A stretch of 64,000 nt of DNA. Origin: an uncultured Clostridia bacterium. Its GTDB lineage: Bacteria; Bacillota; Clostridia; Christensenellales; Borkfalkiaceae. The stretch spans positions 62,001 through 126,000 of the forward strand of contig CANREM010000001.1 in NCBI GenBank assembly GCA_947629675.1, read 5' to 3'. Both the position numbers and the translations under genes were made by a program. Position 1 is the first letter of the stretch, and every line of letters starts with the position of its first letter. This document shows positions 1-64,000 of the stretch, in pieces. Below the pieces are notes generated by a model that saw only the letters and a list, made by a program, of their open reading frames with translations, had not been told where the DNA came from and did not search any database.

Positions 1-486
1 GGGCTGTATCTCTTTGCGAGGCCCCTTGCGGGCATCCTCTATCCCGCCCTCCCGGAGGGGGACCGCGCCGTCCTTGTTTCCCTCATCAAAACGGTCTCCG
101 TCTCCGCCGCAACGCTCGCGGGCGTGGAGACGCTTGCAGCCACGCTCACGGGCATGGGTAGGGCGAAATACGCCGCCGTCTCCATGCTCACCGCCGTCAC
201 CGCAAAATTTTTGCTGCAATTTCTGCTCGTCGGGAGTGCGCGCTACTCCATTCTCGGCGCGGCCGCGGCCGCAAATATCTGCTATTTGATTGCTTTTTCC
301 CTCGATTTGTTCTATACTGTAAAAAAAGACAGGACGGGAAAGAGAGATGATAGCGATCGTAGGGATCGGCGTAGAAGAGGGAGATCTCACCGCGAAGGCA
401 CTCGAAACGCTGGGAGCGGCGGACAGAGTGTTTGTGCGGACAGCGTCGTGTGCAAAAAATCTGGAGCTTGCGGGCATTCCGTTTGA
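1..486 (+). CDS. Polysaccharide flippase (SpoVB/YabM-like, MATE-fold), 3' end only
   Basis: The reading frame is open from the first base of the window. It encodes hydrophobic helices typical of the last transmembrane segments of the MurJ/SpoVB/YabM oligosaccharide flippase family, which moves lipid-linked glycans across the membrane. The frame stays open to a stop at 484-486, running 140 nt into mazG. The last 50 or so residues (about position 320 onward) are Arg/Gly-rich and clearly a shadow of the mazG coding sequence, so the native C-terminus is probably near 330 and the stop has been lost or shifted. The order flippase then mazG matches yabM-yabN of Bacillus, which supports the assignment. 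Without the N-terminus, SpoVB, YabM and MurJ cannot be told apart. Confidence 0.6.
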   Translation, partial: GLYLFARPLAGILYPALPEGDRAVLVSLIKTVSVSAATLAGVETLAATLTGMGRAKYAAVSMLTAVTAKFLLQFLLVGSARYSILGAAAAANICYLIAFSLDLFYTVKKDRTGKRDDSDRRDRRRRGRSHREGTRNAGSGGQSVCADSVVCKKSGACGHSV

Positions 487-1744
487 GACGTTCGACGCGC
501 TCTATGCAAAGAGCCGCACTTACGATACCCTCGCAAAAAATATCGCAAGAGAAGTTCTCTCCGCCGCAAAGACGGGGAGCGTCTGTTACTGTGTGGACGG
601 AGGCACCCTCGAGGACGCCGCCGCCCGCATTTTGCGTACAAAGAAGGGGGTCGTCACCGTCGAAGGGATTTCAAAGGCGGCGCACTTTGCGGCAAGGGCA
701 GCCCTTTCCCGCTACTATGCCGTCTCCGCCTTCGAACTTCAGGAGGGGGAAATGGCTCTTCCCCTCGTCATCTACGATTTGACCGACGACAATGCGGGGG
801 ACGTCAAACTCTTCCTCGCCGAGAAGTACGGCGACGAGGCCCCCTGTATCTACCTTTCGGGGGAGGGGGAGGAGCGCATTCCCCTCTATGAGATGGACAG
901 GAGGAAGTGGCAAGAAGGGTGCGCGCTCGTCCTTTCGGAGGTCCCGCTCCTCGAAAAGCACCGCTTCTCCTTTGAGGACTTCCTCGCCGTCATGCGCCGC
1001 CTGCGCGCCCCCGACGGCTGCCCCTGGGACAGGGTACAGACGCACGAGAGCATCCGCATCAACGCCATCGAGGAGGCATACGAACTCGTGGACGCCATCG
1101 ACAGGAAGGACCCCGACCGCATCTGCGAGGAGGCGGGGGATGTTCTGATGCAGGCCGTCTTTCACACCCTCATGGAGGAGGAAAAAGGGAACTTCACGAT
1201 GGGGGATATGCTCACCCACCTCACGGAAAAGCTCATCACGCGGCACACGCATGTATTCGGGACGGATGCAAGAGCCGCCACGGCGGAGGGCGCGCTCGCC
1301 GTCTGGGACAAAAATAAGATGGCGGAAAAGGGGCAAAAGACCTATTCGGACGCCGTGAACGACGTGCCCGCCTGCTTCCCCGCGCTCCTGCGCGCGCAGA
1401 AGGTCGCAAAGCGCGTGGAAAAGGGCGGCTGGGATGCGGCGACATTCGAAAATTTCGAAAAAAAATTCCGCGAGGAATACGCAGAACTTCGGGCGGCGGT
1501 CGCCGCGGGAGATAAAAGTGCGGCGGAGGAAGAGCTGGGCGACGTCCTCTTCTGTGCGGTGGAACTCGGCCGTGCAGTCGGCGCGGACTGCGAGCTGGCC
1601 CTCCTCGAGACGGTGAAGAAGTGCGCGGCGCGATACACCGCCTACGAGGCCCTTGTCCTTCAAGACGGTAAGGATGTCCACACCCTCTCCGAGGAGGAGA
1701 AAAACGAATATTACAGGCGGGCAAAAGATGCTGCACGAGGTTGA
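347..1744 (+). CDS. mazG: MazG nucleoside triphosphate pyrophosphohydrolase with N-terminal tetrapyrrole-methylase domain (YabN type)
   Basis: 465 aa. Residues 1-200 form a tetrapyrrole (corrin/porphyrin) methylase-like domain beginning with the usual hydrophobic strand and a GIG turn. Residues about 205-330 are the first MazG domain, with the metal-binding pair EEAYE (242-246) and EEAGD (261-265) and the RHTHVFG signature. A second, shorter MazG half follows with EEYAEL and EEELGDVLF. The enzyme hydrolyses (d)NTPs to monophosphates and pyrophosphate and is thought to clean the nucleotide pool. The start at 347 is preceded by AAAGAGAG. Its 3' end overlaps dusB by 17 nt, indicating one transcript. 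The methylase-MazG fusion is the normal Firmicute YabN architecture. Confidence 0.93.
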   Translation: MIAIVGIGVEEGDLTAKALETLGAADRVFVRTASCAKNLELAGIPFETFDALYAKSRTYDTLAKNIAREVLSAAKTGSVCYCVDGGTLEDAAARILRTKKGVVTVEGISKAAHFAARAALSRYYAVSAFELQEGEMALPLVIYDLTDDNAGDVKLFLAEKYGDEAPCIYLSGEGEERIPLYEMDRRKWQEGCALVLSEVPLLEKHRFSFEDFLAVMRRLRAPDGCPWDRVQTHESIRINAIEEAYELVDAIDRKDPDRICEEAGDVLMQAVFHTLMEEEKGNFTMGDMLTHLTEKLITRHTHVFGTDARAATAEGALAVWDKNKMAEKGQKTYSDAVNDVPACFPALLRAQKVAKRVEKGGWDAATFENFEKKFREEYAELRAAVAAGDKSAAEEELGDVLFCAVELGRAVGADCELALLETVKKCAARYTAYEALVLQDGKDVHTLSEEEKNEYYRRAKDAARG

Positions 1745-2669
1745 GATCGCGGGCATGGTATGCCCCAACAACGTCTTTCTTGCCCCCCTTGCGGGGTATA
1801 CCAACTACCCCTTCCGCAAGATGTGCATCTCGCTCGGCGCGGGCCTCACCTTCACGGAGATGGTGAGCGCGAAGGGGCTTTACTATGGCAATGAGGAGAC
1901 AAAACAGCTCCTGTATTGCGGCGAGGAGACCCCCAAGGCCGCCCAGATCTTCGGGAATGACCCCGAGATCATGCGTTGGGCGTGCGAGAGTGAGGAGCTT
2001 TCCCCCTTCGACCTTGTCGATATCAACATGGGTTGCCCGATGCCGAAGATCGTCAAAAACGGCGAGGGAAGTGCCCTGCTTGCGGACATGCCCCTTGCGG
2101 AGAAGGTCATCTCCGCCTGCGCCAAGAGCGGCAAGCGCATCTCCGTGAAGATGCGGACGGGCTTTGGAGACGCACCCTTCGACGCCGCGGAGTTCGCGAA
2201 GATGTGCGAGGGGGCGGGGGCTGCGATGATCACCGTCCACGGAAGGCGGCGGGAACAGATCTATGCGGGGCCTGTGGACTATGCGGCCATTGCCTCCGTC
2301 AAGGCGGCGGTGCATATCCCCGTCATCGCCAACGGCGGCGTCTGGAACGACAAGGACATGAAGAAGATGTTGGAGCGCACGGGAGCGGACGGCGTGATGA
2401 TCGCCCGCGCCGCGATGTATCGCCCCGAGACTTTTTCCGACATCCTGGGCATCGACCCCCCGCCGATGAAGAAGCTCTTCCGGGAACAGCTCTCCCTCAC
2501 GAGGGAGCTTTACGGAGAACATTTCGCCTGCGTGTATATGCGCAAAATGGCGGCCTTTTACATCAAGGGCCGTCCCGGCGCGAACAGGTGGAAAAAACAG
2601 CTCTTCGCTGCCTCGACGACGGAGGAAGTCTCCGCTCTCGCCGAAGAGATCTTCAGGGAAGAGGGCTGA
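1728..2669 (+). CDS. dusB: tRNA-dihydrouridine synthase (DusB family)
   Basis: 313 aa from the ATG at 1728, chosen because the family starts a few residues before the APLAGYTNYPFR strand of the FMN-binding TIM barrel; the longer open frame from 1653 would merely be mazG read in another frame. Family motifs are clear: DINMGCPMPKI with the catalytic Cys, VKMRTGF, the VHGRRREQ FMN/tRNA segment and IANGGVWN. It reduces uridines in the D-loop of tRNA using FMN and NADPH. It overlaps the end of mazG, so translation is probably coupled. Length and motif order are normal. Confidence 0.92.
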   Translation: MLHEVEIAGMVCPNNVFLAPLAGYTNYPFRKMCISLGAGLTFTEMVSAKGLYYGNEETKQLLYCGEETPKAAQIFGNDPEIMRWACESEELSPFDLVDINMGCPMPKIVKNGEGSALLADMPLAEKVISACAKSGKRISVKMRTGFGDAPFDAAEFAKMCEGAGAAMITVHGRRREQIYAGPVDYAAIASVKAAVHIPVIANGGVWNDKDMKKMLERTGADGVMIARAAMYRPETFSDILGIDPPPMKKLFREQLSLTRELYGEHFACVYMRKMAAFYIKGRPGANRWKKQLFAASTTEEVSALAEEIFREEG

Positions 2670-2860
2670 CCGTGTCATTTTGAGCCGACCCCGCCAATAA
2701 GACTTTCCATGGGAGCAACTCTCCGAAGAATCCCGAAGTACGAAGTCCAAAGGGGATACACTCGCCCCTACGGGACTCGGTATGACGTGTTTGACAATGC
2801 GGCTTGTGCCGCGTTTTTTCTTTTTTCCACAAAATTTTTTGTGAAAATTTTCCGCAAATG
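2670..2860. repeat. Intergenic gap with one A-type repeat unit
   Basis: Between dusB and gyrB. From 2672 to 2748 lies a unit of the dispersed family described in the findings: a left end GTCATTTTGAGCC, an AGAATCCC core, and the right end TACGAAGTCC at 2739-2748. The rest is AT-rich and leads into the gyrB promoter. No gene is visible. Confidence 0.6.
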
Positions 2861-2861
2861 T

Positions 2862-2890
2862 TTTACTTTTGTGATTTTATGTGTTATAAT
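2862..2890 (+). promoter_or_regulatory. gyrB promoter
   Basis: TTTACT at 2862-2867, 17-nt spacer, TATAAT at 2885-2890. It is followed by an 80-nt leader that holds a 22-bp alternating pyrimidine-purine tract (2902-2923) and an AT-only stretch (2924-2940), before GGGAGAA and the gyrB ATG. Confidence 0.75.
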
Positions 2891-2954
2891 CAACATAGCC
2901 TCGCGCGCGTGCGCGCGCACATGATATATAATATATATAACGATAAAGTCTTAA

Positions 2955-4883
<1,929 letters not shown>

Positions 4884-5264
4884 ACGCGTATAAGCTGCAC
4901 AATACTTCGTCGTGGCTTCGCGTCATCCTGAGCCGACCAAAAATATACGTAGTCCACGCGAGAAATTCCTCGAAGGATCCTCCGATACGAAGTTCGCTTG
5001 CTTCTACGCGTTTTAACGGAAACCCTTTATCGGGATAATCAACCGCGTTGGTCAACCCGCGTCATGCTGAGCTTGTCGAAGCATCCCGAACTACGAAGTC
5101 CGACAAAAAAAGCCTTCCCCACTTCGGGGGGAAGGTGGCACGGCATCGCCGTGACGGATGAGGGGCACCCTCACCACCGCCTACGGCGGAGCCTCCCCCG
5201 CGGACGGGGGAAGCCTTTCCCATCACCACAAACCTATTCACCGTAATCTTCACAAGGAGAACAT
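4884..5264. repeat. Intergenic mosaic of repeat units between gyrB and gyrA
   Basis: Contains an A-type composite (about 4920-4995, with ACGTAGTCC near 4945 and a variant end TACGAAGTTCG near 4985), a unit of the GTCATGCTGAGCTTGTCGAAGC type ending TACGAAGTCC at 5092-5101, a B-type hairpin (about 5105-5166: A-tract, GCCTTCCCC stem, then a GTGACGGATGAGG tail) and a second GC-rich hairpin (about 5170-5220). No conserved ORF: short open frames here only translate the repeats. The last 20 nt carry the gyrA ribosome site AAGGAGAA. Confidence 0.7.
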
Positions 5265-7913
5265 ATGGCAAAAAGAGAGACAAGCCCCGAGCTTACAGAA
5301 GAATTCAAAAAGACCCTCGAGATGACGAAGATCGTCGATACGGAGGTGAATGACGAGCTGAAACGCTCCTTCATCGCCTATGCGATGGCGGTCAACAAGT
5401 CCCGTGCGATCCCCGATGTGCGCGACGGGTTGAAGCCCGTCCACCGCCGCATCCTCTACGCCATGCACGAGATGGGGCTATACAACGACAAGGCATACCG
5501 CAAGTGCGCGCGTATCGTCGGTGACGTCATGGGTAAATTCCACCCCCACGGCGACAGCTCGGTGTATGACGCTCTCGTGCGTCTTGCACAGGACTTCACG
5601 ATCAATCTTCCCCTTGTAGACGGGCACGGCAACTTCGGCTCGGTGGACGGCGACCCGCCCGCAGCCATGCGTTATACGGAGGCAAGGCTCACAAAGCTCG
5701 CCGCCGAGATGCTCCGCGACCTCGACAAGGAGACGGTGGACTTCTTCCCCAACTTCGACGGCATCGAGATGGAGCCGGCAGTCCTTCCCGCAAGATTCCC
5801 CAACCTTCTCGTGAACGGCTCGGACGGCATCGCCGTGGGCATGGCGACGAACATCCCGCCGCATAATTTGGGCGAAGTCATCGACGGCACGGTGGCCATG
5901 ATCGACAACCCCGACATCACGGTGGACGAACTCATGGACTACATCCCCGCTCCCGATTTCCCCACGGGCGGCGTCATCATGGGAAGGAGCGGCATCCGCA
6001 AGGCATACAGGACGGGGCAGGGGAACATCGTCATCCGCTCCAAGTGCGACATCGAGGAACACGGCACGGGTGCAAACGCCCGTTCCCGCATCGTCGTCAC
6101 GGAGATCCCCTATCAGGTCAACAAGGCCCAGCTCATCATCCAGATCGCCGACATGGTGAAGGATAAGCGCATCGAGGGCATTTCGGATATCCGCGACGAG
6201 AGCGGCAGGGAGGGGCTTCGCATCGTCATCGAGTGTAAAAAGGACGCCAACGCACAGGTGGTCCTCAACACCCTCTTCAAACACACCAACTTGCAGATCT
6301 CGGACGGCATCATCCTCCTCGCCCTCGTCGAGAACGGGACGGAGCCGAAATATCTCAATATCCGCGATATCCTCTACTACTATCTCGAACATCAGAAGGA
6401 GGTCATCGTCCGCAGGACGAAGTTCGATCTCAACAAGACGGAGGAGCGCGCACACATCGTCGCAGGGCTGGTTCTGGCCCTCGCCAACATCGACGAAGTC
6501 ATCCGCATCATCAAGGAATCCAAAGATAAAAACGACGCGACGGCCAAACTTCAGGCCTCCTTCGAACTTTCCGATAAGCAGGCCAACGCTATCTTGGAGA
6601 TGCGCCTTCAGCGTCTCACCTCCCTCGAGGTGGAAAAGCTCCGTGAGGAACTCACCCAGCTCGAGGCGACCATCGCCGACCTCAAGGACATCCTCGCAAA
6701 CGAGAGCCGCGTCACGGCGATCATCAAGGCCGACCTTCTCACTATCAAGGAAAAGTATCCCTCCGAGCGCAAGACGGAGATCTCCGTTGACTACGGCGAC
6801 ATCGAGGACGAGGATCTCATCGATGAGGAGGACGTCGTCATCTCCATGACGCACGGCGGCTACGTGAAGCGCATTCCCCTCACCGAATACAAGGCCCAGC
6901 ACAGGGGCGGCGTGGGCGTCACGGGGCACAAGCCCAAGGAGGAGGACTTCGTGGAGCAGATGTTCGTCTGTTCCACCCACAACAACATCCTCTTCTTCTC
7001 CAACTTCGGCAAGGTCTACGCCATGAAGGGGTACATCATCCCCGAGGCCAACAAACAGGCCCGCGGCAGGGCGATCGTCAACCTTCTGCAACTTGCACAG
7101 GGGGAGAAGATCGCGGCCATCCTTCCCGTCCTCGCCAACGGCACGGGGTACCTCGTGATGGCGACCAAGCGCGGCGTCATTAAAAAGACGGCGACGAGCG
7201 AGTTCGACCGCATCATGAAGAACGGCAAGATCGCCATCAAGATCGCTGAAGGGGACGAACTCATCTCCGTGCAGTTCACGGACGGCAACGGCGAGATCGT
7301 CGTCGCGAGCAAGTCCGGAAAGTGCATCCGCTTCCCCGAGAGCAAGGTCCGCCCGATGGGCAGGACTGCAGTGGGCGTTCGCGCCATGCGACTTAGCGAG
7401 GGGGACGACGCGGTGGATATGATCGTTTTGAAGGAGGGCTGCGAGATCCTCACCGTCTCCGAACTCGGCTACGGAAAACGCTCCGACCCCGCAGAGTACC
7501 GCATCACCTCCCGCGGCGGCAAGGGCATTAAGGCGGGCACCTTCAACGAAAAGACGGGCGCGCTCATCGGCATGAAGCTCGTCTCCGACAGCGACGACGT
7601 CCTTCTCGTCACGAGCGCGGGCATCATCATCAGAATGCACGCAAAGGACATCTCCGTCATCGGAAGAGCTTCCCGCGGCGTGCGCCTCATGAACGTGCGT
7701 GAGGGCATCGTCGCCACCGTCGCCGTCACCGAAATGGACGACGAGGCGGAGGTCACCGCCCCCGAGGAGACCGCAGCGGACCTCACAGAAGAGGAGCTTG
7801 CCGAGGACGCCAAGGAGATGGCGGAAGAGGACGCCGCCGCCGAAGCGGAAGAAGCCGAAGAGGCCGAAGAGACGGACGAGGGCGACAACGAGGGCGAAGA
7901 CGACGCCGACTAA
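5265..7913 (+). CDS. gyrA: DNA gyrase subunit A
   Basis: 882 aa. The winged-helix core has [13 protein letters not shown], the quinolone region [17 protein letters not shown] (Asp97, Ser98 and Asp102 correspond to E. coli 82, 83 and 87, all wild-type-like) and the catalytic Tyr137 in [10 protein letters not shown]. The C-terminal beta-pinwheel begins with a degenerate GyrA box QHRGGVG where QRRGGRG is usual. It ends in a tail of about 55 residues made almost wholly of Glu, Asp and Ala. Acidic gyrA tails are known to tune DNA wrapping in E. coli; this one is longer than usual. AAGGAGAACAT precedes the ATG. A Rho-independent terminator lies 90 nt downstream. Confidence 0.97.
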
Positions 7914-8004
7914 CCGTGTCATTCCGAGCGAAGCGAGAGAATCCCCTTATACGAAGTCCGTTGGGTAAACGAGTCTCAGAGCCAATTCCCCCATACCATG
8001 TCCG

Positions 8005-8032
8005 AAAGCCTTCCCCAAGCGGAAGGCTTTTT
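8005..8032 (+). terminator. Rho-independent terminator of gyrA
   Basis: Inverted repeat AAAGCCTTCC (8005-8014) / GGAAGGCTTT (8021-8030) with a 6-nt loop and a T run ending at 8032. Confidence 0.75.
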
Positions 8033-8230
8033 GTATCCGCGTCATCTTGAGGCGCAGCCGAAGGATCCCGAAACACGAAGTCCAAAAAAGCTCCTCCCAT
8101 GGGAGGAGCTGTCACTTTAGTGACTGAGGTGGGGAACTCTAATTACGTCACCCTGAGCGGTGTCGAAGGGTGTCCACATTATAAAAAAGTGATGCTTCGA
8201 CACGCGCATGCGCGCGGCTCAGCATGACGA
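8033..8230. repeat. Intergenic repeat cluster downstream of gyrA
   Basis: Three units in a row: A-type from about 8038 ending CACGAAGTCC (8074-8083); B-type hairpin 8091-8137 (A-run, CTCCTCCC/GGGAGGAG stem, TGTCAC...GTGACTGAGG tail); and an inverted pair 8143-8226 with GTCACCCTGAGCGG...GTCGAAGG facing GATGCTTCGACACG...CTCAGCATGACG. Another A-type unit sits before the terminator (about 7917-7959). Confidence 0.65.
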
Positions 8231-8319
8231 TTTAGAACATTCCTATTCCCAATTACTTGCCCATCCCCCGCATCACTTTTCCCTCACAAAATTCTTTCCC
8301 ACAATTTTCCGAAAAGGTA

Positions 8320-8348
8320 TTTACGCGGAAGGTGTTTTCGGGTATAAT
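8320..8348 (+). promoter_or_regulatory. Promoter of the phosphotransferase-like gene, ATG 6 nt after the -10 box
   Basis: TTTACG (8320-8325), 17-nt spacer, TATAAT (8343-8348). An in-frame ATG at 8355 begins exactly 7 nt after the -10 box, the position expected for +1, so a leaderless mRNA is possible; a second in-frame ATG with a ribosome site lies at 8394. Confidence 0.75.
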
Positions 8349-8393
8349 ACGAATATGGCAAGCGGCAAACCGCCCTTCGCCAAGGGGGGAATT

Positions 8394-9137
8394 ATGGAAC
8401 TCATTCACGAGAGTACGGGTAAAAAACTCTACCGTGACGGCAACCGTCTCATCAAGTCCTTCGACGAGACGATGTTCTCCAAGGCGGATATTCTGAACGA
8501 AGCATTAAACCAGGCACGCGTTGAGGCGACCTCCCTCCATATCCCCAAAGTCCTCGAGGTCTCGGTCATCGGCGGGAAATGGTCGCTCACATGGGAGTTT
8601 ATCGAGGGCGAAACGCTCGAAGAACTCATGCAAAAGCATCTCGAAAAGCTGGACGAATATCTCGAGTTTTTCGTCGATCTTCAGATCCGCATGAGCAAGG
8701 AAAAGGTGCCGCTTCTCGGTCATCTTCGCGACAAGATGCACGCCAAAATTTCGGCAAGTTCCTTCCCCGCGACGGTTCGTTACGACTTGCACGTCCGCCT
8801 CGACGGCCTTCCCCGCCACAAGAAGCTCTGCCACGGCGATTTCCAGCCGAGCAACGTCATCATCACAAAGGACGGCACGCCGTACATCATCGACTGGTCG
8901 CACGCCACGCAGGGCAACGGCTCTGCGGACGCCGCCCGCACCTACCTCATCTTCAAGCTGCAGGGCAAAGATAAGCTCGCCGAGCAATACCTCAAGCTCT
9001 ACTGCGAAAAGACGGAGACCGCCATCCACTATGTGCAGCGCATCCTTCCCATCGTCGCCTGCTCGCAGTCGGTGAAAAAGAAGCCCGAGGAGCAAGAGTT
9101 CCTTGCGAAGTGGGTGAACGTCGTCGATTGGTCATAA
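8394..9137 (+). CDS. Aminoglycoside-phosphotransferase/choline-kinase-fold protein
   Basis: 247 aa from the ATG at 8394, which has AAGGGGGGA 4 nt upstream; a 13-residue longer form could start at 8355 as a leaderless mRNA. The kinase fold is shown by the Brenner-type motif LCHGDFQPSNVI (catalytic Asp and Asn) followed by YIIDWSHAT, which replaces the usual IDWE/DFG metal-binding motif, and by an N-lobe with GNRLIKSF and WEFIEGETLEEL. It probably phosphorylates a small hydroxylated molecule, but the substrate cannot be read from the sequence. It is not a recognised resistance gene; chromosomal homologues of this type are common in Clostridia. The gene stands alone between its own promoter and terminator. 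Confidence 0.75.
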   Translation: MELIHESTGKKLYRDGNRLIKSFDETMFSKADILNEALNQARVEATSLHIPKVLEVSVIGGKWSLTWEFIEGETLEELMQKHLEKLDEYLEFFVDLQIRMSKEKVPLLGHLRDKMHAKISASSFPATVRYDLHVRLDGLPRHKKLCHGDFQPSNVIITKDGTPYIIDWSHATQGNGSADAARTYLIFKLQGKDKLAEQYLKLYCEKTETAIHYVQRILPIVACSQSVKKKPEEQEFLAKWVNVVDWS

Positions 9138-9150
9138 GCTTATAAAAAAC

Positions 9151-9183
9151 GGCCTACCCTCGGACATGGGTAGGCCATTTTTT
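9151..9183 (+). terminator. Rho-independent terminator
   Basis: GGCCTACCC (9151-9159) / GGGTAGGCC (9168-9176) with an 8-nt loop, then ATTTTTTAT. The loop carries the over-represented word GGACATGGGTA. Confidence 0.85.
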
Positions 9184-9402
9184 ATGAGATTTCATTAAAC
9201 GAATCGCATATAGGCTACGCGATACTTCGTCGGGTAACCGCGTCATCCTGCCCCGCGCGCACTATTGTCTACTAAGCGCGGCACGAGGGGCAAAGCCCCG
9301 AAGTAGCCGAATTGCAATTACGCAGTCCTCGCGAGAAAGTCCTCGAAGCATCCCCTAAAACGTAAGTCCGCGTTTTCATCCTCGGGATTCTTCGGCTTCG
9401 CC
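9184..9402. repeat. Intergenic C-type and A-type repeat units
   Basis: A C-type unit at about 9246-9310 (CCCCGCGCGCAC...GCGCGGCACGAGG with GGGGCAAAGCCCC beside it) is followed by an A composite 9318-9370 (ACGCAGTCC, CGCGAGA, CTCGAAGCATCCC, ACGTAAGTCCG) and by an inverted copy of the GTCATTCTGAGG arm (9380-9412). No gene. Confidence 0.55.
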
Positions 9403-9693
9403 TCAGAATGACGCGTTTTCCTCTTTTACACCGCCGCTTTCGCGCCAATATTCGGAGAGCCGGTCGTGATATTCCTCTTCCGTGATCTCACCCTGTTCCA
9501 CAAGAAAATACAAATAAGCGGAGAGGGCACCGTCCTTCGAGGTCGCGCTCATGTAGACATCCCCGTCCGCATACGCGCCCTCCGCGGGGCGGTAGCCAAA
9601 GAGAATGCACTGCTCCGTGTATCCTTTCGGCGTTTGAAAGATGAGTCCGCCCGAAAAAAATTCTCCCTCCGCCATGGCTGCAACATTTTTCAC
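9403..9693 (-). CDS. Small hypothetical protein with SHOCT-like tail
   Basis: 96 aa if started at the GTG at 9693 (ATG alternative at 9675). I do not recognise a family over the full length. The last third, LVEQGEITEEEYHDRLSEYW, resembles the SHOCT-type short helical oligomerisation motif. The front half is beta-rich with several aromatic residues and no signal peptide. No good ribosome site is seen before either start. It sits alone on the minus strand beside the cysteine desulfurase gene. The amino-acid composition looks like a real protein, unlike the overlapping frames, but support is moderate. Confidence 0.45.
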   Translation of the reverse strand: MKNVAAMAEGEFFSGGLIFQTPKGYTEQCILFGYRPAEGAYADGDVYMSATSKDGALSAYLYFLVEQGEITEEEYHDRLSEYWRESGGVKEENASF

Positions 9694-9753
9694 CTATAAA
9701 ACGTTTGAAAACGCAGCTTTGTGACATTCAATAAAAGATTTTCAAAAATATTT

Positions 9754-10848
9754 TTATTCTTTCAAACATTCTACGACGGTCTTTGCCGCGAAGATGACCT
9801 CCTCCTCCGTGTTGGAAGGTCCGAAGGAGAACCGCACGCCTTTTTTTGCCTCCGCTTCCGTTCTCCCCATCGCCGTCAAGACGTGGGACGGAAGGGCGGC
9901 GTGCGCGGAACAGGCGGCACCTCCCGAAGCGGCGACGCCGTGAAGATCAAGAAGGGAGAGGGCGGCCTCGCCCCCGTTTTCAAAGGTGAGGTGCGAGATG
10001 TTGGGGGCGCGCATCTCCCCGTCTACGCGCACGTTCTCTTTCAGAGAGGAGAGGACGATCTCTTCGAAGATCGCGCGAAGACGCCCCGTGTGTGCGCAAA
10101 ATTCCTCGCGGCGGTTTTGCGTAAGTTCGAGTGCCTTTGCAAACCCCACGATGGCGGGCACATTCAAAGTGCCCCCGCGGAGCCGTCTCTCCTGTTCGCC
10201 GCCCACGATGAGGGGTCTGATCTTCACTCCTTTTTTGACGATGAGCGCGCCTACTCCCTTCGGCCCGCCCACCTTGTGTCCGCTCAGAGAGATCGCGTCG
10301 CAAAAGGAGGCAAGTTTCTTCAGATCCTGGCTGCACGCGGCCTGCACGCAGTCGCAAAAGAAGGCCGCATTCAAGGCATGGGTGGCCCGTGCAAGCTCTT
10401 CAATGGGTTGAACGCATCCCGTCTCATTGTTGACGGCCATGACCGCAACAAGGCCAACATCTTCGGACATGGTACGCCCCAAATGCGCCTTTGTGACGAT
10501 GCCGTCCTCGCCCACGGGACAGGTGTAGATCTTTCCGCCGCGAAGAGGGGCAGCCTCCCTCACCGCCGCATGTTCGATGGGGGAGAGGACGAGCGCGCCC
10601 TCCCCGATCGAGCGGACTGCCCAATTGTCCGCCTCCGTCCCGCCCGAAGTGAAGTACACTTCCGCGGGCGAAACGCCTAAAATGTTTGCGATGCGGTCGC
10701 GCGCATCCGTAACAAAAGCGGCCGCACGCCTTCCGAAGGCGTGAAGGGAATCGGGGTTGCCGAAGTCGTTTAGGTAGACCCTCTTCATCTCCTCAAAAAC
10801 TTCGGGATAGATGGGCGTCGTCGCCGCATGATCGAGATAGACGTTCAT
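9754..10848 (-). CDS. Cysteine desulfurase (NifS/IscS class V aminotransferase family)
   Basis: 364 aa from the ATG at 10848; the frame is open further upstream, but the family begins at the YLDHAATTP strand right after this Met. PLP-binding Lys is in SLSGHKVGGPKG (Lys192), the SGGTEADN motif is at 68-75, and the catalytic Cys is Cys313 in SGGAACSAH. It removes sulfur from cysteine as a persulfide for FeS clusters or thionucleosides. No iscU or thiI is adjacent; mnmA, a typical client, is 38 kb away. The -10 box ends 6 nt before the ATG, so the mRNA is probably leaderless. Confidence 0.9.
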   Translation of the reverse strand: MNVYLDHAATTPIYPEVFEEMKRVYLNDFGNPDSLHAFGRRAAAFVTDARDRIANILGVSPAEVYFTSGGTEADNWAVRSIGEGALVLSPIEHAAVREAAPLRGGKIYTCPVGEDGIVTKAHLGRTMSEDVGLVAVMAVNNETGCVQPIEELARATHALNAAFFCDCVQAACSQDLKKLASFCDAISLSGHKVGGPKGVGALIVKKGVKIRPLIVGGEQERRLRGGTLNVPAIVGFAKALELTQNRREEFCAHTGRLRAIFEEIVLSSLKENVRVDGEMRAPNISHLTFENGGEAALSLLDLHGVAASGGAACSAHAALPSHVLTAMGRTEAEAKKGVRFSFGPSNTEEEVIFAAKTVVECLKE

Positions 10849-10854
10849 ACCGCT

Positions 10855-10883
10855 ATTATACCTTCCCCCCTCGCAAAAGTCAA
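10855..10883 (-). promoter_or_regulatory. Promoter of cysteine desulfurase gene (leaderless geometry)
   Basis: On the minus strand TTGACT (10883-10878), 17-nt spacer, TATAAT (10860-10855), then 6 nt and the ATG at 10848. The predicted +1 coincides with the A of ATG, and no ribosome site fits between. Confidence 0.8.
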
Positions 10884-10914
10884 GCTCTCCCCAATCGTCA
10901 GCCGAGAGGGGAGC

Positions 10915-11000
10915 GTAAAAAAAGGCTTCCCCCATCCATGGGGGAAGCTGTCACGCTTTACGTGACTGATGAGGGTCAAGCTTCCAAATCACGCTGCATT
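10915..11000 (-). repeat. B-type repeat acting as terminator of the sigma-factor operon
   Basis: Read on the minus strand, GTCACG/CGTGAC is followed by the hairpin CTTCCCCCAT / ATGGGGGAAG and eight T residues (about 10924-10917). It follows the membrane-protein gene by a few bases, so it should end that transcript. Same layout as the B units at 5105, 8091, 12571, 51153 and 56406. Confidence 0.75.
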
Positions 11001-11004
11001 TATT

Positions 11005-11871
11005 TTATCCGTCCGGGACGACGTTTACCGAGGCGACATAGAGGCAGTGCGAGCCATAGACCGCACTCTCGGGGTTATCATGCACATACTCGTTTTCCTT
11101 CTCGACGTCGAGCGTCAAAAGAAGCTCCAACGCGCCCCCGCCTTCGAGATCGAATTGAAAGATGCACGCCCCGCTCCCGACGTCCCGTTGCGGCTTTCCG
11201 ATATGAAAGACGACCTCGTCGAGGCTCATGCCGACGGCGATCTTTTCGCATTCCGCACGGAAGGGAAGAGTCGTTTTTTCGGGGTCGAACCACGTCCTCG
11301 GATCCTCTTTGTTCAAAAGTTCCACGCTTTCGACATAGAGTTCGCCCCCTTTTTTTGAAAGATGGACCCGCCGCAAATACCCGTCGTTAAAGGAGTAGTC
11401 GAGCGAAAGCTCCCCCGAAAGTCCCGCATAGGAGGGGATGCCGATATTCTCGACCGCGTCTATCAAGCGCGTGTTGCACGCCCTTGAAAAGCTCGTCTCG
11501 CTGTAGACCGCCTTCTCATAGGCATAGTGCGCAACGATTTCTTCGCCGTTCGTGACAAAGACATGATTTTTTTCATCCTGCAAAAAGACGAGATCTTCAT
11601 AGAAGAGGCATCCCCGCTCCCGAAGGGAATCAAGGGTTATATTTTTGTCGTCGAAGGTGGCTCTTCCGGAGGGCCGAAGGAGGAGGACTGAGGGGAGGAG
11701 AATGGCCATGATGACGCAAAACGAGGCCACCATGCCCGCGATCAAATGCAATTTTTTGCGGGAGGGCTGCTCCTTTGCGGAAAGATAGGAGGGCGCGACC
11801 GCCTCGAATGAGAGGGAAAGACCCAAGTTTTTGTCAAAGGCCTGCAAGAAGTTTATTTCCGATCTTTTCAC
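11005..11871 (-). CDS. Membrane-anchored protein coupled to ECF sigma factor (candidate anti-sigma or sigma-regulated sensor)
   Basis: 288 aa from the GTG at 11871, which has GGGAGG 7 nt upstream and shares GTGA with the stop of the sigma-factor gene, so translation is coupled. About 40 cytoplasmic residues are followed by one transmembrane helix (41-65) and an extracytoplasmic part. The last 80 residues contain GMSLDEVVFHIGKPQ and a following glycine-rich beta segment that resemble the SmpA/OmlA (BamE-like) fold. A cytoplasmic tail plus one helix behind an ECF sigma gene is the usual position of an anti-sigma factor, but no zinc-binding HxxxCxxC motif is present, so that role is inference from context. 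Confidence 0.65.
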   Translation of the reverse strand: MKRSEINFLQAFDKNLGLSLSFEAVAPSYLSAKEQPSRKKLHLIAGMVASFCVIMAILLPSVLLLRPSGRATFDDKNITLDSLRERGCLFYEDLVFLQDEKNHVFVTNGEEIVAHYAYEKAVYSETSFSRACNTRLIDAVENIGIPSYAGLSGELSLDYSFNDGYLRRVHLSKKGGELYVESVELLNKEDPRTWFDPEKTTLPFRAECEKIAVGMSLDEVVFHIGKPQRDVGSGACIFQFDLEGGGALELLLTLDVEKENEYVHDNPESAVYGSHCLYVASVNVVPDG

Positions 11872-12395
11872 CGTACAGCCTCCCTGTATTTTCTGTATTT
11901 TTTGAGTGCGCGGTAATACTTTGTCTTGACCGTCCGCTCGTTCATTCCCAGCGTGCGCGCGATGCGGCCGAATGTCAGATCGTCGATAAGGTGCCAAAGC
12001 ACGATGCGCACATCCTCTTCGGGCAGGACGCGCTTCATGTCGGCCACGAGTTCGCGAAATTCCGCATTTGATGCCGCGTCGCCGAAGGGTGCGGGGAATG
12101 TGTCGGGGTCGGCGTTTGTTGCAAGGCCCCTTCTCTTCAAAATGCGAAGGGAGATGTTTTTCACGCTCGCCGCAAGGTAGGAGCGCACGGAGGAGCGCAC
12201 CGCCCCGGCGTGGCTGAAAAAGCTCACGAACGTCTCCTGCACCGCGTCCTCGAGATCTGCCCTCTCCGCAAGGTAGCGGGCGGCGATAAAGACGACGAGC
12301 GGCCGATACTTACGAAAGAAATATTCAAATGTTGCTTTCGGCTCCCTCGCGCTCTTCGACTGCAGCGCGGCGCGGAGCCTCTTTTCGTCCGTCAT
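11868..12395 (-). CDS. ECF-type RNA polymerase sigma factor
   Basis: 175 aa from the ATG at 12395, with GAGAGGGA ahead of it. Region 2 is at about 25-90 (FRKYRPLVVFIAARYL, AERADLEDAVQETFVSFF, YLAASVKNISLRILKRR) and region 4 at about 125-170 with a helix-turn-helix (LTFGRIARTLGMNERTVKTKYYRALKK). No sigma-3 region is present, as expected for extracytoplasmic-function sigma factors. It should direct RNA polymerase to a small regulon. The downstream gene overlaps by 4 nt and encodes a membrane protein, the usual sigma/anti-sigma arrangement. The leader is about 115 nt. Confidence 0.88.
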   Translation of the reverse strand: MTDEKRLRAALQSKSAREPKATFEYFFRKYRPLVVFIAARYLAERADLEDAVQETFVSFFSHAGAVRSSVRSYLAASVKNISLRILKRRGLATNADPDTFPAPFGDAASNAEFRELVADMKRVLPEEDVRIVLWHLIDDLTFGRIARTLGMNERTVKTKYYRALKKYRKYREAVR

Positions 12396-12516
12396 GTTCC
12401 CTCTCCGATCATAAGACAATTTCGCACCCGAAAAAGTTTCGCATTTTGAAAAAAATCGGGCGAGGGATCACCCCGCCGCGGTGGGCCTCGGCCGTTCCGC
12501 CCGTCCCGTTTCTTCT

Positions 12517-12545
12517 ATTATAAAGAGGCCATAGCGTTTCGTCAA
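12517..12545 (-). promoter_or_regulatory. Promoter of the ECF sigma operon
   Basis: Minus strand TTGACG (12545-12540), 17-nt spacer, TATAAT (12522-12517). A housekeeping-type promoter, so any autoregulation must use another site. Confidence 0.75.
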
Positions 12546-12549
12546 CCCG

Positions 12550-12925
12550 TGGTTTCAATACCGAAGTTTGAAAAAGCTCCTCCCCGGGGAGGAGCTGTCA
12601 CGCTCTGCGTGACTGAGGTGGGGAAAAGGTACCCGCGTCATCCTCAGCTGTCTTACGATGTCATCCCGAGGCTCAAAGAGCCGAGAGGATCCCCTTAATG
12701 AAAAATTGTACTTTGATAAATATTATACCGTTCTAAATATCGTCATGTTGAGCTTGTCGAAACATCACCTTATTATAATCGGACTTCGTACTTCGGGATT
12801 CTTCGGGAAATTGCTCCCGCGGAAAGCCTTATACACCCCGTCGCCTCAGAATGACACTCTACTTATTTCGTCGGAAAAGGCGTTCATTCGACAGCGAATT
12901 TTTCTTCTAAATACAAAAGATGAGG
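12550..12925. repeat. Intergenic repeat mosaic before spoIVFA
   Basis: B-type hairpin 12571-12625; an A-like unit 12635-12695; a GTCATGTTGAGCTTGTCGAAAC unit (about 12743-12770) facing an inverted A unit that starts GGACTTCGTACTTCGGGATTC at 12781; and an AGAATGACAC end near 12848. No gene; the final 60 nt hold the spoIVFA upstream region. Confidence 0.6.
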
Positions 12926-12933
12926 CATACATT
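12926..12933 (+). promoter_or_regulatory. Possible sigma-E-type -10 element before spoIVFA
   Basis: CATACATT matches the sporulation sigma-E -10 pattern CATACANT, and the Bacillus spoIVFAB operon is sigma-E dependent. No convincing -35 element is seen at the expected distance, so this is only suggestive. Confidence 0.3.
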
Positions 12934-12983
12934 GTTATAGCTCGGGCGAAAAGCCCCCAACGAAAATTTTAAGAGGTGACGCA

Positions 12984-13715
12984 ATGAGTGATGAATTGAG
13001 TTATGCCGAGATGCTCGAGATCCCCGTGGAAACGGTGACCGTCAGCAAGAAGGAAAAAAAGAAAAAGTGGAGAGAGGAGCCGCTCTCCGATCAGCTTGTG
13101 AAGGAGGTCAACGACCGCATGGAGGCGAGCGATCCCGCCTATGCCGAGAGCAAGACCATCGAGCGCGAATACGGCCCTCGGCCGAAGAAGGCTTTAGGGG
13201 CGAGGAAGATCCTCATCGCCGAACTTGTCGCCGTCGTCGCTCTGTGTGCGACCATCTTCCTCACCAATCTCCTTCTCCCGAACAGTGCGATCAACACCGC
13301 CGTGCGCGGGCTATTCAAGGGGAAGGCGGCGGAGGCGACGGACACGCGCACCTATGCGGACTTCACCCTCTCCCCCGTCGTCTCTGGCGATGCGGAAGTG
13401 GAGGTGACCGTCTCCGACAGCGGCATGCTCACCTTTACGGGAGATACCGTCGTCTATGTCCCCGCAGAGGGAAAACTCGAGACGCTCTCGGGAACGCCCG
13501 CGACGGGCTACACCGCGCGCATCCGCCACTCGGACAGTTTCTCCACGATCATCAGCGGGCTGGACGGCGTCGGCCATGAGATCGGCGAGACCATCCGCCC
13601 CGGCGTGCCCTTCGGCTACACCGACGGCGATGGAGCGGTGAACGTCATCTTCTATGACGGCGAGAATGTCATCCAGAACGTCGCACTCACCGAGGGCACC
13701 CTTGCATGGAGCTGA
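12984..13715 (+). CDS. SpoIVFA-like regulator of the sporulation protease SpoIVFB
   Basis: 243 aa. A charged cytoplasmic N-terminus with a run of Lys (22-28) is followed by one transmembrane helix (about 75-98) and an extracytoplasmic region whose second half (HEIGETIRPGVPFGYTDGDG and the following strands) looks like a degenerate LytM/M23 fold lacking metal ligands. That is the SpoIVFA architecture: in Bacillus SpoIVFA tethers and inhibits SpoIVFB in the outer forespore membrane. The next gene, overlapping by 14 nt, is SpoIVFB, which is the main support. AAGAGGTGACGCA precedes the ATG. Confidence 0.7.
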   Translation: MSDELSYAEMLEIPVETVTVSKKEKKKKWREEPLSDQLVKEVNDRMEASDPAYAESKTIEREYGPRPKKALGARKILIAELVAVVALCATIFLTNLLLPNSAINTAVRGLFKGKAAEATDTRTYADFTLSPVVSGDAEVEVTVSDSGMLTFTGDTVVYVPAEGKLETLSGTPATGYTARIRHSDSFSTIISGLDGVGHEIGETIRPGVPFGYTDGDGAVNVIFYDGENVIQNVALTEGTLAWS

Positions 13716-14556
13716 AAAGTTAAGGCGCAGGGCGGGTGGGATCAAGGTCGTTTTTCATCCGCTCTTTCTTGCGGTCGGCATCCTTTCCGCCTTCACGGGA
13801 GGGATGCTGCTCTTTGTCGCCGCAGTGCTCGCCGCCCTCGAACACGAGCTTGCCCACGCCTTGGCCGCGCGGCGGTACGGGTTTGAACTCAGCAGGATCG
13901 TCCTCATGCCGTACGGAGCGGTCATCTCGGGGGACATCGCGGGCATGGGTAGGGGCAATGAGCTGAAAGTGCTTATCGCAGGGCCGCTTGTAAACCTTGC
14001 GACAGGGCTTGCATTCGTCGCGCTCTGGTGGCTGTATCCCGAAGTCTACCCCTTCACCGAGCTTGCGGCGAGCATCTCCTTTTCCCTCTTCTTTGTCAAC
14101 CTTCTGCCCGCATATCCTTTGGACGGCGGCAGGATATTGCGCCTCCTTTTGCAGCCTATCGGGAAGAAGCGGGCAAAGATCGTCTCGGGGATCCTGAGCA
14201 TTCTCACCGCGCTCGGCATCCTCGGATACTTCATATGGAGCTGTTTTTCTGCCCCCAACTTCTCCGCCCTCGCCTTTTCGCTTCTTCTCCAGTTCGGCGC
14301 GTTCGGCGGCGGTAGCTATGGGCGCATCGCCTTCTCTCCGAAGCGTTTTTTGCGGGGCGTGGAGGAAAAACGGGTGGCCGTAGACGGCAGCGTCAGCGTG
14401 CAGGATGCGATACGGTTTCTGCGGGAGGACCGCTATCTCACCCTCATCCTCTTTGAGGATGGCGAATATCTGGGGGAGATCTCCGAGGAGGAGTTCCTTG
14501 CCGCCATGCAGAGGGGGGCGTATGCCGAGCCGCTCAGCTCCCTTCTTTCGATATAA
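13702..14556 (+). CDS. spoIVFB: SpoIVFB-like site-2 intramembrane metalloprotease
   Basis: 284 aa if started at the TTG at 13702, which has GAGGG 5 nt upstream inside the spoIVFA gene; the in-frame ATG at 13654 would also work. The M50 active site is HELAH at 48-52 (numbered from this TTG), and the second motif NLLPAYPLDGG at 133-143 supplies the Asp ligand. Several hydrophobic helices follow, and the last 70 residues form a soluble domain resembling a single CBS-like module (VDGSVSVQDAIRFLREDRY). SpoIVFB cleaves pro-sigma-K in the mother cell. The adjacent SpoIVFA-like gene supports this role over other site-2 proteases. Confidence 0.85.
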   Translation: MHGAEKLRRRAGGIKVVFHPLFLAVGILSAFTGGMLLFVAAVLAALEHELAHALAARRYGFELSRIVLMPYGAVISGDIAGMGRGNELKVLIAGPLVNLATGLAFVALWWLYPEVYPFTELAASISFSLFFVNLLPAYPLDGGRILRLLLQPIGKKRAKIVSGILSILTALGILGYFIWSCFSAPNFSALAFSLLLQFGAFGGGSYGRIAFSPKRFLRGVEEKRVAVDGSVSVQDAIRFLREDRYLTLILFEDGEYLGEISEEEFLAAMQRGAYAEPLSSLLSI

Positions 14557-14565
14557 AAAACGGGC

Positions 14566-14594
14566 TTGCCATGCGCCCGCATTCATGCTATAAT
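14566..14594 (+). promoter_or_regulatory. Promoter of rsmA
   Basis: TTGCCA (14566-14571), 17-nt spacer, TATAAT (14589-14594). The 95-nt leader contains two hairpins: GAGCCGAAG/CTTCGGCTC (about 14601-14623), followed by CTTTA, and GCCCTCA/TGAGGGC (about 14644-14674). They may form an attenuator. Confidence 0.7.
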
Positions 14595-14694
14595 AATAGG
14601 AGCCGAAGAGGACTTCGGCTCTTTATCCTATGTGTAAGGACATGCCCTCATCCAAAGTATTTGCGTTTGAGGGCGGCGTTATGAGAGGGAAAGC

Positions 14695-15531
14695 ATGGAA
14701 ACGCGCGACATCTTAAAGAAAAACGGGTTCGTGTTCAAAAAGCAGTACGGGCAAAACTTTTTGACGGATACCAACCTTCTTACCGCCATCGCGGAGGATG
14801 CGGGGGTGGAGAAAACTTCCTCCGCTCTCGAGATCGGCGCGGGTGCGGGCGCGCTCACCAGGGAGCTTTCGGCGCGGGCGAAGAAGGTGATCGCCTTCGA
14901 GATCGACCGAAGTCTGAAGCCCGTCCTTGCGGAGACGCTCGCAGGCTGCGAGAATACGGAAGTCATCTTTCGCGATTTCATGAAATGCGATCTTTCTACC
15001 CTCGAAGAGGAACTTGGGCCATACCATGTCGCGGCCAACCTGCCCTATTACATCACGACGCCCGTTTTGATGCGCTTTGTCGAGGAGGCAAAACTTTGCA
15101 AGAGCATCACCGTGATGGTGCAGGAGGAGGTCGCCTCCCGCTTTGTCGCAAAGGCGGGCACGGCGGACTACGGGGCGGTCACCGCGGCCATTGCCCTTCG
15201 GGGGGAGGCCCGCATCACGCGCAAAGTCCCCCGGACGATGTTCTTCCCCCGTCCGAATGTGGATTCCGCCGTCGTCCACATCGCCATTGAGGAGGGGAGG
15301 ATCGCGGTAAAAAGCGGGCATGCCTACCGCGAGGTCGTGCGTGCGGCCTTCTCTTCGCGGAGAAAGACGCTCGAGAACAACCTGATGTCTGCCTTCCGCC
15401 TTCCCCGTGAGCGGGCGAGAGAGCTTCTTTTATCGGCGGGCATCGAGGCGGGCGTCCGCGGAGAGACGCTTTCACCCGAAAAATTTGCACAGATTGCGGA
15501 TGCCCTCGTCGCAGACGGCATTTTGCAATAA
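14695..15531 (+). CDS. rsmA: 16S rRNA (adenine1518/1519-N6)-dimethyltransferase (KsgA)
   Basis: 278 aa. The Rossmann SAM site EIGAGAGALT is at 46-55, the acidic FEID follows, and the adenine-binding NLPY motif is at 115-118; the YGQNFL segment at 18-23 is typical of the family. It dimethylates two adjacent adenosines near the 3' end of 16S rRNA late in 30S assembly; loss gives kasugamycin resistance. GAGAGGGAAAGC precedes the ATG. It has its own promoter and a structured leader. Length and motifs are standard. Confidence 0.95.
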   Translation: METRDILKKNGFVFKKQYGQNFLTDTNLLTAIAEDAGVEKTSSALEIGAGAGALTRELSARAKKVIAFEIDRSLKPVLAETLAGCENTEVIFRDFMKCDLSTLEEELGPYHVAANLPYYITTPVLMRFVEEAKLCKSITVMVQEEVASRFVAKAGTADYGAVTAAIALRGEARITRKVPRTMFFPRPNVDSAVVHIAIEEGRIAVKSGHAYREVVRAAFSSRRKTLENNLMSAFRLPRERARELLLSAGIEAGVRGETLSPEKFAQIADALVADGILQ

Positions 15532-15563
15532 ATTTATTTCAAAAAATCTTGGAGGAAGGGCAT

Positions 15564-16457
15564 ATGACGATCACGAGTTTTGACGGAAAAGAGATCTTTG
15601 TCCGCGAATGGGCGGAAGTCGAGGAGCCGAAGGCGGTCGTGCAGATCGTCCACGGCATGGCGGAGCATTGCGGACGGTACGAGGCGTTTGCCCGCTTTCT
15701 GAATGCGCACGGATTTATCGTCGTCGCCGACGACCACCGCGGCCACGGCAATACCGATCCTACGACGCTCGGCTACCGCAGGGGGGATATGTTTGCCGAC
15801 GTCGTCCGCGATGAGGCGTGCATCACCGACTATTTCAAGGAGAAATATAGGGGGCTGAAGTATTTCATCTTCGGATTCTCCTTCGGCTCCTTTGTCACGC
15901 AGAGCTATCTCGGGAAGTACTGCGACAAGGTGGACGGGGCGGTCATCGCGGGCAGCTCCCACAAGAAGGACTTCGAGGTGTATATGGGTTCCCTCGTCGC
16001 GGGGCTGGGGTGCATGTTCGGAATGGCAAAAAAGCCCGCAAAGTTCATCGAGAAGCTCTCCTTCGGCGCGTATGCGAAGAAGTTCGGGGACAGGGAATGG
16101 CTCTCCACTGACGCCGAGAACAACGCCGCATACAGGGGGGATCCGCTCTGCGGGTTCACCTGCTCCTTCCGCTTCTATAAGGACTTCTTCAGGGGCCTGC
16201 GCCGCCTCTATACTTCAAAATACAGGGCGGGGCTGAAAAAAGATCTGCCCGTCCTCATTGCCTCGGGTGCCAATGATCCCGTGGGGAATATGGGCAAAGG
16301 GGTGAAGAAACTCTACCGTTTCTATACAGAGAAGGCGGGCATGCAGAATGTGGAGATGAAGCTCTTCGAGGGGAGCCGCCACGAGTTTCTGAACGAAAAA
16401 GAAGGCCGCGACGAGAAGTGGGGTACCGTCCTCGATTTCTTCCGAGCGCACTCTTGA
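15564..16457 (+). CDS. Alpha/beta hydrolase, lysophospholipase/monoacylglycerol-lipase type (S33 family)
   Basis: 297 aa from the ATG at 15564 (GGAGGAAGGG just upstream). The oxyanion strand VVQIVHGMAEHCGRYE, the DDHRGHG motif and the nucleophile elbow GFSFG (Ser106) identify the serine-aminopeptidase/lysophospholipase group. Asp in SGANDPVGN and His in GSRHEF complete the triad. No signal peptide, so it acts in the cytoplasm, probably on lysophospholipids or monoglycerides; the substrate is unproven. It follows rsmA with a 32-nt gap, likely on the same transcript, and ends at a bidirectional terminator. Confidence 0.85.
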   Translation: MTITSFDGKEIFVREWAEVEEPKAVVQIVHGMAEHCGRYEAFARFLNAHGFIVVADDHRGHGNTDPTTLGYRRGDMFADVVRDEACITDYFKEKYRGLKYFIFGFSFGSFVTQSYLGKYCDKVDGAVIAGSSHKKDFEVYMGSLVAGLGCMFGMAKKPAKFIEKLSFGAYAKKFGDREWLSTDAENNAAYRGDPLCGFTCSFRFYKDFFRGLRRLYTSKYRAGLKKDLPVLIASGANDPVGNMGKGVKKLYRFYTEKAGMQNVEMKLFEGSRHEFLNEKEGRDEKWGTVLDFFRAHS

Positions 16458-16475
16458 AAAATCAAAAGATGAGCA

Positions 16476-16502
16476 ATGCCCGAGGCCTCCCGCCCCGGGC
16501 AT
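16476..16502. terminator. Bidirectional terminator between the hydrolase and fic genes
   Basis: ATGCCCG (16476-16482) / CGGGCAT (16496-16502) between converging genes, flanked by A-rich sequence on the left and ATTTTAT on the right. Confidence 0.6.
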
Positions 16503-16519
16503 GAATTTTATAAAAGAAA

Positions 16520-17506
16520 TTATATTTTGAAATATTTTTGCCGTCGGCTCGTGGGCTTTTGCGGCTCCGTCATGCCGATGAGGCCCGCCTCGAGCGCGGG
16601 GAGAAGATAATTTCTCCGAAAGCCGTCCCTTGAGCGCAAATGCAGCTTTTCCATGAGTTCGATCGCGGATATGGGGCGATCGTTTATCACTTGAAGCAGA
16701 GCGGCAACTTGGTCGGAAAGGAGGGGGGAGGAAGCTTTTTCCTCTTCGGCAAGACGCTCGGTCGCGCCCTTGATCATTTTCAGCATGAAGAGAATGAAGG
16801 GGTCGATACGCGCTTTTGTGGTCGCGCATGCGATGGCCTGATAGTACTCCTCCTGATGATCTTTGACGAGACTTTCGACGGGGATCCACGCGAAAACAGG
16901 TTTCCACTTCGCGAGGAGGGCGGTCTGCCACAGCCTGCCCGTCCTGCCGTTTCCATCTATGAAGGGGTGGATGAATTCAAATTCATAGTGAAAGACACAC
17001 GACTTGATGAGAGGGGGCGTGTCGCTTGTTTTCAGCCAGTCAAAGAGCTGTTCCATAAGGGTGGGGACCATGGAGGGGGAAGGGGCGACATGGATGACAT
17101 TGCCTCGTTCATCAAAGACCCCGACGGGCGTTGTGCGCAAACGCCCCGCGCCCTCGATGAGGCCCTGCATCATCGCCGCGTGTGCTTTCAGAAGATCGCA
17201 GAGCGAAAAAGGGTCGAGTGCGGGAAGAAGTTCATATGCGCGATCCGCATTTTCGACGGCAAGGATATCTTCCTTCGGGCCGGAGATCCTCTTCCCGTTG
17301 AGGATCCCCGTGACCTGCTCGGGCGAGAGGAGGTTGCCCTCGATCGCAAGCGAGGAGTGGATGGTCCTGATGCGGTTGACTCTCCGCAGCTGCGGAAGCC
17401 TGTCGAGATCGCCAAGGCTTCCCCTGTTTCCCAAAAGCTCTGCAATGTCAACGCAGAGCGAGAGCATTTCACCGTTGATGGCAAAGGGCGGACGATAATT
17501 TTCCAT
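16520..17506 (-). CDS. Fic-family protein (predicted AMP transferase)
   Basis: 328 aa. The Fic core motif HPFIDGNGRTGR is at 180-191 with the catalytic His, and an N-terminal inhibitory helix SSLAIEGN (51-58) carries the Glu that blocks ATP in class II Fic enzymes, so it is probably self-inhibited. Residues 1-40 form the usual Fic_N region, and the C-terminus (about 265-325) is a winged-helix-like segment (PISAIELMEKLHLRSRDGFRRNYLLPALEAGLI). Fic enzymes modify Ser, Thr or Tyr of target proteins with AMP; the target here is unknown. AGGGGGAA precedes the ATG, and three 12-bp tandem repeats lie just upstream of its promoter. Confidence 0.9.
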   Translation of the reverse strand: MENYRPPFAINGEMLSLCVDIAELLGNRGSLGDLDRLPQLRRVNRIRTIHSSLAIEGNLLSPEQVTGILNGKRISGPKEDILAVENADRAYELLPALDPFSLCDLLKAHAAMMQGLIEGAGRLRTTPVGVFDERGNVIHVAPSPSMVPTLMEQLFDWLKTSDTPPLIKSCVFHYEFEFIHPFIDGNGRTGRLWQTALLAKWKPVFAWIPVESLVKDHQEEYYQAIACATTKARIDPFILFMLKMIKGATERLAEEEKASSPLLSDQVAALLQVINDRPISAIELMEKLHLRSRDGFRRNYLLPALEAGLIGMTEPQKPTSRRQKYFKI

Positions 17507-17525
17507 AACTTTTCCCCCTTAGAAC

Positions 17526-17590
17526 AGTTTATCTCATCCGTGGGCAAAAGTCAACATCTTACACACGATCTTACACATGATCTTGCACAT
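17526..17590 (-). promoter_or_regulatory. fic promoter with three upstream 12-bp direct repeats
   Basis: Minus strand TTGACT (17554-17549), 17-nt spacer, TAAACT (17531-17526). Directly upstream of the -35 box are three tandem copies of a GTGYAAGATSRT word (about 17590-17555), placed like activator or repressor binding sites. Confidence 0.65.
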
Positions 17591-17614
17591 TTTGATAAAA
17601 AAGATGAGATAGTA

Positions 17615-17646
17615 TAGAAAAGCCTTCCCGCATGCGGGGGAAGGCT
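17615..17646 (-). terminator. Terminator of the 818-aa lipoprotein gene
   Basis: Minus strand hairpin AGCCTTCCCCC / GGGAAGGCT around GCATGC, followed by TTTTC. The plus strand also has a T-run, so it can act both ways. Its stem resembles the B-type repeat. Confidence 0.65.
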
Positions 17647-17693
17647 CGCTTTTGTTAAAAGATGGTGAGACTCCATTCTTCATTCTCAATTTC

Positions 17694-20150
17694 TCATCCG
17701 ACTTCTTTTACGACAAGGCACTCGAAGCCGTATCGGTCAACGCCCATCGAGATCTGATACTTCTTGCCGTCCTCCGTCTCAATGGTCACGGAGTTGTCCT
17801 CATTCAAAGTCTGCGATCTGATTGGCGTCTCGTAGTTTGTGTCATGGTAGAAGTGCGCGATGCCGATCATGACCTTCTCTTCGCCCACGACTTTGAACCG
17901 CACATCCGCGCTGTACTTGTATTGTTCGTCCGAAATGGTATTCTGCGTAAACTCTTGGACGGTGAAGGAGAACGAGGCCTTTCCGCCCTCCTCGGAGAGG
18001 GTCAAACCGTACTTTCCGAGCGGCGTTTGGATGCTCATGGAGAGGCCGTCCTCCGCGATCTCTGTCGTAATCTTCTCTTCGGGAACGGTGATATAGTGTT
18101 CGCGGAACTCCACAAGCTTTGCGATTTTTCCTTCTTCCACCTTTACGGTGGCGGAATAGGAGATGGCAAAGGCGTAGACGCTCACCACGTCGCCGAGGAT
18201 CTCCCCTCTGAGGGAGGGGACGCCCTGCCCATTGAGGGTGATGGTAAACTGCAAGAGCTTGCCGCCCGTCTCGCCCCGCCACACGTTTTCGCCCTCTGCC
18301 TTGCTCCCGTAGAAGTCCCAATAGCGCGCGCCCTCGCTATCCGGGTCGGCCTTCGTCTCATTTTTCAGAAGCTCCACATTGCCCGCATCGTCCACACGGA
18401 CGGTGGAGCGGAAGTGGAAGAAGGGATCGGAGGTGTCCTCGAGGACATATTCCATGCCCAAATAATGCATTTCAAACACGCCCTCCACGATGCTTCCGCG
18501 GTAGGCTCTGTTTCCCGTTTTGAAGGTAAGTTCGCCGCTGTAGCTGAAATTGACGGTTTCCCCCTCGACGCCGTCATACTTCACACCCGTGACATATTTG
18601 TTCAAGCTGATGCCCCACGTCATGCTGAGCGTGACATAGTAGGAAATCTCGAGCTTTCTTCCCTCCTTGTCCTCGGTCAGAAGGAGGGCGGGCTGCTCCT
18701 TGGAGCCGAGCGCGAGGGCCTCCCTGTCGCCCAAAACAAGGCGGGGGCTGTCCCCCGTATACGCCCCGAAGGAGACGTACGTTCCCTCCCCGCCGAGAGC
18801 ATAAACGGTCGCAACGCCCTCTGCAAGATAGTAGGAGGCCACGCGTTCTTCGGTCCAGCTGTAATTGATGTAGAGGTGCTTTGTCACCTCGAAATTATCG
18901 AAGAGATAGAGCGCGCCCTCGAGGAAATCGTAGAAGGCGACCCCGGACATGGTATCCTCCTTTTCCGTCTGAATGGCGATCGGCATGGGGGAGAGGGCAC
19001 TCCCGAACGCCTGAATGGCGCCGTTGAGGGCGTCAACGTCCTTCACGAGAATTTCGCTCCCTTCGACAAAAATGCTCACATTTTCCTCCCCGATCGCGGC
19101 AAAGGCGTCCTCCGCAACGGACAAATGCAGAGAAGTTGCCTGCGTGAGATCGATGGTGAGGGGCTGTCCTTCGGCAAAGCGGGAAAAGGCCGCGCTTTCG
19201 AGGCGTTCGACTTCGGCGAGTTTGACCGACGTCAGGGCGTCGCAGCCGAAGAAGGCGCGTTCGCCGATAAGTTTCAGACGGGGAAGAATGACGTGTTCGA
19301 GCGTTTTCAGCCCTTCGAACGCACTCTTGCCGACATGTTCGAGGTCGCCCTCCACGGCTTGGAGCTTGGTGACGCCGCAAAACGCCCTCGGCTCGACGCG
19401 GACCGCTTCGTTGAAATCGACGGAAGTGAGATTTTTCGCCCCTTCAAAGAGGAAGGCGTTTTCCCCGATGACATGCACGCCGTCGGGCACGCGGAAGCTC
19501 TCGCCCGTCCCGAGGTAGTATAGTAGCGTCTCGCCTGCGAGGATGTATTCCCCGCCGTATGTGTAGCTGCCGTCGCCGAGGAGGAAGCAGAGCGCGTCCC
19601 CCTTCAGGGTGAGCGCAAAGGGGATCGTGAGGCCCTCGTCCACGGTCAGAAGGAAGTTGCCCTCCTCGCCCAAGGGGAAATACCTGCCCGCAAGAACTTC
19701 GCCCGTCTCGGGGGCAAAGACCGCTCGCCCGTCCTCTTGGAGCGCAAGAGTCGCCCCGCTCCCGAGGGCGTCGGGGAAGGTCTTGCCCGCAATGTCGCTG
19801 AAATCGGGCCGCGCGGGAGGCGGGGAAAGCGGGTCCCACTTGGCATAGTACGTCCTGTCCTCTTTGGGCATGACGTTGGGGAGCACCTGCCGATCGCCTT
19901 CCCCGTTTTCGCCGAGATACCACCCGCCGAATGTAAAGCCATCCCGCTCGGGGTCGGAGGGGGGCGTGATGTCCTCGCCCGCCTCCGCGACGATGTCGGG
20001 GATGGAGATCCCTTCGCCCGCAACAAATCTGAGCGTGTAGGAGATCGGGGGCGAAATGAAGGTGCATGCGGCAAGCACGCCGGCAACAAGCAGCAAGATA
20101 AACGCCGCAAGCAGGATGTAGCCCTTAAAACGATGCCGATGTTGTCCCAC
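17694..20150 (-). CDS. Lipoprotein with InlB/Flg_new repeat and BspA-type leucine-rich repeats
   Basis: 818 aa from a GTG with GGAGGG 6 nt upstream. A lipobox LAAC (Cys29) anchors it to the outer face of the membrane. Residues about 35-100 hold one Flg_new/InlB-type repeat ending in GGWYLGENG and YAKW. Residues about 215-360 hold LRR_5 repeats (NAFLFEGAKNLTSVDF, SAFEGLKTLEHVILP, RAFFGCDALTSVKL). The remainder is a long beta-rich region of YxG and GxY-type strands without a recognised family. Such proteins are surface adhesins or substrate binders in gut Clostridia; the ligand is unknown. It stands alone with its own terminator. Confidence 0.8.
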   Translation of the reverse strand: MGQHRHRFKGYILLAAFILLLVAGVLAACTFISPPISYTLRFVAGEGISIPDIVAEAGEDITPPSDPERDGFTFGGWYLGENGEGDRQVLPNVMPKEDRTYYAKWDPLSPPPARPDFSDIAGKTFPDALGSGATLALQEDGRAVFAPETGEVLAGRYFPLGEEGNFLLTVDEGLTIPFALTLKGDALCFLLGDGSYTYGGEYILAGETLLYYLGTGESFRVPDGVHVIGENAFLFEGAKNLTSVDFNEAVRVEPRAFCGVTKLQAVEGDLEHVGKSAFEGLKTLEHVILPRLKLIGERAFFGCDALTSVKLAEVERLESAAFSRFAEGQPLTIDLTQATSLHLSVAEDAFAAIGEENVSIFVEGSEILVKDVDALNGAIQAFGSALSPMPIAIQTEKEDTMSGVAFYDFLEGALYLFDNFEVTKHLYINYSWTEERVASYYLAEGVATVYALGGEGTYVSFGAYTGDSPRLVLGDREALALGSKEQPALLLTEDKEGRKLEISYYVTLSMTWGISLNKYVTGVKYDGVEGETVNFSYSGELTFKTGNRAYRGSIVEGVFEMHYLGMEYVLEDTSDPFFHFRSTVRVDDAGNVELLKNETKADPDSEGARYWDFYGSKAEGENVWRGETGGKLLQFTITLNGQGVPSLRGEILGDVVSVYAFAISYSATVKVEEGKIAKLVEFREHYITVPEEKITTEIAEDGLSMSIQTPLGKYGLTLSEEGGKASFSFTVQEFTQNTISDEQYKYSADVRFKVVGEEKVMIGIAHFYHDTNYETPIRSQTLNEDNSVTIETEDGKKYQISMGVDRYGFECLVVKEVG

Positions 20151-20405
20151 AGATGACCCTCCTTACTTTCCCGCCCGCAAAGAGCAGGAGCATATATACA
20201 TTTTCATATCCACTATACCATAAAAAATGAAGGGCGGCAACCCCTTTTCCCATGGAAACTTTTTTCTTGCTTTGTGCGGCGGTGAAATGTTTGAAAAGGC
20301 CAAAACGCGGTATAATAAATATGAACAAAGGAAGCGGCAGGCAAACGGCGGCCGCACTGATACGGCACCCCCCGCAGCCTCCCGAAATTTAAGGAGGATA
20401 GTATT

Positions 20406-20816
20406 ATGAAACACGAACTTACAACAAGAAACAACTACGATCTCTTCGACGTCTTTGACGACTTCTTCAAGCCCATGTTCTTTGAAGAGAGCAGGGACCT
20501 TCGCACCGACATCAAGGAGACGGATAGCTCCTACGAACTCGACCTCGAGCTTCCCGGCTATCAGAAGGAGGACATCAAGGTCACGTTGGACAAGGGCTAC
20601 CTCACCGTGAGTGCCGAAAAGCATCAAAAGGAGGAGGACGGGAAGAAGTATCTCCGCAGAGAGATCCGCGAGAGCACCTCGAGGAGCTACTATGTGGGGC
20701 AGGACATCACAAAGGAGCAGATCAAGGCAAAGTACTCCAACGGCATTTTGAGCCTCACCGTTCCCAAGGCCGCCCCGAAGAAGCTCGAGGAAAACAAATT
20801 CATCGCCATCGAATGA
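20406..20816 (+). CDS. Hsp20/alpha-crystallin small heat-shock protein
   Basis: 136 aa. The alpha-crystallin domain (about 33-125) has YELDLELPGYQKEDIKVTLD, the LTVSAEK strand and the closing ANGILSLTVPK-type motif (here SNGILSLTVPK), with the C-terminal IAIE anchor. It binds unfolding proteins without ATP. AAGGAGG precedes the ATG by 8 nt. TATAAT near 20311 is a probable -10 box, though the -35 is weak; no CIRCE element is seen. Three tandem copies of an ATGACGAAGA word follow the stop, then a terminator. Confidence 0.93.
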   Translation: MKHELTTRNNYDLFDVFDDFFKPMFFEESRDLRTDIKETDSSYELDLELPGYQKEDIKVTLDKGYLTVSAEKHQKEEDGKKYLRREIRESTSRSYYVGQDITKEQIKAKYSNGILSLTVPKAAPKKLEENKFIAIE

Positions 20817-20854
20817 CGAAGAATGACGAAGAATGACGAAAGCCCACAAAAAAA

Positions 20855-20874
20855 CCGCCCTCGGGCGGTTTTTT
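20855..20874 (+). terminator. Rho-independent terminator of hsp20
   Basis: CCGCCC (20855-20860) / GGGCGG (20863-20868) with a 2-nt loop extended by A/T pairs and six T residues. Confidence 0.85.
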
Positions 20875-20875
20875 C

Positions 20876-21430
20876 ATGCTGTTCATCCGCGTCATCCTGC
20901 CCCGCCCGCACGTTCTGATCGTCATCGAAGGGCGGCACGAGGGGCATCGCCCCGAAGTAGCCGAAACGGCTATACCATGTCCGCGAGAGCCTATCCTCGA
21001 AGGATCCCCATATACGAAGTCCGTGGTCACCGCGTCATCCTGTCCCGCGCGAATGGGGGACCTGTCATTCCGAGGCCCCGCAGGGACCGAGTGAATCCCC
21101 TCCTACGAAGTCCAATGCCCCCTCCATAGGAGGGGGTAGGGGTGGGGGTGTGCTTCTGGATTCGTCATGTTGAGCTTGTCGAAACATCACCGCAATATAA
21201 AATAAGGTGATGCTTCAACTGCGTTCAGCATGATAAAATCAGAATGGTATACTGTTTCCCAATTTCACTGTTTTCATGAAGGGGATCCTCTCGCCTGCGG
21301 GATGACAAGGTTTACCCCTTGTCGCCCCTGTAAGGGGAGATGTCGCGAGCTCCGCGAGCGACAGAGGGGTTTTTAACCCTTTTCCCCGCTTCGCGGGTAC
21401 TTTCCCTAAAGGGACAGCAAGAACCCCCGC
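20876..21430. repeat. Intergenic repeat mosaic between hsp20 and the purine permease gene
   Basis: In order: a C-type unit with GGGCGGCACGAGG (about 20890-20960); an A composite with TACCATGTCC (20973-20982) in place of TACGAAGTCC, ending at a regular TACGAAGTCC (21013-21022); another A unit ending 21104-21113; a G-rich run (21128-21150); a facing pair GTCATGTTGAGC...GCATGATAA (21168-21236); and an E-type unit GTCGCCCCTGTAAGGGGAG...AGAGGGG (about 21318-21372). No gene recognised. Confidence 0.65.
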
Positions 21431-21432
21431 GC

Positions 21433-22956
21433 TCAATTCGTCAAAATGAACATTGCGAGGAACAAGATCGCGATGATCCAGGTGACGATGGATACCTCCT
21501 TTGCTTTCCCCGTAAAGAGCTTGACGAGGGCGCAGGAGATGATGCCCACGCCGATACCGTACGAGATGGAGTAGCCGAACGCCATGACGGCGATGGTGAG
21601 GAAGGCGGGGAGGGCGGCGGCGGGGTCAGACCAATCCACGTCCTTCACGGAGGACATCATGAGGACGCCCACCCAGATGAGCGCGGCAGAGGTCGCGGCC
21701 GTGGGGACGAGCTTTGCGATGGGGGAGAGGAACATCGCGACGGTGAAGCACAGGGCGGTCACAAGGGCGGTGAAGCCCGTTCTCCCGCCTGCGGCAACGC
21801 CCGAGGAGGATTCGACGTAGGTGGTGACGGTCGTCGCCCCGAACACCGCACCCGCGCAGGTGCCGAGCGCGTCGGCGAGCATGCACTGGTTGGCACGGAG
21901 GGGATTGCCGTTCTCATCGAGAAGCCCGCCCTTCGAGCAAGCCCCATAGAGGGTGCCGAGGGTGTCGAACATGTTGAGCATGCAAAGGGAGAGCGACGTC
22001 GTGATGATGACGACGACGAGCTGTCCCGCGCCGATGCCGCCGAAGTTGAACCCGCTTGCGAACACCTGCCCGACGGACTCCCTTCCCCATGCGCCGAACG
22101 CCTTGAAGGGATCCTCAAAGCCGCTTGCGATGCCCGTAAACACCGCCTTGCAGCCGGGGGAATTCCACGCACAGCCAAGCCCGATGAGAGCGTAGTAGAG
22201 GGCGGCGGAGCCGAGCATGCCCCAAAGAATAGAGCCTTTTACTCCACGCTTCGCAAGCACGGCGATCGCGACCGCGCCGAGGAGCGCGACGAGCGCGCCC
22301 ATTGCCCCCAAATATGTGACATTTTTATTTAAGATGTTGAAGGAGGCAAAGCCGATGCTCCCCTCGTGAAGGGTGACGACGCCCGCATTGTTGAAGCCGA
22401 TGAAGGCGATGAACATGCCGATGCCGACGGGGACGGTCACTTTGACCTCTTTTGGAATGCCCTCGAGGATCTTCTTTCTCAGTCCCGTCGCCGTGAGCAG
22501 AACGAAGATCACGCCGCCGAGGAGGACGAAGAGCATGGAATTCGCATAGGAAAGTCCCATCGAACCGCCGAGGAGGGTCCCCGTCACATAGGCGGTCGCC
22601 CCGAGGCCGGAGGCCTGCGCGAGGGGCATCTTCGCGACGAAGGCCATGAGCATGGTGCCCGCGATCGCGCCGAGGGCGGTCGCAATGTAGACGGCCCCGA
22701 AGGAGACCGTCTCGGGATACATTCCGGGCACGACCAAAAGGACATAGACCATCGCCATGAAGGTCGTCAGCCCCGCGATGATCTCGGAGCGGTAAGAAGA
22801 GCCTTTTTTCGTGATGCCGAAGTAGCGGTCTACCTTCCCCCAGAAGCCCTTATACTTTTTGGGCGGCGGATCGGAAGGCTGCGTCCCGGACATGGGTGGC
22901 ATTTCGGGCGTTACCTCGCCCTCTTGCGGCACTTCCTGCCGCAAATTTTCATCCAT
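21433..22956 (-). CDS. NCS2/AzgA-type purine (adenine/guanine/hypoxanthine) permease
   Basis: 507 aa with about 12 hydrophobic helices after a Pro-rich cytoplasmic N-terminus. Family motifs include the early TTFMAMVYVL helix, the MPLAQASGLGATAY segment (AzgA substrate-site NxGxxA-like region), PVGIGMFIAFIGFNNAG, the MFDTLGTLYG helix and the SSSGVAAGGRTG loop of the AzgA subfamily. It is expected to import purine bases with protons. AGGAGAA precedes the ATG. The SecB-like gene lies 66 nt upstream on the same strand. No purine riboswitch is seen before either gene. Confidence 0.9.
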   Translation of the reverse strand: MDENLRQEVPQEGEVTPEMPPMSGTQPSDPPPKKYKGFWGKVDRYFGITKKGSSYRSEIIAGLTTFMAMVYVLLVVPGMYPETVSFGAVYIATALGAIAGTMLMAFVAKMPLAQASGLGATAYVTGTLLGGSMGLSYANSMLFVLLGGVIFVLLTATGLRKKILEGIPKEVKVTVPVGIGMFIAFIGFNNAGVVTLHEGSIGFASFNILNKNVTYLGAMGALVALLGAVAIAVLAKRGVKGSILWGMLGSAALYYALIGLGCAWNSPGCKAVFTGIASGFEDPFKAFGAWGRESVGQVFASGFNFGGIGAGQLVVVIITTSLSLCMLNMFDTLGTLYGACSKGGLLDENGNPLRANQCMLADALGTCAGAVFGATTVTTYVESSSGVAAGGRTGFTALVTALCFTVAMFLSPIAKLVPTAATSAALIWVGVLMMSSVKDVDWSDPAAALPAFLTIAVMAFGYSISYGIGVGIISCALVKLFTGKAKEVSIVTWIIAILFLAMFILTN

Positions 22957-23022
22957 AATTTTCTCCTTTGCTCAAAAACCCCGCCGCGAAAAAGCAGCGG
23001 GGGAGTTTTGAAAAATTATTTT

Positions 23023-23469
23023 TCAGTTGGCGTTCTTGGGATCGAAGTTCAAAGTGTACTGTTCCTTGCGGTCGTCGGGGAAGAGCGTCGCGCCCGAGAC
23101 GACGGGAAGGACGAGGGGATTGATGAGCGCGGTCGTCGTCAGGCTCGTGACGGCGGCGCGAAGGTAGGGGAACATCGTCTCCGTCGCGTTGATCGCAAAA
23201 TCTCTGCGGTCGTCTGCCGTGTTCATGTTGTTGACTTCGAAGATGCCGACAAGACGCACGGTGAGATTGAAGGGCTTGGGATCCTCCTCTTTGGATTCGA
23301 TCTTGCACTCTAAGATGACGACGTTGATCTTCGGGTTTTCCTTCGCCGTCTGGATGCGGCGGGAGAAGAAGGGCTTGATCTCAAATTTTTTATCGGGAGG
23401 AGCGGGCACGGGATTGACTTTGAAGAAGAGTTCGTCTGCTGTAATGCCTCTCATGGTGTAATCGATCAT
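23023..23469 (-). CDS. SecB-like chaperone-fold protein
   Basis: 148 aa. Beta-rich, with NLTVRLVGIFEV in mid-protein and the C-terminal pattern AINATETMFPYLRAAVTSLT then NPLVLPVVSGATLF, which matches the SecB signature of a dimerisation helix followed by a Pro-rich strand. SecB keeps secretory precursors unfolded; Firmicutes usually lack the classical protein but have distant relatives (DUF1149 or toxin-antitoxin chaperones). No toxin-antitoxin pair is next to it. AGAGG lies 11-12 nt before the ATG. Function in export here is inference; with so many secreted lipoproteins nearby a role in export is plausible. Confidence 0.6.
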   Translation of the reverse strand: MIDYTMRGITADELFFKVNPVPAPPDKKFEIKPFFSRRIQTAKENPKINVVILECKIESKEEDPKPFNLTVRLVGIFEVNNMNTADDRRDFAINATETMFPYLRAAVTSLTTTALINPLVLPVVSGATLFPDDRKEQYTLNFDPKNAN

Positions 23470-23569
23470 AATACATATACCTCTTTTTTAAGAACTTGTC
23501 CCCATTTTACCACAGGAAGCAAAGAAAGTCAATACGAAGAATGAAAAATGAAGCATGAGAAATGGGACT

Positions 23570-23860
23570 CGGAAAAACGAGCGGCGGGTTATCCGCGTCA
23601 TGCTGATGAGAACGAATGGGAGACCTGTCATTCCGAGACCCCGCAGGGGCCGAGAGGATCCCCTTTTACGAAGTCCGCAAGGCTTCCCCCTTTGCAAGGG
23701 GGAATCTGTCCGTTTACGGACTAATGAGGGTTGAGCTTCTAACGGGGTGGCAACCGCGTCATCCCTCTTACTTCTCATTTCGACGCCGCGATAGCGGCGC
23801 AGAGCCGTAGGCAAAGTACGACTCTATCGCGGAGGAGGAGACCCCCTTAAAACTACGATA
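23570..23860. repeat. Intergenic repeat mosaic
   Basis: A-type unit 23626-23676 (GTCATTCCGAG...GAGGATCCCC...TACGAAGTCC); B-type hairpin 23680-23735 (CTTCCCCCTTTGCAAGGGGG then TCCGTTTACGGA tail); and a separate inverted repeat CCGCGATAG (about 23784) / CTATCGCGG (about 23823) around GCGGCGCAGAGCCG. No gene between 23470 and 23917. Confidence 0.55.
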
Positions 23861-23917
23861 TTGTTGATCGACCCACGCAGGAGCCATGCACTTGGTCTGC
23901 GCACTTCGGCTGCTCGT

Positions 23918-24127
23918 CTATTTCAATCCCAGGATCTCGTCGGCAGAGAGGTCGAGCGCGCGGCAGAGGCGCGTAAAGGTATCCAACCGAGGCAGCTTTT
24001 TCGTCGTGGTGTACTGCGTGATCATTTCGGGCGAGACGCCCACCCGTTTCGCGATCTCCACCGTCGTAAGTCCGCACCGCTTGAGTTCTTCCCGCAATCT
24101 TTCTTTCAATAAATCCACATCATCCAT
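23918..24127 (-). CDS. XRE-family helix-turn-helix regulator
   Basis: 69 aa, a single HTH_3 domain: LREELKRCGLTTVEIAKRVG, SPEMITQYTTTKKLPRLDTF and LCRALDLSADEILGL. Cro/C1-type fold with no effector domain. It is divergent from a lipoprotein gene 108 bp away whose promoter holds two inverted repeats (24143-24153 and 24168-24184) that suit dimeric binding, so it probably represses both itself and the lipoprotein cluster. No good ribosome site is visible in the AT-rich leader. Confidence 0.88.
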   Translation of the reverse strand: MDDVDLLKERLREELKRCGLTTVEIAKRVGVSPEMITQYTTTKKLPRLDTFTRLCRALDLSADEILGLK

Positions 24128-24142
24128 ATGAAAAATTTATAA

Positions 24143-24190
24143 CTAATGGTTAGCAATTTGCTTGACATCTAACCGTTGGTTAGATATAAT
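24143..24190 (+). promoter_or_regulatory. Consensus promoter with embedded operator for the lipoprotein cluster
   Basis: TTGACA (24162-24167), exactly 17 nt, TATAAT (24185-24190): a perfect sigma-A consensus. The spacer itself is an inverted repeat TCTAACC-GTT-GGTTAGA (24168-24184). A second, shorter one CTAA-TGG-TTAG lies at 24143-24153. Both share the half-site CTAA/TTAG, as expected for binding by the adjacent XRE protein; a very strong promoter of this sort normally needs a repressor. Confidence 0.8.
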
Positions 24191-24235
24191 GATGGGCAAG
24201 AAAGCCCCAAGAGGGGAGCAAAGGAGAAAAATGAA

Positions 24236-25144
24236 ATGAAAAAACAAGCTACGATCGGATTGGCATTTGCCCTTGCGGGCGCGATGTGTTTCTGCCTTAC
24301 GGCATGCACGATATTATCCCCCGAAAGCTCTTCTCCGTATGGACATACGCATTCTTATACGGAGTGGCGGCATGATGATGAAAGCCATTGGTTGGTCTGT
24401 CCGACGGATGGCGAAATTTCACCGAACGGGAAGTCCGGGCACAATTTTATCGGCGGAGTTTGTGAATGCGGAGCAACAGAGGCACCCTTTGAAGGCGGCG
24501 ACGAAACGCCCGAAGAAGGAGAGAATTCTCATACACATACATGGTCATCGGTTTGGTCGAGCAATGCAAACGGGCATTTCCACTACGCCATCTGCAAAGG
24601 GCATGAGAATGTAATAGACGAGGTTCTTCCGCACAGCTTTTCTAACGGGGTCTGCACGGTATGCAATTATAAAGATCCCAATTATAAGCCTACGCAAAAG
24701 GCATCCGAAGGATTGAAATACGAATCGGACGGAAAGGGCGGATATATTTGCGCCGGAAAGGGCAGTTGCACCGATCGCGATATTGTCATCCCCTCGGAAT
24801 ATAATGGCCTTCCCGTAACTTCGGTTGGAGGATTTAACATGGCTGAAATCGACAGCGTTGTGATTTCCGAAGGGGTGACTAAAATCGGACAGGGCGCATT
24901 TTATTATTGTATGAATCTCACGAAAGTTGTGATCCCCGCGAGCGTAACCCAGATAGGAGTCTCGGCATTTAAGGGTTGCGGAGGTTTTTTTGGAAATCCG
25001 CGCGTTACTTTTGTAGAGCCAAACGGATGGCAGGTTACGAAAAATCAAGGCTATCCCGTTGCAGTGACGGGATTAGATGATGAAAAAACCGCTGGTACGC
25101 TTTTGATGAAAAATTATGTCGACTATGAATGGGAACGAATCTGA
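24236..25144 (+). CDS. Lipoprotein with two Cys/His-rich modules and LRR_5 repeat
   Basis: 302 aa from the second of two close ATGs (24236; AAGGAG 9 nt upstream). Signal peptide with lipobox LTAC (Cys23). Two modules (about 35-80 and 95-145) share the pattern HTHxY/W ... HWxxC or HFHxxxC ... HxF ... GxCxxC and could bind a metal. A link segment follows, then an LRR_5 region (IVIPSEYNGLPVTSVGG, VTKIGQGAFYYCMNLTKVVIPASVTQIGVSAFKGC). First gene behind the XRE-flanked consensus promoter; its GC content is visibly lower than its neighbours. Role unknown, probably surface binding. Confidence 0.75.
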   Translation: MKKQATIGLAFALAGAMCFCLTACTILSPESSSPYGHTHSYTEWRHDDESHWLVCPTDGEISPNGKSGHNFIGGVCECGATEAPFEGGDETPEEGENSHTHTWSSVWSSNANGHFHYAICKGHENVIDEVLPHSFSNGVCTVCNYKDPNYKPTQKASEGLKYESDGKGGYICAGKGSCTDRDIVIPSEYNGLPVTSVGGFNMAEIDSVVISEGVTKIGQGAFYYCMNLTKVVIPASVTQIGVSAFKGCGGFFGNPRVTFVEPNGWQVTKNQGYPVAVTGLDDEKTAGTLLMKNYVDYEWERI

Positions 25145-25174
25145 AACGTTGACGTGAATTATCTTTCCTCATAT

Positions 25175-25202
25175 AAACGTCGAGAAATTTCTCGGCGTTT
25201 TT
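25175..25202 (+). terminator. Rho-independent terminator
   Basis: AAACG-T-CGAGAA / TTCTCG-G-CGTTT with a 2-nt loop and a T run, 30 nt after the lipoprotein stop. Confidence 0.75.
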
Positions 25203-25303
25203 CCATGTAAGTCCCGAAACAAAATTTTTCTCAAACGGTGAGTAAACAGCCGGGGAAGTTCGTCTTTTCTATGAAAACATTAAATTTCCGGAGGGGAACT
25301 TTC

Positions 25304-26308
25304 ATGAAAAGACATCTTATAGTTGCGGCGGTCGGGCTTGCCGCGGCCATCACCCTTTCCTGTGGGCTTGCGGCCTGCAAGGCGGGACAGATCGCAGACA
25401 GGGATTGGACGGTCCAGAAGGTCTACTGCCGTGCCGCTGAAAACGGTTATGAGGGCTCGGAGCAGGAATTCCGCTCTCTGCTTGCGGCAAATGAGATCGT
25501 AGACCTCGGCACATCGATGGGCGAAGCGGATCACGAACACATCTTCCCCGAATGGACGGTTATTCTCACCGCGGCCTGCAACTCCATCGGGCTTTCTTTC
25601 CGCCAATGCACCCTCTGCCGCGAGGCGGAGTGGAAATTCGAGGAGGCACTTCCCCACAGCTTCGGCGAAAAGCGGGTCATCAAGGAGCCGACCTGCGAAG
25701 AGGCGGGCGTCGCCCTCTACACCTGCAAGGAGTGCGGCACTGTGAAGGAGGAAGAGATTGCAAAGGGGGACCATGTCTTTGATACGGCGTGGTCATACGA
25801 CATAGAGGGCCACTTCCACGCGGCGACCTGCGGGCATGCGGCGGAGAGCGGAAGGGCGGCGCACTCCTTCGAAGGCGGCGTCTGCACGGTGTGCGGAATG
25901 CCTTCGGGTACCTATCTCGTCCCCGTCGAGTACACCTCTATCTCCATGTATTTCGGCGAAAACATCACCCCGTGGGAATATCTCCACAACGGCGTGGATT
26001 TTGTCGCCGAAGCGGGGACGCCCGTCTTTGCGACGGCGGCGGGAGTCGTCACCAATCTCGGCGGCGACATGCTCATCATCGCCCATGCGAACGGCGTGGA
26101 ATCGTGGTACCGCTGTATCGACATCGACCCCGCGCTCAAGGTGGGAGACACGGTAAAGCAGGGCCAAAAGATCGGCACCGTTGCCAAAGCTCCCAACTAC
26201 GAGGGGAGCGAGGCGCACCTCTGCTTCGAACTCACCTTCGACAAGATGCCCAAGGATCCGCTGCCCTATCTCGGCATCGACTCCGGCATCCAATTTCCCG
26301 CCGACTGA
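25304..26308 (+). CDS. Lipoprotein with Cys/His-rich modules and degenerate M23 (LytM) domain
   Basis: 334 aa from the ATG at 25304 (GGAGGGGAAC ahead). Lipobox LAAC (Cys24). A short motif DWTVQKVYCRAAENGYEGSE is of the kind that flanks collagen-like repeats. Residues about 75-205 hold Cys/His-rich modules (HEHIFPEW, CTLC, CKEC, GHFHAATCGH, CTVC). The C-terminal 130 residues are an M23 peptidase fold: HNGVDF supplies the first His/Asp ligands, but the usual HxH is HLCF (Cys replaces the second His), so catalysis is doubtful. Probably a cell-wall binding or regulatory protein. Confidence 0.75.
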   Translation: MKRHLIVAAVGLAAAITLSCGLAACKAGQIADRDWTVQKVYCRAAENGYEGSEQEFRSLLAANEIVDLGTSMGEADHEHIFPEWTVILTAACNSIGLSFRQCTLCREAEWKFEEALPHSFGEKRVIKEPTCEEAGVALYTCKECGTVKEEEIAKGDHVFDTAWSYDIEGHFHAATCGHAAESGRAAHSFEGGVCTVCGMPSGTYLVPVEYTSISMYFGENITPWEYLHNGVDFVAEAGTPVFATAAGVVTNLGGDMLIIAHANGVESWYRCIDIDPALKVGDTVKQGQKIGTVAKAPNYEGSEAHLCFELTFDKMPKDPLPYLGIDSGIQFPAD

Positions 26309-26333
26309 AAATTTCAAACAAAAAGCAAGATGC

Positions 26334-26368
26334 GCCGCCCGATTCCCGGGCGGCCTTTTGTGTATTTT
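26334..26368 (+). terminator. Rho-independent terminator
   Basis: GCCGCCCG (26334-26341) / CGGGCGGC (26347-26354), then CTTTTGTGTATTTTT. Confidence 0.7.
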
Positions 26369-26379
26369 TCGGGCAAGGG

Positions 26380-26408
26380 TTGCCTTTTGCCGTCAAATAT
26401 GTTATAAT
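26380..26408 (+). promoter_or_regulatory. Promoter of the collagen-like lipoprotein gene
   Basis: TTGCCT (26380-26385), 17-nt spacer, TATAAT (26403-26408); transcript starts about 30 nt before the ATG. Confidence 0.75.
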
Positions 26409-26444
26409 CACAATCAAAGAAAGTATTTTTCGGGGGAGTTTTTC

Positions 26445-28469
26445 ATGAAAAAGCGCGTCCTTCTCTCCATACTCACAGGCATCTTTTCGCTCACGCTCGC
26501 GTGCGGGATCGCCGCCTGCAGCAAGGTGGAAGTGCCCGAAAAGCCGAAGGGGGAACTCTGGTCCATGCAGCGCGTATATGCCGAGGCAAAGGACCTTGGC
26601 TTTGAGGGCAGCCTCGAAGAACTCATCGCCATGTTCAAGGGTGATACGGGCGAGGACGGCCGCGGCATCACCGATATGAAGCTCGATGCGAACGGCAACC
26701 TCATCGTGACCTATTCAGACGGAAGCAAGCAAAACATCGGCAAGATCGTCGGCGCAACCGGGCAGCAAGGCCCCCAAGGCGAACAGGGTGAACAGGGTGA
26801 ACAAGGTCCCCAAGGCCCCCAAGGGGAGCAAGGGGAGCAAGGCGAACAAGGCCCCGCAGGTCCCCAAGGCCCCGCAGGTCCCCAAGGCCCCGCAGGTCCC
26901 CAGGGCCCCGCAGGTCCCCAGGGCGAAAAGGGTGAGGACGGCAAAGACGGTGCCGACGGTAAGAGTGCCTATGAGCTTTGGCTGGAAAATGGGCATACAG
27001 GTTCCGAAGAGGACTTCTTCGACTGGCTTCGCGGCGAAGGCGGCGAAGGCGCGGCGGAAGATGGCACGCAGGGGCTTTCCTACCGAATGAGAAAGAATGC
27101 CGAGGGCGATTACATGGTTGTCGTGGGGATCGGAACGGCTTGGGAGGCGGACATCGTCATCCCCGAAGAATGGCACGGCTACCCCGTCAGGGAGATCGCA
27201 GACGAGGCATTTTCAGGGGATGGGTACCTTTCGAGCGTCATCCTTCCCGTTTCCCTTCAAATCATCGGAAACAATGCTTTTGACGGCTGCACCTCCCTTG
27301 AAAAAGTCTACTACATGTCCACGCCGAGCGCGTGGCAGGCTCTCGGTGTGACTGCCGAAAACAACGGAACGCTTGCCGCGACACCATGCTATTTTTTCTC
27401 GGCGGATATGCCCGAGGCAGAGCAGTGGGAGGAGAGCGAGCATTGGTGGCATTTTGGCAAAACGGGCGAGATCGAAGAGTATGTAAAACCCGAAGAGCCA
27501 GCGTTTGCGGAACTCAACATCTACTTCCCCGAACTCGGCAACAGCAACGCGGGGGACTGCACCCTCATCAAGGTGGGGGAGACGGAAGTCCTCATTGACG
27601 CGGGTTCCAAGCGCGGCTGTGCGGCGACCCTCGTTCCCTTCATTCAAAAATATTGCACGGACGGAGTTCTCGAATATGTTATCGCGACGCACGCCCACGA
27701 GGACCATATCGCCGCATTCGTGGGAAACAGCGGCACAGATGGTATTTTTGCGAATTTCGAGTGTAAGACGATCATCGACTACGCAAGATCGGAATCGACC
27801 TCCAAAATCAGACAGGACTATGAGCGGCTCCGCGACGAGGAAGTTTCCACCACCGCGGGCGCAGTCCACTACACCGCCTTGCAGTGCTGGAACAACGAGG
27901 GCGGCGCACAGCGCAGTTATGAGCTTGCCGAGGGCGTCACGATGAACATCCTCTATCAAAAGTACTATGAGACCAAAATTTCAGGAGAAAACAACTATTC
28001 TGTCTGCATGCTCTTATCGCAGGGGGAGAACCACTTCCTCTTCACGGGAGATTTGGAAAAGGAAGGGGAGGAGAGCCTTGTCGAGAGCAACGACCTTCCC
28101 CAAGTGAAACTCTTCAAGGCAGGGCACCACGGGAGCAAGACCTCTTCGAATGAGATTTTGCTTGAAAAAATCATGCCCGAGATCATCTGCGTCCCCTGCT
28201 GTGCGGGCAGGGGAGAATACACGACAACTCAGGAGAACACCTTCCCCACGCAGGAGACGATCAACCGCCTTGCAAAGTACACCAAGAACATCTACGTGCC
28301 CACCATGACCGCGGATACGGAAAGCGGCTACGTCTCCATGAACGGCAACATCACGGTGACCTCTTCCGTGAGCGGCGTCACCGTCACGGGAAGCAACAAC
28401 AGTACGATCTTAAAGGACACCGAGTGGTTCAAATCCAACCGCACCTGGCCCTCCTACGGTGTGGTGTAG
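26445..28469 (+). CDS. Lipoprotein with collagen-like repeats, LRR cap and ComEC-like metallo-beta-lactamase domain
   Basis: 674 aa from the ATG at 26445 (GGGGGAG upstream). Lipobox IAAC (Cys25). Residues about 30-65 carry a [19 protein letters not shown] motif; about 104-165 are Gly-X-Y triplets ([12 protein letters not shown]) encoded by 18-bp tandem repeats; then [21 protein letters not shown]; an LRR_5 stretch with a HWWHF cap (about 200-350); and from about 365 a metallo-beta-lactamase fold like the ComEC/Rec2 extracellular hydrolase: THAHEDH (HxHxDH), [11 protein letters not shown] and [11 protein letters not shown]. The metal ligands look intact. Likely an exposed nuclease or phosphodiesterase held on a collagen-like stalk; the substrate is inference. 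Confidence 0.8.
26756..26940 (+). repeat. Tandem repeats encoding collagen-like Gly-X-Y triplets
   Basis: A GGTGAACAG-type 9-bp unit and then four near-identical 18-bp units (CCCCAAGGCCCCGCAGGT) in the reading frame. Such in-frame repeats can gain or lose units and so change stalk length. Confidence 0.85.
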
Positions 28470-28930
28470 TGATCCCTCGTTTCGCTCCAAGATGAGGGAG
28501 AACGAGCCCCGTGTCAAACGTGTCATTCCGAGCCGCCAAAGCGGCGAGTGAATCCCCTTATACGAAGTCCGCGGTGTGGTAAGCGTCATTCCGAGCCGCC
28601 AAAGCGGCGGGTGAATCCCATTATACGAAGTCCGCGGTGTGGTAAGCGTCATTCCGAGCCGCCAAAGCGGCGAGCGAATCCCCTTATACGAAGTCCAAAC
28701 GCTTTAATCACGTCACCCTCATTGTCGAAGGGTGACGCATTGTTTACTATAGGTCATGCTTCGCCACGGCTTAGAATAACGCGCGATCCCCGAGGGGATT
28801 CTCTCGGCTCTGCGAGCCTCGGAATGGCGCGCTTACCGCCATCTGCGATCGCATTTCCCCCACCCGTCGCCTTTTTCTTCTACCAAAGCAAAAACGGGCA
28901 TATTTTTTGCAAAAAACAGCCTTGAAAGGC
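28470..28930. repeat. Intergenic region with three tandem 63-bp A-type units
   Basis: The unit GTCATTCCGAGCCGCC...TACGAAGTCC starts at 28522, 28585 and 28648 (exact 63-bp period, few differences). Each contains the small stem CCGC-CAAA-GCGG. After them lies a hairpin GTCACCCT...AGGGTGAC (about 28713-28736) and an inverted A-type arm (28790-28830). No gene in 28470-29004. Confidence 0.8.
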
Positions 28931-28959
28931 TTGTCATTTCGCTTGCAATCGTGTATAAT
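28931..28959 (+). promoter_or_regulatory. ppdK promoter
   Basis: TTGTCA (28931-28936), 17-nt spacer, TATAAT (28954-28959); ATG 45 nt later. Confidence 0.8.
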
Positions 28960-29004
28960 CTCTTTTGGTAATAAAATCGTAATCTATTCAGGAGGAACTA
29001 TTAC

Positions 29005-31647
29005 ATGGCTAAAAAGTATTGCTATCTGTTCACCGAAGGCAACGCGCACATGCGCGAACTCCTCGGCGGAAAGGGCGCGAACCTCGCGGAGATGACGAAC
29101 ATCGGACTTCCCGTCCCGCAGGGCTTCACCATCACCACGGAGGCTTGCACGCAGTACTATGAGGACGGCAGGCAGATCAATCCCGAGATCCAGGCCGAGA
29201 TCATGGAGTACATCGACAAGATGGAGCATATCACCGGCAAGAAGTTCGGCGATAAAGAAAATCCTCTTCTCGTCTCCGTCCGTTCGGGTGCCCGCGCTTC
29301 CATGCCCGGCATGATGGACACCATCTTGAACCTCGGCCTCAACGAGGAGGTCGTCGAGGTCATCTCCAAGAAGTCGGGCAATCCCCGCTGGGCGTGGGAC
29401 TGCTACAGGAGATTCATCCAGATGTTCTCCGACGTCGTCATGGAGGTCGGCAAGAAGTATTTCGAAGCTCTCATCGACAAAATGAAGGAGCAGAAAGGCG
29501 TCAAGCAGGACGTCGAACTCAACGCCGACGACCTCAAGGCTCTCGCCAACCAGTTCAAGGCAGAGTATAAAAACCAGCTCGGCAAGGACTTCCCCTCCGA
29601 TCCCAAGGAACAGCTCTTTGAGGCGATCAAGGCCGTGTTCCGTTCCTGGGACAACCCCCGCGCAAACGTCTACCGTATGGACCACGACATCCCGTATAGC
29701 TGGGGCACGGCGGTCAATGTGCAGATGATGGCGTTCGGCAACATGGGCGACAACTGCGGCACGGGCGTTGCGTTCACCCGCAATCCCGCTACGGGCGAAA
29801 AGGGCCTCATGGGCGAATTCCTCACCAACGCACAGGGCGAGGACGTCGTCGCGGGCGTCCGCACTCCCATGCCCATCTCCAAGATGGCGGAAGTTTTCCC
29901 CGAAGTTTACAAACAGTTCCAGAATGTCTGCAACATTCTCGAGAACCACTATCACGATATGCAGGATATGGAGTTCACCGTCGAGAACGAGAAGCTCTAT
30001 ATGCTCCAGACGCGTAACGGCAAGCGCACGGCGGCCGCGGCCATCAAGATCGCTTGCGACCTCATCGACGAGGGCATGATCACCGAACAGGAAGCCCTCA
30101 TGCAGATCGATGCGAAGTCCCTCGACATGCTCCTTCACCCGCAGTTTGACCCGAAGGCACTCAAAGAGGCGGACAAGAACATCGTCGGCAAGGGCATCGC
30201 GGCTTCCCCCGGCGCGGCGGCAGGTTCCATCGTGTTCACCGCGGAGGACGCCGTCAAGGAAGGCAAGGCGGGCAAGAAGGTCGTCCTCGTCCGTCTGGAG
30301 ACTTCCCCCGAAGACATCGAGGGCATGAAGTTTGCACAGGGCATCCTCACCGTCCGCGGCGGGCAGACCTCGCACGCGGCAGTCGTTGCCCGCGGCATGG
30401 GGACCTGCTGCGTCTCCGGTTGCGGCGACATCAAGATGGATGAAGAGAACAAGTGCTTCACCCTCGCAGGGAAAGTTTATCACGAGGGCGACAGCCTCTC
30501 CCTCGACGGCTCCACGGGCAACATCTACGATTGCCTCATCCCCACCGTTCCCGCAGATCCCAACAGCGGATACTTCGGAAGGATCATGGAGCTTGCCGAC
30601 AAATATAAGGCACTCGGCGTCCGCACGAATGCGGATACCCCCAAGGATGCAAGGCAGGCCGCGGCGTTCGGCGCACAGGGCATCGGCCTCTGCCGTACGG
30701 AGCATATGTTCTTCGATCCCGCAAGGATCGGAGCATTCCGCGAGATGATCTGCGCGGACACGAAGGAGGAGCGCGAGAAGGCACTTCTCAAGATCGAGCC
30801 GATGCAGCAGGCAGACTTCGAAGGCCTCTTCGAAGCACTCGGCGGCCAGCCCGTCACCATCCGTTTCCTCGACCCGCCGCTCCATGAGTTCGTTCCCACC
30901 GAGGAGGAGGACATCGCCGCCCTCGCCAAGGCGCAGAAGAAGACCGTTCAGGAGATCAAGCAGATCATCTCCGACCTCCACGAATTCAACCCCATGATGG
31001 GCCACCGCGGGTGCCGTCTCTGCGTCACCTATCCCGAGATCGCCGTCATGCAGACGAGGGCCGTCATGAAGGCCGCCATCGCCGTTGCAAAACGCCATAA
31101 GGATTGGAAGGTCGTGCCCGAGATCATGATCCCGCTCACCGGCGAAGTCAAGGAATACAAGTTCGTCAAGGACATCGTCGTCAGGACCGCGGAAGAGGTC
31201 ATCAAGTCCAAGCACAAGAAGATCAAGTACGAAGTGGGTACCATGATCGAGATCCCGCGCGCCGCACTCACCGCGGACCAGATCGCAAAGGAAGCCGACT
31301 TCTTCTGCTTCGGCACCAACGACCTCACCCAGATGACCTTCGGCTTCTCCCGCGACGACGCAGGCAAGTTCCTTCCCGCCTACTATCAGAACAAGATCTA
31401 TGAGAGCGACCCGTTCGCAAGGCTCGACACGACCGGCGTCGGCCAGCTCATGGAGATGGCAGTCAAGAAGGGGAAGAAGGGCAACAAGAAGCTCCACCTC
31501 GGCATCTGCGGCGAACACGGCGGCGACCCTTCGTCCATCGAGTTCTGCCACAACATCGGCCTCACCTACGTCTCCTGCTCGCCCTACCGCGTCCCGATCG
31601 CCCGCCTTGCAGCCGCGCAATCCAACATCAAGAATCCGAGAAAGTAA
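29005..31647 (+). CDS. ppdK: Pyruvate, phosphate dikinase
   Basis: 880 aa, the usual length. The N-terminal nucleotide-binding domain starts with LLGGKGANLAEM and has SVRSGARASMPGMMDTILNLG; the swivelling domain has the phospho-His in GGQTSHAAVVARGMG (His457); the C-terminal PEP/pyruvate barrel has GLCRTEHMF, the FGTNDLTQMTFGFSRDD stretch and the GICGEHGGDP motif with the catalytic Cys. It interconverts ATP, phosphate and pyruvate with AMP, PPi and PEP, and in anaerobes often works glycolytically to make extra ATP. AGGAGG precedes the ATG. Single gene with its own promoter. Confidence 0.97.
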   Translation: MAKKYCYLFTEGNAHMRELLGGKGANLAEMTNIGLPVPQGFTITTEACTQYYEDGRQINPEIQAEIMEYIDKMEHITGKKFGDKENPLLVSVRSGARASMPGMMDTILNLGLNEEVVEVISKKSGNPRWAWDCYRRFIQMFSDVVMEVGKKYFEALIDKMKEQKGVKQDVELNADDLKALANQFKAEYKNQLGKDFPSDPKEQLFEAIKAVFRSWDNPRANVYRMDHDIPYSWGTAVNVQMMAFGNMGDNCGTGVAFTRNPATGEKGLMGEFLTNAQGEDVVAGVRTPMPISKMAEVFPEVYKQFQNVCNILENHYHDMQDMEFTVENEKLYMLQTRNGKRTAAAAIKIACDLIDEGMITEQEALMQIDAKSLDMLLHPQFDPKALKEADKNIVGKGIAASPGAAAGSIVFTAEDAVKEGKAGKKVVLVRLETSPEDIEGMKFAQGILTVRGGQTSHAAVVARGMGTCCVSGCGDIKMDEENKCFTLAGKVYHEGDSLSLDGSTGNIYDCLIPTVPADPNSGYFGRIMELADKYKALGVRTNADTPKDARQAAAFGAQGIGLCRTEHMFFDPARIGAFREMICADTKEEREKALLKIEPMQQADFEGLFEALGGQPVTIRFLDPPLHEFVPTEEEDIAALAKAQKKTVQEIKQIISDLHEFNPMMGHRGCRLCVTYPEIAVMQTRAVMKAAIAVAKRHKDWKVVPEIMIPLTGEVKEYKFVKDIVVRTAEEVIKSKHKKIKYEVGTMIEIPRAALTADQIAKEADFFCFGTNDLTQMTFGFSRDDAGKFLPAYYQNKIYESDPFARLDTTGVGQLMEMAVKKGKKGNKKLHLGICGEHGGDPSSIEFCHNIGLTYVSCSPYRVPIARLAAAQSNIKNPRK

Positions 31648-31936
31648 GATCTCGGCGGGAGACACAGCGGACCGCGAGTGGAAGAGAACAGAATAGCGTT
31701 CTGCTATATGAGGCGTTCAAAAAAGCTACCGCGCAAGCCAACAAAGAACCTGAAAGTTGTATAGCAAGCCTTCCCCCTTTTGGGGGAAGGTGTCGCTTTA
31801 TAATGAAAGAAAGGCTATCGCATTTCATGAGCCAAAACGGATATATCATGTCGGGAGATCGGAACTTACCAATAATGAGCGCACCTATTTCGTGGGCAAG
31901 TTTAATGTATGATTTTTGATAAAGGAAAGACGTGTA
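31648..31936 (+). other. Spacer with a B-like hairpin and a short open stretch before the helicase gene
   Basis: CCTTCCCCC/GGGGGAAGG at about 31769-31791 can end ppdK transcription. From 31802 to 31912 one frame is open for 36 codons (ending ERTYFVGKFNV then TGA) and looks more protein-like than chance, perhaps the 3' remnant of a lost gene; another frame (31803-31919) reads MKERLSHFMSQNGY and runs into the helicase leader. Neither can be assigned. Confidence 0.35.
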
Positions 31937-34642
31937 ATGGATCTGGATCAGTTGATTATTGTCAAAGGGGAAGATAAGACCGCTTCAATAGAGGAGCTGT
32001 TTTTCGACGCGAAAAAACGTGTCGTATATGTTACTTATTCCAACGGGAAGAGCTACCCTTATAGATCGGACGACCTGCAAGTATTCAAGAATCCGAGTAT
32101 TGTGTCAGTTGCGGATAAGCGCGTCTACCATGGTGATTCGCTCGAAATTGATGCGGAAACGGTGCAGATCTTCGGAAGATATTGCAGGATCATCAGCAAG
32201 AGCGGAAGGACCAAGCTTTTTCTTTTTGACGAGATCAAGATCGTCCGTTCCATGTTGGAAAACGGGAGGTGTGAAAGCCGATTTCTTTATTTGAAGGAGC
32301 TCGCCGATGCGACCGGTCTGTACAACGAAAACGGACAGAATATTCTTGCATCCTATTATGATAAAATCGATTATGTAAGTAGTGAAAGCGTATTGGCAGA
32401 CTTTTTGAACGGAATGGTCGTCAAACCGTCCGCATCGGTCATAGGCAGGGCTATTTATCCTTTCGGCATAAATTCCAGCCAAAAGCAGGCAGTCGATAAT
32501 GCGCTTTCTGCCAAGATCAGCTTCATCGAAGGTCCTCCCGGCACCGGGAAGACACAGACTATACTCAACATCATTGCTAACGCCGTGATACGAGGAAAAA
32601 GCGTGGCTGTGGTTTCCGGCAATAACTCCGCGACGGCAAACGTCTATGAGAAATTGCAGAAATACGGAATAGGCTTTCTCGCCGCGCAACTTGGGAATAC
32701 TGATAATAAGAATAAGTTCTTTGAACATCAGGCCGTTCTTCCCAATCTTTCGGATTGGGCGAAAAAAGTGGACAGTGTTTATTTAGACAAGACACTTAAT
32801 GAGCTGGAAACAAAAATGAAACAGCGCAATCATTTAGCGGAACTGCTCGCGGAGGAGGATGCTCTCAAAAAAGAAAAACTCCATTTCGACGACTATTACG
32901 CCACACTTAAAGTCCATTCCCTACCGCCGATCTTTCCGGAGAGCCTGTCTCCGCAAAAAATATTGAGCTTTGCCCAGGAATACGAATGGCTCTCTTCTTC
33001 CGGTAAAAAGATTGGTCTTTTCAAGAAGATTGCAATGCGCTTGACATATAGAGTAAAAAGGATGAAATTTTCCGCTGACTTCAAAGAAATCTCTGCGCAC
33101 TGTCAACGGTCTTTTTACGAAAGGCGGCTGAAAATCCTTTCCGATGAGCGCAGGCAATTGGAAAACGAACTGGCGATTTTCAATTTTGAAGAAAAGCTGA
33201 AAGAATATGTCGAACTCTCCATGCGCTTCTTCCAAAATCACCTCTATAAGCGGTATAAGGATCGCATGCGTCGCATTTATTCCGCCAACGATTTGTTTTT
33301 TCATCCGGAAGAATTCATCGACGACTTTCCTGTAGTGTTGAGTACGACCTACTCGCTCAGTTCCTGCCTTTCCCCTAAATTTTCTTACGATTACGTCATT
33401 ATAGATGAATCTTCGCAGGTCGATCTGGCGACGGGTGCGCTTGCGCTGTCCTGTGCAAAGAGGGCGGTGATCGTCGGAGACTTAAAGCAACTTCCGAACG
33501 TTGTGAACGCAGAGCAAAGAAAGTTGACGGAAGCGATCTTTTCTCGGTACAATTTACCCAAAGCCTACCGCTACCACGATCACAGTTTGCTTTCGTCGAT
33601 GATCGAACTTTTTCCCAAGGCCCCCAGAGTTCTGTTGAGAGAGCATTACCGTTGCCATCCCGAGATTATCGGATTTTGCAATCAGATGTTTTACGGACAA
33701 GAGCTTATCATTATGACGGAAAATCGTTCGTCCAATCAAACTATGGCGGTTTATAAGACTGTTGCGGGAAATCTGGCGAGAGGACATATCAATAAAAGGC
33801 AGATCGATGTGATCGCGAAAGAGGTGATCGAGAAGCAAAAATTGAACTTGTGGGATAACTCCGTTGGGATCGTTACACCTTACCGTGCCCAAGCGGAGCT
33901 ACTTCAAAAGCAATTTGAAGGTACAACTGTCAAGGCGGATACGGTCGATAAATTCCAGGGACAGGAACGCAACGTAATGATCTTATCGACGGTGGATAAC
34001 GAAATTAGCGAGTTTGTCTCCGATCCGAACCGTCTGAATGTCGCTGTTTCTCGCGCGAAGGATAAGTTTATCGTGGTAACGGATGGCAACGACAACGATA
34101 AAGATTCGCCGATCCATGAATTGATAGAGTATATCCGTTATCACAACCACGAGATCATCAATAGCAAGATCAATTCCGTGTTCGACTGCTTGTATGAGGT
34201 CAACAGCAAGGCAAGAGAGGAGATTTTGCGAAAATACGGAAGGGTAAGCCAATTTGACAGCGAAAACCTTGCCTTTATTATGATAAAACAAACACTTAAG
34301 GAGAATTCTTACACACATCTCGGCGTGGCAATGCATGTTCCGTTCAGATCTTTGTTAGGCGATCTGTCGGGTTTAAGCGAGCGCGAGCGTTTCTTTTCGA
34401 CAAACGATTGGACGCATGTAGATTTTTTGATCTATTCAAAAGTGACGCACTTGCCCGTGCTCGTGATCGAAGTGGACGGGTTTGTGTTTCATAATAATGA
34501 AAGGCAAAAAGAACGGGATGGGCTAAAAGATTCGATTCTCGCAAAATATTGCATTCCCATTTTGCGGTTAAACACAACTGACAGCAGAGAAAAGGAACGA
34601 ATCCGTGAAAGATTGCGCGAAACGGTATCGCCTCGATCATGA
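31937..34642 (+). CDS. Superfamily 1 helicase (Dna2/NAM7-Upf1 type) with C-terminal PD-(D/E)XK nuclease-like domain
   Basis: 901 aa from the ATG at 31937 (AAAGGAAAG ahead; a TTG at 31916 is possible). Residues 1-175 are an unrecognised N-terminal region. Walker A GPPGTGKT at 199-206, Walker B with DESSQ at about 490, motif III GDLKQLP, then DKFQGQERNV and LNVAVSRAKDKF (motifs V, VI). Residues about 820-890 (HVDFLIY, VLVIEVDG, ERDGLKDSILAKYCIPILRLNT) match the DUF2726/Vsr-like restriction-endonuclease fold. GC content is clearly lower than the flanking genes, a sign of transfer. Single-gene helicase-nuclease proteins are often anti-phage; that role is inference. Confidence 0.82.
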   Translation: MDLDQLIIVKGEDKTASIEELFFDAKKRVVYVTYSNGKSYPYRSDDLQVFKNPSIVSVADKRVYHGDSLEIDAETVQIFGRYCRIISKSGRTKLFLFDEIKIVRSMLENGRCESRFLYLKELADATGLYNENGQNILASYYDKIDYVSSESVLADFLNGMVVKPSASVIGRAIYPFGINSSQKQAVDNALSAKISFIEGPPGTGKTQTILNIIANAVIRGKSVAVVSGNNSATANVYEKLQKYGIGFLAAQLGNTDNKNKFFEHQAVLPNLSDWAKKVDSVYLDKTLNELETKMKQRNHLAELLAEEDALKKEKLHFDDYYATLKVHSLPPIFPESLSPQKILSFAQEYEWLSSSGKKIGLFKKIAMRLTYRVKRMKFSADFKEISAHCQRSFYERRLKILSDERRQLENELAIFNFEEKLKEYVELSMRFFQNHLYKRYKDRMRRIYSANDLFFHPEEFIDDFPVVLSTTYSLSSCLSPKFSYDYVIIDESSQVDLATGALALSCAKRAVIVGDLKQLPNVVNAEQRKLTEAIFSRYNLPKAYRYHDHSLLSSMIELFPKAPRVLLREHYRCHPEIIGFCNQMFYGQELIIMTENRSSNQTMAVYKTVAGNLARGHINKRQIDVIAKEVIEKQKLNLWDNSVGIVTPYRAQAELLQKQFEGTTVKADTVDKFQGQERNVMILSTVDNEISEFVSDPNRLNVAVSRAKDKFIVVTDGNDNDKDSPIHELIEYIRYHNHEIINSKINSVFDCLYEVNSKAREEILRKYGRVSQFDSENLAFIMIKQTLKENSYTHLGVAMHVPFRSLLGDLSGLSERERFFSTNDWTHVDFLIYSKVTHLPVLVIEVDGFVFHNNERQKERDGLKDSILAKYCIPILRLNTTDSREKERIRERLRETVSPRS

Positions 34643-34702
34643 GCATAAGAGCAACAAGCACAAAGAAGCGGTGCCCGTTTGGGTGCCGCTTCGCTTAAAA
34701 TT

Positions 34703-35866
34703 TTATTCCACTCTCAGCACGAAAAATTTCAGATACTGTGTTTCGTCGGCGGCGAGGAGGGCGGGGTGGTCGGGGGCCTGCGAGCGCGTCTCCACGCACT
34801 GCACCCTTCTTCCAGACCGTCGTGCGGCCTCGGCGAGCATCTTCTCGAACATCGCCATCGTGACGAAGTGCGAGCAGGAGGAACTCACGAGATACCCGCC
34901 GGGCTTCACGAGCTTCAGTCCCAAGAGGTTGATGTCGAGATACCCCTTCAAAGCGTCCTTGACCTCGGCGGCGGATTTGCAGAAGGCGGGCGGGTCTAAA
35001 ATGACACAATCGAAGCTCCTCTTTTGGGCATGGTATGCCCGAAGAAGTTCAAAGGCGTCCCCGCACACCGTCTCCACATTGGCAAAACCGTTGAGCGCGG
35101 CGTTGCGCTTTACGTTCTCGAGGGCGAAGGGGGAGGCGTCGAGCGCGGTCACATGCTCCGCGGAAAGGGCGGCGTTCATCGAAAAGCCCCCGCTGTTGCA
35201 AAAGCAGTCCAGAACCTCCCCGCGGGCGTAGCGGCGGACGGCGAACCTGTTCTCCTTTTGGTCGAGAAAATAGCCCGTCTTTTGCCCGTTTTTGAGGTCT
35301 ACGGCCATTTTCAGCCCGTTTTCCTCGATCTCCACCCAGTCGGGGACCTCGCCGTATAAAAGCCCCGTCTCCTCGGGCAGCCCCTCCTTTTTGCGGACGG
35401 CAACGTCCGAACGCTCCCAAATGCCTTTGGGGGAAAATTCCTCGACGAGAGCTTTGACGATGATCTCCTTCCTAAGATACACCCCGAGGGAGAGGAGCTG
35501 CACCGAGAGATAGTCGCCGTATTTATCGACGATGAGGGCGGGAAGAGCGTCCGCCTCGGCAAAGACGGCACGGTAAGCGCAGCTGTATCCGAGTGCCTTC
35601 CGGTAGGAATTTGCGGCATGGATGCGGGCATGGTATAGCCCGAAGCCGTCCTCCTCGCTCCCGCGGATGAAAATGCGCACCAAAATTTTGGAGGCATGGT
35701 TGATGTAGCCCTTGCCGATGAAGCGGCCGTCGAAGGCGCGCACCGTCGCGAGCGCCCCGTTCTTGTCCTTGCCCTCGATGCGGGCGACCTCGTTGGCATA
35801 CACCCACGGATGTCCCGCCAAAACGCGCTTTTCTTCCCCTTTCTTGAGAATGACTTCGTAAGACAT
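34703..35866 (-). CDS. Class I SAM-dependent rRNA methyltransferase, RlmI/YccW type (23S rRNA m5C)
   Basis: 387 aa from the ATG at 35866. Residues 1-75 form a PUA domain (VILKKGEEKRVLAGHPWVYANEV) and the central and C-terminal parts a Rossmann methyltransferase (VLDCFCNSGGFSMNAAL, VTALDASPFALENVKRNAALNG, DCVILDPPAFCKS, SSCSHFV). This matches RlmI, which methylates cytosine in 23S rRNA; the exact base is not provable here. Its -10 box ends 6 nt before ATG with GGGAG in between, so the transcript probably starts at the ATG. It converges on the helicase gene. Confidence 0.87.
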   Translation of the reverse strand: MSYEVILKKGEEKRVLAGHPWVYANEVARIEGKDKNGALATVRAFDGRFIGKGYINHASKILVRIFIRGSEEDGFGLYHARIHAANSYRKALGYSCAYRAVFAEADALPALIVDKYGDYLSVQLLSLGVYLRKEIIVKALVEEFSPKGIWERSDVAVRKKEGLPEETGLLYGEVPDWVEIEENGLKMAVDLKNGQKTGYFLDQKENRFAVRRYARGEVLDCFCNSGGFSMNAALSAEHVTALDASPFALENVKRNAALNGFANVETVCGDAFELLRAYHAQKRSFDCVILDPPAFCKSAAEVKDALKGYLDINLLGLKLVKPGGYLVSSSCSHFVTMAMFEKMLAEAARRSGRRVQCVETRSQAPDHPALLAADETQYLKFFVLRVE

Positions 35867-35872
35867 ACTCCC

Positions 35873-35901
35873 ATTATATCGCAACTTTTTTCAAATGTAA
35901 A
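35873..35901 (-). promoter_or_regulatory. Promoter of the rlmI-like gene (leaderless geometry)
   Basis: Minus strand TTTACA (35901-35896), 17-nt spacer, TATAAT (35878-35873), 6 nt, ATG at 35866. Confidence 0.75.
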
Positions 35902-35933
35902 GCGGGAAGAGAGGGGGGGATGATAATGGGGGC

Positions 35934-36411
35934 CGCGTCATACCGTCCCCTCGCCCCGTTCATGCGTCATCCTGAGGAGCGAAGCGATCGAAGGATCCCC
36001 TCATACGAAGTCCAAGCCTTCGCCCGCACCACACGTCCTCATTCCGAGGCTCGCAGAGCCGAGAGAATCCCTACTCCGCGAGGCAGAAAGCATTGAATAA
36101 GCCGCCTTGGTTTTGTAGGGATCTCCTCAGCCGCTACGCGACTTCGAGATGAGGAACGGGGTGCCCTTGGCTCCCCCTTGAGGGGGAACTGTCGAGGCAA
36201 AGCCGAGACTGAGGGGGTGACACTAATAATAAGGTGATGCTTCGACACGCGCGTACCGCGCGGCTCAGCATGACGCATTTCAAAACCCTCATCCGTCACG
36301 GCTATGCCGCGTCTTCCCGCACCGTTTACCGCGTCATACCGTCCCCTCGCCCCGTTCACGCGTCATCCTGAGGAGCGAAGCGATCGAAGGATCCCCTCAT
36401 ACGAAGTCCAA
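35934..36411. repeat. Intergenic repeat mosaic bounded by an 82-bp direct repeat
   Basis: 35934-36015 and 36330-36411 are the same 82 bp with one difference; each ends in the A-type core GAAGGATCCCC-TCA-TACGAAGTCC. Between them are a GAGGCTCGCAGAGCC unit (about 36045), a B-type hairpin 36164-36222 and an inverted GATGCTTCGACACG...CTCAGCATGACG unit 36233-36275. No gene. Confidence 0.8.
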
Positions 36412-36447
36412 AGAAAAAACCCCTGTGAAAACACAGGAGTTTTTTCT
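36411..36447 (-). terminator. Terminator of the 1569-aa lipoprotein gene
   Basis: CCTGTG / CACAGG with an AAAA/TTTT loop, extended by an A-run on one side and a T-run on the other, 18 nt after the stop codon. Confidence 0.8.
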
Positions 36448-36464
36448 TTGAGTTTTGCGTGCGG

Positions 36465-39400
36465 TTATGCTTCGGCTTTTACATAGACGTTTTCGCCAAT
36501 TCGAGCATCTTGGTTGTTGCAGATGATGAGACGACCGTCGGAAAGAACTGCGATATAGTAATCCACGCTGCCGCCCGTCAAATATACACAGTAATAATCC
36601 GTGATGAGATCTGCACCTTCGTCTTCATAGTTGCTCTTTGTTGCGTTAGTCAATGTAAACTCTTTCCCTTCGACTTTTTCGCCGTTGATGGTGCCCCAAA
36701 CATAGAGTTTCATTCCCTCTTTGTCGAGGACGACTTTTTCAATGGTGAAAGTGTTCCTGCCGAGCGTGTCAGAGTAATTCGCTTCCGTTTGCGCATTGTA
36801 GAGGTCGCCTGCGGGGAGGTTAGTATTGCCGCCTTCGCCTGTGCCGCTCGTGGAGAGGCGATAGAGGTTTGTACCGATCCGTGTGTGGCTTGCGTCGTAG
36901 ATGATGAGGCGTCCGTCGGAGAATATGGCAATGTTCCAGTCCGTAGATGAAAGGATATAGACATTGTAGTAATGGACAGGGACCGGTATTTCAGTGTCCT
37001 CATACATTGACGGATCGTCATCCTCTATATTATATTCCTGCCCCTCAACAGTAGCTCCCGCAACCGAACCCCAAACTAAAATCTTCGTTCCACTGTTATC
37101 GATTTCGATCTTGTCGATGGAATATTTTCTGCTATTAAGCCCAGTGGTGTTTTCCGCCTTCGTTTCTGCTACATAAACTGCATTTGTAGGCATGGGGTCA
37201 GTTGTCTTATCTTTGAGGGTGACGGTGATGGTGACGTTCTTTTCGGGCATGGTGAAGGAGTAGGAACCGTTGTCGTTCGCGATCTCGACTTCTGCCGAGG
37301 TCACGGCGTCGATCTCCTTCGCGTCGTCCTCGACGGTGAGGGTGAAGGTGACCTTCGTGCCCGAAGCATAGCCGTCCGCTGCAAGCCCTTCCGCCGTGAC
37401 GCCGTCGCCGCTGACGGTGACCGTGTACTTGGTAGGGGTAGGGGTGGGGGTGGAACCATCCGTGTATGTGTAAGTGAAGATCTTATTCGCAATGTCAACA
37501 ACAGTCACGGTGAAGAAGTATTTCGTGTTTACCACAAATTTCGAGAAAGTTATGACGTTGCCATCGAGTGTGCACATTACATAACCGCCGTATTCTGTCC
37601 ATGTCACAGGCTGACCATTCACGTTGTTGAGCGTTCCGTAGATCAGGACAAGCGAACCGGATTTATGCAATTCGAGCGTACTGCCATCCTCGCAGGTGAG
37701 ATCTCTTATATAGCCGCTTGCATCAAATTCAAGATCTTCGGAGAATTGGATCTGCACTTTTTCATAGGTGAACACGTTCCCGTGCGTCGGGAGATGGATG
37801 GTGAACTGATAGTGTTTGCCATCCGCATCCTCGTAGTCCTCGATGACCTTGGAATTGCTACCCCTCATTTTGAGCGTAGTTTGCTTGCCGTTGAAGGTGA
37901 CTGTGATGCTATGGTTGATAAAATCGCTACCGCTCCAAGTGTCGGGGCTGAGTTCCTTGGGATCGTCGATGACGAGGGTGTAAAGTCCGTCCTCGGAGGT
38001 ATAGGTCACGGAGCCGTCCGTGAGGCGGAAGTGATACTCGGTGCCATCGATCTCGACGGTGATGCAACCGTCCTCATAGGTGCCGGTGGCTGCAACATAG
38101 CCATTCTCGGCGACATCTTTGGAGTAGAAGGTGATGGTGGTCCCGTCGATCTTATAGAGCCAAATGTATGCGCCGTCCAGAATGACCGCCCTGCCTTCCA
38201 AAATGAGGCTGGAAGCACCGTCGAAATATTCGCCTGCTTCTTCGCCGGGGGCCATGATGAGGTAGGTTTTGTAAACGCCATTATCTTTATCCCAACATTG
38301 CTTTGCATACTCGATGCTCGGCACGATGATCCTGTATCCGATGCCTTGGTTGCCGGTGAAGGCACCCTGCCGTTCGCCCGACGCAATGGTGGGAGGGGTG
38401 CCGCCCGTGAGTTCGAGATAGAGCATGCCGTGGTCAACTTCGGTGGCGATCTCCGCAAAGGCAAGGGCCTCGATGCTCTCAATATGCTCGCCGACGGTGA
38501 TATGCTTGATGCCCGTGCAACCCGAGAACGCGCTTTCCCCGATCGTCACGATGGCGGGAAGCTCGATCTTGCCGTCCACGCCCGTGAGCGCGGTGCAGCC
38601 CGCAAATGCAGCCTCGCCGATGGTGGTGACATTGGTGAAGGTGACATTTTCAAGCGCGGTGCAGTTTTCGAACGCGCCCGCACCGATGGTGGTCACTTTT
38701 CCAAGGTCGATGGCGGTGAGCCAGGTATTGCCCATGAACACATTCGCACCGATCGCCGTAATTTGAATATCCGCTCCGCCGTATTCTGTCTGACCCTTAT
38801 CGATGACAAGTTCGGTGGAAGTGCTTTCGTTCGGGCGGTTGTATGCGATGAGCACGCCGTTTTCGTCCACTTCGAATTCGGGACGCTTGTTGACCTCTTC
38901 CGAACCCTTGATGGTGTAGAGGGTCGCACTGCGCCCTGCCGCCGTCCATGCCTCCGACCATGCGGTGCGGAACGCTTCGACGTTTGCTTCGGGCACGACG
39001 ATGACGAAGCCGCCCGCGGGCCAACGGAAGGGATCATTCGCCGCCGCCCAGTCGATTTCGATGGCATCGGGGTCTGTCCCGAGGAAGGTCACGCGCGTGA
39101 GCGTATTACTATTTTGGAAAGCTTTCGCGCCGATCTTGGTGACGCTTGCGGGGATGACTACGGAGATGAGGTCCATACCGGAGAATACTTCGTCCGCGAT
39201 CTCGGTCACGCCGTCGGGAATGGTGATGATCTTGGAGTCGCCCGTGTATTCGATGAGAACGCCGCCGGCGATCACGAAGTCGCCCTCGTTCACGCTCACT
39301 GCGAACGTCTTCGTTGTGAGATCGACGACGAAGTCCAAGGTGGTCTCCACGCCCGTATCGCCATAGACGTGAAGCGTGCAAATGGTGCCTTCTTCGTTGA

Positions 39401-41174
39401 AGACTGTCATGCCTTCGAACTCTTCGCCTGTCGAGGAGGTATACTTAGCTCCGCCGTAGCCGTCAAGCTCAAGTGTGCCCGTCCCGTTCTTCTCGTTGAG
39501 GACACCGGAACGCGCTTCGTTGAAGAGGAGATATATGTAGACATCCTCCTCTTCCGTATCGCCCTCGATATAACCCAGAGTGAAGCGGAAGCCCTCTTCA
39601 TAAAGGGAGGATTCGAATACATACTCCCCTGATTGAACATTGCCATTCAAGGCGTGGTATTCGCCCATATCAACAAGTCCCTCTTGTTGCGTGTCTTCAT
39701 CGTAGTCGAAGACATACGCCGTGCCATAGCCGTCCAAGAAGAGATAGGGATAATCGTAGAGGTATCCGTCTTCATAGAGGTCGAAGAGGCCATCCATGTA
39801 GTCATACTTGTAGAAGACGCCCTTGACTTTTTCGTCATCGACGCCTTCGATCTTGGTCTCTTCCAAAATGAAGAAGAAGTCGTTATCGCCGGCGGTGGAT
39901 TCTCCCGTTGCGGGATCGATGAAAGCAAAGTAGTATTCATCGTAATCCGGATCGTATTCGTAGTAGCCGTATTCGCTCTTAACTTGTTCGCCGACCCCGG
40001 TGGCATAGATCGCTTTGCCGTAGCCGTCGAGGTAGAGGATATTTGCTTCTACATAACCGGTAAGGTGATTATAGTAGTAATAGTAGCCTTCCTCGGTGCC
40101 GCGGAGAACATAGCCATCCTCCGTGATGAGGCCGACCACATTGCCACCCTCGGCTTCTTCATAATAGAAGGTGAAGCCCGTGAGCGCGCCCGTCTCCTGA
40201 TCGAAGTCCGCAAAGCCCATCTTTGCGATCTTGCCGTCCTCGTCTACACGGATGGCGGAGCCTTGACCCAAAACGCTCGTCCCGACATAGATGATCTCTT
40301 CGGATGCGCCCGTGGCATCTTCGTAGCCCTTCAGCCAGCAAGCATAGAGGGTGATACTGCCCGTGGGGGTGTAATTTTGACCGACGCGAAGGTCGCCCTG
40401 TGTGAGGTCCGCCTTGCCGGTAGGAGAAGTCGCCCAGCCGACGCACAGCCAGCCATCGGCAGTGTAGGCGGCGGGATCGGGAATGGTGACGGTGCCGTCC
40501 GTTTCCGCCGTGAGCGCGTTTACCGTACCCTTGACAGTCGCGCCCTCGGGAGCGTTCGCATCAAAGGTGACCGTGTAGCTCTCGGGCGTGACGGTTTTAT
40601 TCTTTAAGGTGACGGTCACGGTGACCGCCTTTGCGGGCATGGTAAAGCCGTATGCGCCATTGCCCTTGTCTTGGATCGTGACATCGGCAGAGGTGACGCT
40701 GTCGATTTCCTTCGTATCGTCGGTCACGGTGACGGTGAAAGTGACCTGCGCGCCCTCCGCATAGCCGTCGGCTTCGAGGCCGCTCACGGTGTAACCCTCG
40801 CCCGAAGCTACGGTGACGAGATACTTTACGGGAGTGGGCGGGGTGACTTCCTTCGCCTTGAGGGTGACATTGACGGTGACCGCCTTTGCGGGCATGGTAA
40901 AGCCGTATGTACCTTCGCCCTTGTCCTCGACGTTAACGTCGGCGGAAGCGACGCTCTCGATCTCCTTCGTATCGTCGGTCACGGTGACGGTGAAAGTGAC
41001 CTGCGCGCCCTCCGCATAGCCGTCGGCTTCGAGGCCGCTCACGGTGTAGCCCTCACCGCTTTCCGCCGTCACGCTGTACTTCTTCGGCTTGCTCTCTCCG
41101 CAAGCACCGAGAAGCGCGAGGATGGCAACGAAAAGACAGGTGGCCAAAGCAATGATCCATGATTTCCTCTTCAT
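36465..41174 (-). CDS. Giant LRR lipoprotein with repeated Ig-like/bacterial-repeat domains
   Basis: 1569 aa from the ATG at 41174 (AAGGAG 6 nt upstream; an ATG 5 codons earlier overlaps that site). Lipobox LGAC (Cys25). Residues about 30-195 hold two 85-residue repeats of the KYSVTAESGEGYTVSGLEAD...FTMPAKAVTVTVTL type, nearly identical at DNA level (255-bp period, about 40600-41090); a third diverged copy lies near residue 1250. An InlB-like YTVTFDANAPEGA...YACW unit follows. Then a YxYxxDGYG-rich beta region, LRR_5 repeats (about 675-930) and C-terminal paired beta domains (NTFTIEKVVLDKEG / KYSIDKIEIDNSG). Predicted surface adhesin or carbohydrate-binding protein. Confidence 0.8.
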   Translation of the reverse strand: MKRKSWIIALATCLFVAILALLGACGESKPKKYSVTAESGEGYTVSGLEADGYAEGAQVTFTVTVTDDTKEIESVASADVNVEDKGEGTYGFTMPAKAVTVNVTLKAKEVTPPTPVKYLVTVASGEGYTVSGLEADGYAEGAQVTFTVTVTDDTKEIDSVTSADVTIQDKGNGAYGFTMPAKAVTVTVTLKNKTVTPESYTVTFDANAPEGATVKGTVNALTAETDGTVTIPDPAAYTADGWLCVGWATSPTGKADLTQGDLRVGQNYTPTGSITLYACWLKGYEDATGASEEIIYVGTSVLGQGSAIRVDEDGKIAKMGFADFDQETGALTGFTFYYEEAEGGNVVGLITEDGYVLRGTEEGYYYYYNHLTGYVEANILYLDGYGKAIYATGVGEQVKSEYGYYEYDPDYDEYYFAFIDPATGESTAGDNDFFFILEETKIEGVDDEKVKGVFYKYDYMDGLFDLYEDGYLYDYPYLFLDGYGTAYVFDYDEDTQQEGLVDMGEYHALNGNVQSGEYVFESSLYEEGFRFTLGYIEGDTEEEDVYIYLLFNEARSGVLNEKNGTGTLELDGYGGAKYTSSTGEEFEGMTVFNEEGTICTLHVYGDTGVETTLDFVVDLTTKTFAVSVNEGDFVIAGGVLIEYTGDSKIITIPDGVTEIADEVFSGMDLISVVIPASVTKIGAKAFQNSNTLTRVTFLGTDPDAIEIDWAAANDPFRWPAGGFVIVVPEANVEAFRTAWSEAWTAAGRSATLYTIKGSEEVNKRPEFEVDENGVLIAYNRPNESTSTELVIDKGQTEYGGADIQITAIGANVFMGNTWLTAIDLGKVTTIGAGAFENCTALENVTFTNVTTIGEAAFAGCTALTGVDGKIELPAIVTIGESAFSGCTGIKHITVGEHIESIEALAFAEIATEVDHGMLYLELTGGTPPTIASGERQGAFTGNQGIGYRIIVPSIEYAKQCWDKDNGVYKTYLIMAPGEEAGEYFDGASSLILEGRAVILDGAYIWLYKIDGTTITFYSKDVAENGYVAATGTYEDGCITVEIDGTEYHFRLTDGSVTYTSEDGLYTLVIDDPKELSPDTWSGSDFINHSITVTFNGKQTTLKMRGSNSKVIEDYEDADGKHYQFTIHLPTHGNVFTYEKVQIQFSEDLEFDASGYIRDLTCEDGSTLELHKSGSLVLIYGTLNNVNGQPVTWTEYGGYVMCTLDGNVITFSKFVVNTKYFFTVTVVDIANKIFTYTYTDGSTPTPTPTKYTVTVSGDGVTAEGLAADGYASGTKVTFTLTVEDDAKEIDAVTSAEVEIANDNGSYSFTMPEKNVTITVTLKDKTTDPMPTNAVYVAETKAENTTGLNSRKYSIDKIEIDNSGTKILVWGSVAGATVEGQEYNIEDDDPSMYEDTEIPVPVHYYNVYILSSTDWNIAIFSDGRLIIYDASHTRIGTNLYRLSTSGTGEGGNTNLPAGDLYNAQTEANYSDTLGRNTFTIEKVVLDKEGMKLYVWGTINGEKVEGKEFTLTNATKSNYEDEGADLITDYYCVYLTGGSVDYYIAVLSDGRLIICNNQDARIGENVYVKAEA

Positions 41175-41408
41175 TTTTTCTCCTTGCATATATTTATTTT
41201 CACATCTGAAATATTCATAAAAAATTACAAATATTAAAGAATATTTTATATGAAAATTTTCCCTTTGTCAAGGAAATTGAAAGCACAATAAAGTGAAATT
41301 TTGACATAATGAAAAATTTTTTCAAATTATTTCCTGAAAAGATAGTTATTTTTGTGAAAAGGAGCGGGCGGCGGCAACAAAAATGAAAAATTGTAAGAAA
41401 AAATTTTT
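41175..41408. other. AT-rich spacer upstream of the giant lipoprotein gene
   Basis: Unlike other gaps it contains no A-, B- or C-type repeat. It is over 75 % A+T from 41205 to 41350, with TTTCCTTGACAAAG near 41277 on the minus strand as a candidate -35 (TTGACA) but no clean -10 at 17 nt. It probably holds the promoter of the 1569-aa lipoprotein gene and an UP-like element. Confidence 0.4.
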
Positions 41409-41409
41409 G

Positions 41410-41456
41410 TATAAAAAGACCCCCGCCGCATGGGCGAGAGCCTTGTCTTTTCAAAA
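41410..41456 (-). terminator. Terminator of the EF-G-like gene
   Basis: On the minus strand AAAGAC...GTCTTT encloses a GC-rich inner part (CTCGCCCATGCGGCGGG) and ends in TTTTT, a few nt after the stop. Confidence 0.55.
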
Positions 41457-41461
41457 GGATC

Positions 41462-43507
41462 TTACTTCTTGGCGATGGTTTGTAGGATCATCTCGGGGGC
41501 CTGCTCGTAACGGGCAAACTCCTTGCTGAAGCGGCCTCTTCCCTGCGTCATGGAACGGAGGGAGGTGGCGTAGGTGAGAATTTCGCCCTCGGGAGCTTCG
41601 GCGGTGATGACCTGCAGCCCTTCGACGGTATCCATGCCGATGATGCGGCCGCGGCGTTTATTGAGGTCGCCCATGATGTCGCCGACGTACTGTTCGGGCA
41701 CGGTGATCTTCATGGAGCAGATGGGTTCCAGAATGACAGGGTGTGCGCGGCGGATGCCGTCCTCATAGGAGAGCTTTGCGGCGGAGACGAAGGCAACTTC
41801 CTTACTGTCGACGGGGTGATACTTTCCGTCAAAGAGGGTGGCCTTCAAATTGACCATGGGATAGCCTGCGAGGACGCCCTTCTTGATGGCCTCGCGGAGA
41901 CCTTTTTCGACAGCGGGAATGAAGTTGTTGGGCACGGCACCGCCGACGACCGCATCCACGAATTCGAACACGCCGTCCGCAGCACCCGGTTCATAGCGGA
42001 TGTTGACGACGCCGAACTGCCCTGCGCCGCCCGTCTGCTTCTTGTGCTTGCCTTCCGCCTCGGCCTTGCCCGTGATGGATTCGCGGTAGGCGACGGTGGG
42101 GGTGGTGAATTCGGCGTCCGCGCCGAACTTTGATTTGAGCTTTCTCTTGATGATGTCGAGCTGGACTTCGCCCTGTCCGCAGACGAGCGTCTCGCCCGTC
42201 TCCGTGTTCTTACGGACCTGGAAGGATTTATCCTCTTCGGCAAGGCGGGCAAGTCCGCCGAACACCTTGTCCTCGGTGCCGCGCACCGTCGCGTTGACGG
42301 CCATGGAGAGGACGGGTTCGGGGAAGTCGATGGGGGCAAACTTCACGGGGGCGTTGGGATCGCAGAGCGTATCGCCCGTGCCCGTCGCGGTGAGCTTTGC
42401 GACCGCACCGAGATCTCCCGCGGAGAGCGAGGTGACGGGTTCCAATTTCTTCCCGCGGACGACATAGAGGGAGTTGATGCGCTCCGTCGCGTCGCTGTTG
42501 GGGTTATAGACATCGACGCCCGTCTTAAGAACGCCGCGGTTGACACGGAGATAGTTGAGCTTGCCGACGAAGTTATCCACGGCCGTCTTGAAGATCTGCG
42601 CCGCGAAGGGAGCGTTTTCGTCACAGACGATCTCCGTCTCCTTCTCTGTCTTGAGGTCGGTCGCCATGAGTCCGCGCTCAGCGGCCTGCGGCATGTATTC
42701 GGCGATGACGTCCATGAGATTGATGACGCCCTTATTGAGGAGCGCGCTGCCCGCGAGGACGGGGATGACGCCGATGGAGAGGATCCCCTTGCGAAGCCCG
42801 AGGACGGTATCTTCTGGGGAGAGCATGCCGTCCTCGAAATATTTGTCGAGAAGGGCCTCGTCGTTCTCGGCGGCGGCCTCCTGAAGGACGGCCTGCATCT
42901 CCTCGAGTTCCGCTTGGTATGCTGCGGGAACGGGTATCTCTTCCGGCCCCTTCGCGCCGAAGGAGTAGGCCTTCCCCGTGATGACGTTCACATAGCCCGT
43001 CATCTTGTTCCCGTCCATGACGGGGATCTGAATGGGCGCGATCTTGCCCTTATACTGTTCCTGAAGGGCGCGCACGGTGCCGGGGTAGTCGGCATTCTCC
43101 TTGTCCATTCCGTTGATGAAGATGATGCTGGGCTTCTTCTCTTTGAGGCAGTAGTTGATCGCCTTCTCCGCACCGACGGTGACGGAGCCGCCCGCGCCCG
43201 CTACGATGAGTGCCGAACCTGCGGCACGCATGGCGGAATCGAATTCCCCTTCGAAGTCATAGAAGCCGGGGACATCGATGAGGTTGATCTTGATGCCGTT
43301 GCGGTTGAAATATGCGAGGGCGAGGGAGATGGAAGTCTTTCTTGCGATCTCCTGTTCGTCAAAGTCGGAAACGGTGTTGCCGCTCTCGATCTTGCCCATA
43401 CGCTCGGTGGCACCCGCGTCGAAGAGCATGGCCTCGAGAAGGGTGGTCTTACCTTCGCCGCTGTGGCCGACGATCGCGAGATTGCGGATATTTGTGGCTG
43501 AACCCAT
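41462..43507 (-). CDS. EF-G-like translational GTPase paralogue (FusA2 type)
   Basis: 681 aa, full EF-G length with domains I-V. P-loop GHSGEGKTT (14-22), but switch II reads DVPGFYDF (78-85) where EF-G has DTPGHVDF, so the catalytic His is replaced by Phe82; G4 is NGMD in place of NKMD. Domain IV-like parts (YRESITGKAEAEGKHKKQTGGAGQFG) and the domain V RRGRI...EGLQVI signature are present. Such EF-G paralogues are widespread in Clostridia; GTP hydrolysis is expected to be slow or absent, and the role (ribosome rescue, recycling or stress) is not known. AAGGGG lies about 10 nt before the ATG. Confidence 0.88.
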   Translation of the reverse strand: MGSATNIRNLAIVGHSGEGKTTLLEAMLFDAGATERMGKIESGNTVSDFDEQEIARKTSISLALAYFNRNGIKINLIDVPGFYDFEGEFDSAMRAAGSALIVAGAGGSVTVGAEKAINYCLKEKKPSIIFINGMDKENADYPGTVRALQEQYKGKIAPIQIPVMDGNKMTGYVNVITGKAYSFGAKGPEEIPVPAAYQAELEEMQAVLQEAAAENDEALLDKYFEDGMLSPEDTVLGLRKGILSIGVIPVLAGSALLNKGVINLMDVIAEYMPQAAERGLMATDLKTEKETEIVCDENAPFAAQIFKTAVDNFVGKLNYLRVNRGVLKTGVDVYNPNSDATERINSLYVVRGKKLEPVTSLSAGDLGAVAKLTATGTGDTLCDPNAPVKFAPIDFPEPVLSMAVNATVRGTEDKVFGGLARLAEEDKSFQVRKNTETGETLVCGQGEVQLDIIKRKLKSKFGADAEFTTPTVAYRESITGKAEAEGKHKKQTGGAGQFGVVNIRYEPGAADGVFEFVDAVVGGAVPNNFIPAVEKGLREAIKKGVLAGYPMVNLKATLFDGKYHPVDSKEVAFVSAAKLSYEDGIRRAHPVILEPICSMKITVPEQYVGDIMGDLNKRRGRIIGMDTVEGLQVITAEAPEGEILTYATSLRSMTQGRGRFSKEFARYEQAPEMILQTIAKK

Positions 43508-44018
43508 AAAAAAGTACCCCTTAGATAGTTGATTTTAGCGGGGGCAACAAAACCCCGCATAGTCCATTATACAACAAAATCGGTAAAAATCAAGAGATAA
43601 CCGAAAAATAGTTGCACTTTTTGTGTGAGACTTTCAAAATTTCTTCTTTAGAAAAATGGAAGGAGAATCGCGACATCCTACTCCGCGCGAATGGGTGTAC
43701 CGCGTCATTCCGAGGGCGTAGCCCGAGAGAATCCCCCGATACGAAGTCCGTTGCCCCTCCGTGGGAGGGGCGTCTCGCGTCATCCTGAGCCAAAACTGCA
43801 ATTACGCAGTCCTCGCGAGAAATTCTCCGAAGGATCCACTCATACGAGGTCCAATGGGTGAACCGCGTCATGCTGAGCCGAAACAGTGCAATGAAAACCG
43901 CAAACCAATCCTCGAAGCATCCCGAGAATGAAAACAGTGACATTGATATCCCCCGATACACAATTTCCCCGAGGCGAGGGAATGACGATGACATTCAAAA
44001 ATACATTTCCCGAAATCC
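43508..44018. repeat. Intergenic repeat mosaic upstream of the structured RNA
   Basis: A-type units ending TACGAAGTCC (43740-43749) and TACGAGGTCC (43843-43852), the latter with the inner ACGCAGTCC-TCGCGAGA module at about 43803-43822; a GTCATGCTGAGCCG...CTCGAAGCATCCCG unit 43867-43925; and one more partial arm to 43990. No gene. Confidence 0.6.
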
Positions 44019-44047
44019 TTGTAAAAATTTTTCCGTTGTGTTATACT
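44019..44047 (+). promoter_or_regulatory. Promoter of the structured RNA
   Basis: TTGTAA (44019-44024), 17-nt spacer, TATACT (44042-44047). The predicted start, about 44054, is the first base of the long hairpin. Confidence 0.7.
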
Positions 44048-44053
44048 GAATTC

Positions 44054-44190
44054 GCTACACAAATGAATATTTTTGCAATACGGTTACAACCTGGTAGGGG
44101 TGTATCCTATTCTGCCGTATTGCAGATTCATTTGTGTAGCAACAATATGGGATACTCTCTTCGGCGTCCCATATTGGGGCGTCTTTTTCT
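44054..44190 (+). ncRNA. Structured RNA of unknown family: long hairpin followed by terminator-like hairpin
   Basis: Outer stem of 15 perfect pairs (44054-44068 with 44126-44140), a 5/1-nt internal loop, inner stem TGCAATACGG (44074-44083) / CCGTATTGCA (44115-44124), and a 31-nt apical region with a small TAGG/CCTA stem. It is followed at once by AATATGGGA (44144-44152) / TCCCATATT (44167-44175) and GGGGCGTCTTTTT. The apical GTATCC (about 44102) can instead pair with GGATAC (about 44150) in the second hairpin, as in attenuators. It lies 80 nt before the 1441-aa lipoprotein gene, so it may be a leader switch or a free small RNA. I recognise no known family. Confidence 0.65.
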
Positions 44191-44268
44191 TTTATTCGCC
44201 CTCATCCCGAGGCCACGCAGGGGCCGAGCGGATCTTCTCTCGGAAAAATTTTTTTTGGAGGTACTCCC

Positions 44269-47200
44269 ATGAAGAAACACTATTGGCTCATTTTGCTTGC
44301 CCTTGCAAGCGCGCTTTGCTTTGCGCTCGGTCTTGGAGCTTGCGCAAAGGCAAAAGATCCTGTCGCACACAACCACACCTACGACGCGTGGGACTACGAC
44401 GAGACGCAACACTGGAAGTATTGCGATGAACACGGCACAGACAAGTCCAACATCGACGAGACGACCCGCGCGCCCCACGACTTCACGCAGGGCGACTGCA
44501 TCTGCGGTGCAAAAAAGCCTGTCACGCCCGGCGGCGGACAAGGAGGGGAAGAGCCTGGAGAACCCTGCGCCGTGCAATTTGATGTCAACGGCGGCTATCC
44601 GATCGTTGCTTTTACGACATGCGAGGCCGAAAAGACGATCTCTGCGCCACAGGAACCGAAAAAGAACGGATATCGTTTCGGCGGCTGGTTTACCGATGTA
44701 GCATGTTCGCATGAGGCGAGCTTTCCATATACCGTCACGAAAGACGTTACCTTTTACGCAAAATGGACTTCCGTAAACAAGACAGAGGTAAAATTTCGGA
44801 TCGTACCCGAAGCGGGTTCTTTCACGACAAACGGAGACATGATCGTCGATGGGAAGGTCGTTGGAGCAAGCGGCGATAAACTCATTGATTATTCGCAGGA
44901 TATCCTTCCGCCTATGGAAATAGAACGTGGCTCTAAATTTGAACAACCGGAAAATCCCAAGGATATCACGTATCAAGATGAGGATGGAAACGCGCATACA
45001 TTGCGATTTTCCTATTGGACGTTTTCCTCCGTATATGAGTACAACATATCGACGGCGGTGTTGTTCCCGCTCTATGATACCGATTACGATGAGATCACCC
45101 TCAACGCTGTATATATAGAAGTCCGAAGCAATCAAACTTATGCACAGCTCATGGTGCATCCCGAAAATGGGGAAAAGGATACCGTAATGTATGGGCTTCT
45201 TCATCAAGAATTACCCATCGCGACTCTTAACGCCAATACGCCGTATCCTTTCCAAACAGACGGATATGCCCCCCGTAAAGCGGGTTATGAAGCGACGGGA
45301 TATTATAAGACGCGGGAGTTTACCGCCGAAAACATCTACCCCGTCCCTTTCCGTTTTGAAAAAGAGCAAAATGATGTCTATATCCGCTGGGCAAAAAAAG
45401 ATGATGTGCAAATAACGTTTGATTTCGGATATGACAATAAAAAGGAAGTATCCACGACGCAATACAGGGGATATGTTTCAAGAATCGATGACCCGATCCG
45501 CGTGGGTTATACCTTCGACGGATGGTATGCCCCCTATACGCCGGCCAACGAAGACAATGCGTGGGATTTCTCTCACGATACGGTGTGGTCATCTTTCACC
45601 CTCAAAGCGAAATGGATCAAGACAGCCGCTGTTGTGACCTTCGATTCTCTTGGCGGGGAGGCCAGAAACCCCATCGCCGTACAAAAGGGCACTGTTATAA
45701 ATTCTCTTCCCCTTGTCGAACGGGAAGAGGATGGCGGCAACACCATTTACAATTTTCTTGGATGGTATCTCGATGAAGTAGGCTCTCGTCCAGCCTTATC
45801 GGGAACAGGGTTGACTGTGAATGACGACATAACGCTGTATGCAAAATGGAGCGATAAGATCGACATTTCAAAACTCGAATTGCGCATGATAAGCTCCGGC
45901 TATACCGTTTCCGTAAAGAAGGGGGCCGAAAAGGAATTACAAGGCGTTATTCTCCTGCCAACGCGCTATAAAGGAAAAGAGGTCATGAGAGTGGATAATA
46001 GCGGATTTGCAGGATGCATCAATCTCACAGAAATCGTTTTACCGGAAACGATCTATGCAATTTTCTCAGAAGCATTCAAGGATTGTACTTCCTTGACACG
46101 GATCGTCCTGCCGAACGGGCTCGAACAGATCGCGGCCGGAGCCTTTGAGAATTGTACTGAACTTGAGAATGTAAATTTTCCCACGGGAGATGGATTCGCG
46201 TATATTCAGGCAGATATTTTTGCGACATGTCCGAAGATGCTTGCGAAATTGACGAAAGACATATGGAATGGCGTTTCCGTTTTCTATTGGGAAAAGGCCT
46301 GCCTCGGCGTTGGGTACGGTACGGAGGATAAGAACGGTGATGGAAAGGCGGGCGTTTGGGACGTGACCGATTTGACGGATTATACAGTAAAAGAAGGAAC
46401 GACGGTCGTCGCATCGGGTGCTTTCTATTACTGCTCAAAATTGACAAGCTTGACGTTTTCCGATTCCGTCATGTGGGCTTCGGAGAGTGTCTTTCCGACA
46501 GACTTCATATACAATGGGCGAGGTGGCTGTGTGCTTACCGAATTGCACCTTTCGGCATCTTATAGATACAGTCAGTTAGCCCCCAATTATCCTGCCGATT
46601 TAGAGACACTTACGATTCCTGCAAGCAATCCCTATTTTGAGGTTGTGGACGGGTGTCTCGTCTATAAGCCGGAAAAAATTCTTGTTGCCTCTGTTGTCTC
46701 CGCCTCGAAAATACCGGACGGGATCGTCATTATCGGTGAAGAATCATTTCGCAATAAACAGCTTGATACGGTGGAGATCCCCGAGACGGTAACAACGATC
46801 CGCACGCACGCCTTTGACGAAGGTGCTTATACTTCGATCATTATTCCCGATAATGTCGGCATACTCGACGCATATGCGTTTACAAAATGTAGTAATCTTC
46901 AATCACTTACGCTCGGTGCCAAGGCACCCCTCATGGAGACGGCGTTCTTCACCAATATACATTCCTATGACCTTGCAAACATAGAAATCTCTGCCGTCAA
47001 TGAAAACATGATCTGTATAAGCAGCATCGTATATAATCGAAGGGACGGCGACATGATCTATGGCGCACCCGCTTATGTGGGCCCTTTTACGCCTTGGGAA
47101 AAGGCCACACGGATCAAGAGCAGCGTTCTCGGCGGACATTATACGGAGTTTTGGCTCCCGGACAACATTGAAGAAGTTGAGGACTCGTTGATCGCGGCGC

Positions 47201-48594
47201 TTGAAGTAGACAAACTCATCCTCGGAAAGCGTTGGGGCAGTAGCGACGATACCTTTGAGAAACTCTTCGGAAACAATCGCGGAGGACGGATAAGCATGAA
47301 TTTATGTAAAGAAATTCAGATTTACGATGACGGAGACATGGTTGTAAAAGACGGTGCAGTTTACAATAAGGACGTTTCGCGCCTCCTGTTTGTCGAAAGC
47401 GATACGGAAAAACTTGTCATTCCCGATACAGTAACTTCGGTAGCGGGTAGCGTGGAAGCATATAACGTAAGAGAGCTTACAGTAGGAGCGGGGATCTCCT
47501 TTGATGAGTTCATCAAATTTATTTATGGATATGAAAGGTCGAGCACGACGTCCTCCGGCTGCGGTGCGGCGTTTTATCCCGAAAAAATTACGGTCAGTGA
47601 GCAAAACGCCGAACTGTCCTCTTTCGGCAATGTTGTTTATTCAAAAGATCGGACAAGCCTTGTTTACATACCTGCCAAGTTTGACGGAGACCTTGTTCTC
47701 CCGAAAGAAATGACTTCCATACATAATCTGTTCAGCCTCATGACTTCTTCGTATGGGAACGGGATCATTTATGATGAGGATTGGGTCGAATATTATCTTG
47801 ATCCAAGCTTCGTTCATATCCACACGCTTTCCGTCGAGAAAGATTCGCAACTTGAAACGATCGGTGCTTTTACTTTTGCGCCTGTCTCGGTTTACTATCC
47901 TACGTCATGGTTCGGAGAGCTTGATTGGAGCGATGGGCTTGATCTAAGGGACGGAAAAGACGGTGATGAAGCTGTAAAATTTGTCCCCGATTGGACTGTT
48001 GACGCACAGCTTGCCGGCATTACATTCACAATCGACAAGATCGATCTCTCAAATGCAACGAATTTGAAAGAGATCCATGGTAAAGCTTTCTTTGGTTTGG
48101 AGACCCTGCGTGAGGTTATTCTGCCTGATTCAATAACCAGTTACGGTTGGCTGGTGTTTGGCGTAGACGAGTGGAGAGGAGGAGGAAGTGCCCTTGAAAG
48201 CATTACGGGCGGCAATTTTGCAAATGCAGAATTTTGGTATGATTTCATCAACGATTATACCAAATTGTGTGATGAAAACGGCTTCTTCATCGTCGACGGC
48301 GTACTGCTGGGCTATCGCCCCAAGGGGGCCCCGACCGAAATAGTGCTTCCCGAGGGCGTAACATCGATCAGAGAGGGAGTATTTAAGAGTTGTAGTTCAC
48401 TTGAAAAGATTTATTATAGCGGGACGCAAGAGGACTGGGAAAAGATGCAAATAGGCACCGATAATTCCTACCTTGCTTCTGCGATCCGATACTACTTCTC
48501 TTTAACAAAGCCGAGCGAGGAGCAATGGACGGAATGGGATCATTGGTGGCACTTCGATGAGACGGGAAAGGCCGTCGAATGGGTAAAGCAATAG
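44269..48594 (+). CDS. Giant lipoprotein: Cys/His module, three InlB/Flg_new repeats, long LRR_5 array
   Basis: 1441 aa; TTGGAGG lies before the ATG. Lipobox LGAC (Cys25). About 33-83: a Cys/His module (HNHTYDAWDYDETQHWKYC...GDCICG) like that of the lipoproteins at 24-26 kb. Three Flg_new/InlB repeats, each ending YAKW or LKAKW, within about 100-530. From about 545 to 1400, LRR_5 units (GFAGCINLTEIVLPETIYAI, AFKDCTSLTRIVLPNGLEQI and many more). The end, QWTEWDHWWHFDETGKAVEWVKQ, matches the HWWHF cap of the collagen-like lipoprotein. Preceded by the structured RNA. Predicted surface protein, ligand unknown. GC is somewhat below the housekeeping genes. Confidence 0.82.
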   Translation: MKKHYWLILLALASALCFALGLGACAKAKDPVAHNHTYDAWDYDETQHWKYCDEHGTDKSNIDETTRAPHDFTQGDCICGAKKPVTPGGGQGGEEPGEPCAVQFDVNGGYPIVAFTTCEAEKTISAPQEPKKNGYRFGGWFTDVACSHEASFPYTVTKDVTFYAKWTSVNKTEVKFRIVPEAGSFTTNGDMIVDGKVVGASGDKLIDYSQDILPPMEIERGSKFEQPENPKDITYQDEDGNAHTLRFSYWTFSSVYEYNISTAVLFPLYDTDYDEITLNAVYIEVRSNQTYAQLMVHPENGEKDTVMYGLLHQELPIATLNANTPYPFQTDGYAPRKAGYEATGYYKTREFTAENIYPVPFRFEKEQNDVYIRWAKKDDVQITFDFGYDNKKEVSTTQYRGYVSRIDDPIRVGYTFDGWYAPYTPANEDNAWDFSHDTVWSSFTLKAKWIKTAAVVTFDSLGGEARNPIAVQKGTVINSLPLVEREEDGGNTIYNFLGWYLDEVGSRPALSGTGLTVNDDITLYAKWSDKIDISKLELRMISSGYTVSVKKGAEKELQGVILLPTRYKGKEVMRVDNSGFAGCINLTEIVLPETIYAIFSEAFKDCTSLTRIVLPNGLEQIAAGAFENCTELENVNFPTGDGFAYIQADIFATCPKMLAKLTKDIWNGVSVFYWEKACLGVGYGTEDKNGDGKAGVWDVTDLTDYTVKEGTTVVASGAFYYCSKLTSLTFSDSVMWASESVFPTDFIYNGRGGCVLTELHLSASYRYSQLAPNYPADLETLTIPASNPYFEVVDGCLVYKPEKILVASVVSASKIPDGIVIIGEESFRNKQLDTVEIPETVTTIRTHAFDEGAYTSIIIPDNVGILDAYAFTKCSNLQSLTLGAKAPLMETAFFTNIHSYDLANIEISAVNENMICISSIVYNRRDGDMIYGAPAYVGPFTPWEKATRIKSSVLGGHYTEFWLPDNIEEVEDSLIAALEVDKLILGKRWGSSDDTFEKLFGNNRGGRISMNLCKEIQIYDDGDMVVKDGAVYNKDVSRLLFVESDTEKLVIPDTVTSVAGSVEAYNVRELTVGAGISFDEFIKFIYGYERSSTTSSGCGAAFYPEKITVSEQNAELSSFGNVVYSKDRTSLVYIPAKFDGDLVLPKEMTSIHNLFSLMTSSYGNGIIYDEDWVEYYLDPSFVHIHTLSVEKDSQLETIGAFTFAPVSVYYPTSWFGELDWSDGLDLRDGKDGDEAVKFVPDWTVDAQLAGITFTIDKIDLSNATNLKEIHGKAFFGLETLREVILPDSITSYGWLVFGVDEWRGGGSALESITGGNFANAEFWYDFINDYTKLCDENGFFIVDGVLLGYRPKGAPTEIVLPEGVTSIREGVFKSCSSLEKIYYSGTQEDWEKMQIGTDNSYLASAIRYYFSLTKPSEEQWTEWDHWWHFDETGKAVEWVKQ

Positions 48595-48614
48595 GAACAT
48601 AGGAGAAAAGACCG

Positions 48615-48765
48615 CCGAGGGGGAGATTGTGTCCGCCTCGGCGGGGAAAAACCAAAAATTATGAAAATTATTGGGAAAAATCTATTATTTCGATATCTAT
48701 CGAAATAATAAAGTGGGGCGAAAAGATATGAAAAACGCATGGCATTTGCCATGCGTTTTTTGGTG
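48615..48765 (+). other. Three successive hairpins after the lipoprotein gene
   Basis: CCGCCGAGG/CCTCGGCGG (about 48611-48646), ATTATTTCGATA/TATCGAAATAAT (about 48684-48711), and ACGCATGGCA/TGCCATGCGT with flanking A5/T6 (48731-48761). The last is a good bidirectional terminator: for the lipoprotein gene on the plus strand, or for minus-strand transcripts reading through from the tRNA side. Confidence 0.55.
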
Positions 48766-49106
48766 TACCCGCCGGGGATACTTCGCGTTATGGGAAGAGG
48801 TATTTTATTTATACAAATCGGAACGCTCGTGCCGCGCGCTTCGTAATCAATAGAAGCTGCGCGCGGGGCGAACCCGCAATCTTTCATGCTTGATATAATC
48901 AAATCCCCGAACAGGGATGCTGTTCGGGGATTTTGGTGCACCCGGCGGGGATACTTCGCGTTATGGGCAAAGGCGTTTTATTGATGCAAATCGGAACGCT
49001 CGTGCCGCGCGCTTAGTAGGCAATAGAAGCTGCGCGCGGGGCGAACCCGCAAACTTTCATGTTCGATATCGTCAAATCCCCGAACAGGGATGCTGTTCGG
49101 GGATTT
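48761..49106. repeat. Two tandem 173-bp units carrying copies of the tRNA-Arg 3' end and a terminator
   Basis: Units 48761-48933 and 48934-49106 have identical length and about 85-90 % identity. Each begins (plus strand) with TGGTGYACCCGSCGGGG, the same 17-nt sequence that forms the CCA end, acceptor and T-arm strand of the adjacent tRNA (49107-49123), so the period continues exactly into the tRNA gene. Each unit ends with the hairpin CCCCGAACAG/CTGTTCGGGG. The middle holds a C-type repeat (GCTCGTGCCGCGCGCTT...AAGCTGCGCGCGGGGC). Confidence 0.8.
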
Positions 49107-49183
49107 TGGTGTACCCGCCGGGGCTCGAACCCGGAGTCGATGGCGTCGGAGGCCATAATGTTATCCAATTACACTACGAGTAC
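49107..49183 (-). tRNA. tRNA-Arg (CCG)
   Basis: Reads 5' to 3' on the minus strand from 49183. Acceptor GTACTCG pairs with CGGGTAC; anticodon stem ATGGC/GCCAT with loop CTCCGAC gives anticodon CCG (decodes CGG); T arm CCGGG-TTCGAGC-CCCGG. CCA is encoded (49109-49107). A TATAAT at about 49210-49205 fits its promoter. The terminator hairpin CCCCGAACAG/CTGTTCGGGG follows directly. Confidence 0.93.
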
Positions 49184-49229
49184 TTCTTGCTTCTTTTCCC
49201 ACATTATAGCATATCTTTTCGAAAAATGC

Positions 49230-51027
<1,798 letters not shown>

Positions 51028-51545
51028 CCGATCGTAAAGCGGCCCCCTCTATGAAAGGCGGCCTTCTTATGAGGCAAGCATCGCCCTGAGCAGATAAAGA
51101 GGGATGAAAACAGCGAGCCAATCCCCGAAGGATCCCCCTATACGAAGTCCGCAAGGCTTCCCTCTTTGGAAGGGGGAAGCTGTCACGCTTCGCGTGACTG
51201 ATGAGGGTTGTGCTTTCAATGGTGACTTTATTCTTGCTGTCCCCTCTGTCGTTAAAGCGACATCTTCCCTTGCTGGGGCGACGATGGCCCCTCATCCGTC
51301 GCCGAAGGCGACACCTTCCCCCCCCCCGGGGGGCTTCCAAGTATCGTCATGCTGAGCCGCGCGGTACGCGCGTGTCGAAGCATCGCCTTATTATAATCGG
51401 ACTTCGTACTTCGGGATTCTTCGGAGAGTTGCTTTCGCGGAAATTTTTATAAACCCCATCGCCTACTTCGGGGTGTTGCCCCTCGTGCCGCACTTAGTCT
51501 ACAAATAGAAGCTTCACGCGGGGCAGAATGACGCTTATCCCCAAC
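51028..51545. repeat. Intergenic repeat mosaic between converging genes
   Basis: A-type core ending TACGAAGTCC (51141-51150); B-type hairpin 51152-51211; E-type unit (about 51238-51312) with GCGACATCTTCCCTTGCTGGGGCGAC; facing units GTCATGCTGAGCCGCGCGG...CGAAGCATCGCC (51346-51389) and GGACTTCGTACTTCGGGATTC (51399-51419); C-type unit CCCCTCGTGCCGC...CGCGGGGC (51480-51524). All five families are present in 500 bp. No gene. Confidence 0.7.
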
Positions 51546-51554
51546 AACTAACCA

Positions 51555-52082
51555 CTAATCTCCGAAGAACTTTTTGATGATCTCGGCGAGTTTGCTCTTA
51601 TAGACGACATTCTGCGTGCCCGTGAAGCAGAGTGGAGGGTAGATGACGCACCACCAGTTATCTCCCTTGCCCGAGCCAAGCTCCAAGATGAGCGCGTCAT
51701 AGACGCCGGCATCGAGGGTCACGCCCTCGTAGACGCGGGTGGGGAACTCCTCCCGGCGCACAGCGGCCCTTGCCCCGTATGAAAAGCCGTTCTTTTTCAA
51801 GACGCTCTCTGCGACCTTCTCGATCGCAGGGAGATTTTTTTGAATGTTTCCGATCGCCTCAGCCTTATTTTCACAGGAGGCGACGACGGGGGTGAGGAAT
51901 TTCACCACCTCGTCCCGCACCTTGTATTTCACCGCCTGCGCCGCCTCCTCGTTGGAGTCGGCGCGGATATGTACGCGAAGATAGGCCTCCCTTCCGATCT
52001 CCTCTTTGGAGAAATTCCCGAATGCAAAGATAACGCCGAGGATCCCCGCCACGATGAGGACCGCTGCCAGAACTTTTTTCAT
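51555..52082 (-). CDS. spoIIR: Stage II sporulation protein R
   Basis: 175 aa. N-terminal signal/anchor helix, then LRVHIRADSNEEAAQAVKYK and the conserved ending DNWWCVIYPPLCF, both diagnostic of SpoIIR. In Bacillus it is made in the forespore under sigma-F and secreted into the intermembrane space, where it triggers SpoIIGA to process pro-sigma-E. AAAGGAGG precedes the ATG by 7 nt, and a sigma-F-like promoter is recognisable upstream. Length is slightly below the Bacillus protein. Confidence 0.92.
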   Translation of the reverse strand: MKKVLAAVLIVAGILGVIFAFGNFSKEEIGREAYLRVHIRADSNEEAAQAVKYKVRDEVVKFLTPVVASCENKAEAIGNIQKNLPAIEKVAESVLKKNGFSYGARAAVRREEFPTRVYEGVTLDAGVYDALILELGSGKGDNWWCVIYPPLCFTGTQNVVYKSKLAEIIKKFFGD

Positions 52083-52100
52083 GTCCGCCTCCTTTGTCGC

Positions 52101-52130
52101 AATGATTTCCCTGTGACAAAAATTTTATAC
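52101..52130 (-). promoter_or_regulatory. Sigma-F-like promoter of spoIIR
   Basis: Minus strand GTATA (52130-52126), 15 nt, GGAAATCATT (52110-52101). This fits the forespore consensus GYWTA-N15-GGNRANANTW with one mismatch, and spoIIR is sigma-F controlled in Bacillus. Confidence 0.5.
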
Positions 52131-52169
52131 CTGCACCCCGAAATTTTTATTAAGTTTTTTCCCAACCCC

Positions 52170-52198
52170 TTGCAAACAGTTGCGTTTTATATTAAAAT
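52170..52198 (+). promoter_or_regulatory. Promoter of trmL (leaderless geometry)
   Basis: TTGCAA (52170-52175), 17-nt spacer, TAAAAT (52193-52198), 6 nt, ATG at 52205. GGAGG lies 1 nt before the ATG, too close to act as a ribosome site. Confidence 0.65.
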
Positions 52199-52204
52199 GG
52201 AGGC

Positions 52205-52696
52205 ATGTTTCACATCGTCCTTGTAGAGCCGGAGATCCCGCAGAATACGGGCAATATCGCCCGCACCTGCGCCGCGACGGGGAGCGTCTTGCACCTTGTA
52301 AAGCCTCTCGGCTTCGACATCTCGGAGACCGCCGTGCGCCGCGCGGGACTTGACTATTGGCAGTATGTCGACGTACGCGTGCATGAAAATTTGGAGGAGT
52401 GTCTCCGATCGCTTGGCGGCATGCCCTGCTTCTTCTTCACGACTAAGGCGGAAAAATGTTATGCCGACGCGAGATATCCTGCGGAGTGCGCCCTCATCTT
52501 CGGCAAGGAGACGAAGGGGCTTGAAGAGGAGCTTTTGATCGGGCACAGAGAGGGGTGTGTGCGCATCCCGATGGTGGAAAAGCGGCGTTCGCTCAACCTC
52601 TCCAACAGTGTGGCGATCGCCATCTATGAGGCCCTCCGCCAGAATGCGTTCGAAGGCCTCGAGCAAAAGGGCGCGCTGCATAGACTCAAATGGTAA
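52205..52696 (+). CDS. trmL: tRNA (cytidine/uridine-34 2'-O)-methyltransferase TrmL
   Basis: 163 aa, a minimal SPOUT methyltransferase. Motifs: EPEIPQNTGNIARTC (motif 1), ALIFGKETKGL (motif 2) and RIPM...RRSLNLSNSVAIAIYEA (motif 3, trefoil knot). It methylates the ribose of the wobble base of two tRNA-Leu species in E. coli. The start is fixed by the family N-terminus and lies at the predicted +1. It overlaps the next gene by 7 nt. Confidence 0.93.
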   Translation: MFHIVLVEPEIPQNTGNIARTCAATGSVLHLVKPLGFDISETAVRRAGLDYWQYVDVRVHENLEECLRSLGGMPCFFFTTKAEKCYADARYPAECALIFGKETKGLEEELLIGHREGCVRIPMVEKRRSLNLSNSVAIAIYEALRQNAFEGLEQKGALHRLKW

Positions 52697-53763
52697 AGAG
52701 AAAAAAGATCCTGTTTCTCATCGTCGGGGCGGTGCTTTCGGCGGTGTGCATATTCACGCTCTTTCTGCCCTTCCCCAAAGCGGTCGCACGGGCAGAGGAG
52801 AACTACCGCTGCGTTTGGGAGGACGGAGAAGAGACTTCGGAGAGCTACGCCTCCGCATTTTCCATGCTCCAAGGGATCGCGGAAGATGGGACCATTGAGC
52901 TGAAATATGGCACCCATGTCGGGAGGATAACCCCCGGAGAGGACTTTTACGCCTACAACGACGCCCTCTCGAAGGGGAGCCTTTTGGACCTTCTCCTTCT
53001 CGGGAATGGGGAGCTTTCGCGTATCGAGCGAGCCGCGCTCTATGAGGTGTACGGCGGCACCGCCTACTACTCCGCGGACGCCTTCCGCTATACGGGAGAG
53101 AGGGTCGTCCGCGAGAATTTCAAACACCCCGAAAAGGTCGTTCTCCTCTCGGGGACGCTCGGAAGAAGCTATCTTTCCCAAACGGGGGCGAAGGAGCTGC
53201 GCCTTGCGTCCGAGGCGAAGTTTTCGGCGGACAGGCTCCTCGGGAGCAGGGTGGAGAAAATCACGGCCGCCGCACCGTATTGTGCGGAAAACGACCTTCT
53301 CTACCTCGACGTAGCGGGGCAGAGGCGGCTCCTTGCGGCCGTTCCCACCGCCCGAAAACTCACCGTCGGCGACTGCGACTATGCGGATGAAGGGGCACTT
53401 GCCGCCTGCACGCAGCTCGAAGATCTCACGATCCCCTTTGCGGGGAATGCGAAAAGGAACTTTGGGTCTCGGTATGACGGAACGTTCGCATGGCTGTTTT
53501 CATCGGACGGATTCCTCGTTCCCAAGACGTTGAAAACCGTCCGTGTCCTTGGAGGGAAACTTGTGAGCCGCTGCTTCTACGGCTGTCCGTATCTCCAAGA
53601 AGTGAATGCGTGCGGTCTTTCCGCAGAGGACGTTTCCGACGACGCATTTGCGGACATGGTGGGGTGGAAATGCGTCCATTCCTCTAACGGGAATTTGATT
53701 TTGACGGGGAAATACTCGAGGCATATCGCACCGTGCGGATGCACGGTGTTCGTACGCGGATAG
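52690..53763 (+). CDS. Secreted LRR_5-like protein of unknown function
   Basis: 357 aa starting within the end of trmL. A signal peptide (about 1-35, cleaved after ARA) and no lipobox, so it is released or wall-associated. The second half has LRR_5-like phases (LTVGDCDYADEGALAACTQLEDLTIPF, LVSRCFYGCPYLQEVNACGL) and a terminal small Cys-rich end (APCGCTVF). The first half is unrecognised. It sits in an operon between trmL and cardiolipin synthase, which gives no functional hint. Confidence 0.65.
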   Translation: MVKRKKILFLIVGAVLSAVCIFTLFLPFPKAVARAEENYRCVWEDGEETSESYASAFSMLQGIAEDGTIELKYGTHVGRITPGEDFYAYNDALSKGSLLDLLLLGNGELSRIERAALYEVYGGTAYYSADAFRYTGERVVRENFKHPEKVVLLSGTLGRSYLSQTGAKELRLASEAKFSADRLLGSRVEKITAAAPYCAENDLLYLDVAGQRRLLAAVPTARKLTVGDCDYADEGALAACTQLEDLTIPFAGNAKRNFGSRYDGTFAWLFSSDGFLVPKTLKTVRVLGGKLVSRCFYGCPYLQEVNACGLSAEDVSDDAFADMVGWKCVHSSNGNLILTGKYSRHIAPCGCTVFVRG

Positions 53764-53772
53764 GAGAAAACC

Positions 53773-55350
53773 ATGAGACTTTTCAAGAGAATTTTCAGCC
53801 GGTTTTTCATCGTGGCACTCACCATCATCGTCTTTGTCCTTCTCATCTGGACGGCGATCATCGCGGCCCTCGTCCTTCTCGACGGCGTTGTCGCGGAGTA
53901 TCTTCCCGCAGTCGAACCCTACTTTATCCTCGTCGTCTCCATTCTCTGGTATCTCATCGCGGCGATCTTCGTCATCCGCGTCGCCAACCGCGACATGGTC
54001 CCCGAGACCAAGATCCCGTGGATCATCACCATCGTCGTATTCAGCATCTTCGGCGTCGTCCTCTACCTCATGTTCTCCTCCGTTCGCCCCTCTAAAAAGA
54101 AGCGCGAACTCTACCGCGGGGTGGACGCCGCCATGCGCAAACACGAGTGGAGCCAATTTACAAAGGAGGAACTGCACGACAAGATGGGCCGCTGGGGGAT
54201 GGTGAGCGAGGCCCTCTCCACGGTCACGTCCGAGGCCATTGCCTACAGCGGCACCAAGACGGAATATTTCCCCGTGGGCGAACAGTTCTTCGAGCGATAC
54301 CTCGAGGACATCGGGAAGGCGGAGAAGTACATCTTCATGGAGTACTTCATCATCGAACGGGGGCAGATGTGGAACGCCATCCTCTCCGTCCTCGAGCGCA
54401 AGATCCGCGAGGGCGTCGAAGTGCGCGTCATGTATGACGACATCGGCTGCATGGGCAAAATACACCTGAACTACCACCGCACTTTGAAGAAAAAGGGAAT
54501 CAACTGCAAGAAATTCAACCCCTTCGTGCCCATTCTCACGAGCGTCCACAACAACCGCGACCACCGCAAGATCACGGTCATCGACGGGAAGGTGGGCTAT
54601 ACAGGCGGGCTGAACCTCGCCGACGAATACATCAACGTCACCCATCCCTTCGGCCATTGGAAGGACAACGCCCTCCGCCTCGAAGGGGAGGCGGTGAAGA
54701 GCCTTCTTTTGATGTTTTTGCGGCAGTTCGATGTGCAGGTCAAGACGGTGGAGGACGCCGCCCGCTACATTCCCGAAAATTACGAAAAGTTCGAAGAGAG
54801 CGGCATCGTCCAGCCGTACGGCGACGGTCCCTTCCCCATCTATCCCCGCCACTTCAGCGAGGACGTGTATATCAACATCCTCAACAGCGCGCGCAAGAAT
54901 GTCTATATCACAACACCCTACCTCATCATCGATTACAGTCTGAAGCAGGCCCTCATCCTCGCGGCGAGGAGGGGGGTGGACGTCCGCATCATCACGCCGC
55001 ACATTCCCGACAAGAAGATCCCCTTTGCCCTCACCCGCTCCAACTACATGGCTCTCATTGAGGGCGGGGTGAAGATCTATGAGTATACCCCCGGGTTCGT
55101 GCATGCCAAGCTCATGCTCGCGGACGACACGGTGGCGACGGTGGGGACGGTCAACCTCGACTATCGCTCCTTCCTCTTTCACTACGAGAACGGCGTCCTC
55201 ATGCACGGTACAAAGGCGGTGGAGGAGATCAGGCGCGACTTCGACGAGATGTTCGCCTGTTCCGCCCTGCAGACGCGGGAGGACGCAAAGCGGAGCGTCG
55301 TCTGGCGGTGGATCTGCGAGCTTGCCAAACTCTTTGCCCCGCTCTTTTAA
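53773..55350 (+). CDS. cls: Cardiolipin synthase (phospholipase D superfamily)
   Basis: 525 aa. Two N-terminal transmembrane helices (about 10-37 and 48-68) plus a third weaker one, then two PLD domains with HKD motifs: DHRKITVID (His264) and VHAKLMLAD (His444), each followed by the GG or N/S-containing strand. It joins two phosphatidylglycerol molecules into cardiolipin. It starts 10 nt after the exported-protein gene with AGGAG ahead and is followed at 12 nt by a small gene, so it is part of one transcript from trmL. Confidence 0.94.
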   Translation: MRLFKRIFSRFFIVALTIIVFVLLIWTAIIAALVLLDGVVAEYLPAVEPYFILVVSILWYLIAAIFVIRVANRDMVPETKIPWIITIVVFSIFGVVLYLMFSSVRPSKKKRELYRGVDAAMRKHEWSQFTKEELHDKMGRWGMVSEALSTVTSEAIAYSGTKTEYFPVGEQFFERYLEDIGKAEKYIFMEYFIIERGQMWNAILSVLERKIREGVEVRVMYDDIGCMGKIHLNYHRTLKKKGINCKKFNPFVPILTSVHNNRDHRKITVIDGKVGYTGGLNLADEYINVTHPFGHWKDNALRLEGEAVKSLLLMFLRQFDVQVKTVEDAARYIPENYEKFEESGIVQPYGDGPFPIYPRHFSEDVYINILNSARKNVYITTPYLIIDYSLKQALILAARRGVDVRIITPHIPDKKIPFALTRSNYMALIEGGVKIYEYTPGFVHAKLMLADDTVATVGTVNLDYRSFLFHYENGVLMHGTKAVEEIRRDFDEMFACSALQTREDAKRSVVWRWICELAKLFAPLF

Positions 55351-55362
55351 GGAGGACATCCT

Positions 55363-55617
55363 ATGATCCATTCACTCTCGGGCGGCGTCATTGCCGACAA
55401 TATGCCTGTGACTTTTGCGAAGGTGGACCTTTTCGGCACGCCCTATTGGTACATCGCTCCCTTTAAAGTGGAGGTGGGGGAGAAGGTCCTCGCGCCCTAC
55501 AAAGAAGAGGGCCGCCTCGTCGAGGGGAGGGTCCTGAAAGTGGAGACCTGTTCCCCGCAGACCGCACCCGTTCCCGTCTCCCGCGCAAAATTTTTGGAAA
55601 GGGCCGCAAACGTTTGA
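55363..55617 (+). CDS. Small conserved-looking protein, PriA-N-terminus-like strand pattern
   Basis: 84 aa with a strong AAGGAGG before the ATG. The middle, YWYIAPFKVEVGEKVLAPY then GRLVEGRVLKVE, resembles the 3'-DNA-binding (3'BD) module at the N-terminus of PriA, but no helicase follows. The protein could bind nucleic acid or be an unrelated small beta barrel. Last gene of the trmL-cls transcript; its stop codon lies inside the -35 region of the mntP riboswitch promoter. Confidence 0.6.
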   Translation: MIHSLSGGVIADNMPVTFAKVDLFGTPYWYIAPFKVEVGEKVLAPYKEEGRLVEGRVLKVETCSPQTAPVPVSRAKFLERAANV

Positions 55618-55642
55618 CAGCTCTCTTCTCTTATGATAAGAT
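55614..55642 (+). promoter_or_regulatory. Promoter of the mntP riboswitch transcript
   Basis: TTGACA (55614-55619), 17-nt spacer, TAAGAT (55637-55642). The -35 box overlaps the stop of the preceding gene. Confidence 0.8.
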
Positions 55643-55649
55643 AAAGAGG

Positions 55650-55775
55650 TCATAGGGGAGTAATCGGCTTTGCCTTTTGGCAAAGCGGCGTCATCCACAC
55701 AATGCGCAAAGGCGCGGGTGGCACATGAAACGGTGAGACTTATGCACGTTTTTCGGCGTGCGTAAGTCTTTTTTT
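55650..55775 (+). promoter_or_regulatory. yybP-ykoY (manganese) riboswitch with intrinsic terminator
   Basis: The conserved aptamer parts are present: AGGGGAGTAATCGGC at the 5' side, a CTTTGCC/GGCAAAG stem, GGCGTCATCC, a GCGC-rich stem, GGTGGCACATGAAACGG and TGAGACTTATG closing. It is followed by AGACTTATGCACG/CGTGCGTAAGTCT with seven T residues (55736-55775), a terminator that shares its 5' arm with the aptamer. Mn2+ binding should favour read-through. The gene behind it is a manganese exporter, as expected. Confidence 0.9.
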
Positions 55776-55802
55776 AACGGCTTTTTAGGCGGAAGGGGAA
55801 GT

Positions 55803-56393
55803 ATGCAGGTTTTCGAGATCGTACTCATCGGGATCGCGCTCGCAATGGATGCAGTCGCCGTCGGCATGACGGACGGCATGGCGGAGCCGGACATGAAGAA
55901 GGGCAAGATGCTCCTTGTCGCGGGGGCGTTCGGGCTGTTCCAGTTCGCGATGCCCATCGTCGGCTACTTCGCGGGGGCCGCCTTCTCGGGGGCGGTGGAG
56001 CGCGTCGCGCCCTACCTCTCCTTCCTCATCTTATCCGGGCTTGGCGTCAAGGCCATTGTGGAAAGCGTGAGGGAGAGTCGCGGACATGCCCCCCTCGTTT
56101 TCCGTCAAAAAGCCCGCCTTACGCCCCTAAAACTTCTCGGGCAGGCGGTGGCGACCAGCCTCGACGCGCTCGCCGTCGGCGTCACACTTCTTGCGGCGGA
56201 GACGGGCGCGGGACTTCCCATGCACGCCGCAGCCTGCGCCCTCGTCATCGGGATCGTCACCTTCCTCCTCGCGCTCCCCGCCGTAACGCTCGGCAAGAGG
56301 GCGGCCAAACTGTTCGAGGGGAAGGCGGAGATCGTCGGCGGGGCGGTCCTTATCGCCATCGGCCTCAAACTCCTCCTCGAAGGGATCTTGTAG
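55803..56393 (+). CDS. mntP: Manganese efflux pump MntP
   Basis: 196 aa from the ATG at 55803 (GGAAGGGG upstream). Six transmembrane helices in two halves of three; the conserved acidic motifs are IALAMDAVAVGMTDG near the N-terminus and VATSLDALAVGVTL in the second half, plus the central RESRGH loop. It exports Mn2+ to prevent poisoning. The manganese riboswitch in its leader gives feedback control and confirms the call. Confidence 0.95.
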   Translation: MQVFEIVLIGIALAMDAVAVGMTDGMAEPDMKKGKMLLVAGAFGLFQFAMPIVGYFAGAAFSGAVERVAPYLSFLILSGLGVKAIVESVRESRGHAPLVFRQKARLTPLKLLGQAVATSLDALAVGVTLLAAETGAGLPMHAAACALVIGIVTFLLALPAVTLGKRAAKLFEGKAEIVGGAVLIAIGLKLLLEGIL

Positions 56394-56748
56394 AAGGCGG
56401 AGAAGGCCGTAAGGCTTCCCCCATATGAAGGGGGAAGCTGTCACCGCAGGTGACTGATGAGGGTCGCGCTTCTAAATCACGTCATGCTGAGCCGCGCGGT
56501 ACGCGCGTGTCGAAGCATCACCTTACTTTTGCTGCCCCTTTAGGGAAAGTCCCCGTGAAGCGGGGGAAAGGGTTAACCCCTCTGTCGCCCAAGGGCGACA
56601 TCTCCCCTTGCAGGGGCGACGAGGCGGAAGGAAGCGACATCTCCCCTTGCAGGGGCGACAAGAATGTCCCATTTGTCACGGCAGTGACAGCCGTATTGCC
56701 CTCTGATAGGGAGTAGCCTCCCGTTCCCATTTTATCCCCCCTGCCCGC
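56394..56748. repeat. Intergenic repeat mosaic downstream of mntP
   Basis: B-type hairpin 56406-56465; unit GTCATGCTGAGCCGCGCGG...CGAAGCATCACC (56481-56524), the same as at 51346; E-type units with two copies of GCGACATCTCCCCTTGCAGG (starting about 56595 and 56636); and a GTCACGGCAGTGAC palindrome (about 56676-56689). No gene. Confidence 0.7.
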
Positions 56749-56777
56749 TTGACAAAATTATGCGGAAGTGGTACTTT
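56749..56777 (+). promoter_or_regulatory. Promoter of the exchanger-ABC operon
   Basis: TTGACA (56749-56754), 17-nt spacer, TACTTT (56772-56777); the gene begins 48 nt later. Confidence 0.65.
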
Positions 56778-56825
56778 TAACATGCAAAGAAGTTTATCAG
56801 ATAAAAGTTCGGGAAGAATCAACTC

Positions 56826-57839
56826 ATGCTGTACCTTTGGATATTTCTTTTGATCGTGGGATTTGCCCTCCTTGTGAAGGGGGCGGACTGGTTCGTGGAC
56901 GGCGCGGCGGGCATTGCCGCAAAGTGCAAGATCTCCGCCCTCGTCATCGGGCTTACCGTCGTCGCCTTCGGGACGAGCGCGCCCGAGCTGTGCGTCTCGG
57001 TTACGGCCGCGATCAAACACTCGACGGGCATTGCCATCGGCAACGTCGTCGGGAGCAACATCACGAATATCCTGCTCATTCTCGGTATCTCTTCCCTCGT
57101 CCGCGTCCTTTCCGTCAAAAAGACCTCCCTCATCCTCGACATTCCCGTCCTCCTTGTCGCGAGCGGGTTGCTTCTCGGCCTCGGCGTCTGGGGAGGGAGC
57201 CTCGCGTGGTACGACGGACTCGCCCTTCTCGCCGTCTTTGCGGCGTATATGGCCGTCCTCTTTGTGAATGCGAGAAGGGAGCAGAAGGCGGCAAAACTTG
57301 CGGGCGGCCCCGCCCCCGAGGAGGAAAAACCCGAAAAGCAGCCCAAGACCAAGGTGGGGAAGTGGTTCAAAGTGATGGAGGAAAAGACATGGTTCCTCAT
57401 TATTCTGACCCTCGTCGGCCTCGGCATGGTGGTGGGCGGCGGCACCCTCCTCGTGGAGGCCGCAAAGTATATCGCAAATTACTTCAAGGTGCCCGAGGAC
57501 ATCATCGGCCTCACGATCGTTGCGATCGGGACTTCCCTCCCCGAACTCGTCACTTCCGTCGTGGCGGCGGCGAAGGGGGAGACGGACATCGCCGTCGGCA
57601 ACATCATCGGCAGCAACATTTTCAACATCTTCCTCGTCGCAGGCGTCTCCTCCCTCTTCTGGCCGCTCGCATTCGACTATCCCAACAACCTCATCGACGG
57701 GCTTGTCGCCCTCGGTGCCGCCCTGCTTCTCTATGGGTGCGCCCTCATCGGGCGGAAAAAACTCGGCCGCATCGCCGGGGCACTCATGGTCCTATCCTTT
57801 GTCGGCTACTATGTGTATCTGTTCCTTGTGAGAGTGTGA
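56826..57839 (+). CDS. Calcium/sodium antiporter (CaCA family, YrbG type)
   Basis: 337 aa with 10 helices in two inverted halves, each with the alpha-repeat signature: GTSAPELCVS...GNVVGSNITNI and GTSLPELVTS...GNIIGSNIFNI. The Glu of both PEL motifs binds the cation. A charged loop (GGPAPEEEKPEKQPKTK) separates the halves. It exchanges Ca2+ for Na+ or H+. The ribosome site is weak (GGGAAGA). It is followed without gap by the ABC exporter genes. Confidence 0.92.
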   Translation: MLYLWIFLLIVGFALLVKGADWFVDGAAGIAAKCKISALVIGLTVVAFGTSAPELCVSVTAAIKHSTGIAIGNVVGSNITNILLILGISSLVRVLSVKKTSLILDIPVLLVASGLLLGLGVWGGSLAWYDGLALLAVFAAYMAVLFVNARREQKAAKLAGGPAPEEEKPEKQPKTKVGKWFKVMEEKTWFLIILTLVGLGMVVGGGTLLVEAAKYIANYFKVPEDIIGLTIVAIGTSLPELVTSVVAAAKGETDIAVGNIIGSNIFNIFLVAGVSSLFWPLAFDYPNNLIDGLVALGAALLLYGCALIGRKKLGRIAGALMVLSFVGYYVYLFLVRV

Positions 57840-57840
57840 A

Positions 57841-59556
57841 ATGAGACATCTCTTTTTCTCGTTAAAACGGTATAGAGCGGAGGCGATCTTGTCCCCGCTT
57901 TTCAAACTGCTCGAGGCGGGGATGGAACTTCTCGTCCCGCTCGTCGTGGCGAAGGTCATCGACGTCGGCATCGCAAACGCGGACAAGAGCTATATTCTGC
58001 ACGCCTTTTTGCTGCTCGCGGCATTTGCGGCCTTCGGGCTTGCCTTTGCGATCGCCGCACAGTACTTTGCGGCAAAGGCGGCGGCGGGCACGGGGGCGGA
58101 ACTGAGAAGGCGGCTCTTTTGCAAGATGCAGTCCTTCTCCTTCACCCGTATCGACGAGCTGGGGACTTCCTCCATGCTCACCCGCATGACGAGCGACGTG
58201 GACCGCGTGCAATACGGCGTCAACATGATGCTGCGTCTCCTTCTCCGTTCGCCCATCGTCGTATTCGGTGCGACCGCGCTCGCCTTCGTCGTAGACGCAA
58301 AGACCGCCTGCATCTTTGTCGCCCTCATCCCCCTTCTCGCCATCGTCATCTATGCCGTCATGGCGGCATGCGTCCCCAAGTATCGGGCGGTGCAGGAGGA
58401 GCTGGACGGCGTCTATCTGTCCACAAGGGAAAACCTCACGGGAAATCGCGTCATCCGCGCCTTCCGTCTGGAAGAAAAGGAGACGGCCGCCTTCTCGAAA
58501 AAGAGCGATAAGCTTCGCTGCACGCAGGAAAAGGTGGGCCGCATTGCCGCGATCACCGCGCCGCTCACCTTCATCCTCGTCAACGTCGCCGTCATCATCC
58601 TCATCTATGTCGGGGCCATCCGTGTCGGACATGGTACCCTCGGACAGGGCGAAGTGGTCGCCCTATACGGCTATCTCTCCCTCATTCTCGTCGAACTTGT
58701 AAAGCTCGCGAATCTCATCGTCACCCTCGCAAAGACGGTCTCGTGCATGAAGCGCGTCGGGGCCGTTCTCGAAGCGGAGGGAGAAGAGGAATGCACCAAA
58801 GAGGGGGAAGTGGGGGAAGAAGAGGACGCCCCCGCGTTCTCCTTCCAAAGCGTTTCCTTCACATACGCGGGCGGCGGCGCACCCGCCCTGAAGGAAATAT
58901 CCTTTGAAGCGCGCCGCGGCGAGACGGTGGGCATCTTGGGCGGCACGGGTTCGGGAAAGAGTACCCTTGTGCGCCTTCTTCCCCGCTTCTATGAGGCGGA
59001 GGAGGGGCAGGTCCTCGTGGGGGGAAGGGACGTCAAAGCCATTCCCGCAAGCGCGCTCCGCGCCCGTATCGGCTATGTGCCGCAAAAGTGCGTCCTCTTC
59101 CGCGGGAGCATCGAGGAGAATCTCCGCTGGGGGAAGGAGGACGCCACGGAGGAGGAACTTCTCGAGGCCGTCCGCATCGCACAGGCGGAGGATGTTCTCG
59201 AGGCGAAGGGGGGGCTTTCCGCCGAGATCGAACAGGAGGGCCGCAACCTCTCGGGCGGGCAGCGGCAACGGCTCACGATCGCGCGCGCACTTTTGAGAAA
59301 GCCCGACATCCTCATTCTCGACGACAGCGCGTCCGCCCTCGACTTCGGGACGGAAGCACGCCTCCGCGCCGCCCTTTCCTCTCTGCACACGACGACCGTC
59401 CTCGTCTCGCAGCGGGTCGCCTCCGTCATGCACGCCGACCGTATCATCCTGCTTGATGAGGGCCGTATCGCGGACATGGGTACTCACGAAGAACTGCTTG
59501 CCCGCTCCGCCCTCTACCAAGAGATCTATTCTTCGCAGACGGAGGTGCGCGCATGA
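57841..59556 (+). CDS. ABC exporter half-transporter, subunit 1 (degenerate catalytic Glu)
   Basis: 571 aa: six-helix membrane domain (1-300) then the ATPase. Walker A GGTGSGKST, Q-loop VPQKCVLF, signature LSGGQRQR, Walker B LILDDSASALD with Asp where the catalytic Glu belongs, and a Gln in place of the switch His (VSQRVASV). These are marks of the weak-site subunit of heterodimeric exporters such as TM287/288 or BmrC/D. It begins 1 nt after the antiporter stop and ends overlapping subunit 2 (ATGA). Substrate unknown, probably lipid or drug. Confidence 0.92.
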   Translation: MRHLFFSLKRYRAEAILSPLFKLLEAGMELLVPLVVAKVIDVGIANADKSYILHAFLLLAAFAAFGLAFAIAAQYFAAKAAAGTGAELRRRLFCKMQSFSFTRIDELGTSSMLTRMTSDVDRVQYGVNMMLRLLLRSPIVVFGATALAFVVDAKTACIFVALIPLLAIVIYAVMAACVPKYRAVQEELDGVYLSTRENLTGNRVIRAFRLEEKETAAFSKKSDKLRCTQEKVGRIAAITAPLTFILVNVAVIILIYVGAIRVGHGTLGQGEVVALYGYLSLILVELVKLANLIVTLAKTVSCMKRVGAVLEAEGEEECTKEGEVGEEEDAPAFSFQSVSFTYAGGGAPALKEISFEARRGETVGILGGTGSGKSTLVRLLPRFYEAEEGQVLVGGRDVKAIPASALRARIGYVPQKCVLFRGSIEENLRWGKEDATEEELLEAVRIAQAEDVLEAKGGLSAEIEQEGRNLSGGQRQRLTIARALLRKPDILILDDSASALDFGTEARLRAALSSLHTTTVLVSQRVASVMHADRIILLDEGRIADMGTHEELLARSALYQEIYSSQTEVRA

Positions 59557-61298
59557 AACGAAGAGAAACGCTCCGCGGCCTTCTCCGCTATTTAAGGCCT
59601 CATCTCCCCGTCTTTGTCCTCGCCATGCTCTCCGCCCTCGTCGTAGTGGCGGGTCAGCTCCTCGCCCCCTTCTTCGCGGGGAAGGCCGTCGATTGCATCC
59701 ATGCGGACGGCAGCATTTCTTGGGAGCCGCTCAAACGCTACCTCCTCTTCATCGGGGTGAGCAGCATTTCGGCGATGATCTTCCAATGGGTGCTTGCCGT
59801 ACTCTCCAACCGCATCGCCTACCGCGTCCTCTCCGCCCTCCGCAAGGACGCCTTCAAAAAGGTGGAAAAACTCCCCCTGAAGTACATCGACAATCGTCCG
59901 TACGGCGACGTCGCGAGCGTCATCGTCTCGGATGCGGAGAATGTCTCCGAAGGGCTTTTATTGGGCTTTACCCAGCTCTTCACGGGGGTGCTCACGATCG
60001 TGGGCGTTCTCGGCATCATGCTCGCCATCCGCTGGGAGATCGCCCTCGTCGTCTTTTGTATCACCCCCGTCTCCTTCTTCGTCGCCCGCTTCATCGCGCG
60101 CGGGACTTTTAAGAGCTACCGTGCGCAGGTGGAGGCCCGCGCGGACGAGACCGCCTTTGCCGACGAGATGATCGCAAATCTCAAGATCGTCAAGGCATTC
60201 GGACGGGAGAAACGCAATGAGGAGATCTTCTCCGAAAAGAACGAGAAGCTCCGCAAAAGTTCCCTCCGCGCCGTCTTTTTCTCCTCGACGACCAACCCCA
60301 CAACACGCTTCGTGAACGCCCTCGTCTACGCCGCTGTCGTGCTTGCAGGCGGATATTTTGTCATCTCGACCGCGGGCATGGTTGCCCCGTTTACCGTCGG
60401 GGGGCTGACGACCTTCCTGCAATACGCCAACCAATACACAAAGCCGTTCAACGAAATTTCCGAAGTCGTCGCCGAATTCCAGAGTGCTCTCGCGAGCGCG
60501 GGGAGGATACTTTCGCTCATCGCCGAAGAGGAGGAGCCGTCGGATGCGGACCTTCCCGCCCTCGAGGATGTAAGGGGGGAAGTGAGGGCGGAGGACGTCG
60601 CCTTTTCTTACGACAAAGAACGGGAACTCATCAAGCACCTCGACCTCGGCGTTGCGCCCGGCATGCGTGTCGCCATCGTCGGTCCCACCGGGTGCGGCAA
60701 GACGACGCTCATCGGCCTTCTGATGCGCTTTTACGACGTGGACGAAGGGGCGATCTTCGTGGACGGGCAGGACATCAGAAGGGTGACGCGCGCATCCCTT
60801 CGGGAAAATATCGGCATGGTTTTGCAAGAGACATGGCTCAAGACCGCCACCGTGCGCGAAAATCTTACGATGGGGAGGCCGGATTGCACCGAGGAGGAGA
60901 TGATTTCGGCCGCCAAGGCCGCCAAGGCGCATACCTTCATCATGCAGCTTCCCAAGGGATACGATACCCTGCTCGGCGAAGAGGGCGTCCTTTCCGAGGG
61001 TCAGCGGCAGCTCCTGTGCATCGCCCGCGTCATGCTCTGCCGCCCGCCCATGCTCATCCTCGACGAGGCGACTTCGAACATCGATACCCGCACGGAAAGG
61101 CTCGTTCAGGAGGCCTTTGCCGCCCTCATGAAGGGCAGGACTTCCTTCATCGTCGCCCACAGGCTCTCGACCATCCAAAACGCCGACCTCATTCTTGTGA
61201 TGAAGGACGGGAAGGTCATCGAGCGGGGAAGGCACGAAGAGCTTCTCGAAAAGCGCGGCTTCTACCACGACCTCTACCGCGCCCAATTCGCCAAATAA
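59553..61298 (+). CDS. ABC exporter half-transporter, subunit 2 (catalytic)
   Basis: 581 aa, same layout. Walker A GPTGCGKTT, Q-loop VLQETWLK, signature LSEGQRQLL (changed from LSGGQ), Walker B LILDEATSNID with the catalytic Glu and the switch His in VAHRLSTI. Paired with subunit 1, its Walker A/B completed by the intact LSGGQ of subunit 1 forms the active site, while the other site combines an Asp with LSEGQ and is degenerate. Start overlaps the previous stop by 4 nt. Confidence 0.93.
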   Translation: MKRRETLRGLLRYLRPHLPVFVLAMLSALVVVAGQLLAPFFAGKAVDCIHADGSISWEPLKRYLLFIGVSSISAMIFQWVLAVLSNRIAYRVLSALRKDAFKKVEKLPLKYIDNRPYGDVASVIVSDAENVSEGLLLGFTQLFTGVLTIVGVLGIMLAIRWEIALVVFCITPVSFFVARFIARGTFKSYRAQVEARADETAFADEMIANLKIVKAFGREKRNEEIFSEKNEKLRKSSLRAVFFSSTTNPTTRFVNALVYAAVVLAGGYFVISTAGMVAPFTVGGLTTFLQYANQYTKPFNEISEVVAEFQSALASAGRILSLIAEEEEPSDADLPALEDVRGEVRAEDVAFSYDKERELIKHLDLGVAPGMRVAIVGPTGCGKTTLIGLLMRFYDVDEGAIFVDGQDIRRVTRASLRENIGMVLQETWLKTATVRENLTMGRPDCTEEEMISAAKAAKAHTFIMQLPKGYDTLLGEEGVLSEGQRQLLCIARVMLCRPPMLILDEATSNIDTRTERLVQEAFAALMKGRTSFIVAHRLSTIQNADLILVMKDGKVIERGRHEELLEKRGFYHDLYRAQFAK

Positions 61299-61321
61299 AA
61301 GAGAATATTTTCAACGCTCCC

Positions 61322-61342
61322 GCCCCGTCGGGGGCTTTTTTT
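61322..61342 (+). terminator. Rho-independent terminator of the exchanger-ABC operon
   Basis: GCCCC (61322-61326) / GGGGC (61331-61335) with a 4-nt loop and seven T residues. Confidence 0.8.
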
Positions 61343-61396
61343 CTTTGTGCCGCATAAAAAATTTCCCCTTGCACACATTGCCCATAGGAGGAAATT

Positions 61397-62149
61397 ATGA
61401 AGAAGTTTTTGCTCATCACGACGCTATCCCTCACGCTTGCCACGGCTTCGCTGACGGGGATCGCAGTCGCGGCAACGCACATACAGGAGGCCCCCGTCGC
61501 CTCGGTGGAAGCGGTCGATGCGGCCGTCCTTCGGCAGGGGAGCAGGGGGAGCGAGGTGAAGGAGGTCCAACGCCGCCTCAAGCAGTGGGGTTATTACTCC
61601 GGTTCTGTGGACGGCATTTTCGGCGCGGGCACCAAAAAAGCGGTCATCGCCTTCCAGAAGAAGAACGGCCTCACCGCGGACGGCGTCGTCGGGAAGGCCA
61701 CCTATAAGGCCCTCGGCATGACGGCGTCCTACAATGCCTTGAGCGGGGGAAGCGGCTCCTCGGGGTCATCTGGCTCTTCGACCCCTTCGGGCTATACCTC
61801 GTCCGATCTCTACCTTCTCGCCAAGGCCATCTACGCCGAGGGAAGAGGGGAGAGCTACACGGGGCAGGTGGCGATCGGCGCGGTCATCATCAACCGCGTG
61901 AAGTCCGCATCCTTCCCCAACAGCATCTCGGGGGTCATCTATCAGAGCGGCGCGTTCACGGCAGTCACCGACGGGCAGATCAATCTCGAGCCGAATCAGA
62001 CGGCATACAACGCCGCCCGCGATGCGATGAACGGCTGGGACCCGACTTATGGGTGTCTCTACTACTACAACCCCGCGGTCGCCACAAGCTCATGGATCTT
62101 CGGCCGCAAGACGGTCACGGTCATCGGCAAACACGTCTTTGCCATTTAA
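61397..62149 (+). CDS. sleB: Spore cortex-lytic enzyme SleB
   Basis: 250 aa. Signal peptide (1-26), a peptidoglycan-binding domain 1 (about 43-108: LRQGSRGSEVKEVQRRLK, AVIAFQKKNGLTADGVVG), a Ser/Gly linker, and a Hydrolase_2/SleB catalytic domain (about 135-250) with AIYAEGRGESYTGQVAIGAVIINR containing the catalytic Glu. It is a lytic transglycosylase that opens the spore cortex at germination. AGGAGG precedes the ATG. The ypeB gene follows 9 nt later, the conserved Bacillus and Clostridium pair. Confidence 0.93.
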   Translation: MKKFLLITTLSLTLATASLTGIAVAATHIQEAPVASVEAVDAAVLRQGSRGSEVKEVQRRLKQWGYYSGSVDGIFGAGTKKAVIAFQKKNGLTADGVVGKATYKALGMTASYNALSGGSGSSGSSGSSTPSGYTSSDLYLLAKAIYAEGRGESYTGQVAIGAVIINRVKSASFPNSISGVIYQSGAFTAVTDGQINLEPNQTAYNAARDAMNGWDPTYGCLYYYNPAVATSSWIFGRKTVTVIGKHVFAI

Positions 62150-62158
62150 GGAGGAGTT

Positions 62159-64000
62159 ATGGAAAAGGAAATCGGTAAGAATGTATCAAGCGGCGCGAAG
62201 AAGGTAAAGCGCGTTCAGGAAGAAAAGGCGAAGGAGCCGAAGAAGACGAAGAGAAGCACGACCGAAAGGCGCACCTCCGAAAGGGCGGTAAAGCGCGAGC
62301 ATGCGGCGGCGGACGAGCGCGTGAAGGCGGCGAAGGCGCGTGCCGAAAAGAAGGAAGAAAAGCTGGACAAAAAGACTGCCTTGAAGCAGGCCAAGATCGA
62401 AAAGAAGGCCGCCATCAAGCAGAGAAAATTGGAGAAGAAGCAGCGCATCGCCGAAAAGAAACTCGCCCGCAAGGAGATGATCGCCAAAAAGAAAGCGGAA
62501 CGCCTCGAAAAGCGTGCCGAAAAGAAGGCCGCACTCAAGGAAAAGCGCATCGAAAAGCGCGCGGAGCGTGCCGCCCGCAAGGAGCTTTTGAGGAATGAAT
62601 CCAAGGCGGAGAAGGCCCAGCGCATCGCCCGCGAAAAGAAGGAGCGGATCGCCTTGAAGCGCAAGAAGCAGGAGGCCCACATGAAGGCGCAGGAGGACAG
62701 GCGCAAGGCGCGTCAGGCCGCCCATGTCCGCAAGGCGGAGGAGAGAAAGCACAAGCGCGAACAGCGCACCGAGCGCAGGCGCACGGGCGGGTTCGGCGGC
62801 TGGCTCGCAGCGGTCATCTCCCTCGGCACGGCCTGTCTGGTCCTCGCGACCGTCGTCACGGCGGGGGCGATCCGCATGAACGAGATGCAGGTCTCGGGGG
62901 AAAATTCCGCCCGTGCCACCCTCTATGAGATGGTCTCCGCGAGCGAGGAACTCGACGACAGCCTTGCCAAACTTCGCGTCTCCTCGGGCGCGAATGAACA
63001 GCGGCTGCTCCTCACGAATATCTTGGTGGACGCCGCCCTCATGGAGAGCGCGCTCGAGAAGATCCCCGTCGATCAGGCGACGAGTACGGACATCTCCGCC
63101 TTCGTCAACAAGACAGGCTCCTATGCGCGCACCCTCCTTGCAAAACTCGGCCGCGGCGGCACCCTTTCCGAGACGGAGAGAAGCACCGTTGCCTACCTCT
63201 ATGAGGTCAATGATAAGCTCTACACCGAACTCAACGACCTCATGACGCACATGCAAAAGGGAGATCTTCGCAGCTTCGTCGGCGGCAAACAGGGCACCGT
63301 TTCCGAGAAGTTCGGCGAAATGGGGAATGAGACCAAACAAGAGCCGGAGGAAATCGTGGACGCACCCTTCACGGGGGAGGGCAACGTCGGTGAAAACCGT
63401 CTCGCCCGCTTCGAAGAGATCACCTCTTCCGAGGCGGAGGAAAGGGCCAGAGAGCTGTTTGCCTCCTACCATGTCCGCGATGTGAAGTTCACAGGCGAGA
63501 CGATCACGCAGGAAGTGAGCTGCTACAACTTCACCCTCAAGGATGAGAACGACGTCGAGATCTTTGCCGAGATCACCAAAAACGGCGGCAAGCTCGCCTT
63601 CTTCGACACTTACGAGCAGTGTTCCACGAAGAACTTCGATCTCGAGACATGCGACGCCATCGCCCGCGAATATCTCAAGAACATCGGCATTGGGGACGTC
63701 GAGGCAGTGTGGCTCTCCGACGCGGGATTGGTCGCGAACCTCACCTACACGGCGGTAGAGGACGGCGTGCGCATCTATCCCGAGATCATCCGCATCCGCG
63801 TCTGCGAAGAGAAGGGCAGGGTGGTCGGCATGGACGCGAGAGGGTATCTCCTCAACAACGAGGACCGCGACCTCAAGGCGGGGCTTTCCAAGGCGGAGGC
63901 CGAAGATAAGCTCACCCGCGGGCTGGAACCTTATAGCGCGAACCTCGCACTCATCCCCATGGACGGACAGGAAGTCCTTTGCTGGGAGTTTGCCTGCAAG
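62159..64000 (+). CDS. ypeB: YpeB-like germination protein with long charged N-terminal extension (3' end outside window)
   Basis: 614 codons are visible without a stop. AAGGAGGAG precedes the ATG. Residues 1-208 are almost only Lys, Arg, Glu and Ala in heptad-like runs (KKAAIKQRKLEKKQRIAEKK), predicted to be a cytoplasmic coiled coil or nucleic-acid-binding arm. A transmembrane helix follows (about 210-235), then the YpeB extracytoplasmic domain (NSARATLYEMVSASEELDDSLAKLRVS onward) and the beginnings of PepSY-like modules (ARELFASYHVRDVKFTGE, CDAIAREYLKNIG). YpeB is needed for SleB localisation and stability in spores. Bacillus YpeB has only a few residues before its helix, so the extension is unusual. 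Confidence 0.88.
   Translation, partial: MEKEIGKNVSSGAKKVKRVQEEKAKEPKKTKRSTTERRTSERAVKREHAAADERVKAAKARAEKKEEKLDKKTALKQAKIEKKAAIKQRKLEKKQRIAEKKLARKEMIAKKKAERLEKRAEKKAALKEKRIEKRAERAARKELLRNESKAEKAQRIAREKKERIALKRKKQEAHMKAQEDRRKARQAAHVRKAEERKHKREQRTERRRTGGFGGWLAAVISLGTACLVLATVVTAGAIRMNEMQVSGENSARATLYEMVSASEELDDSLAKLRVSSGANEQRLLLTNILVDAALMESALEKIPVDQATSTDISAFVNKTGSYARTLLAKLGRGGTLSETERSTVAYLYEVNDKLYTELNDLMTHMQKGDLRSFVGGKQGTVSEKFGEMGNETKQEPEEIVDAPFTGEGNVGENRLARFEEITSSEAEERARELFASYHVRDVKFTGETITQEVSCYNFTLKDENDVEIFAEITKNGGKLAFFDTYEQCSTKNFDLETCDAIAREYLKNIGIGDVEAVWLSDAGLVANLTYTAVEDGVRIYPEIIRIRVCEEKGRVVGMDARGYLLNNEDRDLKAGLSKAEAEDKLTRGLEPYSANLALIPMDGQEVLCWEFACK

Follow-up and report, generated by a model that had tools for sequence, protein, structure and literature searches.

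The 137-base element in front of the 1441-aa lipoprotein gene in the window (the whole stretch of DNA analysed, 64,000 nucleotides) is very probably a cis-acting transcription attenuator in the leader of that gene and one copy of a large RNA family. Members of this family are predicted, most likely, to be on/off switches, mainly of lipoprotein and surface genes. The computation supports the helices, their mutual exclusion, the co-evolution of strands in cis, the position of the promoter and the position of the gene behind the RNA. The RNA family, the true terminator, the chain of five strands described below and the copies in virus contigs all go beyond what had been noted on this DNA before. 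The parts of the element are collected in Table 1.

Table 1. Coordinates of the RNA element and of neighbouring features in the window.
Feature	Positions	Strand	Details
Whole RNA element	44054–44190	+	137 bases; full-length covariance-model match, 105.7 bits
Promoter TTGTAA-17-TATACT	44019–44047	+	-35 box 44019–44024; -10 box 44042–44047
P1, 5' strand	44054–44068	+	partner 44126–44140; 15-bp perfect stem
P1, 3' strand	44126–44140	+	partner 44054–44068
P2, 5' strand	44074–44083	+	partner 44115–44124; 10-bp perfect stem
P2, 3' strand	44115–44124	+	partner 44074–44083
Strand A (GGTTACA)	44082–44088	+	5' side of apical P3; first two bases shared with P2
Strand B (TGTATCCT)	44101–44108	+	partner A in P3, or C
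Strand C (GGGATAC)	44149–44155	+	partner B (pseudoknot) or, inside P4, partly D
P4, predicted antiterminator hairpin C:D	44143–44176	+	arms 44143–44152 and 44167–44176
Intrinsic terminator D:E and T-run	44163–44188	+	stem-loop 44163–44183; T-run 44184–44188
Likely ribosome-binding site GGAGG of the lipoprotein gene	44257–44261	+	from the sequence
1441-aa lipoprotein gene behind the RNA	44269–48594	+	BspA-type LRR_5 and Listeria-Bacteroides repeats; lipobox by a crude rule

The promoter, the perfect P1 stem and the P2 stem with 31 nt between its arms are present as the original prediction had described them, as is the complementarity of the apical GTATCC (44102–44107) to GGATAC (44150–44155). 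The P3 pairing joins 44085–44088 to 44101–44104. The minimum free energy of the element was -59.5 compared with -29.7 ± 3.5 for 300 dinucleotide shuffles (z = -8.6), and the stability of the fold is thus beyond chance. One earlier assignment had to be corrected. A "terminator-like" hairpin had been placed at 44144–44175 directly before the T-run, but GGGCGTC (44177–44183) intervenes, and an independent terminator scan identified the true terminator at 44163–44183 as GGCGTCCCA-TAT-TGGGGCGTC followed by TTTTT. As the real terminator excludes the hairpin first proposed, the latter occupies the position of an antiterminator. The P4 and terminator hairpins share 44167–44176 and are mutually exclusive; both are conserved, which bears out the expectation of two exclusive folds as in attenuators. 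Short interspersed repeats are dense at 43680–43990 and 44190–44260, for example around gcgtcatcctgag and cctcatcccgagg, and 43700–44010 was matched at 65 places in the organism's own genome, the site in the window counted.

A single copy of the RNA was found in the 64-kb window, where it scored 102.5 bits with covariance model R1 (as locus L001); the other match, at 27.5 bits, was a weak reverse-strand shadow of the same copy. A second giant LRR_5 protein gene (36465–41189, minus strand, 1574 aa) has no RNA copy in front of it. Homologues were sought by blastn with the element, which returned further copies in the own genome and copies in 14 of 61 genomes, own included, and by covariance search with two models. 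Model R1, which was based on 10 copies and had P1, P2 and P3 as its sole helices, detected the RNA in 84 of 101 genomes of a genus sample, with a maximum of 13 matches within one genome, and in 48 of 297 genomes (23 of 125 genera) of an order sample. Model R2, made from 73 copies and including the terminator, detected it in 86/396 genomes and 34/142 genera of the order and in 61/391 genomes and 38/222 genera of the class. In the phylum sample the single positive among 299 genomes was the own genome; this sample doubles as a specificity control to the extent that its other 298 genomes fall outside the class. Searches over more than 40 genomes used stricter filters, by which weak matches may be lost, and their E-values are rough.

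The own genome holds 11 distinct copies by R2. In the eleventh (L297, 4001–4134, minus strand, contig C12) B and C differ from the GTATCC/GGGATAC form; no qualifying ORF lies behind it, and the opposite strand encodes what by eye looks like a helix-turn-helix-like protein. A pattern scan of genome contigs gave at least 118 stretches, many of them chance matches. Among 33 loci picked by title from the matches listed, 19 carry the RNA by R1, and all 19 carriers are metagenome-assembled entries named 'uncultured Clostridia bacterium' (isolates 'Lapin-...'). Closely spaced tandem copies were seen in genomes G030, G254, G051 and G733; loci with such copies are L012 (1521–1672 and 1787–1918), L080 (1501–1638 and 1724–1865), L312 and L311. 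Several copies begin or end no more than about 150 nt from the end of a contig (G333 C1, G019 C3, G117 C100, G125 C10 and G020 C25), as though the assembly broke at such loci.

Covariation was evaluated in alignment A6, which was built from matches at E ≤ 1e-10 and holds 73 aligned copies, 5 of 76 loci having been left out as same copies. Counts of changes come from related copies and hence are not independent events. P1, P2 and P3 covary strongly. Taken together, 95.9% of their cells were paired and two-sided changes occurred in 26 of 27 pairs (514 cells), counts that lean towards these three helices because A6 was fitted to them. None of 500 shuffles reached any of five measures, and sliding the partner strand reduced pairing to 25.6–53.9%. 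Two-sided changes were observed in 11 of 12 modelled pairs of P1 and in all 10 of P2. The pairings B:C, C:D and D:E lie outside R1. D:E was 98.8% paired with two-sided changes in 6 of 8 pairs. For B:C, 96.2% of cells were paired and 5 of 7 pairs showed two-sided changes, in only 10 cells; as shuffles were also 94.1% paired and a slide of -2 still gave 76.0%, the alignment columns alone are modest evidence for this helix. C:D was 80.2% paired with two-sided changes in 7 of 8 pairs (42 cells), compared with 49.6% pairing upon a slide of -1, which gave 40 two-sided cells, nearly as many as the true register. A covariance search for homologues had been suggested as a check on the original prediction, and it thus yielded many of them, with compensatory changes.

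The strands A to E form a chain of mutually exclusive pairings, A:B, B:C, C:D and D:E, of which D:E is the terminator. B can pair with either A or C because in distant copies C repeats A, the 5' strand of the apical stem. In L080, for instance, A, B and C are all unlike the genus form and the pairings are kept. The matching of strands within copies was examined further by exchanging strands between copies. For 48 distant copies, in which B lacks GTATCC, the mean B:C energy was -13.9 kcal/mol with the own C and -8.7 kcal/mol with the C of others; the own strand beat the swap mean in 48/48, a result reached by 0 of 10,000 permutations, and it was the best or tied partner in only 9 of the 48. Over all 105 rows, which represent 104 copies since the window copy enters twice (L001 in A6 and A7), the values were -12.8 and -9.1, the own C being better in 101. 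The C:D test, whose set likewise counts the window copy twice, gave -15.3 for own and -9.5 for swapped strands, with 91 of 92 better and 0 of 10,000 permutations. When swaps were confined to single genomes (35 copies in 9 genomes, with two reverse-strand A9 matches and repeated L080 rows left out), B:C was better in 28/35 and C:D in 26/35, again with 0 of 10,000 permutations each. The weak genomes were G368 (5/8), G650 (2/4) and G051 (0/2) for B:C and G368 (5/8), G254 (0/2) and G051 (0/2) for C:D. Within a genome, the strands of each copy thus tend to co-evolve in cis, an argument against a network that acts mainly in trans.

A -10 box (at least 5 of 6 matches to TATAAT) was found 0–14 nt before P1 in 98 of 104 copies, with a gap of exactly 6 nt in 70, compared with 14 of 104 in a control placed 25 nt further up. 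From this position, the transcript probably begins at the opening base of P1 or one or two bases away from it. At the other end, 111 of 119 copies are followed on the same strand by a start codon with a ribosome site, 12–267 nt away (median 33), which is the 5' leader position of a cis-regulatory attenuator; of these 111 ORF starts, 10 were on later inspection considered doubtful or found to repeat the same gene. In the remaining 8 copies no qualifying ORF begins in the next 330 nt or so; one of them, L066, stops at the end of its contig. In the window, no plus-strand promoter was found between the terminator and the ATG of the lipoprotein gene.

Of the two roles first put forward for the element, leader of the lipoprotein gene and stand-alone RNA, the former is favoured by the gene-linked copies. 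In 78 of these 111 copies the start codon comes at most 37 nt after the end of the RNA, so that a second promoter would hardly fit between them. A small RNA of about 135 nt that stands alone between its own promoter and terminator, with the downstream gene incidental to it, is improbable. The bracketing by promoter and terminator and the own-genome copy without a qualifying downstream ORF agree with such an RNA, but not so the short gap to a ribosome site and start codon on the same strand, the co-evolution of B, C and D in cis within genomes or the conservation of the antiterminator. Attenuation by a leader peptide is barely credible. An ATG does occur at 44063, and a start codon led by a Shine-Dalgarno sequence lies inside the RNA in 19 of 131 copies; transcription from P1 nevertheless leaves no room for a ribosome site before the 44063 ATG, and such a start codon is absent from 112 of 131 copies, so that no conserved uORF was found.

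Crude rules applied to the 111 downstream proteins predicted a signal peptide in 68 and a lipobox as well in 51. Pfam domains were assigned to 100 proteins, that is, after 10 doubtful or repeated ones were dropped by hand together with the long L104 protein. BspA-type LRR_5 was the most frequent (34), followed by the zinc-ribbon Zn_Ribbon_1 (12), DUF6273 (6) and the Listeria-Bacteroides repeat (6). The gene behind the window copy is itself of the BspA-type LRR_5 kind. The same RNA is found in front of other lipoprotein genes, an observation that the original prediction had named as support. Some copies at the class level precede small proteins (L254 1270–1470, L264 1280–1474 and L257 1242–1451, all on the minus strand, and L266 1676–1945 on the plus strand); those behind L254 and L257, the two of the four scanned separately, had no Pfam match.

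Gene and promoter positions also bear on the reading of the element as a mobile or repeat element, such as a MITE-like inverted repeat, which is highly improbable. Up to 13 matches per genome, the inverted-repeat shape, the presence in virus contigs and a copy (L389) that adjoins an integrase-core (rve) transposase gene at 7–1050 on the minus strand all fit a mobile element. Against it, a same-strand gene lies behind 111 of 119 copies with a mostly constant orientation, the promoter box lies outside the repeat in 98 of 104, and copies differ by compensatory change instead of being identical. Ten upstream neighbours were scanned and consisted of nine ordinary cellular genes and the one transposase at L389. 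The mobile/repeat motif MRSC-65-2, as described in the covered part of PMC11109978, resembles the window RNA in its long covarying stem and many copies; the window RNA differs in its mostly constant gene orientation, its promoter, its terminator and its exclusive helices.

The preferred reading, attenuation in cis, can be laid out as a sequence of folding events. We infer the assignment of ON and OFF states, the direction of the response and a ligand or protein as the input. Transcription would begin at the start of P1, give or take a base or two, and P1-P2 would fold into a long hairpin with P3 (A:B) at its tip. Once strand C has emerged it would have two possible partners. In the ON state B would be kept by A, C would pair with D as the antiterminator P4 and polymerase would read into the gene. 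In the OFF state C would displace A and capture B in the B:C pseudoknot, leaving D free to form the D:E terminator, and transcription would stop after about 135 nt. Since C:D is transcribed before E is complete, the antiterminator would form first when A holds B. We propose that the balance is tipped by a signal that acts on P1-P2-P3. In minimum free energy folds of the growing window transcript, P4 is complete at 44176 and kept to 44190, the 3' arm of the terminator being finished only at 44183. By this nested-fold measure, which cannot show B:C pairing, read-through would be the default unless B:C forms.

Energies were calculated for 131 copies, two reverse-strand A9 matches having been dropped. 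The means were -8.0 for A:B, -13.3 for B:C, -15.7 for C:D and -16.0 for D:E. Compared with A, C was the more stable partner of B in 127 of 131 copies, in favour of the preferred reading. Against it, the OFF set lay below the ON set by a mean of 5.6 kcal/mol (sd 4.2); these energies are crude, and B:C, a pairing that requires the P1-P2 rod to bend, was treated as a simple duplex with no pseudoknot cost. Also on this side, at least 9 T in 14 nt were present at the 3' end of only 71 of the 131 copies.

Two kinds of input were weighed. The RNA may, we tentatively suggest, be an orphan riboswitch in which P1-P2-P3 and the internal loop bind a small molecule or ion and so shift A:B versus B:C. This would agree with the leader position, the overlap of terminator and antiterminator, the close tandem copies in the four genomes named above, and the diversity of the genes behind the RNA, as with riboswitches of global signals. 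It agrees less well with the unpaired positions, few of which are strongly conserved by eye despite the strong covariation, and no gene theme names a metabolite. It is also conceivable, if rather unlikely, that a trans-acting RNA-binding protein recognises P1 (GCnnCACAA/TTGTGnnGC) or the tip of P3 and sets the balance. P1 is kept in sequence besides pairing, with YAYAA at positions 5–9 in 105 of 131 copies and a GC start in 115 of 131, but there is no candidate protein.

Specific inputs were considered as well. Cyclic di-GMP is unlikely: no GGDEF match at E ≤ 1e-10 was found in the own genome, which is 91% complete and carries 11 copies of the RNA. At the same threshold a match was present in 20 of 101 genus genomes and absent from 65 of 84 RNA-bearing ones, a figure that takes both 101-genome samples as the same set and includes many incomplete genomes. 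LoaP is an antiterminator of Clostridia and bacilli, and LoaP-dependent antitermination leaders combine an RNA hairpin and a terminator before long genes. The window RNA is similar in having a hairpin and terminator before a long gene, but LoaP as input is unlikely, as 0 of 101 genus genomes gave a match over the cut-off and weaker matches are probably NusG.

Riboswitches and attenuators that terminate transcription, such as SAM-I and the T-box, are leaders in which an exclusive antiterminator and terminator share one strand. The window RNA is likewise a leader whose antiterminator and terminator are exclusive and share one strand. In contrast to that kind, it has no assigned ligand or Rfam family, its promoter is fixed at the base of P1, and its strand C mimics the 5' strand of the apical stem and can capture the partner of that strand as a pseudoknot. 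The comparison with Rfam 15 agrees with the earlier claim of a novel structured RNA: at gathering threshold, the window and 40 related loci contained no family other than tRNAs, and the only RNA gene reported in the window by Rfam and ARAGORN was a tRNA-Arg (CCG) at 49107–49183 on the minus strand. A permissive search of 43950–44270 by E-value returned only matches far short of their thresholds; the best, to a microRNA family and on the opposite strand, had E = 0.0018 and scored 24.2 bits where the threshold is 110.

No such motif was found in the covered main text of PMC11109978, PMC8040213, PMC2864571 and PMC8632094; a match in supplementary motif lists is possible, and PMC8040213 reports 3161 candidates. 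A parallel in the covered part of PMC11109978 is the fhsA motif, a weak riboswitch candidate whose terminator is proposed to be controlled by a pseudoknot that joins a hairpin to the terminator stem-loop. Control of a terminator by a pseudoknot is also what we propose for the window RNA; the fhsA motif, by its description there, is set apart by its occurrence in Leptotrichia and environmental DNA and by its association with another gene. We file the RNA as a new family of a kind already known, predicted to work like a riboswitch-type attenuator.

A scan of virus contigs with a 15-base P1/linker pattern gave at least 120 stretches. Of 80 loci taken from the matches listed, 18 carry the RNA by R2, several of them being near-identical. 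The form of the RNA seen in the genus was found in none of 18 pattern matches in viruses, a longer pattern gave 0 stretches, and blastn gave no match to it in collections of phages or plasmids. In L369 the RNA lies between a small phrog_34912 protein and genes for an endonuclease (phrog_93), an exonuclease (phrog_3953) and a phrog_4291 protein; phrog_4291 is annotated as RNA-dependent RNA polymerase and is present in L369 and L376. Contigs L330, L339 and L344 look alike by the N-termini of their encoded proteins, and the gene directly behind the RNA differs among them, that of L339 encoding a lipoprotein-like protein with DUF6591. In the contigs L330, L339, L369 and L344, whose neighbouring genes resemble each other, the RNA stands at one place, with different genes directly behind it, near an exonuclease and a phrog_4291 polymerase. 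This looks like, and is possibly, an exchangeable cargo slot behind a fixed switch. In phage contigs the same likely switch stands before genes that differ between relatives.

The RNA would add to the bacteria of this class a family with unusually strong structural support. It may represent a new riboswitch-like class of Clostridia and phages, a suggestion that we consider plausible but hold as a guess, in which a common intracellular signal would act through a five-strand relay on many surface lipoprotein genes and on exchangeable phage cargo genes. In the relay reading, a nascent strand would mimic and displace the 5' strand of the apical stem. BspA-type lipoproteins are frequent behind the RNA, and the covered part of the literature names no regulator of their genes. 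An RNA switch shared by some ten genes of one genome would define a likely regulon from sequence alone, and would make its signal searchable.
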